Part shown: one piece after another, positions 1 through 54,544 of the stretch
Layout of the letters: each line of letters starts with the position of its first letter
Numbering within the stretch: position 1 is the stretch's first letter
Assembly: GCA_007693595.1 (NCBI GenBank)
Contig: REDI01000085.1
Location: 1 to 54,544 of the forward strand
Origin: Deltaproteobacteria bacterium
GTDB lineage: Bacteria; Myxococcota_A; UBA796; GCA-2862545
Reading direction: 5' to 3'
DNA length: 54,544 bases
Notes under the pieces: generated by a model
Told to the model about the DNA's origin: nothing
Database searches by the model: none
What the model saw: the letters and a program-made list of their open reading frames with translations, nothing else
Position numbers and translations under genes: made by a program

Positions 1-18
1 CCGAGGCATAAGCGAAAA

Positions 19-42
19 CCCCCGAACCGAGCGGTTCGGGGG
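19..42 (-). terminator. Rho-independent terminator of the initiator tRNA
   Basis: Perfect 11-base arms (CCCCCGAACCG at 19-29 and CGGTTCGGGGG at 32-42) form a hairpin. Read on the minus strand it is followed at once by TTTT and then CGCTT. It lies just downstream of the minus-strand tRNA, so it most likely ends that transcript. Confidence 0.85.
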
Positions 43-52
43 TCTATAGAGA

Positions 53-126
<74 letters not shown>

Positions 127-177
127 GCAACTGAAGACCCCTTAACGGCTCAGCCGTTCGCGTCAAGCAGAAAGGGG

Positions 178-1032
178 TCAGCTACGCCGTTGGGAGCGGG
201 CACCGCGGCCCTTCTTGCGCTGCCCGTGGCGACGCTTCTTGGGCTTGGGACGGGCGTAGCCCTCCTTGTACTTGACCCGGCCGGCGCGCTCGGGCTGGCG
301 GCCTTCGGCGAGGTCGTGCAGGCGGCGGACCTCTTCGCTGGTGAGGGGTCGGATCTGTCCGCGGTCCATGCCGCGCACGCTGATCGTGGCGAAGGTCTCG
401 CGGCGGAGCTTGGAGACCGGGTGGCCAATCTGGGCGAAGAGGCGGCGGATGAGGCGGTTGCGGCCCTCGGTGACGGTGATCTCGAGCCACGTGTTTCCGC
501 CATCGGTGTCGTCGACGACGCGAACCTTGCACGGAGGCACACGACCATCCTCCAAAAAGACCTTACCTTCGGCTATGTTCTTGAGCGCACGATCGCTGGG
601 ACGCTTCCACACCTTGACCCGGTAGCGCTTGGGGATCTGGCGCGAGGGGTGGGTGAGCGCGTGGGCAAGGCTGCCGTCATTGGTCAGCAGGAGCGCGCCT
701 TCGGTGTCGAAGTCGAGGCGGCCGACCGGCTCGACGCGGTGAGGTAGCTCGACATAGTCGAAGACGCTCTTGCGGCCTTGGGGATCGTCACGGCTCGTGA
801 TGCAGCCCTTGGGCTTGAAGAGCAGGTAGTAGAGCGGTGGCGGCAGATCGGGCAGAAGGTTGCCGTCGACTCGGATCTGATCGAGGTCTGGGTCGACCTC
901 CATCGCGGGGTGGTCCGCGAGCTCCCCGTTGACGGTAACCTTCCCTTCGGCGATGAGGTCTTCGGACTTGCGACGCGAAGCGACCCCGCGCGACGCCAAC
1001 AGGCGCCCTAGGGCGATGGGTTCGGATGACAT
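178..1032 (-). CDS. rluB: RluB/RsuA-family pseudouridine synthase
   Basis: 284 residues. An N-terminal S4 RNA-binding domain (about residues 6-55, with LLASRGVASRRKSEDLI) is followed by a RsuA/RluB/E/F catalytic domain with GRLDFDTEG at 104-112, where Asp107 is the family's catalytic aspartate, and TEGRNRLIRRLF further on. A basic Lys/Arg-rich tail of about 30 residues closes the protein. The family isomerises a uridine in 23S rRNA (RluB, around position 2605) or 16S rRNA. I chose the ATG at 1032 because GGGAGGG lies 5 bases upstream; an upstream in-frame start at 1131 would add 33 unrelated residues. It follows scpB on the same strand, the usual scpA-scpB-rluB order. RluB rather than RluE/F/RsuA is inferred from that context. 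Confidence 0.92.
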   Translation of the reverse strand: MSSEPIALGRLLASRGVASRRKSEDLIAEGKVTVNGELADHPAMEVDPDLDQIRVDGNLLPDLPPPLYYLLFKPKGCITSRDDPQGRKSVFDYVELPHRVEPVGRLDFDTEGALLLTNDGSLAHALTHPSRQIPKRYRVKVWKRPSDRALKNIAEGKVFLEDGRVPPCKVRVVDDTDGGNTWLEITVTEGRNRLIRRLFAQIGHPVSKLRRETFATISVRGMDRGQIRPLTSEEVRRLHDLAEGRQPERAGRVKYKEGYARPKPKKRRHGQRKKGRGARSQRRS

Positions 1033-1141
1033 AGTTCCCTCCCGCGATCCTGCGTGGACCGGGTGCATGGACGTGCCGCCATCTCGGCGGGACGAACGAC
1101 GCTCTATCGCGCGGCAGCGCGAGCTTGTCAAGAGAGAGGGT

Positions 1142-1729
1142 CTATGGCCCCCCGTCGAAGTCCTCTTCGAGGGCCTCGCGCTCAGCGAGGGTCGGCAGGG
1201 CCTTGAGGTCTGGCAGGCCGAAGACCTCGAGAAAGCCTGAAGTTGTTCCGTATTGAAGGGGTCGTCCAGGGATCTCTTCGCGTCCCACCACCTTGAGGAG
1301 CCCCCGCTCGATCAGACCCTTGATCACCGCCCCCGAGGCGACCCCCCGGACCTCCTCGACGTCTTGGCGGGTGGCGGGCTGCTGGTAGGCGATGATCGAG
1401 AGGACCTCGAGGGCGGCGCGGGAGAGGCGCTGCGGTCGACCCCCGCGCAAGGCGAGGACCTCCGCGGCGAAGCGCGGGTGGGTTCGCGCCTGAAATCCAC
1501 CGGCGACCTCGACGACGAGGATCCCAGCGCCACGCTCTCGGAGGCGTCGAGCCAAGGCGCGGGCGGCGGCTGCGACGAGCAAGGGATCGTCGACCTGCAA
1601 GGCGGTGGCTAGCGCGCCGGCGGTGACGGGCTCGCCCGCCGCGAAGAGCAGAGCTTCGATGGCAGGGATCAAGGGCTCGACCTCTGCGGGCAGCGGCTCG
1701 GGGAAGGGCAGGACGTTGTCGTCGCTCAC
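1142..1729 (-). CDS. scpB: Segregation and condensation protein B
   Basis: 195 residues, normal for ScpB. Two winged-helix domains are visible: the first starts near IPAIEALLFAAGEPV and the second contains the signature LSIIAYQQPATRQDVEEVRGV. The C-terminal GRPLQYGTTSGFLEVFGL stretch is also typical. ScpB dimers bind the ScpA kleisin and, with SMC, form the bacterial condensin that organises newly replicated origins. The GTG start at 1729 overlaps the scpA stop codon (GTGA), so the two are translationally coupled. Confidence 0.95.
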   Translation of the reverse strand: MSDDNVLPFPEPLPAEVEPLIPAIEALLFAAGEPVTAGALATALQVDDPLLVAAAARALARRLRERGAGILVVEVAGGFQARTHPRFAAEVLALRGGRPQRLSRAALEVLSIIAYQQPATRQDVEEVRGVASGAVIKGLIERGLLKVVGREEIPGRPLQYGTTSGFLEVFGLPDLKALPTLAEREALEEDFDGGP

Positions 1730-2544
1730 CCGACCTCCCGCTCGTCGCCGGGCTCCTCACCGTCGCCCTCCATCACCCCGGTCAGCTTGCTGAGGTCGAT
1801 GGCGGAACGATCGATCACCCATAGCCGGACCGGGCCCAAGTGCTCGGTCTGCTCGAGGCCCAACCACTGCATGCGCACCATCTCCAGGGTCGCGATGAAG
1901 GCGACGACCCGCTCCCCAGCCCCGCGCAGGGTCCGCAGGACCGCACCGAGCTCCCCTCGACCCTGCCCCAGGTCAAGGTGGGCCACCACCGCCTCACAGC
2001 AGCGCTGCAGATCGGGTCCGTCGTCGGGCAGGGTGTGGGTCGGAGGACCCGCCGCCTGCTTGGTGAGGAGCTCCCAGTAGATGTCGAGCAGCCCGAAGGC
2101 GTCGACGGGGGTGGTGATCGGCCGATCCGCGGTGTCGAGCTCCTCGGGCTCGCGGGTGAAGACCTCGCGCCCGACCATGGGGTGATCGTCGAGGGCTTCG
2201 GCCACTTCGCGATAGGCCTGGTAGCGCTCGAGCTGGCGCGCTAGCGCCTCGGCGGGGTCCTCGTCGGGCTCGCCATCGTCGGTGGAGGGGCTCGGTGGCC
2301 GGGGCAGGAGCGAGAGGCTCTTGAGGTGGCACAGGGTCGCGGCCATCACCAGGTAGTCGGCGGCGATGTTCAGGCGCAGGCCGCGCATGCGGTCGAGGTA
2401 GTCCAGATAGGCATCGCAGATCCGTGCGATCTGGATCCGCCGGAGGTCCACGCCGTCGCGCCGGACGAGGTGAAGCAAGAGGTCGAGGGGACCCTCGAAG
2501 ACCTCGGTGTGGATCGTCCAGTCTGGCGTGCTTTCTGCGAACAC
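1726..2544 (-). CDS. scpA: Segregation and condensation protein A (kleisin)
   Basis: 272 residues. The N-terminal SMC-neck-binding part carries the diagnostic VFEGPLDLLLHLVRRDGVDL, then YLDYLDRM and ADYLVMAATLCHLKS. An acidic Pro-rich linker follows (about residues 80-100), then the C-terminal winged helix that binds the SMC head. It bridges the SMC dimer and recruits ScpB. The start is GTG at 2544. The gene is first in the scpA-scpB-rluB unit, and its 3' end overlaps scpB by 4 bases. The universal stress protein gene ends only 13 bases upstream on the same strand and may be co-transcribed. Confidence 0.95.
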   Translation of the reverse strand: MFAESTPDWTIHTEVFEGPLDLLLHLVRRDGVDLRRIQIARICDAYLDYLDRMRGLRLNIAADYLVMAATLCHLKSLSLLPRPPSPSTDDGEPDEDPAEALARQLERYQAYREVAEALDDHPMVGREVFTREPEELDTADRPITTPVDAFGLLDIYWELLTKQAAGPPTHTLPDDGPDLQRCCEAVVAHLDLGQGRGELGAVLRTLRGAGERVVAFIATLEMVRMQWLGLEQTEHLGPVRLWVIDRSAIDLSKLTGVMEGDGEEPGDEREVG

Positions 2545-2557
2545 GAGGGCCTCGCGC

Positions 2558-3388
2558 TCAGTGCGCCACGAGCACCATGAGATCGGTGCGCATCAGGATG
2601 TATTCGGCGGTCGTGCCGTAGAGGAAGTTCTTGAGCGGGCTCTGCCCTCGAAAGCCCACCGCGAGCACGTTGGCCTGGAGATCGCCCGCGGCCCGAACCA
2701 AGGCGGCATGCGGATCGTCGTCGCGCAGAATGTGGGGCTGCAGATCGAGGTCGGGGTACAGGGTGTCGCACTCCTTGAGGATCTCGCCCCCCTTGCCCGT
2801 GGACGAGACATAGATGCTGTGCACAGGCAGGCCCAGAGGTTGGGCGACCAGGGCGGTGACCTTGAGCGCCTTGGCCGCGCCGTCGGACCCGTCGTAGCCA
2901 AGGATGAAGCCCGTGATGGAGTGGTGCGCCTTGCCGACGAAGAGCACGGGGACCAGCAGGCGGCGCAGCACGCTGTCGAGGTTGGCCCCTCCCTGGCCGG
3001 GGTAGGCATCTTCGGTGGATCCCCGTAAACCCATGACGACCAGATCGACGTGCCGCGCGTGGTGGGCGATGCGCTCTGCGACCGCACCTTGATCGCAGAC
3101 GCAGGTGATGTCGATGCCCGCGAGCTCGGCGTCGCGTGAGATCTCGGCGAGCAGATCCTCGCCCTGGCGCCGCTGCTCCGCGAGGACCTCTTCGGAGACG
3201 ACCGCCGGCTCGAAGCCGAGGTGTCCCGGGATGTCTTTAACGACGTTGCCCGAGGGGCGGCGGACGTTGACGATATGGAGCGCGATGAGTTGCGAGCCAG
3301 GCTCAGCCTTCGCGATCTGTCGGGCGACGGCGGCTGCGCTCGCGGTGTAGCTCGAGCCGTCGGCGCAGAGCAGGATTCGAGTGCTCAT
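2558..3388 (-). CDS. Tandem-domain universal stress protein
   Basis: 276 residues made of two Usp domains (about 1-153 and 158-276). The second has the complete ATP-binding signature G245-x2-G248-x9-G258-T259. The first has the same spacing (G120-x2-G123-x9-G133) but Gly134 where Ser/Thr is expected, so it may bind nucleotide poorly. Such UspE-like tandem proteins are cytoplasmic and associated with stress survival; the substrate is unknown. The ATG at 3388 is preferred because GGAG stands in the expected place upstream; the longer frame from 3631 is not protein-like. It lies between leucine dehydrogenase and scpA, all on the minus strand. Confidence 0.9.
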   Translation of the reverse strand: MSTRILLCADGSSYTASAAAVARQIAKAEPGSQLIALHIVNVRRPSGNVVKDIPGHLGFEPAVVSEEVLAEQRRQGEDLLAEISRDAELAGIDITCVCDQGAVAERIAHHARHVDLVVMGLRGSTEDAYPGQGGANLDSVLRRLLVPVLFVGKAHHSITGFILGYDGSDGAAKALKVTALVAQPLGLPVHSIYVSSTGKGGEILKECDTLYPDLDLQPHILRDDDPHAALVRAAGDLQANVLAVGFRGQSPLKNFLYGTTAEYILMRTDLMVLVAH

Positions 3389-3452
3389 GAGATCTCCGAG
3401 GTGGGGGACGCGGGGGACGTAGCCCGAGGACGGGCTACGGGCATGTACGCGC

Positions 3453-4526
3453 TCAGACCTTGCCGGTCCACAGACCCTTGACCGAACCGATCGCTGCGAT
3501 CCGTGCCTCGGCGAGCAAGTTACTGGCGCGCACGGAGGTGAGATCTTCGCGGTCGGCGCGACCCAAGACCTCGCGCACCGTCTCGTAGATCCGAGCCGCG
3601 TCCGCCAAGACCTTGTCGCGCGACTCGCCACGGAGCTCGCCGTTGACGCTCATGATGCCACCCCCATTGACGACGTAGTCCGGGGCGTAGACGATGCCGC
3701 GCGCTCTCAGCGCCTGTCCGTCGCGGTCTTCGTCGTCGAGGATGTTGTTGGCTCCACCGCAGATGATGGACGCCTGGACCATAGGGATCGTTCGGGCGCT
3801 GATCACCCCGCCTACGGCGCAAGGGGCGAGCACGTCGCAGGGCGCGCGGTAGAAGTCATCGCCCTCGACCGGCTCGCCTCCGAGCTCATCGAGGGCCCGT
3901 TCGACACTCTGCTGATTGACGTCGCACAGCAAGAGCTCGGCCCCCGCGTCACGCAGGTGCTTGGCCAGTCCATACCCGACGTTGCCAAGACCCTGGATCG
4001 CGACGGTTCGCCCTTCGACGCTGGGGGAGCCCGTGGCGTGATGCAAGGCGCCCCGCAGCCCATGAAAGACGCCCCAGGCCGTGACGGGGCCCGGATTACC
4101 CGTGCCCCCTGCCGCGGGCGACCTCCCGGTGACCCAGCGGGTCTCGCGGCCGATGAACTCCATGTCTTGCTCGTTGGTGTTCATGTCTTCAGCGGTGATA
4201 TAGCGCCCACCCAGTGCGTCCACGAACCGGCCGAAGGCCCGAAACATGGCTTCGGACTTACTGCTTCGTGGTCCGACGATCACCGCCTTGCCTCCCCCTA
4301 GGTCGAGCCCGGCGATGGCGGCCTTGTAGGTCATCCCTCGGCTCAGGCGGAGGACATCGGTCAGCGCCTCAGCCTCAGAGCGGTAGTCGAACATGCGACA
4401 GCCCCCCAGGCTCGGGCCGAGCGTGGTGTCATGAATAGCGATGATCGCCTTCAATCCACTGGCTTCGTCTCGGCAGAAGACCACCTGCTCGTGCCCGAGC
4501 GCATCCATCATCCCGAAGGGTTCCAT
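3453..4526 (-). CDS. Leucine dehydrogenase (Glu/Leu/Phe/Val dehydrogenase family)
   Basis: 357 residues, the usual length for leucine dehydrogenase (364 in Bacillus). The dimerisation/catalytic domain contains TLGPSLGGCR, MTYKAAIAGLDLGGGKAVI with Lys68 and the catalytic Lys80, and YITAEDMNT. The Rossmann domain has GLGNVG at 179-184. The family deaminates branched-chain amino acids to 2-oxo acids with NAD+, feeding branched-chain catabolism or iso-fatty-acid primer supply; the latter use is inference. The start at 4526 has a perfect AGGAGG five bases upstream, predicting strong translation. Phenylalanine or valine specificity cannot be excluded by eye. Confidence 0.9.
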   Translation of the reverse strand: MEPFGMMDALGHEQVVFCRDEASGLKAIIAIHDTTLGPSLGGCRMFDYRSEAEALTDVLRLSRGMTYKAAIAGLDLGGGKAVIVGPRSSKSEAMFRAFGRFVDALGGRYITAEDMNTNEQDMEFIGRETRWVTGRSPAAGGTGNPGPVTAWGVFHGLRGALHHATGSPSVEGRTVAIQGLGNVGYGLAKHLRDAGAELLLCDVNQQSVERALDELGGEPVEGDDFYRAPCDVLAPCAVGGVISARTIPMVQASIICGGANNILDDEDRDGQALRARGIVYAPDYVVNGGGIMSVNGELRGESRDKVLADAARIYETVREVLGRADREDLTSVRASNLLAEARIAAIGSVKGLWTGKV

Positions 4527-4577
4527 ACCGACCTCCTAAAGGCAGAGAGTCTACACGCTGGCGAGCTGCAGAGGGGT

Positions 4578-5450
4578 TCAGGGAGGCGTCGTGACCGGCC
4601 GGATCGGCCCTGCGAGACCCTCTTGCAGCCAGCGGGCCGGCGCACCGTCACAGTCCGAGGCAACCGCGCAAAAGCGGCAAGGATCAGGACGGACGAAGCG
4701 CAGGACCTCAGGGAAGAAGAGCAGCGCGTGCTCCCGCTGGTGGGCGGCATCGACGTAGAAGCGGTTGCGGGTTCGGTGGACGAAGCGGCCCGCAGGGCCC
4801 AAACCGCAAAGAGGCAAGCCCTTGATGCTCACCCCGATCCCAGCGCGATCGAGTGCTGCGGTAGGAGCCCGCAGGGCTTGGGCGACCCGAGCGGCATGCG
4901 GTGGGGGCTCGCCTGCGAGCGGCCAGGTCAGGACGACCCGCGCAGGAGCCAGCGACACGAGGGCCCGCGCGAAGGCGTCGAGGCGCGAGAGGCCCGCCTG
5001 AGACAAGGGCAAGGCCACCACCACAGCCACGCCGGATCGGATGAGGGCCGCGACATCGGCCAGATCGAGATCGCGCTCCACCGAAATCACGACCTCGTGC
5101 ACGCGCTCCCGCACCGGGCTGGATCGAAGGGCGTCTCGCTCCCCTCGGCCGAGGTGCAGCACCACCCGCTCCATCCCCCAGGCAGCCCCTTGGGCGAGGA
5201 CGGGAGCGAGCCCCTCGCGCTGCCCGAGCCGAACCCCAGAGAGGACCAGGGTGGTGCAGGGCCGCACCCGCGGGCCCGACCGCACCACCGTGAAGTAGCG
5301 CAAGTTGTCGAGGAGCTCGTCGTTCGAGATCGGCCGGTCGGGATCCGGCGCCCCGGCCGGGATCCGGCCGGGCAGCTCACGGCTGAGCCGGACCTGAAGG
5401 GTCGTCGGCGCCCCGACCACCCCCGCCGAGGTGAAGCGAAGGACGGCCAT
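4578..5450 (-). CDS. Radical-SAM-like protein lacking the SAM cluster motif
   Basis: 290 residues, no firm family assignment. The fold resembles a radical SAM barrel. A strand motif (LQVRLSRELPGR, 18-29) sits where the CX3CX2C loop normally lies, but no cysteines are there. It is followed by TLVLSGV (67-73), resembling the SAM-binding GGEP strand, then WGMERVVLHLG (91-101). The C-terminus has LPLC215 and C258-x2-C261-x5-C267-x-G, an arrangement like the auxiliary-cluster (twitch/SPASM) cysteines of radical SAM enzymes. I infer a derived homologue that may keep an auxiliary Fe-S cluster but not SAM chemistry. The next gene upstream (5460-5999) is 9 bases away on the same strand, suggesting a two-gene unit. 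Confidence 0.6.
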   Translation of the reverse strand: MAVLRFTSAGVVGAPTTLQVRLSRELPGRIPAGAPDPDRPISNDELLDNLRYFTVVRSGPRVRPCTTLVLSGVRLGQREGLAPVLAQGAAWGMERVVLHLGRGERDALRSSPVRERVHEVVISVERDLDLADVAALIRSGVAVVVALPLSQAGLSRLDAFARALVSLAPARVVLTWPLAGEPPPHAARVAQALRAPTAALDRAGIGVSIKGLPLCGLGPAGRFVHRTRNRFYVDAAHQREHALLFFPEVLRFVRPDPCRFCAVASDCDGAPARWLQEGLAGPIRPVTTPP

Positions 5451-5459
5451 CGAGCCGGC

Positions 5460-5999
5460 TCAGGCGACGTGCAGGCTGGTGCAGGTATCGAGCTCCCAGA
5501 GGATCTGAAAGTCGGCGACCGGCAAGGCCCGATCTTCGTCGACATCGTTCCAAGGGTTGGGATCGAGAGCGCGAACCAGATCGGTGACCTCGGAGATCAA
5601 GATCCAGCTCGGGGCGACCTGGCCGTCGATGTGGCGCTCCCAGATCCGAGCGAGCCACGGCAGGCCCCGGCGAAACTGATAGCCGCGAATGCGGGTGAGC
5701 CGCGCGTCGCGGTCGCCCTGGCCCATATCGGTGGCCAGGCCTTCGCCGAGGATCTGGGTGGCCAACGCGACCACCTGCTCGGGCTCAGTACCCGCCTGCT
5801 CCACCATCGAAGCGATGTGCTCGATGAGCGCCAGCCCCGCGGCATCGCCTGCCTCGGGACCGTCCGCGCCGAGCACCGCGGCGCACAGCTCGGCGACCTC
5901 GGGATCGGCGATCCTGACATCTTGCGTAGAAAGAAGAAAGATCCAGGTCGCGATCGCCACCCGGAGGTTACCGTCTTGCTCGTGATCTAGTTTGGTCAT
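5460..5999 (-). CDS. Uncharacterised protein paired with the radical-SAM-like protein
   Basis: 179 residues, not recognised. It is mostly helical in appearance: an acidic N-terminal half (WIFLLSTQDVRIADPEVAELCAAVL, then Ala/Glu-rich helices) and a Trp-rich C-terminal half (WLARIWERHIDGQV, SWILISEVTDLV). No signal peptide or membrane segment. The ATG at 5999 was chosen over a TTG four codons upstream because GGAG lies about 6 bases before it. Its stop is 9 bases from the start of the radical-SAM-like gene, so they are probably one operon; a partner role is only inference. Confidence 0.65.
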   Translation of the reverse strand: MTKLDHEQDGNLRVAIATWIFLLSTQDVRIADPEVAELCAAVLGADGPEAGDAAGLALIEHIASMVEQAGTEPEQVVALATQILGEGLATDMGQGDRDARLTRIRGYQFRRGLPWLARIWERHIDGQVAPSWILISEVTDLVRALDPNPWNDVDEDRALPVADFQILWELDTCTSLHVA

Positions 6000-6052
6000 G
6001 GAAGGCTCCAACCCTGGGCGCGGCGTTCAGCCCAACCCGATAAAGCAACATC

Positions 6053-8506
6053 ATGCGAAGACTGGTCCTACTGTGCTGCCTCATCTCGTGCACGCCCGAA
6101 CCGGCGCCCGACGTTCCTCGACCCGACGCGAGTGCCCTCCGCCTGCACCGAATGCCCTTCTTGGTACGCCCGCCCGCCGATCCACCGCCCCACCCCGAGA
6201 ACAGCGATCGAACCCCGCTCACCGAGATCCGACGGGTCGTCTACGGGCAGGGTCGCCGCCTCGGAGCCAGGTTTCGGGCACCACTCCCCTTCCCGATCGA
6301 ACGGAGCGCCGACAAGGCGGAGCCCCTGGGGCTCGCCGTCTACCACGACGGACAGCGCCTCCCCTGGAAGTTCAGCCAGAGGGGCGACGGCAAGGGCTAT
6401 CGGATGCTCGATGGCGAGGTCCTCTTGTTCTGGCCCGAGGGGGAGCCAAGGCCCGAGGCCCTCGAGCTGCACCACCCCGCGAGGACCCAACATCTCCAGC
6501 GTCTGCACCCCGAGGCCTCCGCTCTGGATCCGGCCGCCTTCGTCTCGTATACCCACACCATCGATCACGAGAGTCGCCGGGGATGGCTGCTGCCGACCGA
6601 CACCGAGATCACCCTAGAGCTCGACCTACTAAGGCGAAGCCGGATCGACGCGCAGGTCGCGCTGCTCCCGGAGTCCAAGGGACCCGTGACCATCTCGATT
6701 GTGTCCGAGCGGAACGGCAAGGAACGCCTCATCGGACAGCGGCGGATCACCCAGACCGACCACTTCACTCCCTGGTCGATGACCCTCGACGCATACGAAA
6801 CCGACAGCCACAGGCTAAAGATCCGCGCTGAGGGCCCCGATCCAGCCGGCCTGGCCTTCCTCGCCCACCCGACCTTGCATCCCCCAGCGCGAACCGAGGC
6901 TCCCAAGCGGGTCGTCTGGGTCGGCCTCGACACCACCCGCCGAGACCACTTGGGCCTCTACGGCTACAAGCGACGCACCACCCCGAACCTCGACCGATGG
7001 AGTGAGCGCGCGACGGTCTTCACGAACACCATCGCCCCCGCCCCCCGCACACGACCTTCCTTCCGCAGCGCCCTGACCGGCCGGCGACCCCTCGATGCGG
7101 TGGGCGCACCGAGCATCCTGGCCCTCCTCGACGCGCACGACTACGCCACGGCGGGCCTGGTCGCCAATCCCCACCTGGTGCCTCGCTTCGGGTTCGCCGA
7201 GGGCACCGACTACTGGCTCTTCGATCACGACGCACCCGCGGCCGTTCAAGTGGACCGCGCGGTTCTCTGGCTCAAGGAGCACGCCGCGCACAACGCCGCG
7301 CTCTTCTTGCACCTCATGGATCCGCACCTCGGGTACACCGCCCCCGAACCCTACTTCGAACAGTTTGCCGTCGAACCGGATCCTCAGCTCCCCGCGCGCC
7401 TCCCCCGGCGCGAGATCCTCCAACGCATGCGCGACGGCGAGCTCACCCGAGCGCACCAGGCCCAGCTCATCGCCCGCTACGACGGCGAGATCGCCTACCT
7501 CGACCAGCAGCTCGCCCGACTCTTCTACGCCATCGACCAGCTCCCCGGTCCCACCCTGGTCATCATCCACAGCGACCACGGCGAAGAGCTCTGGGATCGC
7601 GGCGGTTTCGAGCACAACCACAGCCTCCATCGCGAGGTGATCGACGTCCCCCTCCTCATCCGAGCGCCCGGCAAGGGGGAGGGACTTCGCGTCGATCACC
7701 CCGTCGAGCTCGCCGATCTGGCACCTACCACACTCGATCTCCTCCAGCTCGACGTCGACGTACCCTTCGACGGTCAGTCTCTCCGCCCCCTCTTCCGCCA
7801 AGCACCGCTACCCGAACGCCCACGCGGCATGGCCCACCTCATGTACGACACGGATCGCTGGGGCGTGCGCGCCGAAGATCACACCTACATCCTGCACACC
7901 GCTTCCGGCCAAGAAGAGCTCTACAACCTCTTGGAAGACCCCTTCGAGGCACACGACCTGGTCGAAGCCGGCGCAGACCCCGCCCGCTTTCGGCCCCTGC
8001 TCGCCGAAGCCCACGGGATCGAGGTCGGACCAGGCTGGCGCGTTCGGATTGAGCTCGACCAGGACCCGGTACACCTCGAGCTGCCCGCCAAGGCCCTTAG
8101 CGCCGGGGTGCTCGATCCCGAAGCCTCCGAGCGCCGCCGAGCTAATCAGGTCTGGGGCGAGCGACCCAAGCTAGCACCCGACGACATCGCGGACGTCGAG
8201 CTCCTCAACGACGGTATGGAGCTCGCGATCACCCCCGGCCCCTCCGGCCGAGGGATCGTCTACGTGCGCTTCAAAGAGCCCACCCCCGCGACCGGCGGCC
8301 TCCGCCTGGGGGCTCGAGTCGCCGCCCTGCACGATCGCGGCCCTATCGTGCCCAGGAACGGGGTCTCGGTCCACATCCAGCCCGGGACGATCGTCGTGCC
8401 TCCCCTCGGCGAGGCTGCGCGCATCGCGGCCCTAGCTCCCTGGACCCACCTCATCCCCGAGGATCAGCGCGAGGCGCTCCGAGCGCTCGGCTACCTGGGC
8501 GAGTGA
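6053..8506 (+). CDS. Sulfatase-fold (alkaline phosphatase superfamily) lipoprotein
   Basis: 817 residues. Signal peptide with lipobox LISC (Cys13), so probably an outer-membrane lipoprotein. Residues about 60-280 form a jelly-roll-like N-terminal region of unknown role. The catalytic domain (about 287-660) begins VVWVGLDTTRRDHLG with metal-ligand Asp293, and has SDHGEEL with Asp508/His509. The nucleophile position, where sulfatases carry Cys or Ser converted to formylglycine (C/S-x-P-x-R), reads TRPSFRSALTG with Thr333. This suggests a phosphoester or phosphotransfer enzyme rather than a classical sulfatase. No good Shine-Dalgarno is visible before the ATG. Divergent from the 5460-5999 gene. 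Confidence 0.85.
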   Translation: MRRLVLLCCLISCTPEPAPDVPRPDASALRLHRMPFLVRPPADPPPHPENSDRTPLTEIRRVVYGQGRRLGARFRAPLPFPIERSADKAEPLGLAVYHDGQRLPWKFSQRGDGKGYRMLDGEVLLFWPEGEPRPEALELHHPARTQHLQRLHPEASALDPAAFVSYTHTIDHESRRGWLLPTDTEITLELDLLRRSRIDAQVALLPESKGPVTISIVSERNGKERLIGQRRITQTDHFTPWSMTLDAYETDSHRLKIRAEGPDPAGLAFLAHPTLHPPARTEAPKRVVWVGLDTTRRDHLGLYGYKRRTTPNLDRWSERATVFTNTIAPAPRTRPSFRSALTGRRPLDAVGAPSILALLDAHDYATAGLVANPHLVPRFGFAEGTDYWLFDHDAPAAVQVDRAVLWLKEHAAHNAALFLHLMDPHLGYTAPEPYFEQFAVEPDPQLPARLPRREILQRMRDGELTRAHQAQLIARYDGEIAYLDQQLARLFYAIDQLPGPTLVIIHSDHGEELWDRGGFEHNHSLHREVIDVPLLIRAPGKGEGLRVDHPVELADLAPTTLDLLQLDVDVPFDGQSLRPLFRQAPLPERPRGMAHLMYDTDRWGVRAEDHTYILHTASGQEELYNLLEDPFEAHDLVEAGADPARFRPLLAEAHGIEVGPGWRVRIELDQDPVHLELPAKALSAGVLDPEASERRRANQVWGERPKLAPDDIADVELLNDGMELAITPGPSGRGIVYVRFKEPTPATGGLRLGARVAALHDRGPIVPRNGVSVHIQPGTIVVPPLGEAARIAALAPWTHLIPEDQREALRALGYLGE

Positions 8507-8657
8507 AGCCCTCCCCCGGGCAGGCCTCCGGGGCTAGAGAGCGACCACGAAGCGCGCGGTCGTTTCTGGACGAGAAGGGGGCTTGCCGGAAACCCGCACC
8601 GACCGCGGGCCCGGTTCGCAGGACGCGCAGGGGCATGGAAGGTCGCGCAACCGCCGG

Positions 8658-9305
8658 TCAGTCTCGGCGACGGTCGGGGTTTTCGCGCGACCAGGCCTCG
8701 AGGCGCGCGAGCACCTGCGCGTAGCTCCAGGGATCGATCTTCTCGGTGCCCACGGCAGCTTCATCGGGAAGATTACGCTCTGCCGCCATGCGACGCGCGA
8801 CGCGCTTGCGACCGCGACGCCCCTGCGGGAAGCGCAGGCCAAGAACCACGATCTGACTGGGATCGACCTGGCTCATGATCTGATCGATCGTGCGCGCGTC
8901 GGCCGGCTGACAGATGATCGTACGCAGGCCGTCCGCCGCCCGATCGTTGATCAGGTTGACGATGAGGCGGCACACCCCTACCCGGCGATCCAGCCACGGC
9001 GGGACCTCGAGGATCACCGCCGGCGCCTGACGGATGCGCTCGCTCCAGCGACAGGCCGCGAGGTGCTGAACGACCTCGGCCTCGATCTGGGTGTGCTCGA
9101 AGTAGGCGTAGTCCGGCTGCCCGAGCCGCAGCGCCACCTTGGTCTTGCCTACGCCCGGCGGGCCCAGAATAAAGACGATCGGCCGATCCCTGAGAACTCT
9201 AGGGAGAGGACGTTTACCGTCGTACTCCGAGCTAGTGCCGGTATGAAACGCAGGCTGGGCCTTGGTCCCAGCATTTCGTCGACGAGGAGACGCGCGTCGG
9301 GGCAA
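8658..9305 (-). CDS. P-loop NTPase of unknown function
   Basis: About 215 residues if started at TTG 9305, where GGAAG lies 6 bases upstream; the frame stays open to a GTG at 9434, so the start is uncertain. A strand then Walker A, FILGPPGVGKTKVALRLG, is clear. VILEVPPWL may be the Walker B strand. The rest alternates helices and strands with a basic RRGRKRVARRMA segment, possibly nucleic-acid binding. The fold is AAA-like but I cannot name the family. The intergenic DNA upstream carries four DnaA-box-like repeats, so regulation by DnaA or self-binding is conceivable but unproven. Confidence 0.7.
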   Translation of the reverse strand: MPRRASPRRRNAGTKAQPAFHTGTSSEYDGKRPLPRVLRDRPIVFILGPPGVGKTKVALRLGQPDYAYFEHTQIEAEVVQHLAACRWSERIRQAPAVILEVPPWLDRRVGVCRLIVNLINDRAADGLRTIICQPADARTIDQIMSQVDPSQIVVLGLRFPQGRRGRKRVARRMAAERNLPDEAAVGTEKIDPWSYAQVLARLEAWSRENPDRRRD

Positions 9306-9415
9306 GGGGAACTTCCGGGCGAGGGGGGTTGGTCGGAGGGGTTCGTCGCGCCGGACAACACGAGACCGTGGCACCGCTCGGGTCACGCTGAAGAACAGCG
9401 CGAGAGCGGTGCTAG

Positions 9416-9477
9416 AAGTCCACAAGGTGTCCACGGGGGAGGCCCCCCAAGGCTATCGCAATCCACAGCGGTCCACA
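9416..9477 (+). promoter_or_regulatory. Cluster of four DnaA-box-like repeats
   Basis: Four same-strand copies of a TCCACA-type motif: AAGTCCACA (9416), GTGTCCACG (9427), CAATCCACA (9459) and CGGTCCACA (9469). Start-to-start distances are 11, 32 and 10 bases, close to whole helical turns. Each matches 7 of 9 bases of TTGTCCACA or TTATCCACA. They lie between the acyl-CoA dehydrogenase 3' end and the P-loop gene. They could be DnaA sites or an unrelated operator; no AT-rich unwinding element is next to them. Confidence 0.35.
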
Positions 9478-9543
9478 AACAAGAAACCACATCTCGTCAT
9501 GGTCTGGTGACAGGAGCCCCCGCGAGGTTCGGCGCACGACAAC

Positions 9544-10686
9544 TCAGTCAGTCAAGAGGTTCTTGGCGATCACCACCCGTTGGATCTCGCTCGTCCCTTC
9601 GTACAGGGTGGTGATCCTCGCATCTCGGTATAGGCGCTCAACCTCATACTCTTGGCTGAAGCCGTAGCCCCCGTGGATCTGGACCGCCTCGTAGGCGCAG
9701 AAGTTGGCCGCTTCGGACGCGACGAGCTTGGCCATGGAGCCCTCGAGGCTACCCCGACCCCCTCGCTCCTTGAGGACCGCAGCCCGCCAGGTGAGCAAGC
9801 GCGCTGCATCGATCTTGGACTTCATGTCGGCAAGCTTGAACTGGATGGCCTGAAGGTTGCTTATCGGCTTGCCAAAGGCGATGCGCTGCTTGGCGTGGGC
9901 GATCGAGAGGTCGAGACAGCGCTGGGCGATCCCGAGGGCCTGTGCGGCGATGCCGATCCGCCCCCCGTCGAGGGTGGCCATGGCGACCGAAAAGCCCTTC
10001 CGCTCTTGGTGGAGGAGGTTCTCGGCCGGCACATTGAGCCCTTCATAGACGAGCTCCGAGGTCCCGGAGCAGCGGATCCCCATCTTCTCTTCGACCTTGC
10101 CCACCGAGAAGCCAGGCCACTCGGTCTCGAGGATGAAGGCGCAGACACCTCGGTGCCGCTGGGCAGGGTCGAGGTTGGCATAGGTGACGCAGATGTCGGC
10201 CTGCGGGCCATTGGTGATCCAGATCTTGTTGCCAGTGATCGTGTAGCTGCCGTCATCGTTCTTGACCGCACGCGTCTTCTGGGCGCCCGCATCGCTGCCC
10301 GCGTCCGGCTCGGTGAGAGCGTAGCAGCCGATCTTCTCGCCGCTGGCGAGCTGCGGCAGGTAGCTCTGCTTCTGGGTCTCGTTGCCGAAGGCGAGGATAG
10401 GCCATGAAGCCAGGCTGTTCTGCACACTCATGATCACTCCGACCCCCGCGTCGGCGTAGCAGACCTCTTCGAGCGCGATGACGTAGGCGAGCACATCGAG
10501 ACCCGCGCCGCCGTACTCTTCGGGGATGAACATGCCCATGAAGCCGAGCTCGGACATCTTCGCGACGAGCTCGGCGGGGAACTCGTGGGACTGGTCGCGT
10601 GCGGCGGCCCCAGGCAAGATCTCGCTGCGCGCGAACTCTCGGGCGAGGGTCTGGATCTGCTTGTGGTCTTCGGAGAGCTCGAACAT
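9544..10686 (-). CDS. Acyl-CoA dehydrogenase (short-chain/butyryl-CoA type)
   Basis: 380 residues, normal for the family. FAD-dependent alpha,beta-dehydrogenation of acyl-CoA, passing electrons to ETF. Visible motifs: CYALTEPDAGSDAG and WITNGPQADI in the middle domain, and the C-terminal QIHGGYGFSQEYEVERLYRDA with LYEGTSEIQ, where Glu363 is at the position of the catalytic base of short/medium-chain enzymes. The ATG at 10686 has AGGAG upstream; the frame further upstream is not protein-like. It follows enoyl-CoA hydratase and hydroxybutyryl-CoA dehydrogenase on the minus strand, so the trio covers crotonyl/butyryl-CoA interconversion. Confidence 0.93.
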   Translation of the reverse strand: MFELSEDHKQIQTLAREFARSEILPGAAARDQSHEFPAELVAKMSELGFMGMFIPEEYGGAGLDVLAYVIALEEVCYADAGVGVIMSVQNSLASWPILAFGNETQKQSYLPQLASGEKIGCYALTEPDAGSDAGAQKTRAVKNDDGSYTITGNKIWITNGPQADICVTYANLDPAQRHRGVCAFILETEWPGFSVGKVEEKMGIRCSGTSELVYEGLNVPAENLLHQERKGFSVAMATLDGGRIGIAAQALGIAQRCLDLSIAHAKQRIAFGKPISNLQAIQFKLADMKSKIDAARLLTWRAAVLKERGGRGSLEGSMAKLVASEAANFCAYEAVQIHGGYGFSQEYEVERLYRDARITTLYEGTSEIQRVVIAKNLLTD

Positions 10687-10756
10687 GGGGGCTCCTGCGG
10701 ACCGCGAGGCGGTCGGTGTTGGAGAGAGGATCACCCTAACGGGAGAGGATTGAGGA

Positions 10757-10773
10757 CCGCTGTAGGGCAGCGG
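10757..10773. repeat. Hairpin between enoyl-CoA hydratase and acyl-CoA dehydrogenase genes
   Basis: CCGCTG (10757-10762) and CAGCGG (10768-10773) form a 6-bp stem with a 5-base loop in the 106-base gap inside the beta-oxidation trio. There is no T-tract, so it is more likely an mRNA processing or stability element than a strong terminator. Confidence 0.35.
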
Positions 10774-10792
10774 ACCGAAGAGAGGATGCGGA

Positions 10793-11569
10793 TCAGGAGC
10801 CCGTGAAGTCGGCGCGGCGCTTCTCGAGGAAGGCCGCCATGCCTTCTTCTTGGTCCTGGGTCGCGAAGCAGAGGCCGAAGGCCGTCCGCTCGGCGGCCTG
10901 GCCCGTGGCGAGATCGACGTCGACGTTCTCGTGGAGGACGCGCTTGCACAGCCTCACCGCGACCGGCCCCATGCTCGCGATGGTGCCCGCGACGGCGAGG
11001 GCTTCCTGGAGCACGTCCCCCTCGACCCTTCGCGAAGCGAGCCCGATCGACACGGCCTCGTCCGCGCCGACGTTGCGGCCGGTCAGACACAGATCGAGCG
11101 CCACGCTGAGCCCCACCCGCCGGGCGAGGCGCTGGGTGCCTCCGAAGCCGGGGATCACGCCGAGCTTGACCTCGGGCTGACCGAAGAGCGCCTTGGGCCC
11201 GGCGAGCACGATGTCACACGCCATGGCGAGCTCGCAGCCCCCGCCTAGCGCGAAGCCGTTGACGGCGGCGATCACCGGGACAGGCAAGGCCGCGAGGCGA
11301 TCGAACACCCGCTGTCCACGACCTGCGAAGGTCTCAGCCTGGATGGCAGAGAAGGAGCGCATGGCGGAGATGTCGGCCCCAGCGACGAAGGCCCGCCCTT
11401 CGCCGGTGAGGACTACGGCGCGCACGGTGTCGTCGTGGGAGAGGTCGGTGATCGCCTGGTCGAGGGCGTCGAGAACTGCGGGATTGAGGGCGTTGAGCGC
11501 CTTGGGTCGGCTCACCGTGAGCACGACGGTCTGCTCGTGGCGCTCGACCTTGAGAGGGGAGTCGGACAT
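10793..11569 (-). CDS. Enoyl-CoA hydratase/isomerase (crotonase family)
   Basis: 258 residues, the standard crotonase length. The oxyanion-hole region is AFVAGADISAM (60-70) and ALGGGCELAMACD. Both catalytic glutamates of true hydratases are present, Glu113 (GGGCE) and Glu133 (FGQPEVKLGVIPGFGGTQRL). It hydrates trans-2-enoyl-CoA to 3-hydroxyacyl-CoA, probably short chain (crotonase). The gene lies 18 bases downstream of hydroxybutyryl-CoA dehydrogenase on the same strand and upstream of acyl-CoA dehydrogenase. Confidence 0.92.
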   Translation of the reverse strand: MSDSPLKVERHEQTVVLTVSRPKALNALNPAVLDALDQAITDLSHDDTVRAVVLTGEGRAFVAGADISAMRSFSAIQAETFAGRGQRVFDRLAALPVPVIAAVNGFALGGGCELAMACDIVLAGPKALFGQPEVKLGVIPGFGGTQRLARRVGLSVALDLCLTGRNVGADEAVSIGLASRRVEGDVLQEALAVAGTIASMGPVAVRLCKRVLHENVDVDLATGQAAERTAFGLCFATQDQEEGMAAFLEKRRADFTGS

Positions 11570-11587
11570 GGGGGCTCCGTTCGAAGT

Positions 11588-12448
<861 letters not shown>

Positions 12449-12514
12449 GCCCGCTCCTGTTCACCGAGTGGTCGGGCGCGGTAACCTCTCCTCCATCCCC
12501 CGCAAGGACGGCTC

Positions 12515-14329
12515 ATGCTCAACCTGCCCGACTGGTGTTCCCCCACAGGCGATCCTGCACCTCGCGCCGACGTGCTGGCGAACGCGGTCGCGCAGAGCGC
12601 AAAGGGGCCCGTCATGATCACCGGAGCCCCCGGGATCGGCGCCACGACCTTCGGAGGAGCGATCCTCCGAGAGCTCGAGAAACAAGCAGCGATCGGGCGC
12701 GCTGCGGCCGTCGCGGTCGACGCCCTCACCGAGGTCCCCGACCTCGTTCTCGCCATCGGCGCCAGCCTGGGCGCCACCCTGCCAGGCGACGAGGCCAGCC
12801 TGATCGAAGCCCTGAACCGGGGTTCCCCCGTGGGCATACTCCTCGACGACGCAGATCTCGCCCCCGAGGCCGTGCTGCCGCTGCTCGATCTCGCTACCTC
12901 GGTGCGATGGATCCTGACGGGTCGTCACGCTATCCTCCACTCCTCCATCGAGCTGGCACCCCTGCCCGACGACGCCATCGAAGCCATCGGATCGAGGCAC
13001 GCGGCGCCGGGGTACCACGGTCGCCCGCTCTTGGCCTCGCTCGCCCCTGGGCTCGATCCCGAGTCGGACTGGAGCGCCTCTCTCACGGACACCTGGCCCG
13101 ACCTCGGTCGTATCGCGGACCTCCCTATGGGTGCGGACCAAGAGAGGGGTCCCTTCCCCCCCGTCGCGGTGCGAATGATCGGCGGTCGGCCCCGACCTCG
13201 CCGCAGCTTTCGAGAGGCCCTCGGCCTGGCAGACCGCCCTTCTCCTTCCTCTCTCGAGCGGGCCGTCCGCAGTAACGCAGACGTCCTGCACCAGATCGCC
13301 TGCGATCTGCACGCCCGATCCCGCCCCGAAGATCTGCGTATGCTCCGCACCGCCGCACGGCAGGTCGAGAGCGATCGCGTCGCCTCTCTCGCCGCCGCCG
13401 CCGCCGCACGGATTCACATCCGCTCCTTCCAGGCGTCTCAGGCACTCGATCTGGTACGGGAGCGGCTGCGCATCGGGGGCACCACCCGCCTCGCGCGCGG
13501 CCTGCTCCAGTGGCTCGAGGGGGATGCGCTCCTCACGCAGGGCAGCCACGACCTCGCCCACGACGCACACCTCAAGGCCGAGCTAGACCTCCGCGGCCCT
13601 GCGGGCGCCGAGGCGCGGATCGCGCTGGCGCGCCGGTGCGCCGACGAGTGGTCCGCCCGTGGCAACCCCGAACGCGCCCGAAGCTGGCTCAACATCGCGC
13701 GCACCGCCCTGCAGACCAACCCCGACCCAAGGGGTCTCGCCGATACCTTTCGGATCCGAGGAAACCTCGCCGCCCAAGCCGGCGAGCTCGTCGGGGCGGG
13801 CGCCTTGTACGACGAAGCGCTCGCCTCGCTCACGGGGCACCCATCGGCCGATCGGGAGCGGGCCTTCATCCGCCTGAGCCAAGCGGCGATCGCGATCGCC
13901 CGCAAGGCCTCGACCGAAGCGAAGCAGCTCCTCGACGTCGCCGCCCGCGAGGCGAGCGGCCACCCCTTGGCCGAGGCCGAGGTCGCCTGGCGGCGGGCCG
14001 AGGTCGCCCTGCGCATGGGGCAGCTAGACATCGCCTACGAGGCCTTGGCTGGGGCGATCTCTGGCTTCAAGCGCGCGGGATCGCTGCGGGGCTTGCTCCT
14101 CTGCGCTCGCATGGAAGGTGATCTCGCCGCGGTCTCGGGCGATCGCGAGGCGGCGATCACCGCGTGGAACCATGCCGCCTCGCTGTGCATCCGGACCCGC
14201 AACCTGCTGGGCATGCGTCGGGTGCTGCTGCGGCGGCTCACCGTCGAGCGAGAAGGGCTGCCCGGGCAACACATCGACGAGCTGCAAGACAACCTCGACA
14301 CCGTGCAGCGGCTGTTACGATCGGGCTGA
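12515..14329 (+). CDS. TPR protein with a degenerate STAND/AAA-like ATPase domain
   Basis: 604 residues. The N-terminal part (about 15-200) looks like the NTPase of STAND/LuxR-type proteins: MITGAPGIGATT (34-45) at the Walker A position and GILLDDADL as Walker B. However, the invariant Lys of GxxGxGK[S/T] is Ala43, so ATP hydrolysis is doubtful. From about 260 to the end the protein is Ala/Arg/Leu-rich helical repeats with TPR-like pairs (AEVALRMGQLDIAYEALAGAI, GDREAAITAWNHAASL). No DNA-binding domain is evident. Probably a cytoplasmic scaffold; partner unknown. AAGGA precedes the ATG. Divergent from hbd with a 66-base gap. Confidence 0.7.
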   Translation: MLNLPDWCSPTGDPAPRADVLANAVAQSAKGPVMITGAPGIGATTFGGAILRELEKQAAIGRAAAVAVDALTEVPDLVLAIGASLGATLPGDEASLIEALNRGSPVGILLDDADLAPEAVLPLLDLATSVRWILTGRHAILHSSIELAPLPDDAIEAIGSRHAAPGYHGRPLLASLAPGLDPESDWSASLTDTWPDLGRIADLPMGADQERGPFPPVAVRMIGGRPRPRRSFREALGLADRPSPSSLERAVRSNADVLHQIACDLHARSRPEDLRMLRTAARQVESDRVASLAAAAAARIHIRSFQASQALDLVRERLRIGGTTRLARGLLQWLEGDALLTQGSHDLAHDAHLKAELDLRGPAGAEARIALARRCADEWSARGNPERARSWLNIARTALQTNPDPRGLADTFRIRGNLAAQAGELVGAGALYDEALASLTGHPSADRERAFIRLSQAAIAIARKASTEAKQLLDVAAREASGHPLAEAEVAWRRAEVALRMGQLDIAYEALAGAISGFKRAGSLRGLLLCARMEGDLAAVSGDREAAITAWNHAASLCIRTRNLLGMRRVLLRRLTVEREGLPGQHIDELQDNLDTVQRLLRSG

Positions 14330-14409
14330 CCGCATGACGAACCCCGTCGATCTTCATGCGGGCCAGGCCTTGACCGGATAGGTCCCCTGGCCGCCCCCGG
14401 AGTGCCCGC

Positions 14410-17400
14410 GTGCCCCCCTCCCGTCTCGCCATCCTGCTCGCCCTGAGTGCCTGCCTCGAGAACACCCCGCCCGGCCCAGACCTGGGCTTGTGCGCCCGTG
14501 CGCCAGACACAGCCTTCACCTACGGCGAGGCCGAGATCGGCACCTGCCTCGCGAGCCCGACCGATCTCCAGTTCTTCGAGATGGATGGAACGACTTGGCT
14601 CGCGGTCGCCAACGCCGACGCGTACTACAACTACACCTCGGGCAGCGTACTGCTGATCGACTGGGACGATATCGACTTCGACCGACCTCTGAACCTCATG
14701 CACGAGCTGCGCGCCTACGCCACGCCCAGCGATCGCTTCCTCGGCTCCATGGCCTTGGTCGACGACCGGCCCGATGGCACCAGGCTCCTGCTGGTCCCTA
14801 CGCGCGAGTCCCCCGAGATGGCCATCGGGACCCACGTCGACGATCTGCTCGTCTTCGATGCCACCGATCCGCGCGACATCGTGCCGTGGGCCGAGGGCGA
14901 TCGCGTGAGCGCCGGACAGGACCCCTTCCAAGCCGTCGTCGTCGAGGATAGCGCCTTCGTGCTCAACCTCTCCGGCCGCGATATCGCCGTCTTCGACACC
15001 CACAGCACCCCGCTCGAGCCTCGGGTCCTACGCCAGAACGCGCGCATCGAGCGAACGAGCTTCTCCGCTCTCTCCCAGACCGGCGCCGTGGCCGAGCTCG
15101 CAGCCTGGAACATCCTCTTCGACCAGCGGGTCCCCGGCGATCGGTGGACCCTGAGCTGGCGCGACCTGAGCTATCGGGTATGGGTCCCGACCGAACGAGG
15201 CTTTGTCCGCTGGAACGGTGGCGACACCGCCCTGGTCGACGCCGCGACGGGGCCCGACATCCCCGCCAACGTCTTCCCCGAGGCGCTCACCGGCGCCTTT
15301 GCCTATACCTTCGACTTCGAAGGCGCCCCTGTGCCCTCGGTCGCCTTCGCCAACCGAGGCAACCTCTTCTCAGCCTCGGCCGTGGCCAACCTCTCGTCTT
15401 GGACGCTGGACGACGAGGTGCTCCTACGGGGGGATCCTCGTGGAGGCTGGGCCTCGTGGCTCGACAACCCCTGCCGCTTCCAGAGCGACCCCAGCACGGG
15501 CATCGCCTTCGACGCCCGCACCGAGCCCGAGGCCCCTGCCTCGATCGGCTTGGCCCTTCGCGCCGATGAGTTCACCTACGAGCGCCTGCCCGACCCCGTG
15601 CTCGTTCCCCCCGAGGGCGTCTCCTACGAGGCACCCATGGTCCGGCGCGATCCCTTTACCGGCGGCCTGCGGATGTGGCTGACCATCCGCCAAGGGTCGG
15701 CGTTTCAGATTGGCCTCAGCGAGGCGACCGGCGCCGCCAGCTTCGCGGCTCCGGCTCCCGTCCACGGCCTCCCAGACGGCGCGGCCCACCCGGTCGTGGC
15801 GCGAGTCAACACCCGCTACCTGATGTGGTTCGTCGTCTTCGAGTCCGAAGGTTGGTGGCTGTACCGCGCATGGTCCTTCGACGGCCAGCGGTGGCACGAT
15901 CCTTCGCCCGTGCGCGCCATGCCCGAAGCCCTCGACCCTCAGGTCCCCCCTCGGCCCGCCGTCCAGGTCGACCCCATCGGAGGCTTCGCCGTCGAGTCCG
16001 AAGACCTCGGCCGGTTCAGTCTCCCCTCGATCTTTGCTCGCGATGGCATGAACTTCGACGCGATCGAGCAAGCCGGCCTGACCTTCCGAGTGGCCACAGG
16101 TCACGCCACCCCCCTGCGGGACCTCCAGCGTTCCATGCGAAACGGGCTCACGCCCTCCTCCCGTCTCAGCCTCGACTCCCAGGAGCTCCTCTTCGTCACG
16201 AGCCTGGGTCAGGACGGGCGACGACACCTCGCCCGCTTCGACGTGACCGACGGGACCCCCTCCGCTCCCCTGGCCGACCTGATCGCCCTCGACGAACACG
16301 AGCTGTCCGAGGCCTTCGACCCGGTCGTTCACGGCGAGGCAGGTCAGCTCTCTATGCTCTTCGGCACCCGCGGGGTCGACGGGGCCCCCCTGATCCGACG
16401 CGCGACGTCCTCGGACGGCGCCCAGTGGACCCTCCAAGAGCAGCCCGCCTTCGACACCCCACCCGACTTTGGGACCTTCGAGCTCTCTCCAGGCTCGATC
16501 CAACCACTCTCCGGGGGTCGGCTCCGCCTGTGGTACGCCGGCTCCGAGGGCTCACGGTGGCGCATCGGGAGCGCGATCAGCGAAGACGGGGGCCAGAGCT
16601 TCACCCCCGAGCCCACCCCCGATGGGCGCACCTTCCGGGTCGGACCTGGCCTGCCGGGGAGCTTCGATGACGTGAGCGTGCGTGCCCCGCGCTGGTTCCG
16701 GTACGATGGTCAGGACTACCTCGCCTATTCCGGCTTCGACGGACGCCAGTGGCGTCTGGGACTCCTGCGAGACGACCCCGGCGACGGCCCCGCCAACGGC
16801 GAGACGCCGAACCTCGAGCGCCGGCGGGCCCCCGACGGACGAGTGACCTTCTGGCTGGGCGGCGTCGACGGCAGCTTCGCGACGGCGGGAACCGACAGCC
16901 CCGTCCCCATCGTTCGGGGCGACGAGATCGAGGTCTGGTTCGCCGGCTTGGACCTCCTCGAAGCTCCTACCCCGCGGCTCGGAACAGCCTATGGCACGCC
17001 TCGGGCCATCTTCCCCGAGATCCTGACCCCCCGCGCTGGCGACCAGCTCACCTTCCGCACCCTCACCGGCGGCGCCCCCACCCGCTCCATTCGCCTGGAG
17101 CAGATCTTCGACGGGCTGACCACCGATGGCGTCGGCGCCCATTCCTTGACCTACGATGAAGAGCGCGGCCTGCTCTACGTGACCGCGCGAAACCGTTCCT
17201 TCATCTACGCGATCGACGTGCGCGACGACAGCACCCGCAACGAGCGCGACCCCACCTATCTCGACGTGAAGGCGATCCTCTACCTGCAGCGGACCGGGCC
17301 GAACCTGCGCGACGTCGCGCCGATGCCAGGCTCTCCGTACCTCTACGCCTCGGGTCGCGAGCCCGACGGCGTCTTCGTGATCGACGCCTCGGGGCTCGAT

Positions 17401-17829
17401 ACCCTCGATCGGCGGAAGGTCCTCCGCGACACGGATCTTCACGTCTTCCCCGTTCGCGTCCGAGAGCGCGATGTCAACCCCTTCTTCGATCCCTTCGCCT
17501 TCAGCATGCCCACAGACACCAACCTCGCGGGTGTCACCGTCCGCCAGCACGAAGGCCGTAGCCACCTCTTCGCCGCACACTTCAGCGAAGACACGCTGCT
17601 CACCTTCGATCTCGATCGGGGCTCCTTCGGGACCTTGGTCGGTCAGCACAGCGAGATCGGCCAGCGGCCCTTCCTGATCCGGCTCAGCCCCGATCAGCGC
17701 TACGCCGCCGTCGCGAGCTACCTCGGCGACGTCGAGGATGGTTCCGTCTCGGCCACGATCGCGATCTTCGATGTCGATCCCGACAGCCCGACCTTCGGCG
17801 AGCTCCTCACGACCTTGGGGAACCGATGA
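14410..17829 (+). CDS. Large beta-propeller-type lipoprotein
   Basis: 1139 residues from a GTG start with GGAG seven bases upstream. Short signal peptide with lipobox LSAC (Cys15). The body is rich in propeller-like strands. Segments such as GGLRMWLTIRQGSAFQIGLS, GWWLYRAWSFDGQRWHDPS and GRLRLWYAGSEGSRWRIGSA resemble the repeats of glycosidase-type five-bladed propellers. The last 270 residues (HSLTYDEERGLLYVTARNRS onward) resemble a YVTN-type seven-bladed propeller. I see no catalytic motif. It overlaps the next lipoprotein gene by 4 bases (ATGA), so the two are coupled and probably act together at the cell surface. Confidence 0.75.
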   Translation: MPPSRLAILLALSACLENTPPGPDLGLCARAPDTAFTYGEAEIGTCLASPTDLQFFEMDGTTWLAVANADAYYNYTSGSVLLIDWDDIDFDRPLNLMHELRAYATPSDRFLGSMALVDDRPDGTRLLLVPTRESPEMAIGTHVDDLLVFDATDPRDIVPWAEGDRVSAGQDPFQAVVVEDSAFVLNLSGRDIAVFDTHSTPLEPRVLRQNARIERTSFSALSQTGAVAELAAWNILFDQRVPGDRWTLSWRDLSYRVWVPTERGFVRWNGGDTALVDAATGPDIPANVFPEALTGAFAYTFDFEGAPVPSVAFANRGNLFSASAVANLSSWTLDDEVLLRGDPRGGWASWLDNPCRFQSDPSTGIAFDARTEPEAPASIGLALRADEFTYERLPDPVLVPPEGVSYEAPMVRRDPFTGGLRMWLTIRQGSAFQIGLSEATGAASFAAPAPVHGLPDGAAHPVVARVNTRYLMWFVVFESEGWWLYRAWSFDGQRWHDPSPVRAMPEALDPQVPPRPAVQVDPIGGFAVESEDLGRFSLPSIFARDGMNFDAIEQAGLTFRVATGHATPLRDLQRSMRNGLTPSSRLSLDSQELLFVTSLGQDGRRHLARFDVTDGTPSAPLADLIALDEHELSEAFDPVVHGEAGQLSMLFGTRGVDGAPLIRRATSSDGAQWTLQEQPAFDTPPDFGTFELSPGSIQPLSGGRLRLWYAGSEGSRWRIGSAISEDGGQSFTPEPTPDGRTFRVGPGLPGSFDDVSVRAPRWFRYDGQDYLAYSGFDGRQWRLGLLRDDPGDGPANGETPNLERRRAPDGRVTFWLGGVDGSFATAGTDSPVPIVRGDEIEVWFAGLDLLEAPTPRLGTAYGTPRAIFPEILTPRAGDQLTFRTLTGGAPTRSIRLEQIFDGLTTDGVGAHSLTYDEERGLLYVTARNRSFIYAIDVRDDSTRNERDPTYLDVKAILYLQRTGPNLRDVAPMPGSPYLYASGREPDGVFVIDASGLDTLDRRKVLRDTDLHVFPVRVRERDVNPFFDPFAFSMPTDTNLAGVTVRQHEGRSHLFAAHFSEDTLLTFDLDRGSFGTLVGQHSEIGQRPFLIRLSPDQRYAAVASYLGDVEDGSVSATIAIFDVDPDSPTFGELLTTLGNR

Positions 17830-19670
17830 ACGCACGCCTCACGCTGGTCCTGATCCCGCTCCTGGGAGCCGGGTGCACCGATCTCGAGACCTACCAAGGC
17901 ATGTTGGCCGTTCCCACCGCCGCCGCCGTCAGCGCAGAGGGGGCGGAGCTGCCCTTCAACGAGCCGATCGGCTACGTCGTCAGCCAGGTCGGCGGCGAGA
18001 TCCATCCCCTGGCCCTGAAGCAGGGCCGCTTCCTCAGCGATCAAGCAACGGGCAGCTTTGTCCGTGGTAACCCCCTGCCCACCGGGCGAAAGCGAACGAT
18101 CTCGAGCATGTCGGTCTGGAGCCCCGAGCCCGACCGAATGTCCGTCTTCGTCACGGATCAAGCCTATAGTCAGCTCCTCGAGGTCCCTCACATCCTCGCG
18201 GTCCAAGACGGCGTGCCGGTGCCGGCCACGCCAGCCTGGCGCGAGCCCGTCTCGAGCGGGGCGGGCACCCTCAGCGACCTTCGGCTGAGCCCTGGGATCA
18301 CCACCACCGAGGACTGGGAGCTGACCTGGCGAGCGGGCGAGTGGTGGGTCGAGGGCTCCCGCAGCGGTCGGCTCTCGGTGCGCGCCCAGCCCGACGAGCT
18401 CTACGTCGACGACGAGGTCGGGCTCCAGTTCCGGGTCACGGCGGGTCTGCAGGAGCTCGAGACGATCCGCTTTTCGACCGTCACGGGGATCCGCGAATAC
18501 GATCTGGGCACCCCACCGATCGCCGTTCAGGTCATGCCAGACCAAGAGCTGCTCGCGGTCGCGCTCTCTGATCCCGACACGCGCGGGGGCGAGGTCGTGT
18601 GGTTCGACCCCCACGCGGGGCGTGAAGAGGCCGTCGTCGTGCTCGGTGAGCACAGCCGACCCACCCACTTCGCGATCGGAGCTGGGGACCTCTGGATCGC
18701 CGATGCGGGCGAAGCAGCGATCTGGCGCGTAGCGCAAGGCGCCACCAAGGCCGACCGCTTCGATCTCCCCTGGCCCGTGAGCTACGTCGCGGTCGGAGAC
18801 CGTTGGAACCGTGCCTTTGTGGTCCCGATCGGATCCAGTCAGATCTGGTCCGTCGATCTCCAGACCGGCTCGTTGATCGATCTCAACCCCTGGTCGCCTG
18901 GGGTGGACGGGGTCGCGGTCGACGCCACCATCCGGGGCATCGCCGCCATGCCCGACGCCTCGAACTACCCCTTCCCAACCGAAGACGGCGAGATCCGCCG
19001 CGGGCACCTGATCGCGATCTCGGTGGCCAACGGGGCGATCGTGTTCATGGATCAGCGCACGGGCTGTCTCCTCCCGGATCGCCTGGGTCCCCGGAGCAGC
19101 TCGGGGGGCTTTGGGTCCTTCGCGGACCACACGGCAGACTTCTCGGGGGTCGCCGGCGCGCCATCTTTGGTACGCAACGCGACCAACGACCGACACATCC
19201 TGATCAATCGCTGCCCGGGCATCGCCTTGAACGAGCGCTGGGAGGTCCGCTACAGCGCACCTGATCAGGGCTGGGTGGTCAAGGGAGAGCGCTCGGGCCT
19301 CCAGAGCCGCCTCGCCTACGAGGACCAGCGCTACACCACCGATCGCGGGGAGCTGTCGTTCGTGATCCGCTCCGGCACCTCGCCGAGCATCGACGGCTGG
19401 CTCATCGAGTTCAACGTGACCGATGGCATCCTGCGGATCGACTCTGACGACGGCGACGTGCAAGACTTCGACTTCTTTCGCCGCCAGATGCGCCAAGTCC
19501 GCTTCAGGCTGCCCGGCCAACCCGCCACCACCAGCGTGATTGAGGCCACGGGTATTCCTGGCTGGGAGAGGGTCACCCCGACCTCCTACGCCATCGTCCC
19601 GATCGAGGGCTCGAACTCGGTGGCCAAGGTGCTGCCCGACACCGCCGAGGCGGAGCGACTCTGGCGCTGA
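17826..19670 (+). CDS. Lipoprotein with a duplicated module
   Basis: 614 residues. Signal peptide with lipobox GAGC (Cys17). Two copies of a module are recognisable: SPGITTTEDWELTWRAGEWW with VEGSRSG (about residues 157-220) and CPGIALNERWEVRY with GWVVKGERSG (about 464-530). Both are followed by an Asp/Tyr-rich strand and a [L/F]xFxx(T/R)xG end. Between them lies propeller-like sequence (VVWFDPHAGREEAVVVLGEH, GDLWIADAGEAAIWRV). Role unknown. Coupled by a 4-base overlap to the 1139-residue lipoprotein. Converges with sixA, 9 bases between the stop codons. Confidence 0.75.
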   Translation: MNARLTLVLIPLLGAGCTDLETYQGMLAVPTAAAVSAEGAELPFNEPIGYVVSQVGGEIHPLALKQGRFLSDQATGSFVRGNPLPTGRKRTISSMSVWSPEPDRMSVFVTDQAYSQLLEVPHILAVQDGVPVPATPAWREPVSSGAGTLSDLRLSPGITTTEDWELTWRAGEWWVEGSRSGRLSVRAQPDELYVDDEVGLQFRVTAGLQELETIRFSTVTGIREYDLGTPPIAVQVMPDQELLAVALSDPDTRGGEVVWFDPHAGREEAVVVLGEHSRPTHFAIGAGDLWIADAGEAAIWRVAQGATKADRFDLPWPVSYVAVGDRWNRAFVVPIGSSQIWSVDLQTGSLIDLNPWSPGVDGVAVDATIRGIAAMPDASNYPFPTEDGEIRRGHLIAISVANGAIVFMDQRTGCLLPDRLGPRSSSGGFGSFADHTADFSGVAGAPSLVRNATNDRHILINRCPGIALNERWEVRYSAPDQGWVVKGERSGLQSRLAYEDQRYTTDRGELSFVIRSGTSPSIDGWLIEFNVTDGILRIDSDDGDVQDFDFFRRQMRQVRFRLPGQPATTSVIEATGIPGWERVTPTSYAIVPIEGSNSVAKVLPDTAEAERLWR

Positions 19671-19679
19671 GCCTGGGGC

Positions 19680-20186
19680 TCAGTCCGCCGGGCCGAGCTC
19701 CTTGGGACGGATCACCGTGATCAAGCGCGCCTGCGAGGGTCGCGCGACCGCGTGCTCCCAGCTCTCGACAGGAGGAAACTCGAGCAAAGCCGCATTGGCG
19801 GTAGTCATGCGCACGGGTTCGCCGACCAGAAAGGACACGGCAGACTCCCAGTCGGGGTTGTGACCCAGCACGAGCGCGGTGCTCGCGCGCTCGGGGAGCC
19901 CCATGAGCTCGTGCTGGACCGCTCCGAAGCCCGAGAGGTACAGGCTACGACGGGGCACGACCTGCGGCTCGGTCGAGAACCATCGCGACATGCGCTGCCA
20001 GGTCTCGGTGGTGCGCCGGCTGTCGGAGAGCAAGACCAGCTCGGGCTCCCACCCCAAGGCGCAGAGCTCGCGCGCCACCCGCGGAGCGTCGCGCCGCCCG
20101 CGAGGGTTGAGCGGACGCTCGTGATCCGGCTCGGGACCCTTCCAAGAGCTCTTGGCGTGACGCATTAGGATCAATCGGCGCTTCAT
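19680..20186 (-). CDS. sixA: SixA-type phosphohistidine phosphatase
   Basis: 168 residues, matching SixA of E. coli (161). Histidine phosphatase superfamily motif LMRHAKSSW with catalytic His10, followed by DHERPLNPRGRRDAPRVA and the second histidine in LVLGHNPDWE. Known SixA proteins dephosphorylate HPt-domain or PTS phosphohistidines; the target here is unknown. The start codon overlaps the stop of the DEG7-like protease gene (ATGA), so the two are translated together. That pairing is unusual and gives no obvious functional link. Confidence 0.9.
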   Translation of the reverse strand: MKRRLILMRHAKSSWKGPEPDHERPLNPRGRRDAPRVARELCALGWEPELVLLSDSRRTTETWQRMSRWFSTEPQVVPRRSLYLSGFGAVQHELMGLPERASTALVLGHNPDWESAVSFLVGEPVRMTTANAALLEFPPVESWEHAVARPSQARLITVIRPKELGPAD

Positions 20187-23023
20187 GGGGGGGGCTCCAG
20201 CGGATCAGAGGGGCTGAGCAGGGTGCGCGACCATCGCTCCCCATCGTAGCGAAGTTCTATCGTGGGCCAGAACTGGAGGTCGAGCTTGAGGGTGCGGGCC
20301 TCGACTCGGCCGTCGAGCCACTCGAGAAGTACCCGAGTCGGCTGGCGATCTTGCTGAAGCGAGACAATCTGGATGAACTCTTCGAGGGAAGAGACGGGCT
20401 CGCCGTCGATCTCGACGATGCGACGAGTCGGCCGGACGCGGGCGTCGAAAGCGGGGGTGCCGTACCAGACCCACGCCCCATAGACCCCATCGCGCACCTT
20501 GCCGCTCTGGTTGGCGACCTCGAGGTGGGGGTCGTGCACGATGAGCCCTGCCCACTGCACGACTCGATCGGTAGGCGAGCCATCGAGGGCCAGCGTGGGC
20601 ACCCGCAGAGGGATCTCTTCGCCGTCTCGCAGCACGAGGAGATCGACCTGTTCTTGGCGGGTATGACGTTCAACCTGAAGCATTCGGGTGACGGGCTCGT
20701 CGTTGATCGAGATGAGGATGTCGCCATTCTGGACCAGATCTTGCGCGGGGGCCCCCCCCCAGACGCGCGTGACCTCGAGTACGCGACGATCCCGCTCGGT
20801 GAGGTCGAGGATCGCGTCGATACGGTCTTGAGAGAGCCCCCGCTCGCGACCTGCCGCGATCTGCAGCGCGCGCATCTCGAAGCCGAGGGCGCGGTAATCG
20901 ACGGGCTCGCCCGCTCGGAGAGGCTCGATGATGCGCTGTAGAAAGGGAGAGGGCAGCGCACGCAGCCCCGCCCGATCGGTGCCTGGGTCGAAGAAGGACA
21001 GCCAGCCCGCGATAACTCGGCCACGCCTATCGGCGATGACGCCCCCGACCGAAGAGAGGGAGTCGGTGAGCGAGAAGCCCTCGACATTGACGTCGCGAAA
21101 GCGGGGACTCCCGCCGGAGCCGATGGCAAAGGTGCCGACCTGCGCCACCCGGGTCTCATAGTCGACGAGTCCCCCCCCGGAGTCGAGGGCGATCTGCCAG
21201 ACGCGATCGCCCGGATGCACGTCGCGGTCTACGAAGCGCGCCGACCGCACCGGGGTATCGCCAAGCAAAGCAGGATCGTACTGGATCACAGCGAGGTTGT
21301 GGACGGGGTGGAGGTAGCGCACCGAGGCAGGGATGCTCGCCTGTCCTGCGAAGGAGACCCGCAAGTCGCCGAGAAGAACCGGCACGGTGTCGCGGTCGGT
21401 GAGGATCAGGCCTTGGTCGGCGTCGACCACCAGCCCGAAGCCACGGTATCTCGTATTGACGATACCAGCCGTCGGATAAGGGATATTGAACTGCACGAGC
21501 GCGACCGAATGCGCGAGGGCGCGGCCCGCTCGGCTGCTACCGGGCGCGAAACGCACGACCGAGGTCTCGGGAGGCGGGGGCGGAGGGGGCGGTGGAGACT
21601 CGACACACCCCCACTCGCCCCCGATCGGTCCGCGGCGACACCGCCGCATGGCGTGCCAGGTGCGATCGATGGGGATCACCGCTTCGCGCGGTTGCCGCGG
21701 ATCGTTGACGGGGTGGTAGCGCACCCTCGCACGGTGCTGATCGGGGAGGGACTCCAGCTTGCCTTGCAGCGCATCGAGATCGGGCGTGGGGTGGCCATCG
21801 ATGGACAGGATCACCGAGCTGGCCGAGACGCCGCCCCGCTGAAGCGAGTAGCCGGCCTGAGCCACATAGACCCCTTCAACCTGAAGGTTGTGGTTTCGGG
21901 CCTGGGTGTAGGAGAGCGGGTGCAGGACCGCTCGACCGAACTCGAGGAAGGTGTTGGGGGTGATGGTGTGCAGATCCCCGACCTCGAGCTCGACGGTGAG
22001 GGCCTGCCCTCCCCGCTCGATCGAGGCCTGGAGGGTCTCGCCCACCGAGGCGTCGAGCACCTGAGCCACGTCGACGAAGCTGCCAACAGCGTTCCCGCCG
22101 AGCTCGATCACGATGTCGCCAGGCCGGAGGCCCCCCCGGTAGGCCGGACCCGCCGGAACGAGCCGATCGACGACCAACAAGCCGACGTTGTCTGGGAAGC
22201 GATCACGGGCAGCGGCTTCGGCAGCCTCGGACAGGCCGAGCCTGCGCAACTCATCGTAGGGGGTGTAGGAGAGGGTGGCCTGAAGCGTGCCGCGGGGGGG
22301 CACTTCGCCGCGAAGCACGTAGGGGACCGCCCGCACCACCCGATCGAGGGGCAGGTAGAAGGCGCTCGCCGTATTGACCCGAGAGCCCGCGTTCAGGCCG
22401 ATGACGTGGCCTTCGCGATCGACGACCGGGCTGCCTGACGAACCCCCGGAGGTGTTGCTGGCGGCCTGGAGGTAGAAGGTGTTGAAGTCGTTGTAGGTGT
22501 TGCTACCGTAGTCTGGCGCTTCACGGTCGAGGCGAGCCAGGGTGCTCCCGAGGATGCTGATCTTCTCGCCGGAGTCGTTGCCGATGATCCGGATCTCCAT
22601 GCCAACGCGGGCCAGATCGGGGCGCAGTTCGAGCTCTTCGAGCTGCATGAAGCGCACCTTCTCGGGGTCGAAGCGGTAGAAGCCGAAGTCGTGCACCGGG
22701 TCGCGGTACACGGCCTCGAGCTCGACTTCTTCGTGGTTGAGGAAGACGGCCTCGGCCACGACCGGGCCCGTGTGGACCATGTGCCGGTTGGTCAGGATCA
22801 GCCCCGCTTCGCGATCGATCACAAAGCCCGTGCCGGTCGAGCCCCGCGCGCGCTCGGTGTCGAAGTCGCGGGTGCCGCGGACCCGCAGCGCGACGACCGC
22901 CCGGGAGACCCGCTCGACGGTGGACTCCCAGTCTTCAGCCGCTATCGAGGACACAGGGCGGACGGCCCACAGCAGCGAGAGGAGGAGCGAGGTGACGTAA
23001 ACGTAGCGGAGCAGCGACAGCAT
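20183..23023 (-). CDS. DEG7/Nma111-like tandem HtrA protease with an inactive second protease domain
   Basis: 946 residues. A hydrophobic N-terminus (MLSLLRYVYV then LLLSLLWA) and AA-type site suggest export. First protease domain (about 30-240) with intact triad: His81 in LTNRHMV, Asp112 in DPVHDF, Ser196 in GGSSGSPVV. PDZ domains follow at about 255-350 and 360-455. A nine-proline linker (477-485) leads to a second protease-like domain (about 500-690) in which all three residues are replaced: Asp545, Asn576 and Val659. Two more PDZ-like regions follow (about 710-800 and 810-930). Length and order match yeast Nma111 and plant DEG7. The ATG at 23023 is preferred to an upstream TTG at 23053. 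Confidence 0.9.
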   Translation of the reverse strand: MLSLLRYVYVTSLLLSLLWAVRPVSSIAAEDWESTVERVSRAVVALRVRGTRDFDTERARGSTGTGFVIDREAGLILTNRHMVHTGPVVAEAVFLNHEEVELEAVYRDPVHDFGFYRFDPEKVRFMQLEELELRPDLARVGMEIRIIGNDSGEKISILGSTLARLDREAPDYGSNTYNDFNTFYLQAASNTSGGSSGSPVVDREGHVIGLNAGSRVNTASAFYLPLDRVVRAVPYVLRGEVPPRGTLQATLSYTPYDELRRLGLSEAAEAAARDRFPDNVGLLVVDRLVPAGPAYRGGLRPGDIVIELGGNAVGSFVDVAQVLDASVGETLQASIERGGQALTVELEVGDLHTITPNTFLEFGRAVLHPLSYTQARNHNLQVEGVYVAQAGYSLQRGGVSASSVILSIDGHPTPDLDALQGKLESLPDQHRARVRYHPVNDPRQPREAVIPIDRTWHAMRRCRRGPIGGEWGCVESPPPPPPPPPETSVVRFAPGSSRAGRALAHSVALVQFNIPYPTAGIVNTRYRGFGLVVDADQGLILTDRDTVPVLLGDLRVSFAGQASIPASVRYLHPVHNLAVIQYDPALLGDTPVRSARFVDRDVHPGDRVWQIALDSGGGLVDYETRVAQVGTFAIGSGGSPRFRDVNVEGFSLTDSLSSVGGVIADRRGRVIAGWLSFFDPGTDRAGLRALPSPFLQRIIEPLRAGEPVDYRALGFEMRALQIAAGRERGLSQDRIDAILDLTERDRRVLEVTRVWGGAPAQDLVQNGDILISINDEPVTRMLQVERHTRQEQVDLLVLRDGEEIPLRVPTLALDGSPTDRVVQWAGLIVHDPHLEVANQSGKVRDGVYGAWVWYGTPAFDARVRPTRRIVEIDGEPVSSLEEFIQIVSLQQDRQPTRVLLEWLDGRVEARTLKLDLQFWPTIELRYDGERWSRTLLSPSDPLEPPP

Positions 23024-23292
23024 GCAGGGGGGATAACCACGGACCTGCAACAAACAACGCGAGGCGGACAGCTTCTGACCGATCCTCTCTCAGCGAGGAC
23101 TTTTCTGCCTTTTCGAGCTCGATCTTCGACACACCCCTGCCCCCTTTCACCCACGACTTCAGCGGGAGGGATCTCGGTGAAGCGTCTAGGAAACCGGCTC
23201 GTTCGGACCCGCCAGGCCGCGCAGGCTTCCGATCCTCAACCGCGCTGGGACCGGCGACACGGCAGCGCAGATCGACGATCGCGAGCGCCCCC

Positions 23293-23320
23293 TTGACGAC
23301 GCGCGCGGGGGGACTAGTGA
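23293..23320 (+). promoter_or_regulatory. Putative fadN promoter
   Basis: TTGACG at 23293-23298 is a good -35. At 16 bases spacing a poor -10 (TAGTGA, 23315-23320) lies at the edge of the palindromic operator. A transcript starting about 23327 would have a 70-base leader to fadN. The weak -10 is the main doubt. Confidence 0.4.
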
Positions 23321-23335
23321 ATGAGTCCTCATTCA
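23318..23335. promoter_or_regulatory. FadR-like (TetR-family) operator
   Basis: TGAATGAGTCCTCATTCA is a dyad with perfect 8-base arms. Bacillus FadR (TetR family, released by long-chain acyl-CoA) recognises TGAATGAMTANTCATTCA; both arms here match exactly and only two central bases differ. It overlaps the likely -10 and initiation region of the fadN-fadA operon, as expected for a repressor site. The cognate regulator is not in the window. Confidence 0.65.
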
Positions 23336-23398
23336 GTCCCTTGTGAAGTCGGCGCACCCCGCTGCCTTCTATCTCAACCTTCTGCACGGAGTGCTCGC

Positions 23399-25774
23399 AT
23401 GGACCACGGGATCCGACGAGTCGCGGTCCTCGGGGCCGGTGTCATGGGCGCAGGAATCGCCGCCCACCTCGCCAACGCCGGCATCGAGAGTCTGCTTTTC
23501 GATATCGTCCCCAAGGACGCCGGCAGCGACCCTGCCTCGCGCAACGCCTTCGCCCTCAAGGGCATCGAGTCGGCCAAGAAGATCAAGCCCGCCGCCTTCT
23601 ACCACAAGCGGAACGCGGCGCTGATCCAGGCTCGCAACTACGATGACCACGGCGAAGACCTCGCCTCGTGCGACTGGATCATCGAGGTCGTTGTCGAGCG
23701 GCTCGACATCAAGCAGAAGGTCTTTCAGTGGGTGGCGGAGCACCGCAAGCCAGGCTCGATCGTCTCCTCGAACACCTCGGGGATCCCGCTGGCCAAGATG
23801 TCGTCCGACATGCCCCAAGAGATGCGCGAGCACTTCCTCGTCACCCACTTCTTCAACCCGGTGCGCTACCTGCGGCTGCTCGAGCTCGTGACCGGGCCCG
23901 ACACCGCACAGAGCGTGGTCGACCGCATCATCGCCTTCGGCGAGGACAAGCTCGGCAAGGGCATCGTCTTCGGAAAAGACACGCCGAACTTCGTCGCGAA
24001 CCGGATCGGCACCTTCGGCATGGCCAGCGTCTTCAAGCACCTGCCGGGCTCGGGCCTCTCCATCGCCGACGTCGACGCCGCCTTCGGCAGCCCCATGGGC
24101 CGTGCGAAGTCCGCGATCTTCCGTACCGCCGACGTCGTCGGCCTCGACACCCTCGCCCACGTCTTCGCCACCGGCAAAAACGCGGGCGACGAGCGCGCCG
24201 ACTGGTTCGAGGTCCCTTCCTTCCTGCAGCGGCTTATCGACAGCGGCGCGACCGGCCAGAAGGCGGGTGCCGGCTTCTACAAGAAGGTTCGCGAAGGTGG
24301 AAAGAGTAAGATCCTCGCCCTCGACATCGAGACCGGCGAGTACGTCGAGACTGAAAAGAAGCGCTGGAAGTGCGTCGGCGCCGCCAAGAAGCATGACAAC
24401 ACCGCCAAGGCCACCAAGGCCCTGCTCACCTCCGACGACGAGCTCGCCCAGTTCGCTTGGAAGGTCACGGCCGACACCCTGATCTACGCTGCGAACCGTG
24501 TCCCCGAGATCGCCGACGACATCGTGAACATCGACCGGGCCATGCAGTGGGGCTTCGGCTGGGAGCTCGGCCCCTTCGAGTCCTGGGATGCCTACGGCGT
24601 CGCCGAGGCGGTCGAGCGTATGCAAGCCGATGGCTACGACGTGCCCTCGTGGGTCACCGACATGCTCGAAGCCGGCCGTACCTCGTTCTACGCTCGCGAC
24701 GAACAGGGCGACCTCACGTACTGGACCCGCGACGGGAAGGTCGCGCCGGTGCCCAGCTCCGACAAGGAGCTGCACATCGCCGATCTCAAGGCAAAGGGCA
24801 GCGTGATCCAGCGCAACCCCTCGGCGAGCCTGCACGACATCGGCGATGGCGTGCTCTTGCTCGAGTTCCACTCCAAGCTCAACGCCCTCGACAACCTGAT
24901 CTTCGATCTGTACGAAGCCGCCCTCGACAAGCTCGACACCGACGAGTTCAGCGCGCTAGTCATCGGCAACCAAGACGGCAAGGCCTTCTGCGCGGGCGCG
25001 AACATCCTCATGATCCTCATGGGTGCCATGCAGCAGGAGTGGGGCCAGATCGACGACAGCATCAACCGGCTCCAGAGCTTGCTGATGCGCGCCAAGTACC
25101 ACCGCAAGCCGGTCGTCACGGCCCCCTACGGCCTCACCTTGGGTGGCGGAGTCGAGGTCGCCATGCACAGCGCCGCGACCCTGGCCGCTGGCGAGACCTA
25201 CGCGGGTCTGGTCGAGGTCGGTGTGGGGCTCATCCCGGCCGGCGGCGGCTGCAAAGAGATGCTCTGCCGCTACCTCGGCGACATCCCCGAGGGCGTCAAG
25301 TACGATCCCAACCCCTTTGTGCAGAAGATCTTCGAGCACGTCGGGCTGGCGAGCGTCGCCACCAGCGCCGAAGAGGCTCGAGCCAAGGGCTTCCTGCGCC
25401 CCACCGATCGCCTGGTGACAAACCCCGACCAGCTCCTCGCCGAAGCCAAGAAGACAGCGCTCGGACTGGTCCAGGCAGGCTACCAGCCGCCCGCCCAACG
25501 CACGGTCAAGGTGCCAGGCTCTCAGGGCCGCGCGGCGATCGAGCTCTACCTTTACCAGATGCACGAGGGCGGGTACGCGACCGACCACGACGTGACCGTC
25601 GGCAAGTGGCTGGCCTGGGTCCTGACCGGCGGCGATCACCCGTCGGGCTCCGTGCTCACCGAGCAAGATCTGCTCGACCTCGAGCGCCACGCCTTCGTCG
25701 AGCTGTGCAAGACGCCGCAGACCCAAGCGCGCATCCAGCACATGCTCCAGACCAACAAGCCCCTTCGTAACTAA
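23399..25774 (+). CDS. fadN: FadN-type 3-hydroxyacyl-CoA dehydrogenase/enoyl-CoA hydratase
   Basis: 791 residues, domain order dehydrogenase then hydratase as in Bacillus FadN and unlike FadB/FadJ. NAD-binding VLGAGVMGAGIA near residue 10-21; FLVTHFFNPVRYLRLLELV with the catalytic His; a second dehydrogenase C-terminal domain (about 350-440); then a crotonase domain (about 480-790) with AFCAGANILM, GGGVEVAMH and LVEVGVGLIPAGGG carrying both catalytic Glu residues. It performs the hydration and NAD-dependent oxidation steps of long-chain beta-oxidation. The ATG at 23399 has GGAG upstream. Followed 80 bases later by the thiolase. Confidence 0.93.
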   Translation: MDHGIRRVAVLGAGVMGAGIAAHLANAGIESLLFDIVPKDAGSDPASRNAFALKGIESAKKIKPAAFYHKRNAALIQARNYDDHGEDLASCDWIIEVVVERLDIKQKVFQWVAEHRKPGSIVSSNTSGIPLAKMSSDMPQEMREHFLVTHFFNPVRYLRLLELVTGPDTAQSVVDRIIAFGEDKLGKGIVFGKDTPNFVANRIGTFGMASVFKHLPGSGLSIADVDAAFGSPMGRAKSAIFRTADVVGLDTLAHVFATGKNAGDERADWFEVPSFLQRLIDSGATGQKAGAGFYKKVREGGKSKILALDIETGEYVETEKKRWKCVGAAKKHDNTAKATKALLTSDDELAQFAWKVTADTLIYAANRVPEIADDIVNIDRAMQWGFGWELGPFESWDAYGVAEAVERMQADGYDVPSWVTDMLEAGRTSFYARDEQGDLTYWTRDGKVAPVPSSDKELHIADLKAKGSVIQRNPSASLHDIGDGVLLLEFHSKLNALDNLIFDLYEAALDKLDTDEFSALVIGNQDGKAFCAGANILMILMGAMQQEWGQIDDSINRLQSLLMRAKYHRKPVVTAPYGLTLGGGVEVAMHSAATLAAGETYAGLVEVGVGLIPAGGGCKEMLCRYLGDIPEGVKYDPNPFVQKIFEHVGLASVATSAEEARAKGFLRPTDRLVTNPDQLLAEAKKTALGLVQAGYQPPAQRTVKVPGSQGRAAIELYLYQMHEGGYATDHDVTVGKWLAWVLTGGDHPSGSVLTEQDLLDLERHAFVELCKTPQTQARIQHMLQTNKPLRN

Positions 25775-25828
25775 TCCCTGGGCCGCTCTCCACGTAGGCG
25801 TGCGGCCAGCTATCTATCACCGAATCGC

Positions 25829-25842
25829 GGGGGCGCGCCCCC
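25829..25842. repeat. GC palindrome just upstream of the fadA ribosome binding site
   Basis: GGGGGCGCGCCCCC is a perfect 14-base palindrome ending 4 bases before AGGAG of fadA. It could form a stable hairpin in the fadN-fadA mRNA that protects the 3' end of the fadN message or limits thiolase translation. Confidence 0.45.
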
Positions 25843-25854
25843 CTAGGAGTCTCC

Positions 25855-27021
25855 ATGCGAGAGGTCGTCATCGTCTCCGCCGTCCGTTCCGCGGTCGGCA
25901 AGGGCCATAAGGGCTCCCTCAAAGACACCCGGCCCGACGATCTGCTCGGGCAGGTCCTCAAGGCTGCGGTCGAGCGAGCCAAGGTCAACCCCAACGACAT
26001 CGGCGATGTCGTGATCGGCACCGCCACCCCCGAAGCGGAGCAGGGCATGAACATGGCTCGCACCGCCGGTTTCCTTGCTGGGTTGCCCGACACCGTACCC
26101 GCCATCACCATCAACCGCTTCTGCTCTTCTGGCCTCCAGTCCCTCGCCCAAGGCGCGTCCGCGATCCTTGCGGGCTGGCAAGATGTCGTGCTCACCGGCG
26201 GCGTCGAGTCGATGAGCCTGCTGCCGATGGGCGGAGATCGGCCCAGCCCCAACCCCGACCTCATGCGCGAGCGCCCGGGCGTCTACACGCCGATGGGGAT
26301 CACCGCCGAGAATGTGGCAAACCGCTTTAGCGTCTCCCGCGAGGATCAAGACGCCTTTGCGGTGCGAAGCCACGAGCGCGCGCTATCGGCTCAGGCCGAA
26401 GGCAAGTTCGACGACGAGATCGTGCCGATCCAGACAAAGGTCTGGGTCGACGGCGCTTGGAAGGAGATCGAGCATCGGGTGGACGAGGGCCCTCGACAAG
26501 GCTCCACCGTCGAGGTTCTCGGCAAGCTCCGTCCGGCCTTCTCCAAGACCGGCTCCGTCACCGCCGGTAACAGCTCGCAGATCAGCGACGGCGCGGCCGC
26601 CACGGTCGCCGCCAGCCGGGAGTACGCCGAGGCGAACGGTCTACCGATCCTCGGGATCCTCAAGAGCTATCAGGTGGTCGGCGTCGAGCCCGAGATCATG
26701 GGCATCGGTCCCGCCGTCGCGATCCCGGCCGCGCTCGAGAAGGCTGGGATCCAGCTCGAAGACGTCGGGCTGTTCGAGATCAACGAGGCCTTCGCCAGCC
26801 AGGCGGTCTACTGCGTGCGCGAGCTCGGCATCGACCTCGACAAGGTCAACGTCAACGGCGGTGCTATCGCCCTGGGTCACCCCTTAGGCTGCACCGGCGC
26901 GAAGCTCACCGCCACCCTCTTGCACGAGATGCGCCGACAGGGCGTGCGCTACGGGGTGGTGAGCATGTGCATCGGTGGGGGTATGGGCGCCGCGGCGGTC
27001 TTCGAGAACCCCGACGCCTGA
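25855..27021 (+). CDS. fadA: Acetyl-CoA acyltransferase (thiolase)
   Basis: 388 residues, normal thiolase length. Acyl-accepting Cys90 in INRFCSSGLQ; the flexible loop EVLGKLRPAF; SVTAGNSSQISDGAAA; NEAFASQ; GGAIALGHPLGCTGA with the catalytic His; and CIGGGMG with the second Cys (372). It cleaves 3-ketoacyl-CoA to acetyl-CoA and a shortened acyl-CoA. AGGAG lies 7 bases before the ATG. Second gene of the fadN-fadA operon; no fadE-like acyl-CoA dehydrogenase follows, so that step must come from elsewhere, possibly 9544-10686. Confidence 0.93.
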   Translation: MREVVIVSAVRSAVGKGHKGSLKDTRPDDLLGQVLKAAVERAKVNPNDIGDVVIGTATPEAEQGMNMARTAGFLAGLPDTVPAITINRFCSSGLQSLAQGASAILAGWQDVVLTGGVESMSLLPMGGDRPSPNPDLMRERPGVYTPMGITAENVANRFSVSREDQDAFAVRSHERALSAQAEGKFDDEIVPIQTKVWVDGAWKEIEHRVDEGPRQGSTVEVLGKLRPAFSKTGSVTAGNSSQISDGAAATVAASREYAEANGLPILGILKSYQVVGVEPEIMGIGPAVAIPAALEKAGIQLEDVGLFEINEAFASQAVYCVRELGIDLDKVNVNGGAIALGHPLGCTGAKLTATLLHEMRRQGVRYGVVSMCIGGGMGAAAVFENPDA

Positions 27022-27028
27022 AGAGCGG

Positions 27029-27050
27029 GCGCAAACGTCGCTCTTTGCGC
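27029..27050 (+). terminator. Hairpin after fadA
   Basis: GCGCAAA (27029-27035) and TTTGCGC (27044-27050) pair with an 8-base loop, 8 bases after the fadA stop. No long T-tract follows, so this is a weak or Rho-assisted terminator at best. Confidence 0.4.
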
Positions 27051-27132
27051 CTAACGCCACCCTTCGCGCCGCGGGCCCCCCTCGCGGCGTTGCGGCGCGC
27101 GGGGGTGAAGGTTCGCGTTCGAGGCGAGTCGC

Positions 27133-27606
27133 TCAGTCCTCGGCGATCGGATCCTTGTCGACCGCGATGAGCACGATCCCTCGCTTGAGCTCCTCGGGCC
27201 CACGCCGCCCGAAGGTCCAGGTCTTGCCATCGCTGAGCTTCTTGACGAGCGGGTAGCTCTCTTCGATATCGGGGTTGGTGCGCCACGCATCGGGCGCATG
27301 GAGGCAGTCGAGATCGGGGATGCGCACCGCCTCCCGACCGTCGTTGGTCTCGAAGGTCTGCCCTTCCAGGATGCGGATGCAGCGCCAGGTGTGGTTCTCT
27401 TCCCAGTCGGACTGAAGGCTGGTGCGGAGCACGACCCGCATGCCTACCGGAGCCACGACGGTCATGGAACGGATCTTGTCGCCGGGCAGATCGTCGCCCT
27501 GCCGTCCCGAGGGAAAGATGCGGGCCTCAAATCGGTCTCCCGAGTAGTTGATCCCGCTATACCCAACGATATCAGCACGACAGTTCTCAGCGATCTCCCA
27601 CTTCAT
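27133..27606 (-). CDS. Possible beta/gamma-crystallin-like protein
   Basis: 157 residues, no signal peptide. An N-terminal stretch fits one Greek-key motif of the beta/gamma-crystallin fold: VGYSGINYSGDRFEARIF, then Gly-rich turn and LPGDKIRSMTV (D43-K-I-R-S47), matching the Y-x-G ... D-K-I-S pattern. The second half (WRCIRILEGQTF, FGRRGPEELKRGIVLIAV) is less clear. Bacterial members often bind calcium. Family assignment is by motif only and could be wrong. Convergent with fadA. Confidence 0.6.
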   Translation of the reverse strand: MKWEIAENCRADIVGYSGINYSGDRFEARIFPSGRQGDDLPGDKIRSMTVVAPVGMRVVLRTSLQSDWEENHTWRCIRILEGQTFETNDGREAVRIPDLDCLHAPDAWRTNPDIEESYPLVKKLSDGKTWTFGRRGPEELKRGIVLIAVDKDPIAED

Positions 27607-27768
27607 ACATCAACTCCAGTTCGAAGGTGCGCGGGCTCAGCGTGGCCGCGTGCCGGCAGCATACAACAAGGGGAGGCCTCGCGCCGACACACCTAGCCCT
27701 CCTGCTGGAGCTACGGCGGTGCTTTGGCTCTCGCATCGGTAGGTCTGTCCCTCCTCTTCTCCCGCTAT

Positions 27769-27797
27769 TTGACATAACGCGCCCACCGTGCTACCCT
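27769..27797 (+). promoter_or_regulatory. Sigma-70-type promoter of the DUF2188 gene
   Basis: A perfect -35 TTGACA (27769-27774) is separated by exactly 17 bases from TACCCT (27792-27797), which keeps the T, A and last T of the -10 consensus. The predicted start is about 27804, giving a short leader of about 50 bases to the AAAGGAG ribosome binding site. Confidence 0.6.
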
Positions 27798-27843
27798 AGC
27801 ATTGCAGGTGAGAGTTTTCCACCTCACACCGATCCACCTCAAC

Positions 27844-27859
27844 AAAGGAGCCCACGATC
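27844..27859 (+). promoter_or_regulatory. Strong ribosome binding site with no ATG/GTG/TTG, possible ATC start
   Basis: AAAGGAG (27844-27850) is followed after 6 bases by ATC (27857-27859), in frame with the DUF2188 coding sequence and with no stop in between. The next codons (GCT TTC AAG AAC GCT GTT GCC) are gene-like. No in-frame standard start occurs before 27992. Either ATC (or ACG at 27854) is the start codon, or an ATG was changed or misread. Confidence 0.45.
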
Positions 27860-27991
27860 GCTTTCAAGAACGCTGTTGCCCGCCTACCCCTCCCCTCCCC
27901 CCTCCGTCTCCTGCGGCGCCCCAAGGCCGCTGGCAGCTCCCGTAAGGCGCTCCGCCCTTCGGCTTCTCCCGCCAAGCCCTCCGACGCCCGC

Positions 27992-28363
27992 ATGAGCGCG
28001 TCCCCCTCCGCCCCAGGCAAGGCCGAGCCCACACAGCGCAAGAAGGCCACGATGGCTACTCCCAAACCGCCAGCTCCCGCTTCGGCGGCTCGCGTCGCGT
28101 CCGAGAGCGCTGCCACAGTGCAGGCCCAACCCACCGAGGAAACCATGAACGAAACGCCCTCCATCGACACCATGACCGTTCAACCCCACAGCGATGGGTG
28201 GGCGCTGAAGATCGACAACCTCAAGGAGCCCGCGTGGGTTGTGAGCACCAAGAAGCGTGCCGTAAAGGCCGCGAAGGATGCCGCTAAGTTCCACGAGGCG
28301 ACCCTGCGCGTCCTCACCCAGCAGGGCAAGTTGCACAAAGAGTTCGACTACGCGGCCGCCTGA
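27992..28363 (+). CDS. DUF2188-like protein with a basic Ala/Pro/Lys tail
   Basis: 123 residues from the first ATG. The C-terminal 70 residues resemble DUF2188: VQPHSDGWALKIDNL, then STKKRAVKAAKDAAKF and RVLTQQGKLHKEFDY. The N-terminal region is low-complexity Ala/Pro/Lys/Ser, reminiscent of histone-H1-like tails. The start is unclear. Candidates are ATG 27992 (poor SD), ATG 28052 (AAGG upstream), ATG 28145 with GAGG five bases upstream giving a 72-residue core, and a non-standard ATC at 27857 that fits the promoter and SD best and gives 168 residues. Isolated single gene; function unknown. Confidence 0.65.
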   Translation: MSASPSAPGKAEPTQRKKATMATPKPPAPASAARVASESAATVQAQPTEETMNETPSIDTMTVQPHSDGWALKIDNLKEPAWVVSTKKRAVKAAKDAAKFHEATLRVLTQQGKLHKEFDYAAA

Positions 28364-28440
28364 TCCCGACTGGAAAGGTCGCACGTCGCGCCGGCCCTCC
28401 CCCTTGGAGCGGTCGGCGCAGCTCGTTCCCCAGTCGCCCC

Positions 28441-31104
28441 CTACGCCAGGTGCTCCGCCAGCGCAGCCCGGCGCTCCAAGCCAGCCAGACCGCCCCACCC
28501 CTCGGACAAGCCTCGAACCACGCCATCGCGCACGATGAGCGTCTCGCGTTTGAGGATCCGAGCGCGCTCCGGTGCGTCGGTGAGCAGGGGAAGGATCTCG
28601 CGGAGCTTGCCCGCCTTTCCCTCATGCTCGACCAGATCGATCTCAAGCGCGGGGACCTCGCCTTCGCGCAGCGCGAGGTGATGGATCATCGGACGCACAT
28701 CGACGGTCGACCAGACCACCGCCCGCTTCCCTCGCTTGCCACGACCACCCCGGGCCTTGGAGCGGGTCTTTCCGCGGCGCTCGACCGGGATCTGTTCCGC
28801 ATCCAGCAGCGCTTGCACCTTCTGGCCGAGGACCGCCGGATCGTCCTCGGGGAGAAAGACGGTCAGCCTGAGCCCCTGAGCTGTCGCCATGAGGGAGGTC
28901 TCGCGCAGATCGACCTCGCGCACCGCCAGGACATCGAAGGCCTGAGGGCAGGTGGCGCGGAGCTTGTTCAGCAGCTCGATCGGATCGACCCGCTCGGTGA
29001 GGGTGACGTCCATGTAGTCGCCGGTCGACTCTTGGCCGACCGGGGTGGCGGAGGCGAAGGCGACCTTGGGGTGAGGGTGGTGACCCTGGCTGTAAGACAA
29101 GGGCGTCTGAGCTCGGCGAAGGGTGCGGATCCAGGCGTTCATGCATTCTAAATGCGAGAGAAAGCGCCCGTTGCCCGTTCGTGCCACGCGGAACCAGAGC
29201 CGCTGGACGGCAGGCGGCTCGACGAAGGGCTCGGCGGGGGCGCGCTCAAAGGTCTTCTCTTCTTTGCGGCCCTCGATCTGGTTTCGCAGCATGTGGGCGC
29301 AGAGCTCGCGCTCTTGATCGATGACCCCGCACTTATGGCAGCGCTTGTGGCGGCAGTCCTGGGCATGCTTGAGCTCGACCGCGCGAGCCCAGTCGTCTTG
29401 GAACCACCGCTTCGGGATCAACACGTCGATGTGATCCCAGGGCAGGCGCTCGTCGAGGTCGCGCTCCCTCAGCGCGTCGTGCACGTCGTAGCCCGTCTCT
29501 TCGACGGCCTGCATCCAGAGGTCGAAGCGCAAGTGCTCGCGCCAGGCATCGAAGCGACACCCGAGCTCAAAGGCGCGCTGGAGGAGGTCGGCGGCGCGTC
29601 GATCGGCGCGGCTGACCAGGCCCTCTAGGAAGGTCTCTTCGGGATCGTGACGGCCGAACTTGATCGCGGGGTGGCGCCCCAGACGTCTCTGGAGGACATC
29701 CTGCTTGCGCACGGTCTCGTCGAGGCCGATCTGTTCGGCCCACTGAAAGGGCGTGAAGGGCTTGGGCACAAAGGTCGAGACGCCCATGTTCACCCGCGCT
29801 TTACGGTTGGCTTGCCGGCCGTGTTCGATGGTTCGGACGCAGAGATCGGCGATGGCCTCGATGTCGTCGTCGCGTTCGGTGGGCAGCCCGATCATGAAGT
29901 AGAGCTTGACGTGCCCCCAGCCCTTTTCGTAGGCCCCGCGGGACATCTCGAGGAGCTCCTCGTCGGGGATCCACTTGTTGATCACCGCACGGAGTCGCGG
30001 GCTGGCGGCCTCGGGCGCAAAGGTGATGCCCGTGCGACGCTCGGAAGCGGCCATGTCGGAGAGCTCGACCGAGTAGCTGTCGAGGCGCAAGCTCGGAAGC
30101 GAGACCGCAAACCGCCCTGCGCGGGCCTTTTTGGCGGTGTTGTCGACGAGCTGGCGCACCCGGCTGTGATCGCAGGTCGAGAGACTGACCAGGCTCACCT
30201 CTTCGTAGCCGGTGGTCGCGAGGGTGCGATCCAAGAGGTCATCGACCTTGTCGAGGGTGCGCTCCCGCACAGGACGTGTGGTCATGCCCGCCTGACAGAA
30301 GCGGCAGCCCTGGGTGCAGCCGCGCAGGACTTCGAGGCTGATGCGGTCGTGGACCTGCTGGGTGAAGGGCACGATGTAGTCGACAGGGAAGGTCGCACCA
30401 TTCAGATCACGGGTGATGCGCTTGCGCACCTTGGGCGCGTCCTGAACCGGAAGGATCCGGCCGTCTTCGAGGGTCTCGAAGGGGTAGAGCGCCGGCACGT
30501 ACACGCCCTCGAGCAAGGAGAGGGCCCGGAGCTTCTCGGCCCGTGGACGACCCTTGAGCCGGCGGAGGAGCTGGACGATCTCGAGGATCGCGTCCTCGCC
30601 GTCACCGATGACGAAGAAGTCCATGAAGGGGGCGATCGGCTCGGGGTTGAAGACCGCAGGGCCCCCCGCGAAGGTGAGGGGGTGGTCTTCGCCCCGATCC
30701 TGCGTGCGCAGAGGGATCCCCGCGAGGTCGATCAGGTTGAGGATGTTGGTGTAGGTCAGCTCGGACTGAAGGGTAAAGCCGATCCCATCGAAGTCCGCCA
30801 CGCTGTCCTTGGACTCGAGACCGAAGAGTGGCAGATCGCGCGCCCGCAGCTCCCGCTCCATGTCGAGTGCGGGGGCGTAGAGCCGCTCGCACCACGCCCA
30901 GGGGAGCTTGTTGACGCACGAATAGAGGATGTGAACGCCCAGGTTGCCGAGCCCGAGATCATAGAGATCCGGGAAGGCCAGCGCCAGCCGAACGTCGACC
31001 TCGCCACGGTTCTTGCGCACGGCGTTAACCTCGTCGCCAAGGTATCTACTCGGTTTCTCTACGAGGGGTAGGATCTCTTGGTCGAGGATGGCGGCGAGGT
31101 TCAT
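28441..31104 (-). CDS. B12-binding radical SAM protein fused to a DUF2344 domain (TIGR03960/TIGR03936-like)
   Basis: 887 residues. The N-terminal region (about 35-230) resembles a cobalamin-binding domain (FPDLYDLGLGNLGVHILY, FAGGPAVFNPEPIAPF). The radical SAM domain carries C263-x3-C267-x2-C270 in RGCTQGCRFCQAG and continues to about 560. A cysteine cluster CRHKRCHKCGVID lies near 600. The C-terminal 250 residues match DUF2344 (FRVARTGNGRFLSHLECM, YSQGHHPHPKVAFA). The fusion is known in proteobacteria, often near ribosomal or RNase genes, but its substrate is not established. A Lys/Arg-rich insertion (about 790-805) may touch RNA. It is divergent from a lipoprotein gene. Confidence 0.9.
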   Translation of the reverse strand: MNLAAILDQEILPLVEKPSRYLGDEVNAVRKNRGEVDVRLALAFPDLYDLGLGNLGVHILYSCVNKLPWAWCERLYAPALDMERELRARDLPLFGLESKDSVADFDGIGFTLQSELTYTNILNLIDLAGIPLRTQDRGEDHPLTFAGGPAVFNPEPIAPFMDFFVIGDGEDAILEIVQLLRRLKGRPRAEKLRALSLLEGVYVPALYPFETLEDGRILPVQDAPKVRKRITRDLNGATFPVDYIVPFTQQVHDRISLEVLRGCTQGCRFCQAGMTTRPVRERTLDKVDDLLDRTLATTGYEEVSLVSLSTCDHSRVRQLVDNTAKKARAGRFAVSLPSLRLDSYSVELSDMAASERRTGITFAPEAASPRLRAVINKWIPDEELLEMSRGAYEKGWGHVKLYFMIGLPTERDDDIEAIADLCVRTIEHGRQANRKARVNMGVSTFVPKPFTPFQWAEQIGLDETVRKQDVLQRRLGRHPAIKFGRHDPEETFLEGLVSRADRRAADLLQRAFELGCRFDAWREHLRFDLWMQAVEETGYDVHDALRERDLDERLPWDHIDVLIPKRWFQDDWARAVELKHAQDCRHKRCHKCGVIDQERELCAHMLRNQIEGRKEEKTFERAPAEPFVEPPAVQRLWFRVARTGNGRFLSHLECMNAWIRTLRRAQTPLSYSQGHHPHPKVAFASATPVGQESTGDYMDVTLTERVDPIELLNKLRATCPQAFDVLAVREVDLRETSLMATAQGLRLTVFLPEDDPAVLGQKVQALLDAEQIPVERRGKTRSKARGGRGKRGKRAVVWSTVDVRPMIHHLALREGEVPALEIDLVEHEGKAGKLREILPLLTDAPERARILKRETLIVRDGVVRGLSEGWGGLAGLERRAALAEHLA

Positions 31105-31123
31105 CGAGGTCTCCGAGCGCTGG

Positions 31124-31145
31124 GTTCACCGATCGCGTGGTGAAC
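31124..31145. promoter_or_regulatory. Inverted repeat in a divergent intergenic region
   Basis: GTTCACC (31124-31130) and GGTGAAC (31139-31145), perfect 7-base arms around 8 bases, lie between the divergent radical SAM (minus) and lipoprotein (plus) genes. Spacing and position fit a dimeric regulator site. No regulator gene adjoins. Confidence 0.35.
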
Positions 31146-31216
31146 GATCTGCGAGCGGGCGGTATAGCTCATCTGCGCGCGGGTGACCTCGAACCGGCCC
31201 GCCCAGACGGAGCTCG

Positions 31217-32023
31217 ATGGTCCACAGGCTGCTGCTCACGATCCTCCTCAGCTCTTGCGCAGTCCGCTCCGCGAGCACGGCCCTGCCCGACGAGGCGGCG
31301 CGGATCAGCTACCGGGTGGGGCTCGTGGCCGGCTCGGGCGATCGCACGGTGACCGACGTCTTTACCCTCGCCGCCGTGCCAAAGCGTGGGGGCGTGTGGT
31401 CCTTCCGGGTCGAGACGTCCGAGAGCAGCATCGAGCAAGGGGCTGGTGAGATCTCCTACAACTCCGACGCCCCGACCCCCGCCGATCCCTGGCCCTTGGT
31501 CGCCCAGTTCGCGATCAGCGCCGTCCCTGCCACGATCGCGCTCGACGACCGTGGGCGACCCCTGACCATGATCGATCCGCAGCGCTGGCAGCGGCTCGCG
31601 CGCGTCGAGGTGGAGCGCCGCGCCCTCCCACACCAAGCGGCCCAGAGCATCGACGCGCTGCTCGACCCCGAGGGCCTGGTGCGCGATCTGCAGCGAAGCC
31701 TGCCCGGCCTCCCCCCCGACCAGGGTCCATGGGAGCGCGAAGAGCACATCGCGGGTCTACCCATCCTCCGCCGCGAGTCCTGCGAGCGTAGCGCACGCGG
31801 GGCCCGCACGACCTGGGACTGCGCCGGCACGCTGCACATCGCGGACCCGGAGCTGGGAGCCAAGATCTTCGAGGGCTCCTCGATCACGACGGTCACCGCC
31901 GACCGAGCCGGTATGCTGGAGCTCGACACCCTCTACGACGCGACCCTGGTCTTCGTCGATCCTCACTCTGGACAGACCCGCGACCGCCCTATCGCCGGTC
32001 GTCGAAGGGTGATACGCCAGTGA
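31217..32023 (+). CDS. Uncharacterised lipoprotein
   Basis: 268 residues. Signal peptide with lipobox LSSC (Cys14). The rest is beta-rich with an acidic, Asp/Glu-balanced composition (ISYRVGLVAGSGDRTVTDVF, GVWSFRVETSESS, ATIALDDRGRPLTMIDPQRW). Two cysteines (in RESCERS and TWDCAG) could pair. It has the look of periplasmic proteins that compare a signal against a threshold, but I do not recognise a family. GGAG five bases before the ATG. Followed 22 bases later by a DUF4476 protein, so the two probably form an operon. Confidence 0.7.
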   Translation: MVHRLLLTILLSSCAVRSASTALPDEAARISYRVGLVAGSGDRTVTDVFTLAAVPKRGGVWSFRVETSESSIEQGAGEISYNSDAPTPADPWPLVAQFAISAVPATIALDDRGRPLTMIDPQRWQRLARVEVERRALPHQAAQSIDALLDPEGLVRDLQRSLPGLPPDQGPWEREEHIAGLPILRRESCERSARGARTTWDCAGTLHIADPELGAKIFEGSSITTVTADRAGMLELDTLYDATLVFVDPHSGQTRDRPIAGRRRVIRQ

Positions 32024-32045
32024 ACATCCCTCCTGGAGACCCTCG

Positions 32046-32684
32046 ATGATCTCGACCCTCCTGCTCGCGACCTTGGCCTTCGCTGAGCCCCCAATGCCCG
32101 GCGACGTCGAGGTCGAGTCCCTGCGAGCCACCGTCAACGACCTGCGCGCCGTGATCCGCACCTCGGGCAACCAGCGCCTCAACGGCGAAGCCAACCGGCA
32201 CCTTCGGGCCTTGGAGCGCGATCTGGAGCGCCTCGACGCCCTGCGCTTCGACCTGCTAGGACACGCAGCCCTGATCGAGGGGGACCTCGCCGCATGCCGC
32301 CTCGAGAGTCCAGATCTTCCGCCTCCGCGCTACCTGCGCTACGATCCCTCGGCCTGGGCCTCCCCCGACGACGCCCCCGAGGCCAAAGATCCCCCTGCGC
32401 CTTCAACCCCCGAGGAGCTGGAGCGCATCAAGACCGCGGTGGCCTCGGCGACCTTCTCGAACGCCAAGCTCGACGCGCTCCGGTCTGCGATCCGCGATCG
32501 TCACTTCCAGGCCCAGCAGGTGCGCGAGATCCTCGACTGGTTCAGCTATGGGCGCGACAAGGTCGAGGCCGCCGTGATGCTGCACCCACGGGTCATCGAC
32601 CACGAGAACTGGTTCGTAATCTACGAAGCCTTCAACTTCCCGACGGAGCGAAAGAAGGTCCAGGAGCGGATCGGCGACCTGTAG
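32046..32684 (+). CDS. Secreted DUF4476 protein
   Basis: 212 residues. Short signal peptide (MISTLLLATLAFA, cleavage before EPP). A coiled-coil-like segment (about 25-80, LRALERDLERLDALRFDLL) and a Pro-rich linker lead to the C-terminal 90 residues, which match DUF4476: ATFSNAKLDALRSAI, QAQQVREILDWFSYGRDKVE, HPRVIDHENWFVIYEAF. DUF4476 is common in Bacteroidota and Myxococcota; function unknown. GGAG upstream. Converges with the coiled-coil membrane protein at 32694. Confidence 0.8.
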   Translation: MISTLLLATLAFAEPPMPGDVEVESLRATVNDLRAVIRTSGNQRLNGEANRHLRALERDLERLDALRFDLLGHAALIEGDLAACRLESPDLPPPRYLRYDPSAWASPDDAPEAKDPPAPSTPEELERIKTAVASATFSNAKLDALRSAIRDRHFQAQQVREILDWFSYGRDKVEAAVMLHPRVIDHENWFVIYEAFNFPTERKKVQERIGDL

Positions 32685-32693
32685 CGGTCGGGA

Positions 32694-33188
32694 TCAGCGC
32701 CCGATCAAGGCGTCGACGTCGCCAGCGAGGCTGTCGATGGTGCCCTTGGCCGCCTCGGGGGCCAGAGGATCGATCTGGACGGCCTTGAGACGCGGGACGA
32801 TCTCTTCGGCCTCGGGCACGCCGTCGAGGCGCTGCGCGGCCACGTTGAGTCGCTGAGTGACGATGCCGTAGTTCATCTGTTCGAGGCTCATGCGAGCGCG
32901 GGCGATCTCGACACGAGCGCTCAGGATCGAGGCTCGCTTGAGCTCCTTGTCGAGGCCCTGCTGAAGCTCGTCGGCCGACTGCTCCGCCTGCTGAAGCTCC
33001 GACGCCGCTGCGGCCTTGAGCTCGCGAACCTCGGCCTGCCCGGTGAACCAGACGTAGCCCGCGCCAGCACCTCCGATCACCAAGCCAACCCCGAGCCCGA
33101 TCGCGAGGAACTTGAGCCGTTCCACCATGAGGTTGGGCTTGGGCGCATCGGCCGAGGCCTTGGCGGGGGTCTTGCGGTCGTCGGTCAT
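32694..33188 (-). CDS. Membrane-anchored coiled-coil protein
   Basis: 164 residues. A hydrophilic N-terminus of about 25 residues, one membrane segment (FLAIGLGVGLVIGGAGAGYV), then a long helical coiled coil rich in Ala, Glu, Gln and Leu (about 52-125). Predicted topology is N-in with the coiled coil in the periplasm. AAGGAG lies 6 bases before the ATG. Not recognised; the shape suits a scaffold or envelope tether. The next gene upstream on the same strand (33213) encodes an integral membrane protein. Confidence 0.65.
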   Translation of the reverse strand: MTDDRKTPAKASADAPKPNLMVERLKFLAIGLGVGLVIGGAGAGYVWFTGQAEVRELKAAAASELQQAEQSADELQQGLDKELKRASILSARVEIARARMSLEQMNYGIVTQRLNVAAQRLDGVPEAEEIVPRLKAVQIDPLAPEAAKGTIDSLAGDVDALIGR

Positions 33189-33212
33189 GATGAACTCCTT
33201 GGATGGATAAGG

Positions 33213-33734
33213 CTATACCGGCTCGGAAGTGGGCTGTCCGCCAGATACTTCCGCAGAGGGCTCATGAGGGGGCCGGCCGTCGAGGCCCACCGGGACGCGA
33301 CGCAGGAAGAAAGGGCGTGGGCGACGAGGTCCTGGCCGCTCGAGGGCCAAGGGCAGGCTGACGGCACCGCACAGCCCTATAAGCACCAAGGTGGCTTCGA
33401 CCAACCGCTCACGGGGTCCAGGTGGCACGACATCGGGCAGGAGGAAGGGCGAGAGCAGCCCGAGCGCCATCGCGGCGAGCCCCACGCCCGCCAGCCCCGG
33501 TCGCCCCACACCATGACGCGCTCCGCGAGCCCAGGCCACGGCGCCTAGCACGAGCGCGACCGCCAACAGCACGGCGGTGAACGATGACGGAAACCCCCCC
33601 GAGAAGGCGAGCGCGACGCCGGCGGCGCACAGGGTGGTGGCCCCGACATCACGCCATGGGGACGCGAGCCACTGAAGGACCGCCAGGCCCACCGCCACGG
33701 CTGCTGCGACTTCACCGGGTTCCCAGGAATCCAT
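33213..33734 (-). CDS. Small multi-pass membrane protein
   Basis: 173 residues with four or five hydrophobic segments (EVAAAVAVGLAVLQWLA, VGATTLCAAGVALAFSG, AVLLAVALVLGAVAWA, GLAAMALGLLSPFLL, ATLVLIGLCGAVSLPLAL) and a hydrophilic Pro/Arg-rich tail. No family recognised. The reading frame ends 24 bases before the coiled-coil protein gene on the same strand, so they may be co-expressed. Divergent from boxC. Confidence 0.55.
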   Translation of the reverse strand: MDSWEPGEVAAAVAVGLAVLQWLASPWRDVGATTLCAAGVALAFSGGFPSSFTAVLLAVALVLGAVAWARGARHGVGRPGLAGVGLAAMALGLLSPFLLPDVVPPGPRERLVEATLVLIGLCGAVSLPLALERPGPRRPRPFFLRRVPVGLDGRPPHEPSAEVSGGQPTSEPV

Positions 33735-33838
33735 GAGCGCTCTCTACCTCGAACCCGCCGCGGACGCTCCCCCGCTTCGAGGATGCGATGAGGCGCGGTC
33801 CGGGCTACGGACCGCCCCCGCCTCCGGAGGTCGCCACC

Positions 33839-35503
<1,665 letters not shown>

Positions 35504-35508
35504 GTCGG

Positions 35509-35539
35509 TTGCACTCGTGCTCGCCTCCTGATCTATACT
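35509..35539 (+). promoter_or_regulatory. Possible promoter of the 35582 gene
   Basis: TTGCAC (35509-35514) and TATACT (35534-35539), a near-consensus -10, are 19 bases apart, slightly long. They lie 43-73 bases before the ATG at 35582 in the only spacer after boxC. Confidence 0.4.
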
Positions 35540-35581
35540 CGCGCCCCTGAACACCACCTAACTCTTGTTCCTGGGTACCCC

Positions 35582-36355
35582 ATGAGCCTCGAAGATCCGA
35601 AGCCCCGTGGCCTGGTGCTCCCCATCACCTGCTCGGTCTTCGCCATCTCCGTCCTGCTGCCCTTCCTGTGCTGCTGCGGCCTCTGCATGTTGCCTCGCCA
35701 GCTCCAGAGCGAAGAGACTCGCGAAGCCCTAGAGGTCCAACGCCAGGAGCGGGCCGAGGCCCGACGAATCGAGGCTGAGCGCCGGCGTCAGGCCAGGCAA
35801 GAGGAGCAAGACGCGCGGGTCGCCGCCAAGCTACGGGCCGACGCCGTCGCCGAGGCCCGCGCGAAGCTCACCCCAGACGACCAGCGAGCCTTCTGCCAGG
35901 TCATCGACGAGTACGCCGAGCGCTACCGCGCCGCCGAGAACGACCTCCAGAGGGGTCGCGTGCGCACCCAGCGCGGAGAGGCGCTTCGAGGAGCGCTCGA
36001 TGAAGGCAAGGTCGCCAGGTGGACCGGCCATGTCAAGCGTCTGACGACGACGAACCAAGGCAACGTCTCGATCCAGATCACCTTGCCGTGCGAGCGCTCG
36101 GTGCGCCTGGGCACCGCCGAGGGGGAGCTGGTCGATCAGGTCCGCGCCGAGCGTGGGGCGGACACCCTCATCCCCCACGACGCCCCCATCTACGATCAGC
36201 TCGCAACGCTCAACCGAGGCGACTGGATGTACTTCTCGGGCGAGCTCATCCCCCACGAACGCGATGGCTTCGAGGACGCGAGCTTCACCGAGGCCGGCAC
36301 AATGACCGGGCCCTACTTCTTGTTCCGCGTCCAGGAGCTACACGAAGAACCTTGA
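35582..36355 (+). CDS. Membrane-anchored coiled-coil protein
   Basis: 257 residues. One Cys-rich membrane segment (VFAISVLLPFLCCCGLCML, about 19-37), a highly charged helix of about 65 residues rich in Arg, Glu, Ala and Gln (ALEVQRQERAEARRIEAE onward), then a globular C-terminal domain (about 130-257) with beta strands such as VSIQITLPCERSV and GDWMYFSGELI. The latter resembles an OB-type barrel, but I cannot confirm that. Function unknown. Its own promoter appears to precede it and a hairpin follows the stop. Confidence 0.65.
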   Translation: MSLEDPKPRGLVLPITCSVFAISVLLPFLCCCGLCMLPRQLQSEETREALEVQRQERAEARRIEAERRRQARQEEQDARVAAKLRADAVAEARAKLTPDDQRAFCQVIDEYAERYRAAENDLQRGRVRTQRGEALRGALDEGKVARWTGHVKRLTTTNQGNVSIQITLPCERSVRLGTAEGELVDQVRAERGADTLIPHDAPIYDQLATLNRGDWMYFSGELIPHERDGFEDASFTEAGTMTGPYFLFRVQELHEEP

Positions 36356-36376
36356 TCCTGGGCGCTCCACCCAGGA
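36356..36376 (+). terminator. Hairpin between the coiled-coil gene and trpD
   Basis: TCCTGGG (36356-36362) and CCCAGGA (36370-36376) pair around a 7-base loop immediately after the stop codon of the upstream gene. No T-tract follows. It probably separates that gene from trpD. Confidence 0.45.
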
Positions 36377-36445
36377 CCCGGCTCGTCGAGGAGCGGGGAG
36401 CGTATTAGCGTAGTGGTACGATCGCTTGTGCCCCCGGAGCCCGCT

Positions 36446-37471
36446 ATGACTCAAGCCTACGTCCAGGCCATGTCCTGCCTGCTGCACGATGACCCGCTCC
36501 CCCCGGCGACGGCCTCGGCGCTCGTCCACGCCATGATGCGGGGGGAGCTGCCGCCCTCCCAGACAGCCGCCATCCTCACAGGCTTGGCAGCCCGCGGAGT
36601 GACCGACGAAGAGCTTGCGGCGATGGCTCTGGCCATGCGGGCCCACATGGTCCCAGTACGCGCTGAGGGTCCGCTCATCGACACCTGTGGTACCGGGGGG
36701 TCCGGGCTGTCGACCGCCAACACTTCAACCATGGCGGCCTTCGTCGTCGCGGGAGCAGGGGGGCGGGTCGCCAAGCACGGGAACCGGGCGAGCTCCGGAA
36801 CGTGCGGGAGCTCCGACCTGCTCGAAGCGGCAGGGCTGAGGCTACAGGTGCCCCCCGAACGCGCGAGCGAGCTCCTCGACGCCGTGGGGCTGGCCTTCTT
36901 GTTCGCCCCCGCCTACCATCCCGCCGTTCGCCACGTCGGCCTCGTTCGCAAGGAGCTGGGTTTTCGAACCGTTTTCAACCTCCTGGGCCCGCTGTGCAAC
37001 CCCGCGGGCGCGACCCTGCAGGTCATCGGAGTGAGCGACGCGGCGGCCGCGCCTTTGATCGCGCGCGCCTTGGCCCGGCTGGGGAGCGAGCGCGTCATGG
37101 TGGTCCGTGGCGAGGACGGCCTCGATGAGATCACCCTCACCGGCCCCACCCGGACCTGGACGCTGCTCGGGGGCGAGATCGTCGAGGGGGAGATCGTGCC
37201 GGAGTCCCTCGGGCTCGCCCGGTGTGATCCCGAGGAGCTCCGAGGCGGAGACGTTACGACCAACCTTCGGATCTTCCATGAGGTGCTCCAAGGAATGACC
37301 GAGAGCCCCCACGCCCGGCTCGTTCTCCTCAACGCTGCCGCCGCCCTACACACCGCTGGACTGGCCGCCGATCTGCGCGAGGGCCTGTCCGCAGCCACCG
37401 AGAGCCTGCGGGGCGGTCACGCTCGTAGGGTCTTCGAGCGCTATCACGAGCGCGCCGGCTCACCCCCCTGA
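36446..37471 (+). CDS. trpD: Anthranilate phosphoribosyltransferase
   Basis: 341 residues, normal length. PRPP- and anthranilate-binding motifs are intact: DTCGTGGSG (79-87), NTST, KHGNRASSGTCGSSDLLEA (110-128), RTVFNLLGPLCNPA and GEDGLDEIT. It transfers the phosphoribosyl group of PRPP to anthranilate, the second step of tryptophan synthesis. GGAG precedes the ATG at 36446. A TACGAT box at 36417 could be its -10, but no good -35 accompanies it. It is separated from trpC by two GHKL ATPase genes, and trpE and trpG are not in the window. Confidence 0.95.
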   Translation: MTQAYVQAMSCLLHDDPLPPATASALVHAMMRGELPPSQTAAILTGLAARGVTDEELAAMALAMRAHMVPVRAEGPLIDTCGTGGSGLSTANTSTMAAFVVAGAGGRVAKHGNRASSGTCGSSDLLEAAGLRLQVPPERASELLDAVGLAFLFAPAYHPAVRHVGLVRKELGFRTVFNLLGPLCNPAGATLQVIGVSDAAAAPLIARALARLGSERVMVVRGEDGLDEITLTGPTRTWTLLGGEIVEGEIVPESLGLARCDPEELRGGDVTTNLRIFHEVLQGMTESPHARLVLLNAAAALHTAGLAADLREGLSAATESLRGGHARRVFERYHERAGSPP

Positions 37472-37598
37472 TCGCATCTATCGGGTCCCGCGACCTTCGG
37501 GCCAACGAGCTCTGCCCACGCGTTATCCTCCGTTCGCTTCACGCTCGACGCCTACGCGCCTCGCGCTCGCTACTTCACCGTCTCACGGTCGGAGCCCT

Positions 37599-39314
37599 AT
37601 GCCTCCCACCCCTCGTCCGACGCTGGCGGATCGCGCCCTTGAGAACCTTGTTCACCAGTTCGCACGCCCGATGGACGCGCTGCGAGAGCTGGTCCAGAAC
37701 GCGCTGGACTCCGGCTCTCCTCGGGTCGACGTTCGGATCGGCGCGGCCCCCCTCCCCCAAGACGCCTCCAAGGCGCTGATCACCCTTGGGATCCACGACA
37801 CCGGCGAGGGGATGGACGAGCAGATCATCGACACGCGGCTGACCCGGCTCTTCGCCTCCGACAAGGCTGGGGATCTCACGCGCATCGGTCGATTCGGCAT
37901 CGGCTTCTCGAGCATCTTCGCGCTGGAGCCCCTGGCCGTCCTCGTTCAGACCGGCCGGCTCGGAGAGTCGTGGGAGCTGCTCTTCTATCCTGACCGTGGC
38001 TTCGACAAGGTGCGGCTAGACGAACCCCTCACCGGCACTCGGATCACGCTCTTCCTCAAGAAGCGCGTCGACGAGATCGAGCCCTTTCTTCACGAGGTCC
38101 GCGAGACGCTGATCCACTGGTGCGGCTACAGCGATCGTCCAATCCGATTCTTCGACCAGACCCGCCCCTCCACGAGCCCCTCCACGGCGAGCGACGATCC
38201 GTTCCAGATCGGCGATCCCGAGGAGTCCTACGAGCTGCTCAACCGCCCCTTCGCCTTACCCGATGCCCTGAGCACCTACGAGGTCCAGACCGCTCGCGCC
38301 CACCTCCTCGTCGGGGTGAGCGAGCAGCCCCACATCACCTTCCTGGGCGGCGGGCTGACCCTCGCGACCAGCGAGCGCCACGAAGTTCTTGGTCCCTACG
38401 CCGATTCACTTCGGGGCCTCTCCCTGATCGTGCGCGCCGACGGCTTGGAGCAGACCCTCACCCGGTGCGGGGTGATGCACACCACCCACTTCGCGGACGT
38501 CATGGACGAGGTCGTCGAGGCAGCGGGCACCTTTCGGGCACAGCTTCTGACCGAGGTCTCCGAGGCCTCCGAGCTCGGCGGGGATCTCTCCCGCTGGTTC
38601 TCACCCTTGCGCTACCTGGTCCGCGCGGCTCCCGGACGCGGTGAGGCGTGGAGACAGATCTGTTCTATCCCCCTCTTTCCCGGCCATGACCGCCTGATCT
38701 CAGCTCTCGAGCTGGAGCGGCAGCGAGGTCGGGCAGGGGGCCTCTTGCTGCACCCCGGCGACGGCCCCCTCGCCGACGCGCTGGACGCGGAAGGCTACGT
38801 GCAGGTGCGGGCCACTCCCGATGCCCTCGAGCTCCTCTACGAGCTACACCGCCCGACCTTCGGGCAGGGGCGCCCCCCCCGATCCGAGCTCTTCGTGCGC
38901 GCGGACGAGCGCTTCGCCTTACCCCAGACCCTCGATCTGGCGTCCCTACCCCCGGCGGAGAGCGCGCTCTTCCAGAGCTGCCAGGGGACCGTCTCGGTCG
39001 CCACCCAAGACAGGGTCTTCCTGACCTTCGGACGGGTCGCCTCCACGGGGCCCCGAACCCCGCTGGTCCTGCGAGGCGCGCGAGGAGGGCGGCTCTTCGC
39101 GGTGGTCGAGCCCGGCCTCTTTGGCGCCATGTGGGAGTGGGTGACCCGCCGCACCCTCCTGGTCAACGTCGACCACCCCCTCGCGCAGCGCGCTGCGATC
39201 GCGGCCTGGTCGACACCTCGAGCGGCCAGCCTCGCCCTCGCCTACGCCGTGCTCCAACAAGACCCCGACCATCATGACGCCTTGAACGACATTCTCAACC
39301 TGGGGGCCTCGTGA
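37599..39314 (+). CDS. Hsp90-like GHKL ATPase
   Basis: 571 residues. The N-terminal ATPase domain has all Bergerat-fold motifs in Hsp90 style: N-box E30-LVQ-N34-ALD, G1 box HDTGEGM (66-72, Asp67), and G2 box RIGRFGIGFSSIF (95-107). It continues with beta-rich middle-domain-like sequence (about 115-330) and a C-terminal half I do not recognise. It lacks the length and C-terminal dimerisation part of HtpG and has no histidine-kinase H-box. GGAG precedes the ATG. It overlaps the next gene by 4 bases and sits between trpD and trpC. I infer an ATP-driven clamp working with its 1067-residue neighbour. Confidence 0.8.
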   Translation: MPPTPRPTLADRALENLVHQFARPMDALRELVQNALDSGSPRVDVRIGAAPLPQDASKALITLGIHDTGEGMDEQIIDTRLTRLFASDKAGDLTRIGRFGIGFSSIFALEPLAVLVQTGRLGESWELLFYPDRGFDKVRLDEPLTGTRITLFLKKRVDEIEPFLHEVRETLIHWCGYSDRPIRFFDQTRPSTSPSTASDDPFQIGDPEESYELLNRPFALPDALSTYEVQTARAHLLVGVSEQPHITFLGGGLTLATSERHEVLGPYADSLRGLSLIVRADGLEQTLTRCGVMHTTHFADVMDEVVEAAGTFRAQLLTEVSEASELGGDLSRWFSPLRYLVRAAPGRGEAWRQICSIPLFPGHDRLISALELERQRGRAGGLLLHPGDGPLADALDAEGYVQVRATPDALELLYELHRPTFGQGRPPRSELFVRADERFALPQTLDLASLPPAESALFQSCQGTVSVATQDRVFLTFGRVASTGPRTPLVLRGARGGRLFAVVEPGLFGAMWEWVTRRTLLVNVDHPLAQRAAIAAWSTPRAASLALAYAVLQQDPDHHDALNDILNLGAS

Positions 39315-42300
39315 ACCACGACGAGATCGCCGCCCTGATCGCTCCGCACCGTCGACCCGGCACCTTCGTGGAGCGCCGTCGATTCAGCCTGGACCGCGAC
39401 CGCGCCATCGCCAAGATGCGAGCCTTCAGCCTCGCGGATCCCACCACCGCCATCCTGGAGCTGATCCAGGCGGCGAACCTGACCGGGGCCAAGGCCCTCG
39501 CCATCGACACCCAAGACACGGAGCTCTCGATCGCCTGGACCGGGGGCACCTCCATACCTCCCGAGATCCTCGCCAACCTGCTCGACGCGCTCTTCGAAGA
39601 CCAGAGGGACGTCGAGCGTCGCGGATACCATCAGGTCGCCGTCGGAGTGAACGCCATGCTCCAGCTCGAGCCCACCTCGATGCGGGTCGAGAGCGGTGAC
39701 GGGACGCTTGAGGGCAGCTCGTGGCTCAGCCTCGACGCCGACGTTCTGACCCAGAGCGGGCCCAGCGAGCAGGCCGTCGAGGGCACGGCGCTCCTGGTCC
39801 GGTTTGCGAGCGCACGCGAAGCTCGCCAAGCGTGCAACGCCTCGATCATCGCGCACCGGGCCGCCCTCTCTCGCGCCACCATCTCGATCGACGGCTACAC
39901 CGCCAACCGGATGTGTCCCGTCACGCTCCAAATGTCCGAGAACGCCGAGCGTTTCGAGGTCATCGAGCTACCGGGCGTACGGGGATCGCTCTGCGTCGGA
40001 CCTGGGATCCACACCACGACCTTCGCGATAGGCGGCGTTCACATCACCTCCAAATCGATCTTCGGAGGTCGCGTGGGGGGTGTCGTGATCGACGACCGCC
40101 TCCGAAAGACAGCCGATATGTCGGACATCGTGGAAGATGATCGATTCCTGCAGCTCCTTGAGGATCTCGAGCCGATGGTCGTCCGCTTGATCGGGAGCGG
40201 CGCACCCCCCGCCTGGAGCGACCCAGAAGGATCACGTCCGAGCGAGACGCTCTCAGAGCTGCCAGCACGCATCCCGCAGGTGGCGCCGCGGGCACCGCTG
40301 ATGCGTCACGTCCTGGCCCGATTGCCTCCTGACGAGCCGATCTTCTGGGTTCTCCCGGAGTCCTCAAGCTCCCTTATCGAAGCCTGCGATCCGCTCACCC
40401 TGCCCTTTCGCGTCTTGCGATTAACTCCGGAGCAAGCAACTCTAGCGCTCGAGGACGCCCCTCAGCTCGTCCAGCTCCAGAGCCCGGCCGACATCGGCTT
40501 CGTTCAGCGGATCGCGGAGCGCTCCCAGCGATGGATCTCCACCGAGATCCGTGGCGAAGCGCTGTCTCGGGCCCTGGGCTCTCCCACCGAAGGCGTCCTC
40601 ACCGTCCGGCTACACACCGAGGGGGCTGATCCCAAGTGGGACGCCTCAGGTCGCGCCGACGGCCTCCCGACGCTGGTCATGATCGACGACAAGCCCAGGC
40701 ACCTCTTGCGTCTGCCCTCGCGCATTCCGCATGTAAGCGCGATCCTTGCCCTTTTCAAAGACGAGCTGAAGCGACTCTCGAGCGAAGTGGTGCTCACCAG
40801 CCTGTCCACCGCGATCCGCGACGTCCTTCCCTCGCTGCTCCGTCGTGCCCTGGCGGGTGGCGGCCAGAGCGTAGAGGTCGCCCGACACCTCCTCGAGACC
40901 TTCGCCTCTCCCGTCGTCCGCCGAGGAGCCGAGGGTCGGCTGCACCTCCAGGCCCACCTCCCTTCCGCCTGGGGTGAGGACCATGAGACGCTGCTCGACC
41001 TCCCGCTCGCTCTCACCCGAGCAGGCCCGTTGACCCTGCGGCGCCTGATCCAGGTCCAGGGCACGCGCCGAGTGTTCGATCTTCTCGACCCCGGCGAAGC
41101 TCTACCTCTGAGGCCCTTGGAGGATCGGTTCGGCCTCGGGCACATACGGAACCCAGGTTCCGCGAGGGACCCGCTCTTCATGTTCGGCCACCGCAACGGT
41201 CGGTGGCAGCCCTTCCACGCGGAAAGCGAGCTCCCCTCCTTCGACGAGGCCTACGTCCTTGAGGCCCAGGTCGAGCCCACGAAGGCCCCCGAGGGCTGGG
41301 TTGAACACCCGACCTCCATCCCCTTCCTCACCCACTGGGCCCAGAGCGGCTCCCTGCCGGACCCCGATCATGGCAAGCACCGCCTGGCGCTACACCTCGA
41401 CGAACGGCTGAGGGTCCAGCCTCCTGAGGGCGCGACGATCTTGGTGACGGTCCGGTGCGAGCTGGCCAGGCTCGGCTTCGCGACCGATGCGCTGCGCTTG
41501 GTGGACCAAGGCGGGCACGTCGTCTCCCTGTCCGAGGCGATGTCCGAGGGGCGCCACCGCTTCGCCCTCCGCGGCGGCCCCCGTGTCGAGCGAGATCGAC
41601 TGATCGTCCTACCCTTCCTCGCGCTCCGGGCCTTGGACCAGCTCAGCCACAACCGAGGAGCTGGGCCTCTTCCGATGGCCGACGCCCAGCTCCTCGGTGG
41701 TGGCTCCCTGCTGGGTTCGCCCCGGTGGCTCGTGCGTCGCGAGGTCGACTCCGACGGACTGACGGGCTTTTTGGCGCTGGCCTTCGATCCCTTGGTGCGA
41801 TCCGGCGTGATGGTGGACACCTCACACAGCCTCCACCTGCTGACCGCTCCGTGCCTCGGGGCTGCATGTACGGGTCAGATCCGGCTGAAGGGCCGCAACA
41901 ACCTGCACCCACTCCAGCTTCAGCGACTTCGGTCCACGACGCGCATGCTGTACCGCGACCTCCTCCCCCTCCTCGACGAGACCGGCCCGCGCGGCGAGGC
42001 CGCGCGACGCGACGCCGCTCGCTTCGTGCTCTCGCAGGACGACCCCCTCGACGGCTTCACCGAGAACCTCGCAGCCTCCATCTCGCTCCCAAAGCACGAT
42101 CTGACCTTGAAGGGCTGGCTCGACCTCCATCCCGAAGACCGCCCGGCCCTGCCCGATTCGTGGCGGGTCACGACCGACGACACGCCCTCGTCGACCAAGC
42201 CAAGTGACCTGCTCTCCTCCCTCGTCGAGCCAATCTCCCATTACTTGAGCCTGCAGCTCAAGGAGCCGCTCCGTTTTCACCCTGAGGCGCACGCGCGCAA

Positions 42301-42514
42301 GACCTTCTACGCCCGCGACATCGGCACGAGGACGGTCAAGCTCCTGGTTCCAGCCACCCAGCTGACGCGCCTCGAGACCACCGAAGACCCCCACACTCAG
42401 CGCTTCGTGATGCGGCTGCGCGCCCTCGACACGATCATCCAAGACCTCGGGCTGACGATCGACCGCGCCGAGGCTGCGATCTCGCTGCTCTCCACCGAGG
42501 GAGACTCGAGGTAG
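39311..42514 (+). CDS. Large protein with a degenerate GHKL (Hsp90-like) domain
   Basis: 1067 residues. The N-terminus aligns by eye with an Hsp90/sacsin-type ATPase: TTAILELIQAANLTGAKALAI (45-65), strand ELSIAWTGG (71-79), and YHQVAVGVNAML (106-117). The key residues are lost, however. The metal-binding Asn of the N-box (E50+4) is Ala54, and the Asp of the DxGxG box is replaced in AWTGG. The remaining 900 residues are mixed alpha/beta with no motif I recognise and no membrane segment. It is translationally coupled (ATGA) to the complete GHKL ATPase. I infer a catalytically silent partner or substrate-recognition subunit. Confidence 0.7.
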   Translation: MNHDEIAALIAPHRRPGTFVERRRFSLDRDRAIAKMRAFSLADPTTAILELIQAANLTGAKALAIDTQDTELSIAWTGGTSIPPEILANLLDALFEDQRDVERRGYHQVAVGVNAMLQLEPTSMRVESGDGTLEGSSWLSLDADVLTQSGPSEQAVEGTALLVRFASAREARQACNASIIAHRAALSRATISIDGYTANRMCPVTLQMSENAERFEVIELPGVRGSLCVGPGIHTTTFAIGGVHITSKSIFGGRVGGVVIDDRLRKTADMSDIVEDDRFLQLLEDLEPMVVRLIGSGAPPAWSDPEGSRPSETLSELPARIPQVAPRAPLMRHVLARLPPDEPIFWVLPESSSSLIEACDPLTLPFRVLRLTPEQATLALEDAPQLVQLQSPADIGFVQRIAERSQRWISTEIRGEALSRALGSPTEGVLTVRLHTEGADPKWDASGRADGLPTLVMIDDKPRHLLRLPSRIPHVSAILALFKDELKRLSSEVVLTSLSTAIRDVLPSLLRRALAGGGQSVEVARHLLETFASPVVRRGAEGRLHLQAHLPSAWGEDHETLLDLPLALTRAGPLTLRRLIQVQGTRRVFDLLDPGEALPLRPLEDRFGLGHIRNPGSARDPLFMFGHRNGRWQPFHAESELPSFDEAYVLEAQVEPTKAPEGWVEHPTSIPFLTHWAQSGSLPDPDHGKHRLALHLDERLRVQPPEGATILVTVRCELARLGFATDALRLVDQGGHVVSLSEAMSEGRHRFALRGGPRVERDRLIVLPFLALRALDQLSHNRGAGPLPMADAQLLGGGSLLGSPRWLVRREVDSDGLTGFLALAFDPLVRSGVMVDTSHSLHLLTAPCLGAACTGQIRLKGRNNLHPLQLQRLRSTTRMLYRDLLPLLDETGPRGEAARRDAARFVLSQDDPLDGFTENLAASISLPKHDLTLKGWLDLHPEDRPALPDSWRVTTDDTPSSTKPSDLLSSLVEPISHYLSLQLKEPLRFHPEAHARKTFYARDIGTRTVKLLVPATQLTRLETTEDPHTQRFVMRLRALDTIIQDLGLTIDRAEAAISLLSTEGDSR

Positions 42515-42518
42515 CCGG

Positions 42519-42534
42519 CCTCGACGAGTCGAGG
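42519..42534 (+). terminator. Hairpin after the GHKL pair
   Basis: CCTCGAC (42519-42525) and GTCGAGG (42528-42534) are perfect 7-base arms with a 2-base gap, 5 bases after the stop codon of the large GHKL gene. No T-tract follows. It may mark the end of the GHKL transcript. Confidence 0.4.
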
Positions 42535-42575
42535 GCGACGAGGCTCCGAGGACAGGGCGCGCTCAACGTCGGACC

Positions 42576-42603
42576 TTGCGGCTCTGTCACATCGCATTAT
42601 TGT
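42576..42603 (+). promoter_or_regulatory. Possible trpC promoter in an AT-rich island
   Basis: TTGCGG (42576-42581) and TATTGT (42598-42603) with a 16-base spacer lie in the most AT-rich stretch of this cluster (ATTATTGTATTACTGTAG, 42596-42613), about 110 bases before trpC. If real, trpC-F-B-A-aroF-aroA has its own promoter independent of trpD and the GHKL genes. Confidence 0.35.
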
Positions 42604-42712
42604 ATTACTGTAGTGGCACAACACGACGCCGCCGGGTGGACTCGCCGTAGGACAGAAGGATGAACCAAATCTATCTTCAAACCACACCTCCTCTGCGCTG
42701 GGGAGCCCTCCC

Positions 42713-43480
42713 ATGCTGAGGCTGCGCGAACCCCCCGGCGTCCTCGGCAAGATCGTGGCCCGAACGGTGCGCGAACTCCCCGAAGGCGCACCCGGTCCGC
42801 GCCGCGCCTCGTCGCCCAGACCCTTCGCCGAGGCCCTGCGCGCCCCCGGCCTCTCGCTGATCGCCGAGCTCAAGCCCCGGTCCCCCAGCGAGGGGGACCT
42901 TCGCCCCAGCGTGAGCCCCGAAGACGTCGCCCCCGCCTATCGACACGCTGCGGCGATCTCGGTGCTCATCGATGGGCCTTCCTTCGGGGGCAGCCTCGAC
43001 CTCTTGGCGCGGATGCGGAGCCTCGTCGACCGGCCGGTGCTGGCCAAGGGCTTCTTCATCAGCGAGGTCCAGGTGCGGCAGGCCTGGTCTGCCGGAGCCG
43101 ACGCCGTGCTGCTGATGGCCTCGATCCTGCCGCCGCCGAGCCTTGAACACCTGCTCGGTCTCGCGACGGATCTGGGCCTGGGAGCGCTGGTCGAGGCCCA
43201 CGACGCCCGCGAGCTCGAGGAGGTCCTCGCGAGCGGTGCCGAAGTGATCGGGGTAAACAGTAGGGATCTGACCCGCTTGAGCATCGATCTGGGACGGGCC
43301 GCCACCCTGCTCGCGACGGTGCCGACCAACCGCGTGCGGGTGGCCGAGAGCGGCCTGCACACCCGCGCCGACGTCGATCGGATCCGCGGCGTGGCCGACG
43401 CGGCGCTCATCGGCACTGCGCTGATGACCTCGCCCGACCCCGCCGCGCGCATCGCGGAGCTGGGGCTCCGGTCATGCTGA
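42713..43480 (+). CDS. trpC: Indole-3-glycerol phosphate synthase
   Basis: 255 residues. Barrel motifs: [13 protein letters not shown] with Lys54, [30 protein letters not shown] with catalytic Lys112, [31 protein letters not shown], and AESGL. It closes carboxyphenylaminodeoxyribulose phosphate to indole glycerol phosphate. The usual KDF is KGF (Gly113), a small deviation that leaves the catalytic lysine in place. It overlaps trpF by 7 bases. First gene of the compact plus-strand Trp/aromatic unit. Confidence 0.95.
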
Positions 43481-44133
43481 TCAAGGTCTGCGGGATACGG
43501 AGCCACGACCAGGTCGAGGCCTGCCGCGAGGCTGCCGTCGATCTCATCGGACTGAACTTGGTGCCTGGGGCACGGCGGGCGATCTCGAGGGCGACCGCCC
43601 GCGCCCTGGTCGCCGCCATCGACGGCCCGATGAGGCTCGCGCGAGAGGACTCCCACCGCTTCGGCAGCGGCAGGCCCCGCGCCGTCCTGCTCACCCGCGA
43701 CGCGCCGCTCTCGACCGTGCTCGAAGACCTCCACGCCACCGGCGCCTGCATCGCGCAGCTCCACGGCGAGGAGTCTCCGGCCGACTGCGCCGAGGTTCGA
43801 CGACGCGCCAAGGTGATCAAGGCCCTGCCCGCCCCCTCTGCCCTCGCGCGGGCTCCATCCTACCGCGAGGTCGTCGACGCCTTTCTGATCGACGGCGTAG
43901 AGCCAGGCAGCGGACAGCGGTGGGCGGAGCCGGCGATCGTCGGCCCGAGGTTGTGCGGCCTTCCGCTGATCCTCGCGGGAGGACTGCATCCCGGCAACGT
44001 AGTTCAAGCCATCGCTCAGAGCCGCCCCGCGGGTGTCGACGTCGCCTCGGGCATCGAACGCGACGGACAGCCCTGCCCCTCTCTCATCGCCGCCTTCTGC
44101 GAAGCGGCCCGAACCTCTGGAGTCCCCGCATGA
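43474..44133 (+). CDS. trpF: Phosphoribosylanthranilate isomerase
   Basis: 219 residues. [10 protein letters not shown] with the catalytic Cys6, [21 protein letters not shown] with the general-acid Asp140, [11 protein letters not shown], and [10 protein letters not shown]. It performs the Amadori rearrangement between the TrpD and TrpC steps. Reading starts inside the trpC 3' end (7-base overlap), and its stop overlaps the trpB start by 4 bases. The sequence around residues 60-70 is shorter than usual in the phosphate-gripping region, but key motifs are kept. Confidence 0.95.
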
Positions 44134-45308
44134 TCCACGATGGACGCTTCGGCCGCTTCGGCGGCTTCTACGTCGCTGAGCCGCTCTTGCCCGCCCTCGA
44201 AGCGCTGGAACAGGCCTGGCTCGACGCCCGCGAGGACTCCGACTTTCAGGCCACCTTCCGCGCCCTGCTGTCCGACTACGCGGGGCGTCCCACCCCCTTG
44301 TATCGCTCCCCCGCCCTCTCCGAGACCCTGGGATGCACGGTCTACCTCAAGCGCGAAGATCTGCTCCACGGCGGCGCCCACAAGACCAACAACACCCTCG
44401 GTCAAGGCCTGCTCGCTCGGAAGATGGGCTGCCGCCGACTCATCGCCGAGACCGGCGCCGGACAGCATGGGGTCGCCACCGCGATGGTCGGCGCCTTGCT
44501 GGGCCTTGAGGTGCGCGTCTTCATGGGGGCCCTCGACGTGGCCCGCCAGGCACCCAACGTCCAGCGCATGCAGCTCTTCGGCGCCGAGGTGGTGCCGGTG
44601 GAGGCGGGAGCCAGGAGCCTTAAAGACGCGATCAACGAAGCGATGCGCTACTGGACCGAGCACATCCGCGACACCTTTTACGTCTTTGGCACCGCGGCAG
44701 GCCCCCACCCCTACCCGTCGATCGTGCGGGACTTCCAACGGGTGATCGGTGAAGAGATCCGTCGCGAGGTCCTCGCGCGGCACGGGCGACTTCCAACGGC
44801 CGTGCTGGCCTGCGTGGGGGGCGGCAGCAACGCCATCGGCGCCTTCGCCCCCTTCCTCGACGACGCCGAGGTCGCGCTGATCGGCGTCGAGCCGGGCGGA
44901 GAGGGCCTCGACAGCGGCAAGCATGGCGCGACCCTGAGCCGTGGCGAGCTCGGCTGCGTGCACGGGTCCCTGTCGCTCCTCCTCCAGGACAGCCACGGCC
45001 AGGTCCAGGAGGCCCACAGCATCTCGGCGGGCCTCGACTACCCCGGCGTCGGACCCGAACACGCCCACCTGCGCCAAACCGGCCGCGCCATCTACGACAG
45101 CGCCACCGACGACGAGGCCCTGCGCGCGTTCGCCTGGCTCTGCCGCAGCGAGGGGATCCTGCCTGCGCTGGAGTCCTCCCATGCTGTCGCCGCGGCCCTT
45201 CGGTTGACCGAGCGCTTCGACTCCGACGACGTCGTGGTCATCAACCTCTCGGGCCGAGGCGACAAAGACCTCGCCCACGCCATGTCCGCGCTGGAGGCTC
45301 GACGATGA
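44130..45308 (+). CDS. trpB: Tryptophan synthase beta subunit
   Basis: 392 residues, the TrpB1 length. [21 protein letters not shown]-terminus, [14 protein letters not shown] with PLP-binding Lys85, [12 protein letters not shown], the [15 protein letters not shown] phosphate loop, and HAVAAAL near the end. It condenses indole with serine, PLP-dependent, in an alpha2beta2 complex with TrpA. The ATG at 44130 overlaps the trpF stop (ATGA); the frame extends upstream to 43920, but that part is trpF read out of frame. Overlaps trpA by 4 bases. Confidence 0.97.
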
Positions 45309-46132
45309 GTCGCTTTTCCGATCTGATCCCTACCGTTCGCGCCCAGGGTCGCGGCGCCTTCGTGCCCTTCGTAGTCCTTGGCGATCCCGATCTGGCCACC
45401 AGCGTCGCGCTCGCCCGAGCCCTGTGTGAGGCCGGATCCGACGCCCTAGAGCTGGGTTTTCCCTTCTCTGATCCTCCCGCCGACGGTCCTGTGATCCAGG
45501 CCGCCGACGTGCGCGCCCTGCAGGCCGGCACCACGCCACCCGCCTGTTTCGAGGCCATCGAGTCGATCCGAGGCTTCACCCAGGTCCCCATCAGCCTGCT
45601 CGTCTACTACAACCTCGTCCTGCGATTCGGGATCGACGCCTTCTACGCCCGTGCCGCCGAAGTCGGCGTCGACGCCGTGCTGATCGCCGATCTCCCCCCC
45701 GAGCACGCCGGCGAGATCCTCACCGCTGCCGAAGCCCACGGCGTCGATCCGGTCTTCCTCGCCAGCGAACTCTCCACGCCCGTCCGCCTCCGCCGGATCG
45801 CCGAGGTCTGCCGTGGCTACGTCTACTGTCTGGCTCGGGTCGGGGTCACAGGCACCCGCAACGATCTCGGGGCTGCCGTCGGCGAGAGCCTGGCCCGCTT
45901 CCGCGAGGCCTTCGATCTGCCGCTCTTGCTCGGCTTTGGGATCTCGAGTCCCGCTCACGTACGCGCCGCGCTAGCGAGCGGGGCGGATGGGGTGATCGTC
46001 GGCAGCGCCATCGTGCGCCAGATCGAGGCCCACCTCCAAGACCCCGACGCCATGCGCCGCGCCGTTCACGACACCGCCCGCGCCTTACGCGAGGCCACCT
46101 CTCTCCCTCCAACGCAGAGCGAACCATGCTGA
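45305..46132 (+). CDS. trpA: Tryptophan synthase alpha subunit
   Basis: 275 residues. Catalytic Glu49 and Asp60 in [19 protein letters not shown], loop-6 region [12 protein letters not shown], and [16 protein letters not shown] with the phosphate site [12 protein letters not shown]. It cleaves indole glycerol phosphate and channels indole to TrpB. Coupled to trpB (4-base overlap) and to aroF downstream (7-base overlap). Confidence 0.97.
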
Positions 46133-47163
46133 TCGTCCTCCAACACGATGCGACCCAAGCCCAGATCGACCAGGTCTGCGACGCGATCACCGAGCTGGGC
46201 TTCGAGCCCCGCACCATGCCCGGAGGCCAGCGCACCGCCATCGGTGTCGTCGGCAACGAAGGCCCGATCGACGCCGGGCGCTTCCACGGCCTTCCCGGCG
46301 TGCTCCGCGCCATCCCCGTCACCGTGCCCTACAAACTCGTCAGCCTCGAGTGGAAGCCAGCGCGCACCGTCATCACCCTCGACAACGGCACCCGGATCGG
46401 CGGGGAGGCCCTCACGATCATGGGCGGACCCTGCTCGGTCGAGAACGAGGTGCAGCTCATGACCACCGCCGAGAAGGTCTTGGAGGCCGGCGGGACCGTG
46501 CTCCGTGGGGGCGCCTTCAAGCCGCGCACCTCACCCTACGCCTTCCATGGCCTCGGCGAAGAGGGACTGCACCTCCTGGTCAAGGCGCGAGAGCGCTTCG
46601 GGCTCGCGATCATCACCGAGGCCATGGACGTCGAAGGCGCCCGCCTGGTCGCCCAACACGCGGACATCGTGCAGATCGGCGCCCGCAACATGCAGAACTA
46701 CCCGCTCCTGCGCGAGGTCGGACGCCTGGGTCGCCCGGTCATGCTCAAGCGAGGCATGTCCGCCACCGTCAAGGAGTGGTTGCTCGCCGCCGAATACATC
46801 CTCTCCGAGGGAAATACCCAGGTCATCCTTTGTGAACGAGGGATCCGAAGCTTCGACAGCTCGACCCGCAACGTCATGGATCTGGGCGCCATCGCTCATG
46901 TGCGCACCCTCTCGCACCTCCCCGTCCTCGCCGACCCCTCCCACGCGACCGGCCGCCGTGAGCTCGTCACCCCCATGGCCCGAGCTGCCGTCGCTGCGGG
47001 CGCCGACGGCATCATCGTCGAGACGCACCCCAACCCCGCCCACGCCCTCTCCGACGGCCAACAGGCCCTCTTGCCAGAGCAGTTCGCCGAGATGGTCAAG
47101 CAAGTGCAGACCATCGGGACCTCGATCGGAAGGAGCATCCAAGCCCTCCGAGGGGCCGCGTGA
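46126..47163 (+). CDS. aroF: 3-deoxy-7-phosphoheptulonate (DAHP) synthase, AroF type
   Basis: 345 residues. An N-terminal ferredoxin-like regulatory domain ([20 protein letters not shown], about 1-70) precedes the type I-beta catalytic barrel: [53 protein letters not shown], and [12 protein letters not shown]. It condenses PEP and erythrose 4-phosphate, the first step of the shikimate pathway. Feedback regulation through the N-terminal domain is known in this family. Its place right after trpA links aromatic precursor supply to tryptophan synthesis. Overlaps aroA by 4 bases. Confidence 0.95.
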
Positions 47164-48413
47164 CGGTCTCCGTCGCGATCCCAGGCAGCAAGAGCCTGAC
47201 CCACCGAGCGCTCCTGCTGGGCGCGCTCTCGTCGGGACCGTGCCGAGTGAGCAACCCCTTGATCGGGGCGGATTGCCTGTCGACGTTGGGGGTGTTGGAG
47301 GCGCTGGGCGCCCGTACACAGCGGGAAGGCGACGACATACTCTTCGAGCCGATCCGTGACCTTCATCCGACCGACGCGGCGCTCGACTGTGGCAACTCCG
47401 GCACTACGCTTCGGCTCATGCTGGCTCAGGTGGCCCGGTTGGAAGGGTCGAGCACGCTCACCGGCGATGCCTCGCTGCGGGGGCGACCCAACGCGACGCT
47501 TCTCGCCGCCTTGGAGTCATTGGGTGCGCGGGTGCGAAGCGAAGGTGGGCGAGCGCCGGTGATCGTCCGTGGGCCCATCCGAGCCGGTCGGATCAGCCTG
47601 CCGAGCAAGGGGAGCAGCCAGTACGCCTCGGGCCTGCTCCTCGCGTTGCCGCTGCTCCACGCTTCGAGCCAACTCTTCTTAGAGGCGCCCATCTCCTCCC
47701 GTCCCTACCTCGACCTCACGCGCCAGACGGCCGCTGCCTTCGGGTTGGAGCTGGGCATGACCGAAGAGGCGGGGGGGCTGCGCTTCACGATCCCGGGGGG
47801 GCAGCGTCCACGCGCCGCCTCCTTCACCGTCGAGGGGGACTGGTCGACCGCGGCCTTCCCGCTCGTGGGGGGGGCGATCGCTGGGCAGCCGGTGCGGCTG
47901 AGGGGGTTGCGCGCCGACAGCGTTCAGGGTGATCGGGCGATCGTCGAGATCATGCGCCGCTTCGGGCTCGAGGTCGAGGTCGCGAGCGACGAGGTGCGGC
48001 TCGAGCCGCGCGAGCGGGTGGCGCCCGGCGCGATCGATCTTGGAGCGACCCCCGATCTCTTCCCCGCGCTCTGCGCCCTAGCCGCCCGCACCGAGGGGAC
48101 GACGGTGCTGAGGGGGGCCCCGAGCCTCCGCCACAAGGAGTGCGACCGGATCGCCGCCATGGTCCGCGGCCTGCGCCAGCTCGGGCTGAGTGCCGAGGAA
48201 CGACCTGATGGAGCGCAGATCGTCGGCAAGGCCGAGCTTGGCCCTTCAGAGACGTTGATCCAGAGTGAGCACGACCACAGGGTCTACATGGCCTTTTCGG
48301 TGCTCGGCCTGGGGGCCAAGAGCGAGATCACCGTCGACGGGGCGGGCTGCGAGGCGGTCTCGTATCCGGGGTTCGGGGCGATGCTGGGCGCGCTACGGGA
48401 GGCGATCGCGTAA
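47160..48413 (+). CDS. aroA: 3-phosphoshikimate 1-carboxyvinyltransferase (EPSP synthase)
   Basis: 417 residues from a GTG overlapping the aroF stop. Shikimate-phosphate binding PGSKSLTHRALLL (8-20), LDCGNSGTTLRLM, GDASLRGRPN, SSQYASGLLLALP, GDWSTAAF, LRHKECDRIAAM and HDHRVYMAFSVLG are all present. It adds enolpyruvate from PEP to shikimate 3-phosphate. Last gene of the trpC-aroA unit; a large hairpin follows 15 bases after the stop. Confidence 0.95.
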   Translation: MTVSVAIPGSKSLTHRALLLGALSSGPCRVSNPLIGADCLSTLGVLEALGARTQREGDDILFEPIRDLHPTDAALDCGNSGTTLRLMLAQVARLEGSSTLTGDASLRGRPNATLLAALESLGARVRSEGGRAPVIVRGPIRAGRISLPSKGSSQYASGLLLALPLLHASSQLFLEAPISSRPYLDLTRQTAAAFGLELGMTEEAGGLRFTIPGGQRPRAASFTVEGDWSTAAFPLVGGAIAGQPVRLRGLRADSVQGDRAIVEIMRRFGLEVEVASDEVRLEPRERVAPGAIDLGATPDLFPALCALAARTEGTTVLRGAPSLRHKECDRIAAMVRGLRQLGLSAEERPDGAQIVGKAELGPSETLIQSEHDHRVYMAFSVLGLGAKSEITVDGAGCEAVSYPGFGAMLGALREAIA

Positions 48414-48428
48414 GGGGGCGAGGTGCCC

Positions 48429-48470
48429 GGGACAGGGCGAGGCGGGCCCATGGGCCCCTCGCCCTGTCCC
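48429..48470. terminator. Compound hairpin after aroA
   Basis: Perfect 14-base arms (GGGACAGGGCGAGG at 48429-48442 and CCTCGCCCTGTCCC at 48457-48470) enclose a second perfect palindrome, GGGCCCATGGGCCC (44-57 of the same block). No T-tract follows, so it may act as a Rho-type or mRNA-protecting end rather than an intrinsic terminator. Fragments of it recur at 48485-48509. Confidence 0.55.
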
Positions 48471-48589
48471 CGCGACCGGAGAGATGTCCTGGACAGGCAG
48501 GGCCCATGGTTTCGGTGGTTGGAAAATGCGGTTGGCTTGGGAGCAGAGTTTGGCACGGGTCGAGCGCTGCGCTTGTGATACGCTGAGAT

Positions 48590-49645
48590 ATGAGATCGAG
48601 ACGGTCTTGGTTGCTGAGTTCGTTGGTCGTGGCCCTCGCGTTGGTGGCCATCTTCTATGTGCTGTCCTCTCCGACCCTGCCCACCGGCAGCGACCCCGCG
48701 CCGGCCCTCTCGGAGCCCAACGCCTCTCCCTCCCCTCCGCCGGAGAGACCCGCGCTCCCGGACGAGCCGCGGGCCGAGCCTGCCTCCGCCGAGCCCGACG
48801 ACCCCCTCACCGACGACGCCCCCCCCACCGCCGCCACCGTGCACGCGAGCCTGGCCGCCTACCTCAATCGGGTCGCGGTGATCTGCCCCCTCCCGGACTC
48901 CATCGACGACGGGATCCCCTTCGGAGCCGAGCTCCTCTGGATCGACGCACAGCGTACCGTAAGCGCAGTCGTCGACGAGCTCGAAGGCTCCAAGGTGATC
49001 TCCATCAACGATCCCGACGACCCCGACTCCCTCGTCGCCTCGTTTCATCTCCGGTGGGCCGCGAAGGCGTGGGGAGAGCAAGTCCCCTGCCACATCGAGC
49101 CCGTCGAGTTCGGCACGGTGGAGCTCACCATCAAGACCGAAGAAGGCGAGCCTCTGCACGGCAACTTCGCAACGTCCTGCGCCGAGCGGGGCCAGCTCGA
49201 GCGAGGGCGTCTGATCCTGACGCGCGCCGTCGCGATGACGGAGTGCCACCTCATCGTCCTGCCCTCAAAGGAGCGTCCGGACTGCGCTGTCTCGCGGGTG
49301 ATCCCAGGACCGGAGCCCGGTGAGACCCTCGAGATGTCGCTGACCGCGCCTTGTGACGGTTCGGAACACTCCATCCTCCAGCCGGTCAACGCCCCGCCGA
49401 AGGAGCGGCCCCCCAAGGCGCCGAAGCGCTCGGATCAGCTTGTCGAGGCGGAGCGCCTGCGCGACGAGCTCCCCGACGACAGCGATGGGGCCAAGCTGCT
49501 CGACCGTTGGATCCAGGAGCTCCGAGTCAGCCTAGAGATCGAAGAGATCTACTCGATCCTCGACGAGCCCGAGATCAGCCCAGAGGATCAGGAGGCCGTG
49601 TTGGACGAGATCGTCGACGTCACGCTCAAGGCCGGCGAGAACTAG
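48590..49645 (+). CDS. Membrane-anchored protein, copy 1 of a tandem duplication
   Basis: 351 residues. N-terminal membrane anchor or uncleaved signal (LLSSLVVALALVAIFYVLSS), a Pro/Glu/Ala-rich linker (about 30-85), then a globular beta-rich domain (VHASLAAYLNRVAVICPLPD, RWAAKAWGEQVPCHIEPVEF, GTVELTIKTEEGEPLHGNF) with several conserved cysteines, and a charged helical tail (LVEAERLRDELPDDSDGAKL). Not recognised. The downstream gene encodes a protein of exactly the same length and clearly the same sequence family. No strong Shine-Dalgarno. Confidence 0.75.
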   Translation: MRSRRSWLLSSLVVALALVAIFYVLSSPTLPTGSDPAPALSEPNASPSPPPERPALPDEPRAEPASAEPDDPLTDDAPPTAATVHASLAAYLNRVAVICPLPDSIDDGIPFGAELLWIDAQRTVSAVVDELEGSKVISINDPDDPDSLVASFHLRWAAKAWGEQVPCHIEPVEFGTVELTIKTEEGEPLHGNFATSCAERGQLERGRLILTRAVAMTECHLIVLPSKERPDCAVSRVIPGPEPGETLEMSLTAPCDGSEHSILQPVNAPPKERPPKAPKRSDQLVEAERLRDELPDDSDGAKLLDRWIQELRVSLEIEEIYSILDEPEISPEDQEAVLDEIVDVTLKAGEN

Positions 49646-49823
49646 CTGATGTTCTGACGTTGGCGCTCCACGTCAAGTCTGGTGAAGGCGAAGCAGCTGC
49701 TCCGGCCTGGGTCGCCCAGCCACGGCTGCGAGCTGCCTCATCGGGGCCTTCTCGGGGTGGGGTCCGTCCAAACCGAGGTGCTCCGTGCCGGACTCCACGT
49801 GTCATCCCTGCTAGATTGAGCGC

Positions 49824-50879
49824 ATGAAGTCCAACCTAAAACGGATCCTGACTTCGCTGATCGTCGCCCTCGCGCTGGTGGCGATCCTCTACGCGCTGTC
49901 CTCTTCGACCCTGCCCACCCACAGCGATCCCGCACCGGCCCTCTCGGAGCCCATGGCCTCTCCCGGCCCCCGCACGGAGCGACAAGCGCTCCAGCGCGCG
50001 CCGCGCGCCGAGCCCGCACCCCCCGCAACGGAACCCGCCGAGACCGAACACCCCCACTCCGCAGCCAACGTACACGCGAGCCTGGCCGCTCACCTCCAGC
50101 GGGTCGCGGTGAGTTGCCCCCTGCCGGACTCCATCGAAGACGGACCCGCCTTCGGAGAAGAGATCCTGTGGATCGACGACCAGCGGGTCTTCAGCGCGGT
50201 CGTAGACGAGCTCGAAGGCTCGAAGCTGATCTCCATCATGGATCGCAACAACCCTCTGGCCTTGATCGTCCCTTCGTTCCATGTCCGGTGGGCCGCGCAG
50301 GCGTGGGGCGAGCAGGTCCGCTGCCACATCGAGCCGGTCGAGTTCGGCACGATCGAACTCACCATCAAGACCGACGACGGCGAGCCCATGCACGGCAACC
50401 TCGCGAGGGTCTGCGGCGAGAAGGGCGTGCTTGATGAGGGGCGCCTGGTCCTGTCGCGCGCGGTCGCCATGCCTCAGTGCCACCTCGTCGTCCTACCCTC
50501 CGAGGACCGACTCGAGTGCTCGGTGTCGCGGTTGATCCCCGGTCCGACCCCAGGGGGGACCGTTCAGATGGAGCTGATCGCGCCCTGCGACCTCTCGGAA
50601 AACTCCTTCCGGCATCCCGTCAACGCCCCTCCCAAAGAGCCACCACCCGAGAGTCCGTCGCTGTCGGAGCAGCTCGCCGAAGCCGAGCGGCTGCGCGAAG
50701 AGCTCCCCGACGACAGCGAGGGCGCCCTGGTCCTGGATAGGCGGATCCGCGAGATTGAGGCCAGCCTGGAGTTCCGGGAGATCTATTCGATCCTCGATGA
50801 GCCAGATCTCAGCCCAGAAGACCGAGAGGCCGTGATGGACGAGGTCTTCGACTTTATGCTGGAGGTCCAAGAGGACTGA
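49824..50879 (+). CDS. Membrane-anchored protein, copy 2 of a tandem duplication
   Basis: 351 residues, same architecture as copy 1. Shared stretches include LIVALALVAILYALSS-like anchor, VHASLAAHLQRVAVSCPLPD, VVDELEGSK, WAAQAWGEQVRCHIEPVEFG, and LREELPDDSEGA. Cysteines in the globular domain are kept. Differences concentrate in the Pro-rich linker and in charged positions (for example NNPLALIVPSFHV against PDDPDSLVASFHL). The spacer between the copies is not obviously duplicated. Both reading frames are intact, so both copies are likely functional. Confidence 0.75.
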   Translation: MKSNLKRILTSLIVALALVAILYALSSSTLPTHSDPAPALSEPMASPGPRTERQALQRAPRAEPAPPATEPAETEHPHSAANVHASLAAHLQRVAVSCPLPDSIEDGPAFGEEILWIDDQRVFSAVVDELEGSKLISIMDRNNPLALIVPSFHVRWAAQAWGEQVRCHIEPVEFGTIELTIKTDDGEPMHGNLARVCGEKGVLDEGRLVLSRAVAMPQCHLVVLPSEDRLECSVSRLIPGPTPGGTVQMELIAPCDLSENSFRHPVNAPPKEPPPESPSLSEQLAEAERLREELPDDSEGALVLDRRIREIEASLEFREIYSILDEPDLSPEDREAVMDEVFDFMLEVQED

Positions 50880-50957
50880 TCGATCCGCGCCGTGGACGCG
50901 CGATCAGGGGACCCCTCGGTCCCGAGAGGACAAGGCACGCCTCCCACTCGCCCATCA

Positions 50958-51001
50958 CCTAACAAGCGTTAGGTCATAACGCCCGTTATAGTATGTTTTT
51001 T
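50958..51001 (+). promoter_or_regulatory. Stacked inverted repeats and T-tract upstream of the Cys-rich lipoprotein
   Basis: CCTAAC-AAGC-GTTAGG (50958-50973) is followed 2 bases later by ATAACG-CC-CGTTAT (50976-50989), both perfect 6-base arms sharing a CGTTA core, then TTTTTT at 50996-51001. This may be a terminator for the upstream gene, a double operator, or both. Confidence 0.5.
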
Positions 51002-51003
51002 CC

Positions 51004-51032
51004 TTGACCAGAGGTCATGGATCTGGATAGAT
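51004..51032 (+). promoter_or_regulatory. Possible promoter with overlapping dyad for the 51069 gene
   Basis: TTGACC (51004-51009) is a good -35; a -10 at 51026-51032 (GATAGAT) is weak. The -35 is embedded in a perfect dyad TGACC-AGA-GGTCA (51005-51017), the position a repressor would use. Confidence 0.4.
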
Positions 51033-51068
51033 GGCCGCCGTTGTATCCCCAACTGAACGGAGCCAATC

Positions 51069-51752
51069 ATGCATCGTATCCTCCTCATCTCTCTCGTTCC
51101 TGCCTTCCTCGGCTGCCTGGGTCTCTTCAGCGGCAATCCAGACCGCTTCTACTGCGAGTCCTACCTCGACTGCATCGCCGAGACCGAGCCTACGCTCCTC
51201 GCGCAGACCGAAGCGACCTACGGCGAAGATGGAGCCTGCTGGGGCAACGGGAGCGACGAAGAGTGCGAGCGCGCCTGTCAGAGCGGCCTCGACGCCATGG
51301 CGCTGCTCCACCCCTCGGAGCCAACGTGCGACGCGGGCCTGATCGAAGACTCCGACGCGGAGGTCATCTTCCAGCCGTTGAGCGGAGAGTACGCATTAAC
51401 CTACTCTCCACCCACAGATCCCCGGTGCCTATACGAACTCTATAGCACAGAGCCTTGGTACGTTGACATCCATCCCGGCTCCATGGAGATCGAGAACGAC
51501 ATCTACGCCTATGGATTTCAGTGCACCCTGAGCTACACCCTTGGCTTCAGCTGCCCTGAAGCGTTCGCCGACTGGTTCATCGACTCGAGGACCTACGTGG
51601 AGTTTCGGGACACCTTCGAAGGGGACTGGACCTCGTCAAGTACCTTCGAAGGGATCGTTCGGGTAGATATCCGATGCGATGGCGATTGTGAGTTCCATAA
51701 CCTCGAAGGTCGCTGCACCACCGAGTTCCCCTTCAGCGCCGTTCGCCGGTAG
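51069..51752 (+). CDS. Cys-rich lipoprotein
   Basis: 227 residues. Signal peptide with lipobox FLGC (Cys16). The mature part has about a dozen cysteines (YCESYLDCIAE, GACWGNGSDEECERACQSG, TCDAGL, FQCTLSY, FSCPEAF, IRCDGDCEFHNLEGRC), suggesting disulfide-bonded periplasmic or surface location. Acidic, Tyr-rich; no family recognised. GGAG precedes the ATG. Base composition is slightly richer in AT than its neighbours, and the upstream region holds several dyads. Confidence 0.7.
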   Translation: MHRILLISLVPAFLGCLGLFSGNPDRFYCESYLDCIAETEPTLLAQTEATYGEDGACWGNGSDEECERACQSGLDAMALLHPSEPTCDAGLIEDSDAEVIFQPLSGEYALTYSPPTDPRCLYELYSTEPWYVDIHPGSMEIENDIYAYGFQCTLSYTLGFSCPEAFADWFIDSRTYVEFRDTFEGDWTSSSTFEGIVRVDIRCDGDCEFHNLEGRCTTEFPFSAVRR

Positions 51753-51820
51753 ACCGTCCTACAGGCTCACGGCTGCAGCGGGAACGGCGGCGGGTTACGC
51801 TCCCTCGCCCGGAGGTTTCC

Positions 51821-52306
51821 ATGGCTGACCGCTTCCCCGATCTGCAGGCCTTCTGGCCGTACTACCTCTCGGAGCACCGCAACGCACACAGTCGCCGGCT
51901 CCACTTCGTAGGCACCACGGGCTTCCTCGCCGCCTGTGCTGCGAGCGCGGCCATAAGCCCCGTGCTCTTCCCGGCCGCCATGGCGGGCTTCGTCGCGATC
52001 GGGCGCCGCGCCGTGAGCAAGGCCGAGCCCAAGAGGCGCTCCCTGCTTCACGTCGCCGGCATGATCGCGCTGCCGACCCTGGCGAGCCCTGTGCTCTTCC
52101 CGGCCGGAGTGGCCTTCGCCTACGGCTGCGCGTGGCGTGGACACTTCGGCCACGAGAAGAACCGCCCCGCCACGTTCGAGTACCCTGTCATGTCGCTGGC
52201 GAGCGACCTGCGCATGTGGGGGCAGATGGTCCAGGGCAACCTCTGGACAGGCGACGACCCCGCCGCGGAGCTCGGAGTGGCCGAGCCCATCGCCAAGGCC
52301 GGCTAG
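51821..52306 (+). CDS. Mpo1-like (DUF962) protein
   Basis: 161 residues. FWPYYLSEHRNAHSRRLHFVGT at the N-terminus (His19, His28), two hydrophobic stretches, and WRGHFGHEKNRPATFEYP with MSLASDLRMWGQM at the C-terminus are the DUF962 signature. The yeast member Mpo1 is an Fe(II) dioxygenase that removes one carbon from 2-hydroxy fatty acids, using histidines of these motifs. Bacterial function is mostly inferred. GGAGG before the ATG. Stands alone between a lipoprotein and a convergent PDZ protein gene. Confidence 0.85.
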   Translation: MADRFPDLQAFWPYYLSEHRNAHSRRLHFVGTTGFLAACAASAAISPVLFPAAMAGFVAIGRRAVSKAEPKRRSLLHVAGMIALPTLASPVLFPAGVAFAYGCAWRGHFGHEKNRPATFEYPVMSLASDLRMWGQMVQGNLWTGDDPAAELGVAEPIAKAG

Positions 52307-52347
52307 CCATCCTTCAGGGGTCCGGACCGGGCCGACGGGAGCGTGGG

Positions 52348-52941
52348 TCAGGGCGCCGGCTCGTTCAAGTCGACGACGACCACACGCTCGGCCCGTTCGC
52401 GTCGGATCTTGACAGCCACCTTTGAGACAGAGGGATCTTCGAGCCGCTGGACGATGCTCATGACCTCGGCCAAGTTCCGAACAGGTCGTTCGTCGATGGC
52501 CATCACGACATCACCGGAGCGAAAGCCGAGTCGGTGGGGTAGCGTCCCTCTCTGGATCCCCGAGATCCGGAAGCCCTCGGGCTGTCCGCTCGCGCCGTTG
52601 ACCGGCACGGCCCGGAGCGTTCGGATGAACTCTGTAGGGTCGTCGAGCGCGGCCCGCACCGAGCCCGGCCGCGCCTCCGCGATCCTCGCTGGCGCCTCCT
52701 GGGTCGGGACTGTGCCTTGCCGAGGGGAAGCACTCGAAGGGGCAGCAGGGGGATCAGCGCGGGTGGGGCCGCCGACCCGAGGCGGGGCGTCGGGCTCCGG
52801 CTTGGCGACATCGAGGGAGCGCTCGGACGGCTCCAGCGGTCGAGCGGGGGGCTCCGAGAGCTCGATCGACACCTCGGGTGGGTCGGTAGACCAACACGCC
52901 GCCAGGCCTAGGAGGATCGGGACGGGGAAGAAGGCTCTCAC
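52348..52941 (-). CDS. PDZ-domain lipoprotein
   Basis: 197 residues from GTG 52941, chosen because GGAG lies 7 bases upstream and the product then starts with a signal peptide and lipobox LAAC (Cys15). A Pro/Glu-rich linker (about 20-95) leads to a C-terminal PDZ domain (about 120-197) with GFRISGIQRGTLPHRLGFRS, GDVVMAIDERPV and VAVKIRRERAERVVVV. PDZ and linker resemble type II secretion GspC or regulatory PDZ anchors, but no gsp genes are near. The frame upstream to 53130 is not protein-like. Confidence 0.75.
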   Translation of the reverse strand: MRAFFPVPILLGLAACWSTDPPEVSIELSEPPARPLEPSERSLDVAKPEPDAPPRVGGPTRADPPAAPSSASPRQGTVPTQEAPARIAEARPGSVRAALDDPTEFIRTLRAVPVNGASGQPEGFRISGIQRGTLPHRLGFRSGDVVMAIDERPVRNLAEVMSIVQRLEDPSVSKVAVKIRRERAERVVVVDLNEPAP

Positions 52942-53120
52942 GCTTGGCTCCAGCGCTGAGGTCGGTGAGACTCGGAACGACGCGAGGCTCTCCCTCTCCC
53001 TAGCGCTTCCGTCGTCACGCCGCTCCCGCCTGAGACCATGAGGAGGAGAGGCCGGCGCGCACGTCGTGGTGGGCGCCCGCCGCCAGGGACCTCCGAGGCG
53101 TCTACCCCGCCGCCCCCCGC

Positions 53121-53885
53121 TCACTGACACCGATCCGGCTGGCTAGCCGAGACTTTGCACAGCTCCAAGGCCAGCTCGGAGTCGTAGGCCTCGACCCGCC
53201 CAGCCTTCAAGCGCGCCTCGGCCATACGACGAAGGTGCTGACGCGCCCGACTCCGCTCCACCGCCAAGGTATCGAAGTACGGCCCACCTGTGAGCTTCTC
53301 AGACAGATGTTTCCAGTTGCGGTAGGCCGCGACCATCATCACGTCGTGCAGGGCCATGACCCGTGCATGGAGATCGTCCCCTTCGAGATCGTTGGCGCTT
53401 CGTTCGATCGCCCGACGCGCGGCCCGATCTACCTGATCATAATCCCCCTTCTCCAACGCTGACCAAGCCTGGTCTGCGTACTCATCCGCGCTGTGTTCGA
53501 TGGAGGTCGGTCGTCCCGCAGGGATGGGGACGTTGAGGGGAGCAAGCGTGAGCACATGGTCGTTCTTGCGCTTCTTCCGATGCACCGTGAGCTCGACCTG
53601 GCCCATGGAGTACCCCGGTGCGGCATAGGTCCCGCGAAATACCGCACCAGGGCTCATCAGCAGATCCTCGCGACCATCCGAGATGAAGATGGTCTGAAAA
53701 GACAAGCATCCCGTCTCGACATTGACTCTAAGCCGCTCCTGGTTCTCGGCGTGGATGAAGCTCGCCGTTCGGACGATCTCTCCCGACGGGTCCTGAAAAC
53801 AGAGCTGCACGAGCCGTTGATCCTTTGCGGAAGCTCGACCCGTGAGCCCCAGGCTAAACACAAAGACCAAAGTCAGCTTCTTCAT
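53121..53885 (-). CDS. Secreted protein of unknown function
   Basis: 254 residues from ATG 53885 with a signal peptide (MKKLTLVFVFSLGLTGRASA, cleavage before KDQ). N-terminal half beta-rich (RLVQLCFQDPSGEIVRTASF, LTVHRKKRKNDHVLTLAPL), resembling a carboxypeptidase-regulatory-like beta sandwich. C-terminal half helical (YADQAWSALEKGDYDQVDRA, a TPR-like pair). Family not recognised. Precedes the PDZ lipoprotein on the same strand, separated by about 180 bases that show no clear feature. Confidence 0.65.
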   Translation of the reverse strand: MKKLTLVFVFSLGLTGRASAKDQRLVQLCFQDPSGEIVRTASFIHAENQERLRVNVETGCLSFQTIFISDGREDLLMSPGAVFRGTYAAPGYSMGQVELTVHRKKRKNDHVLTLAPLNVPIPAGRPTSIEHSADEYADQAWSALEKGDYDQVDRAARRAIERSANDLEGDDLHARVMALHDVMMVAAYRNWKHLSEKLTGGPYFDTLAVERSRARQHLRRMAEARLKAGRVEAYDSELALELCKVSASQPDRCQ

Positions 53886-53927
53886 CACGTCTGCCCTCAC
53901 GATGGAATGAAGCGGAACGAAGGCCGT

Positions 53928-54544
53928 TCAGTCTACCCTACCCAGGGTGAAGATCCCCGGCTCGAGCTCACCCTCGGGCGAGACGTCTTCGTAGGTGAAG
54001 CGGCCGCCGTCGACGCAGTAGGCCCACCGCTTTCCAGAGGTGGCCGAGATGATCTCGGCCCCTTCGACGGTGTAGAGGTCCTCATCGTGGATCTCGCTCG
54101 CGCTCACGATAGCGCAGTCACATCCTCGAAAGCCATCTTCGACACAGCTAGCCTCGAGCCCTGTCGAATCCTCCACGAGCTCTTCGACCACTTCGCAGTC
54201 CGCACCGAAGGTGCAGAGGAAGGGCAAGTTCACGAATAAGCGAACTTCGATCTCGGCTGCGCGCTCGACCCAGCTCTCGCCGAATACGACCCTTCCTCGT
54301 GCCCGTCCCTCGGTATCGGTGACGGTCGCCCCGGTACAGCTGCTCTCGATCTCAGAGAAGTCCAACTCGAGGCAACCAACGGAGATGTCCCAGGTCCCAG
54401 GCAGGTCCCCGCCACAGGGGCTCAGGGGGGAGCAGGTCCCGAGATCTCCGACCCGGATCGACACCCATTCGGGTGGATCGAGCCCTGGATCGGTGTCCGT
54501 GTCCGTGTCCGTGTCCGTGTCCGTGTCGCTGTCCGTGTCCGTGT
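53928..54544 (-). CDS. Surface protein with an Asp-Thr repeat linker (5' end outside the window)
   Basis: At least 205 residues; the start lies beyond the window edge. At its N-terminal end the visible frame encodes an alternating Asp-Thr tract (DTDTDS then DTDTDTDTDP), a linker often seen after the lipobox of myxobacterial surface lipoproteins. A Cys-rich beta domain follows (GDLGTCSPLSPCGGDLPG, GCLELDFSEIESSC, LCTFGADCEVVEEL, CVEDGFRGCDCAIV). No family recognised. The lipobox itself cannot be seen. Confidence 0.7.
   Translation of the reverse strand, partial: TDTDSDTDTDTDTDTDTDPGLDPPEWVSIRVGDLGTCSPLSPCGGDLPGTWDISVGCLELDFSEIESSCTGATVTDTEGRARGRVVFGESWVERAAEIEVRLFVNLPFLCTFGADCEVVEELVEDSTGLEASCVEDGFRGCDCAIVSASEIHDEDLYTVEGAEIISATSGKRWAYCVDGGRFTYEDVSPEGELEPGIFTLGRVD
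54493..54544 (+). repeat. Hexanucleotide tandem repeat (GTGTCC)n
   Basis: More than eight copies of GTGTCC run to the window end, with one variant pair (GTGTCG CTGTCC). On the minus strand it encodes the Asp-Thr tract of the partial gene. The unit is two codons, so changes in copy number keep the frame. Confidence 0.9.

Follow-up and report, generated by a model that had tools for sequence, protein, structure and literature searches.

A conserved gene pair of Myxococcota joins an intact Hsp90-like ATPase to a putative long-established pseudo-ATPase, with a fast-diverging duplicate in a trp cluster

Why should two overlapping genes, each beginning with an Hsp90-like nucleotide-binding domain, lie between trpD and trpC, and what might their products do together when the ATP site of the second is degenerate? 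The question is raised by a stretch of 54,544 nucleotides (hereafter the window) from contig REDI01000085.1 of a Deltaproteobacteria bacterium. We refer to the two genes as A (571 aa) and B (1067 aa). An earlier note, made from the letters of the window alone, had described them as an active/silent pair inserted as a unit, possibly a chaperone-like or conflict (defence) system. The coordinates, strand, lengths and four-base overlap that it gave, as well as the location within the trp cluster, agree with the sequence (Table 1); the GTG start codon of B sits within the TCG-TGA end of A. It had also placed a hairpin 3' of the pair, but folding there is no stronger than in shuffled sequence (z 0.39), and a search for a terminator-like site after the pair found none.

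Table 1. Positions in the window of the A-B gene pair, its domains and its flanking genes
Feature	Position	Strand	Basis
Gene A, GHKL/Hsp90-like ATPase, intact ATP site	37599..39314	+	Pfam, 21-row alignment, N-domain structure match, HtpG profile alignment
A, predicted Bergerat-fold ATPase domain, ~residues 1-160; E30, N34, D67, G69, G71, GxxGxG 97-102, G146-T147	37599..38078	+	alignments and model
A, Hsp90 middle-like domain, ~residues 180-320; candidate catalytic Arg R289	38136..38558	+	alignment, HtpG profile
A, C-terminal part, ~residues 330-571; no detectable relative	38586..39311	+	profile comparison
GTGA, four bases shared by the A stop and the B start; kept in most relatives	39311..39314	+	sequence, relatives' loci
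Gene B, pseudo-GHKL N-terminus, 1067 aa	39311..42514	+	alignments; profile vs A
B, degenerate Bergerat-fold domain, ~residues 25-165; E50, A54, AWTGG	39383..39805	+	alignment; profile vs A
B, degenerate Hsp90 middle-like domain, ~residues 166-295; LRKTADMSDIV at 264-274	39806..40195	+	profile vs A; long-B comparison
B, C-terminal region, ~750 residues; no relative outside family, no internal repeat detected	40241..42511	+	sequence and profile searches
trpD, upstream flank	36413..37471	+	sequence and its neighbours
trpC, downstream flank	42713..43480	+	sequence; family comparison

Gene A has the motifs of a working ATPase. Its product matches the Pfam models HATPase_c_3 (9.6e-8) and HATPase_c (7.1e-7), both over the curated cut-off, and E30, N34, D67, G69, G71 and the glycines of G97-x-x-G100-x-G102 are invariant in a 21-row alignment. 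The window copy has these motifs, and G146-T147 too, as do 38-40 of 41 relatives, in line with the earlier observation that A keeps E30/N34, the Asp of DTGEG and the GxxGxG box. The best PDB sequences for a profile of A are Hsp90 N domains (3.5e-8), and its top matches are Hsp90. In a predicted model (pLDDT 42.5 overall, about 56-76 in the N domain), the N domain is matched by GRP94/HtpG (Z 14) and by the N domains of PMS2 (Z 13.5), and Foldseek ranks Hsp90/TRAP1 N+middle chains first; on this model, the N domain of A is predicted to adopt the Bergerat fold. Apart from the HATPase_c models, A matches in Pfam only a sacsin model that stays under its cut-off (PF25794, 26.8 vs 32.8 bits), as does the sacsin model of NCBIfam (NF047352, 43.8 vs 50 bits), while the MutL model TIGR00585 reaches 26 bits against a cut-off of 180, over the ATPase domain only.

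The resemblance of A to Hsp90 extends beyond the ATP site. The earlier note held that, outside the N-terminal domain, neither protein looks like HtpG, which is wrong for A: its profile aligns with the HtpG of its own genome, a separate and normal protein encoded on contig C46, over 345 columns (98.5%, E 1.6e-15) that span the N and middle domains. The segment LEHTLTRDNV of A falls opposite ISLNVSREMV of HtpG, and because R289 is thereby aligned with the arginine of LNVSRE, we regard it as a candidate Hsp90-type catalytic arginine; it is kept in 39 of the 39 relatives that have a residue at this position. Thus, at the level of sequence, A resembles HtpG through its N and middle domains, the putative catalytic arginine included. 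It has these elements in the same order as Hsp90/HtpG (PF00183), but the C-terminal parts differ: that of A matches the HtpG profile with a probability of only 6.5%, no recognised Hsp90 C-terminal dimerisation domain was found by profile comparison, and in this genome PF00183 matches the HtpG on C46 and not A. A further difference is the pseudo-copy B as a constant neighbour.

Gene B appears to derive from the same kind of protein. When a profile built from 40 diverse B N-termini was compared with that of A (hhalign), the two matched at 98.5% (E 1.8e-15), collinear across 263 columns, whereas 59 column shuffles and a reversed profile gave at most 0.9%. An earlier comparison with small profiles had reached 54% only, and it was the deeper alignment with its controls that decided homology. 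The first ~310 residues of B are collinear with the ATPase and middle domains of A, so the description of B as starting with an Hsp90-like nucleotide-binding-type domain is sustained, its N-terminus being homologous by sequence profile to a Bergerat-fold protein; the denial of any HtpG likeness in the rest of its length fails as far as residue ~295, given the profile match with A and the middle-domain loop of long B proteins. These long B proteins of other families (about 1700-1900 aa) carry LPTNASRS, a loop of the Hsp90 middle domain, and the corresponding LPxNxSRxxV-type loop reads LRKTADxSDIV in B proteins of the window type. Because B is homologous to A and the long B proteins carry this loop, B may be traced to an Hsp90-like N+middle unit. 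The fold of B is taken from these sequence profiles; a predicted model built with 2 sequences (pLDDT 33.7) was not used.

Within this shared framework, the ATP site of B is degenerate. E50 is kept in all 41 readable relatives. At position 54, however, where a functional site would have Asn, none of the relatives has it (Ala in 36/41, Gly, Ser or Val in the remainder), and at position 76 none has Asp (Trp, Tyr or Phe in 40/42, Ala once and Cys once). The window copy has A54 and reads AWTGG in place of DxGxG at residues 75-79, just as the earlier note stated, and the losses extend to every relative read. Since both the Asn and the Asp are missing throughout, B is best read as a long-established pseudo-ATPase, in which ATP hydrolysis would have been lost long ago and not by recent decay. 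The remainder of the protein is without recognisable kin: B has no match in Pfam, NCBIfam or PDB sequences, and its family members have no meaningful match either; the B tail shows no detectable similarity to the A tail, C or D (see below) and no internal repeats. At one locus (L053:2400-5852, genome G042), B is broken by an in-frame TAA, and other A and B fragments occur in that genome; this represents either an assembly error or decay.

Across Myxococcota the pair has been conserved, in most cases together with its four-base overlap. B is present in 61 of 331 genomes taken from the phylum, an assignment that rests on the named relatives found, two 'Myxococcales bacterium' MAG contigs, together with kinship labels. 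At every locus with both ends readable, A and B are adjacent, mostly overlapping by four bases; the refuting case named in the earlier note, that the two genes rarely occur together elsewhere, did not come true. Two further gene families lie beside the pair: C, with proteins of about 340 aa and coiled-coil character, and D, with proteins of about 310 aa; both lack a match in Pfam and PDB sequences. Within the order to which the window belongs, the arrangement is C>D> <B<A (L043, L045, L046, L051, L053, L056 and L058), as it also is at L109, and the four genes run co-directionally as C-D-A-B at L097 and L098 and at the divergent loci L060 and L051, with gene overlaps at each C-D-A-B junction of L060. 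Among the 37 genomes with a strong B match, C occurs in 32 and D in 35, counts that ignore phylogeny, and in several of these genomes C-D is placed away from A-B. None of the A, B, C and D proteins checked showed a transmembrane-like stretch. C-D-A-B is a previously undescribed module of Myxococcota; no description of the A-B pair was found in a literature search covering few subscription journals.

The composition of the module varies. C or D was not found beside the pair in several lineages, and neither was found next to the long-B loci of other families, so that with most long B types C and D appear to be missing or to escape detection; for these reasons, C and D are not strictly required. 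At six loci (L101, L102, L104, L105, L107 and L108), a long B (about 1700-1900 aa) with an LPTNASRS-type loop stands with A alone and no recognisable C or D. The divergent four-gene C-D-A-B operons (L060:526-6576 and L051:173-9808) have a different, longer B type, and the L051 genome holds both B types within one 20-kb stretch. Elsewhere, one A is followed by three tandem B genes (L096:5657-18355) or by two (L094:7264-15530). Tandem Bs beside a single A suggest that B sets specificity, as a partner or specificity subunit.

How, then, did the pair come to lie in the trp cluster? The genome of the window also holds a complete C-D/B-A module on contig C22 (L043:2131-4028 and L043:5143-10175), and in trees the window A and window B are each sister to their C22 counterparts with 100% support, which makes the C22 module the probable parent. 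A genome of the same genus (G001) has one strong copy only. The terminal branches of the window copies are long: 1.17 vs 0.52 for A (2.25x) and 1.75 vs 0.72 for B (2.4x), and A and B tip branches correlate at r 0.93, a value that partly reflects shared time and is uncorrected for phylogeny. From the sister relationships and the long branches, the window pair is a fast-diverging unit in which A and B were duplicated together, but C and D were not. A second lineage with long A and B branches, G013 (L058:5847-10383), has C and D genes. The gap between trpD and trpC is below 200 bp in 9 of the 11 family members with both genes, and the A-B pairs of relatives are located elsewhere, which argues that the pair was inserted into this junction; together with the co-duplication, this upholds the proposal that A and B were acquired as a unit. 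In one family member (G020, L113:1070-9791), different genes are inserted between trpD and trpC, and the junction thus takes insertions more than once. A functional role for the trp location was considered and rejected on these three grounds, and the link of the pair to tryptophan synthesis is incidental.

A duplicate of this kind could simply be a decaying spare without function, with the complete C22 module alone doing the work. The long branches of both genes would fit, as would the presence of C and D at C22 only in this genome and the loss of 20/113 otherwise invariant positions in A and 47/131 in B, among them H285, D290 and D295 of the loop around R289 in A. We nevertheless consider this unlikely, since both frames are intact across 1638 codons with coding-type GC3 (0.85 and 0.83), every residue of the ATP site is present, the overlap is preserved, and otherwise invariant residues are kept (93/113 in A, 84/131 in B) far above the match at variable sites (32% and 28%). 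The window copy is evolving 2-2.5 times faster but, by this last measure, is still constrained.

The earlier note also raised the possibility of a conflict or defence system. On this reading, which would liken the pair to RIIA-like, TmtA or GHKL-Shedu proteins, A would be a GHKL switch and the variable tail of B would sense or attack invaders. Precedents exist among defence and counter-defence proteins: in phage RIIA, TmtA and VcSduA, a GHKL domain at the N-terminus is followed by a C-terminal region that varies (PMC7824862, PMC12137116), and in VcSduA GHKL domains control defence nucleases (PMC12137116). The patchy spread of the pair (61/331 genomes), the fast evolution of B and a match of PADLOC TmtA models to the A ATPase domain (3e-8) are all compatible with this. 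However, the likeness to RIIA, TmtA and VcSduA is limited to the type of ATPase domain; B has no PADLOC match, no nuclease or toxin domain was found in B or its relatives, and, in contrast to those systems, the pair has a constant pseudo-GHKL partner and is not mobile. Its neighbours are mostly ordinary and differ among genomes, with scattered single PADLOC matches among 103 neighbours; no B match was found on plasmids or viral contigs and no A match at 80% coverage on phages, and the A and B trees broadly track taxonomy. A defence role is thus unsupported and, in our judgement, quite improbable. Of the active/silent two-component machine that was proposed, the architecture stands, in that the pair travels together with A intact and B degenerate, but the ordinary neighbours and the missing mobile-element signal lend no support to the defence role.

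It is similarly doubtful that what the A-B complex remodels is DNA or chromatin, as with MutL, MORC or topoisomerase VI, and not protein. In favour of this, A gives scores with the MutL and TopoVI-B models, its N domain shares its fold with those of the MutL/PMS2 and MORC GHKL ATPases (Z 13.5), and a coiled-coil partner such as C would fit an SMC-like arrangement. Yet the sequence profile of A favours Hsp90 (best PDB 3.5e-8), its middle-domain loop is of the Hsp90 type, and no MORC, endonuclease or other nuclease or DNA-binding domain was found. The Hsp90-type middle domain, and surroundings unlike those of a defence system, favour the remodelling of proteins. Very improbable, finally, is that A and B act separately and are paired by operon history only, given the strict pairing, an overlap conserved across divergent lineages, the common ancestry of their N+middle units, their parallel acceleration and the presence, at some loci, of several B genes next to one A.

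Taken at a probability of roughly 55%, our main reading is that A and B together make up an asymmetric Hsp90-like remodelling machine, each contributing one half, and that the window copy arose secondarily, by duplication from the full module. Hsp90 is normally a homodimer. In the mechanism that we infer, by contrast, the working form would be an A-B heteromer, probably a clamp, in which ATP turns over in the A half only. A would be the motor, binding and hydrolysing ATP through its GHKL N domain and an Hsp90-type middle domain with the putative catalytic arginine. B, derived from the same N+middle unit, would have lost ATP hydrolysis, and has its own tail of ~750 residues; its homologous half may provide a mating surface, and the tail may bind the client or target. 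The coiled-coil protein C and D, both predicted to be soluble, could serve as scaffold, adaptor or co-chaperone in the complete module. The window A-B is a second unit, specific to its lineage, that was copied from the C-D/A-B locus of the same genome and came to lie between trpD and trpC with neither C nor D. B, where multiplied beside a single A, would set specificity. A bolder version, which we put forward only tentatively, is that an obligate, half-dead Hsp90-like heterodimer is the core of a four-protein C-D-A-B chaperone machine, with one ATPase serving one to three giant, client-specifying pseudo-ATPases.

Among known proteins, sacsin offers a further parallel to this asymmetric machine. 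The N-terminal ATP-binding-like domain of sacsin (SACS, PF25794; NF047352) is the best NCBIfam match of A (2.7e-11, under the cut-off), and sacsin joins Hsp90-like N and middle regions, in repeats, with catalytic arginines (PMC9880540). Sacsin, however, is a single, very large eukaryotic polypeptide in which repeats are combined with DnaJ and HEPN domains (PMC3710099), whereas here there are two or more separate bacterial proteins, in which the sacsin repeats, DnaJ and HEPN were not found.

How far ATP hydrolysis in each half of Hsp90 matters is debated. With B dead phylum-wide, as its sequences suggest, the pair would be a natural experiment on the two halves, the job being permanently split between an active and a dead one. 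In the window copy, A and B can be seen to have been duplicated together and to diverge at a matching pace. Myxococcota is a phylum with multicellular and predatory members, and with B, C and D lacking Pfam or PDB sequence relatives, what may be a conserved machine of this phylum has so far gone unannotated.
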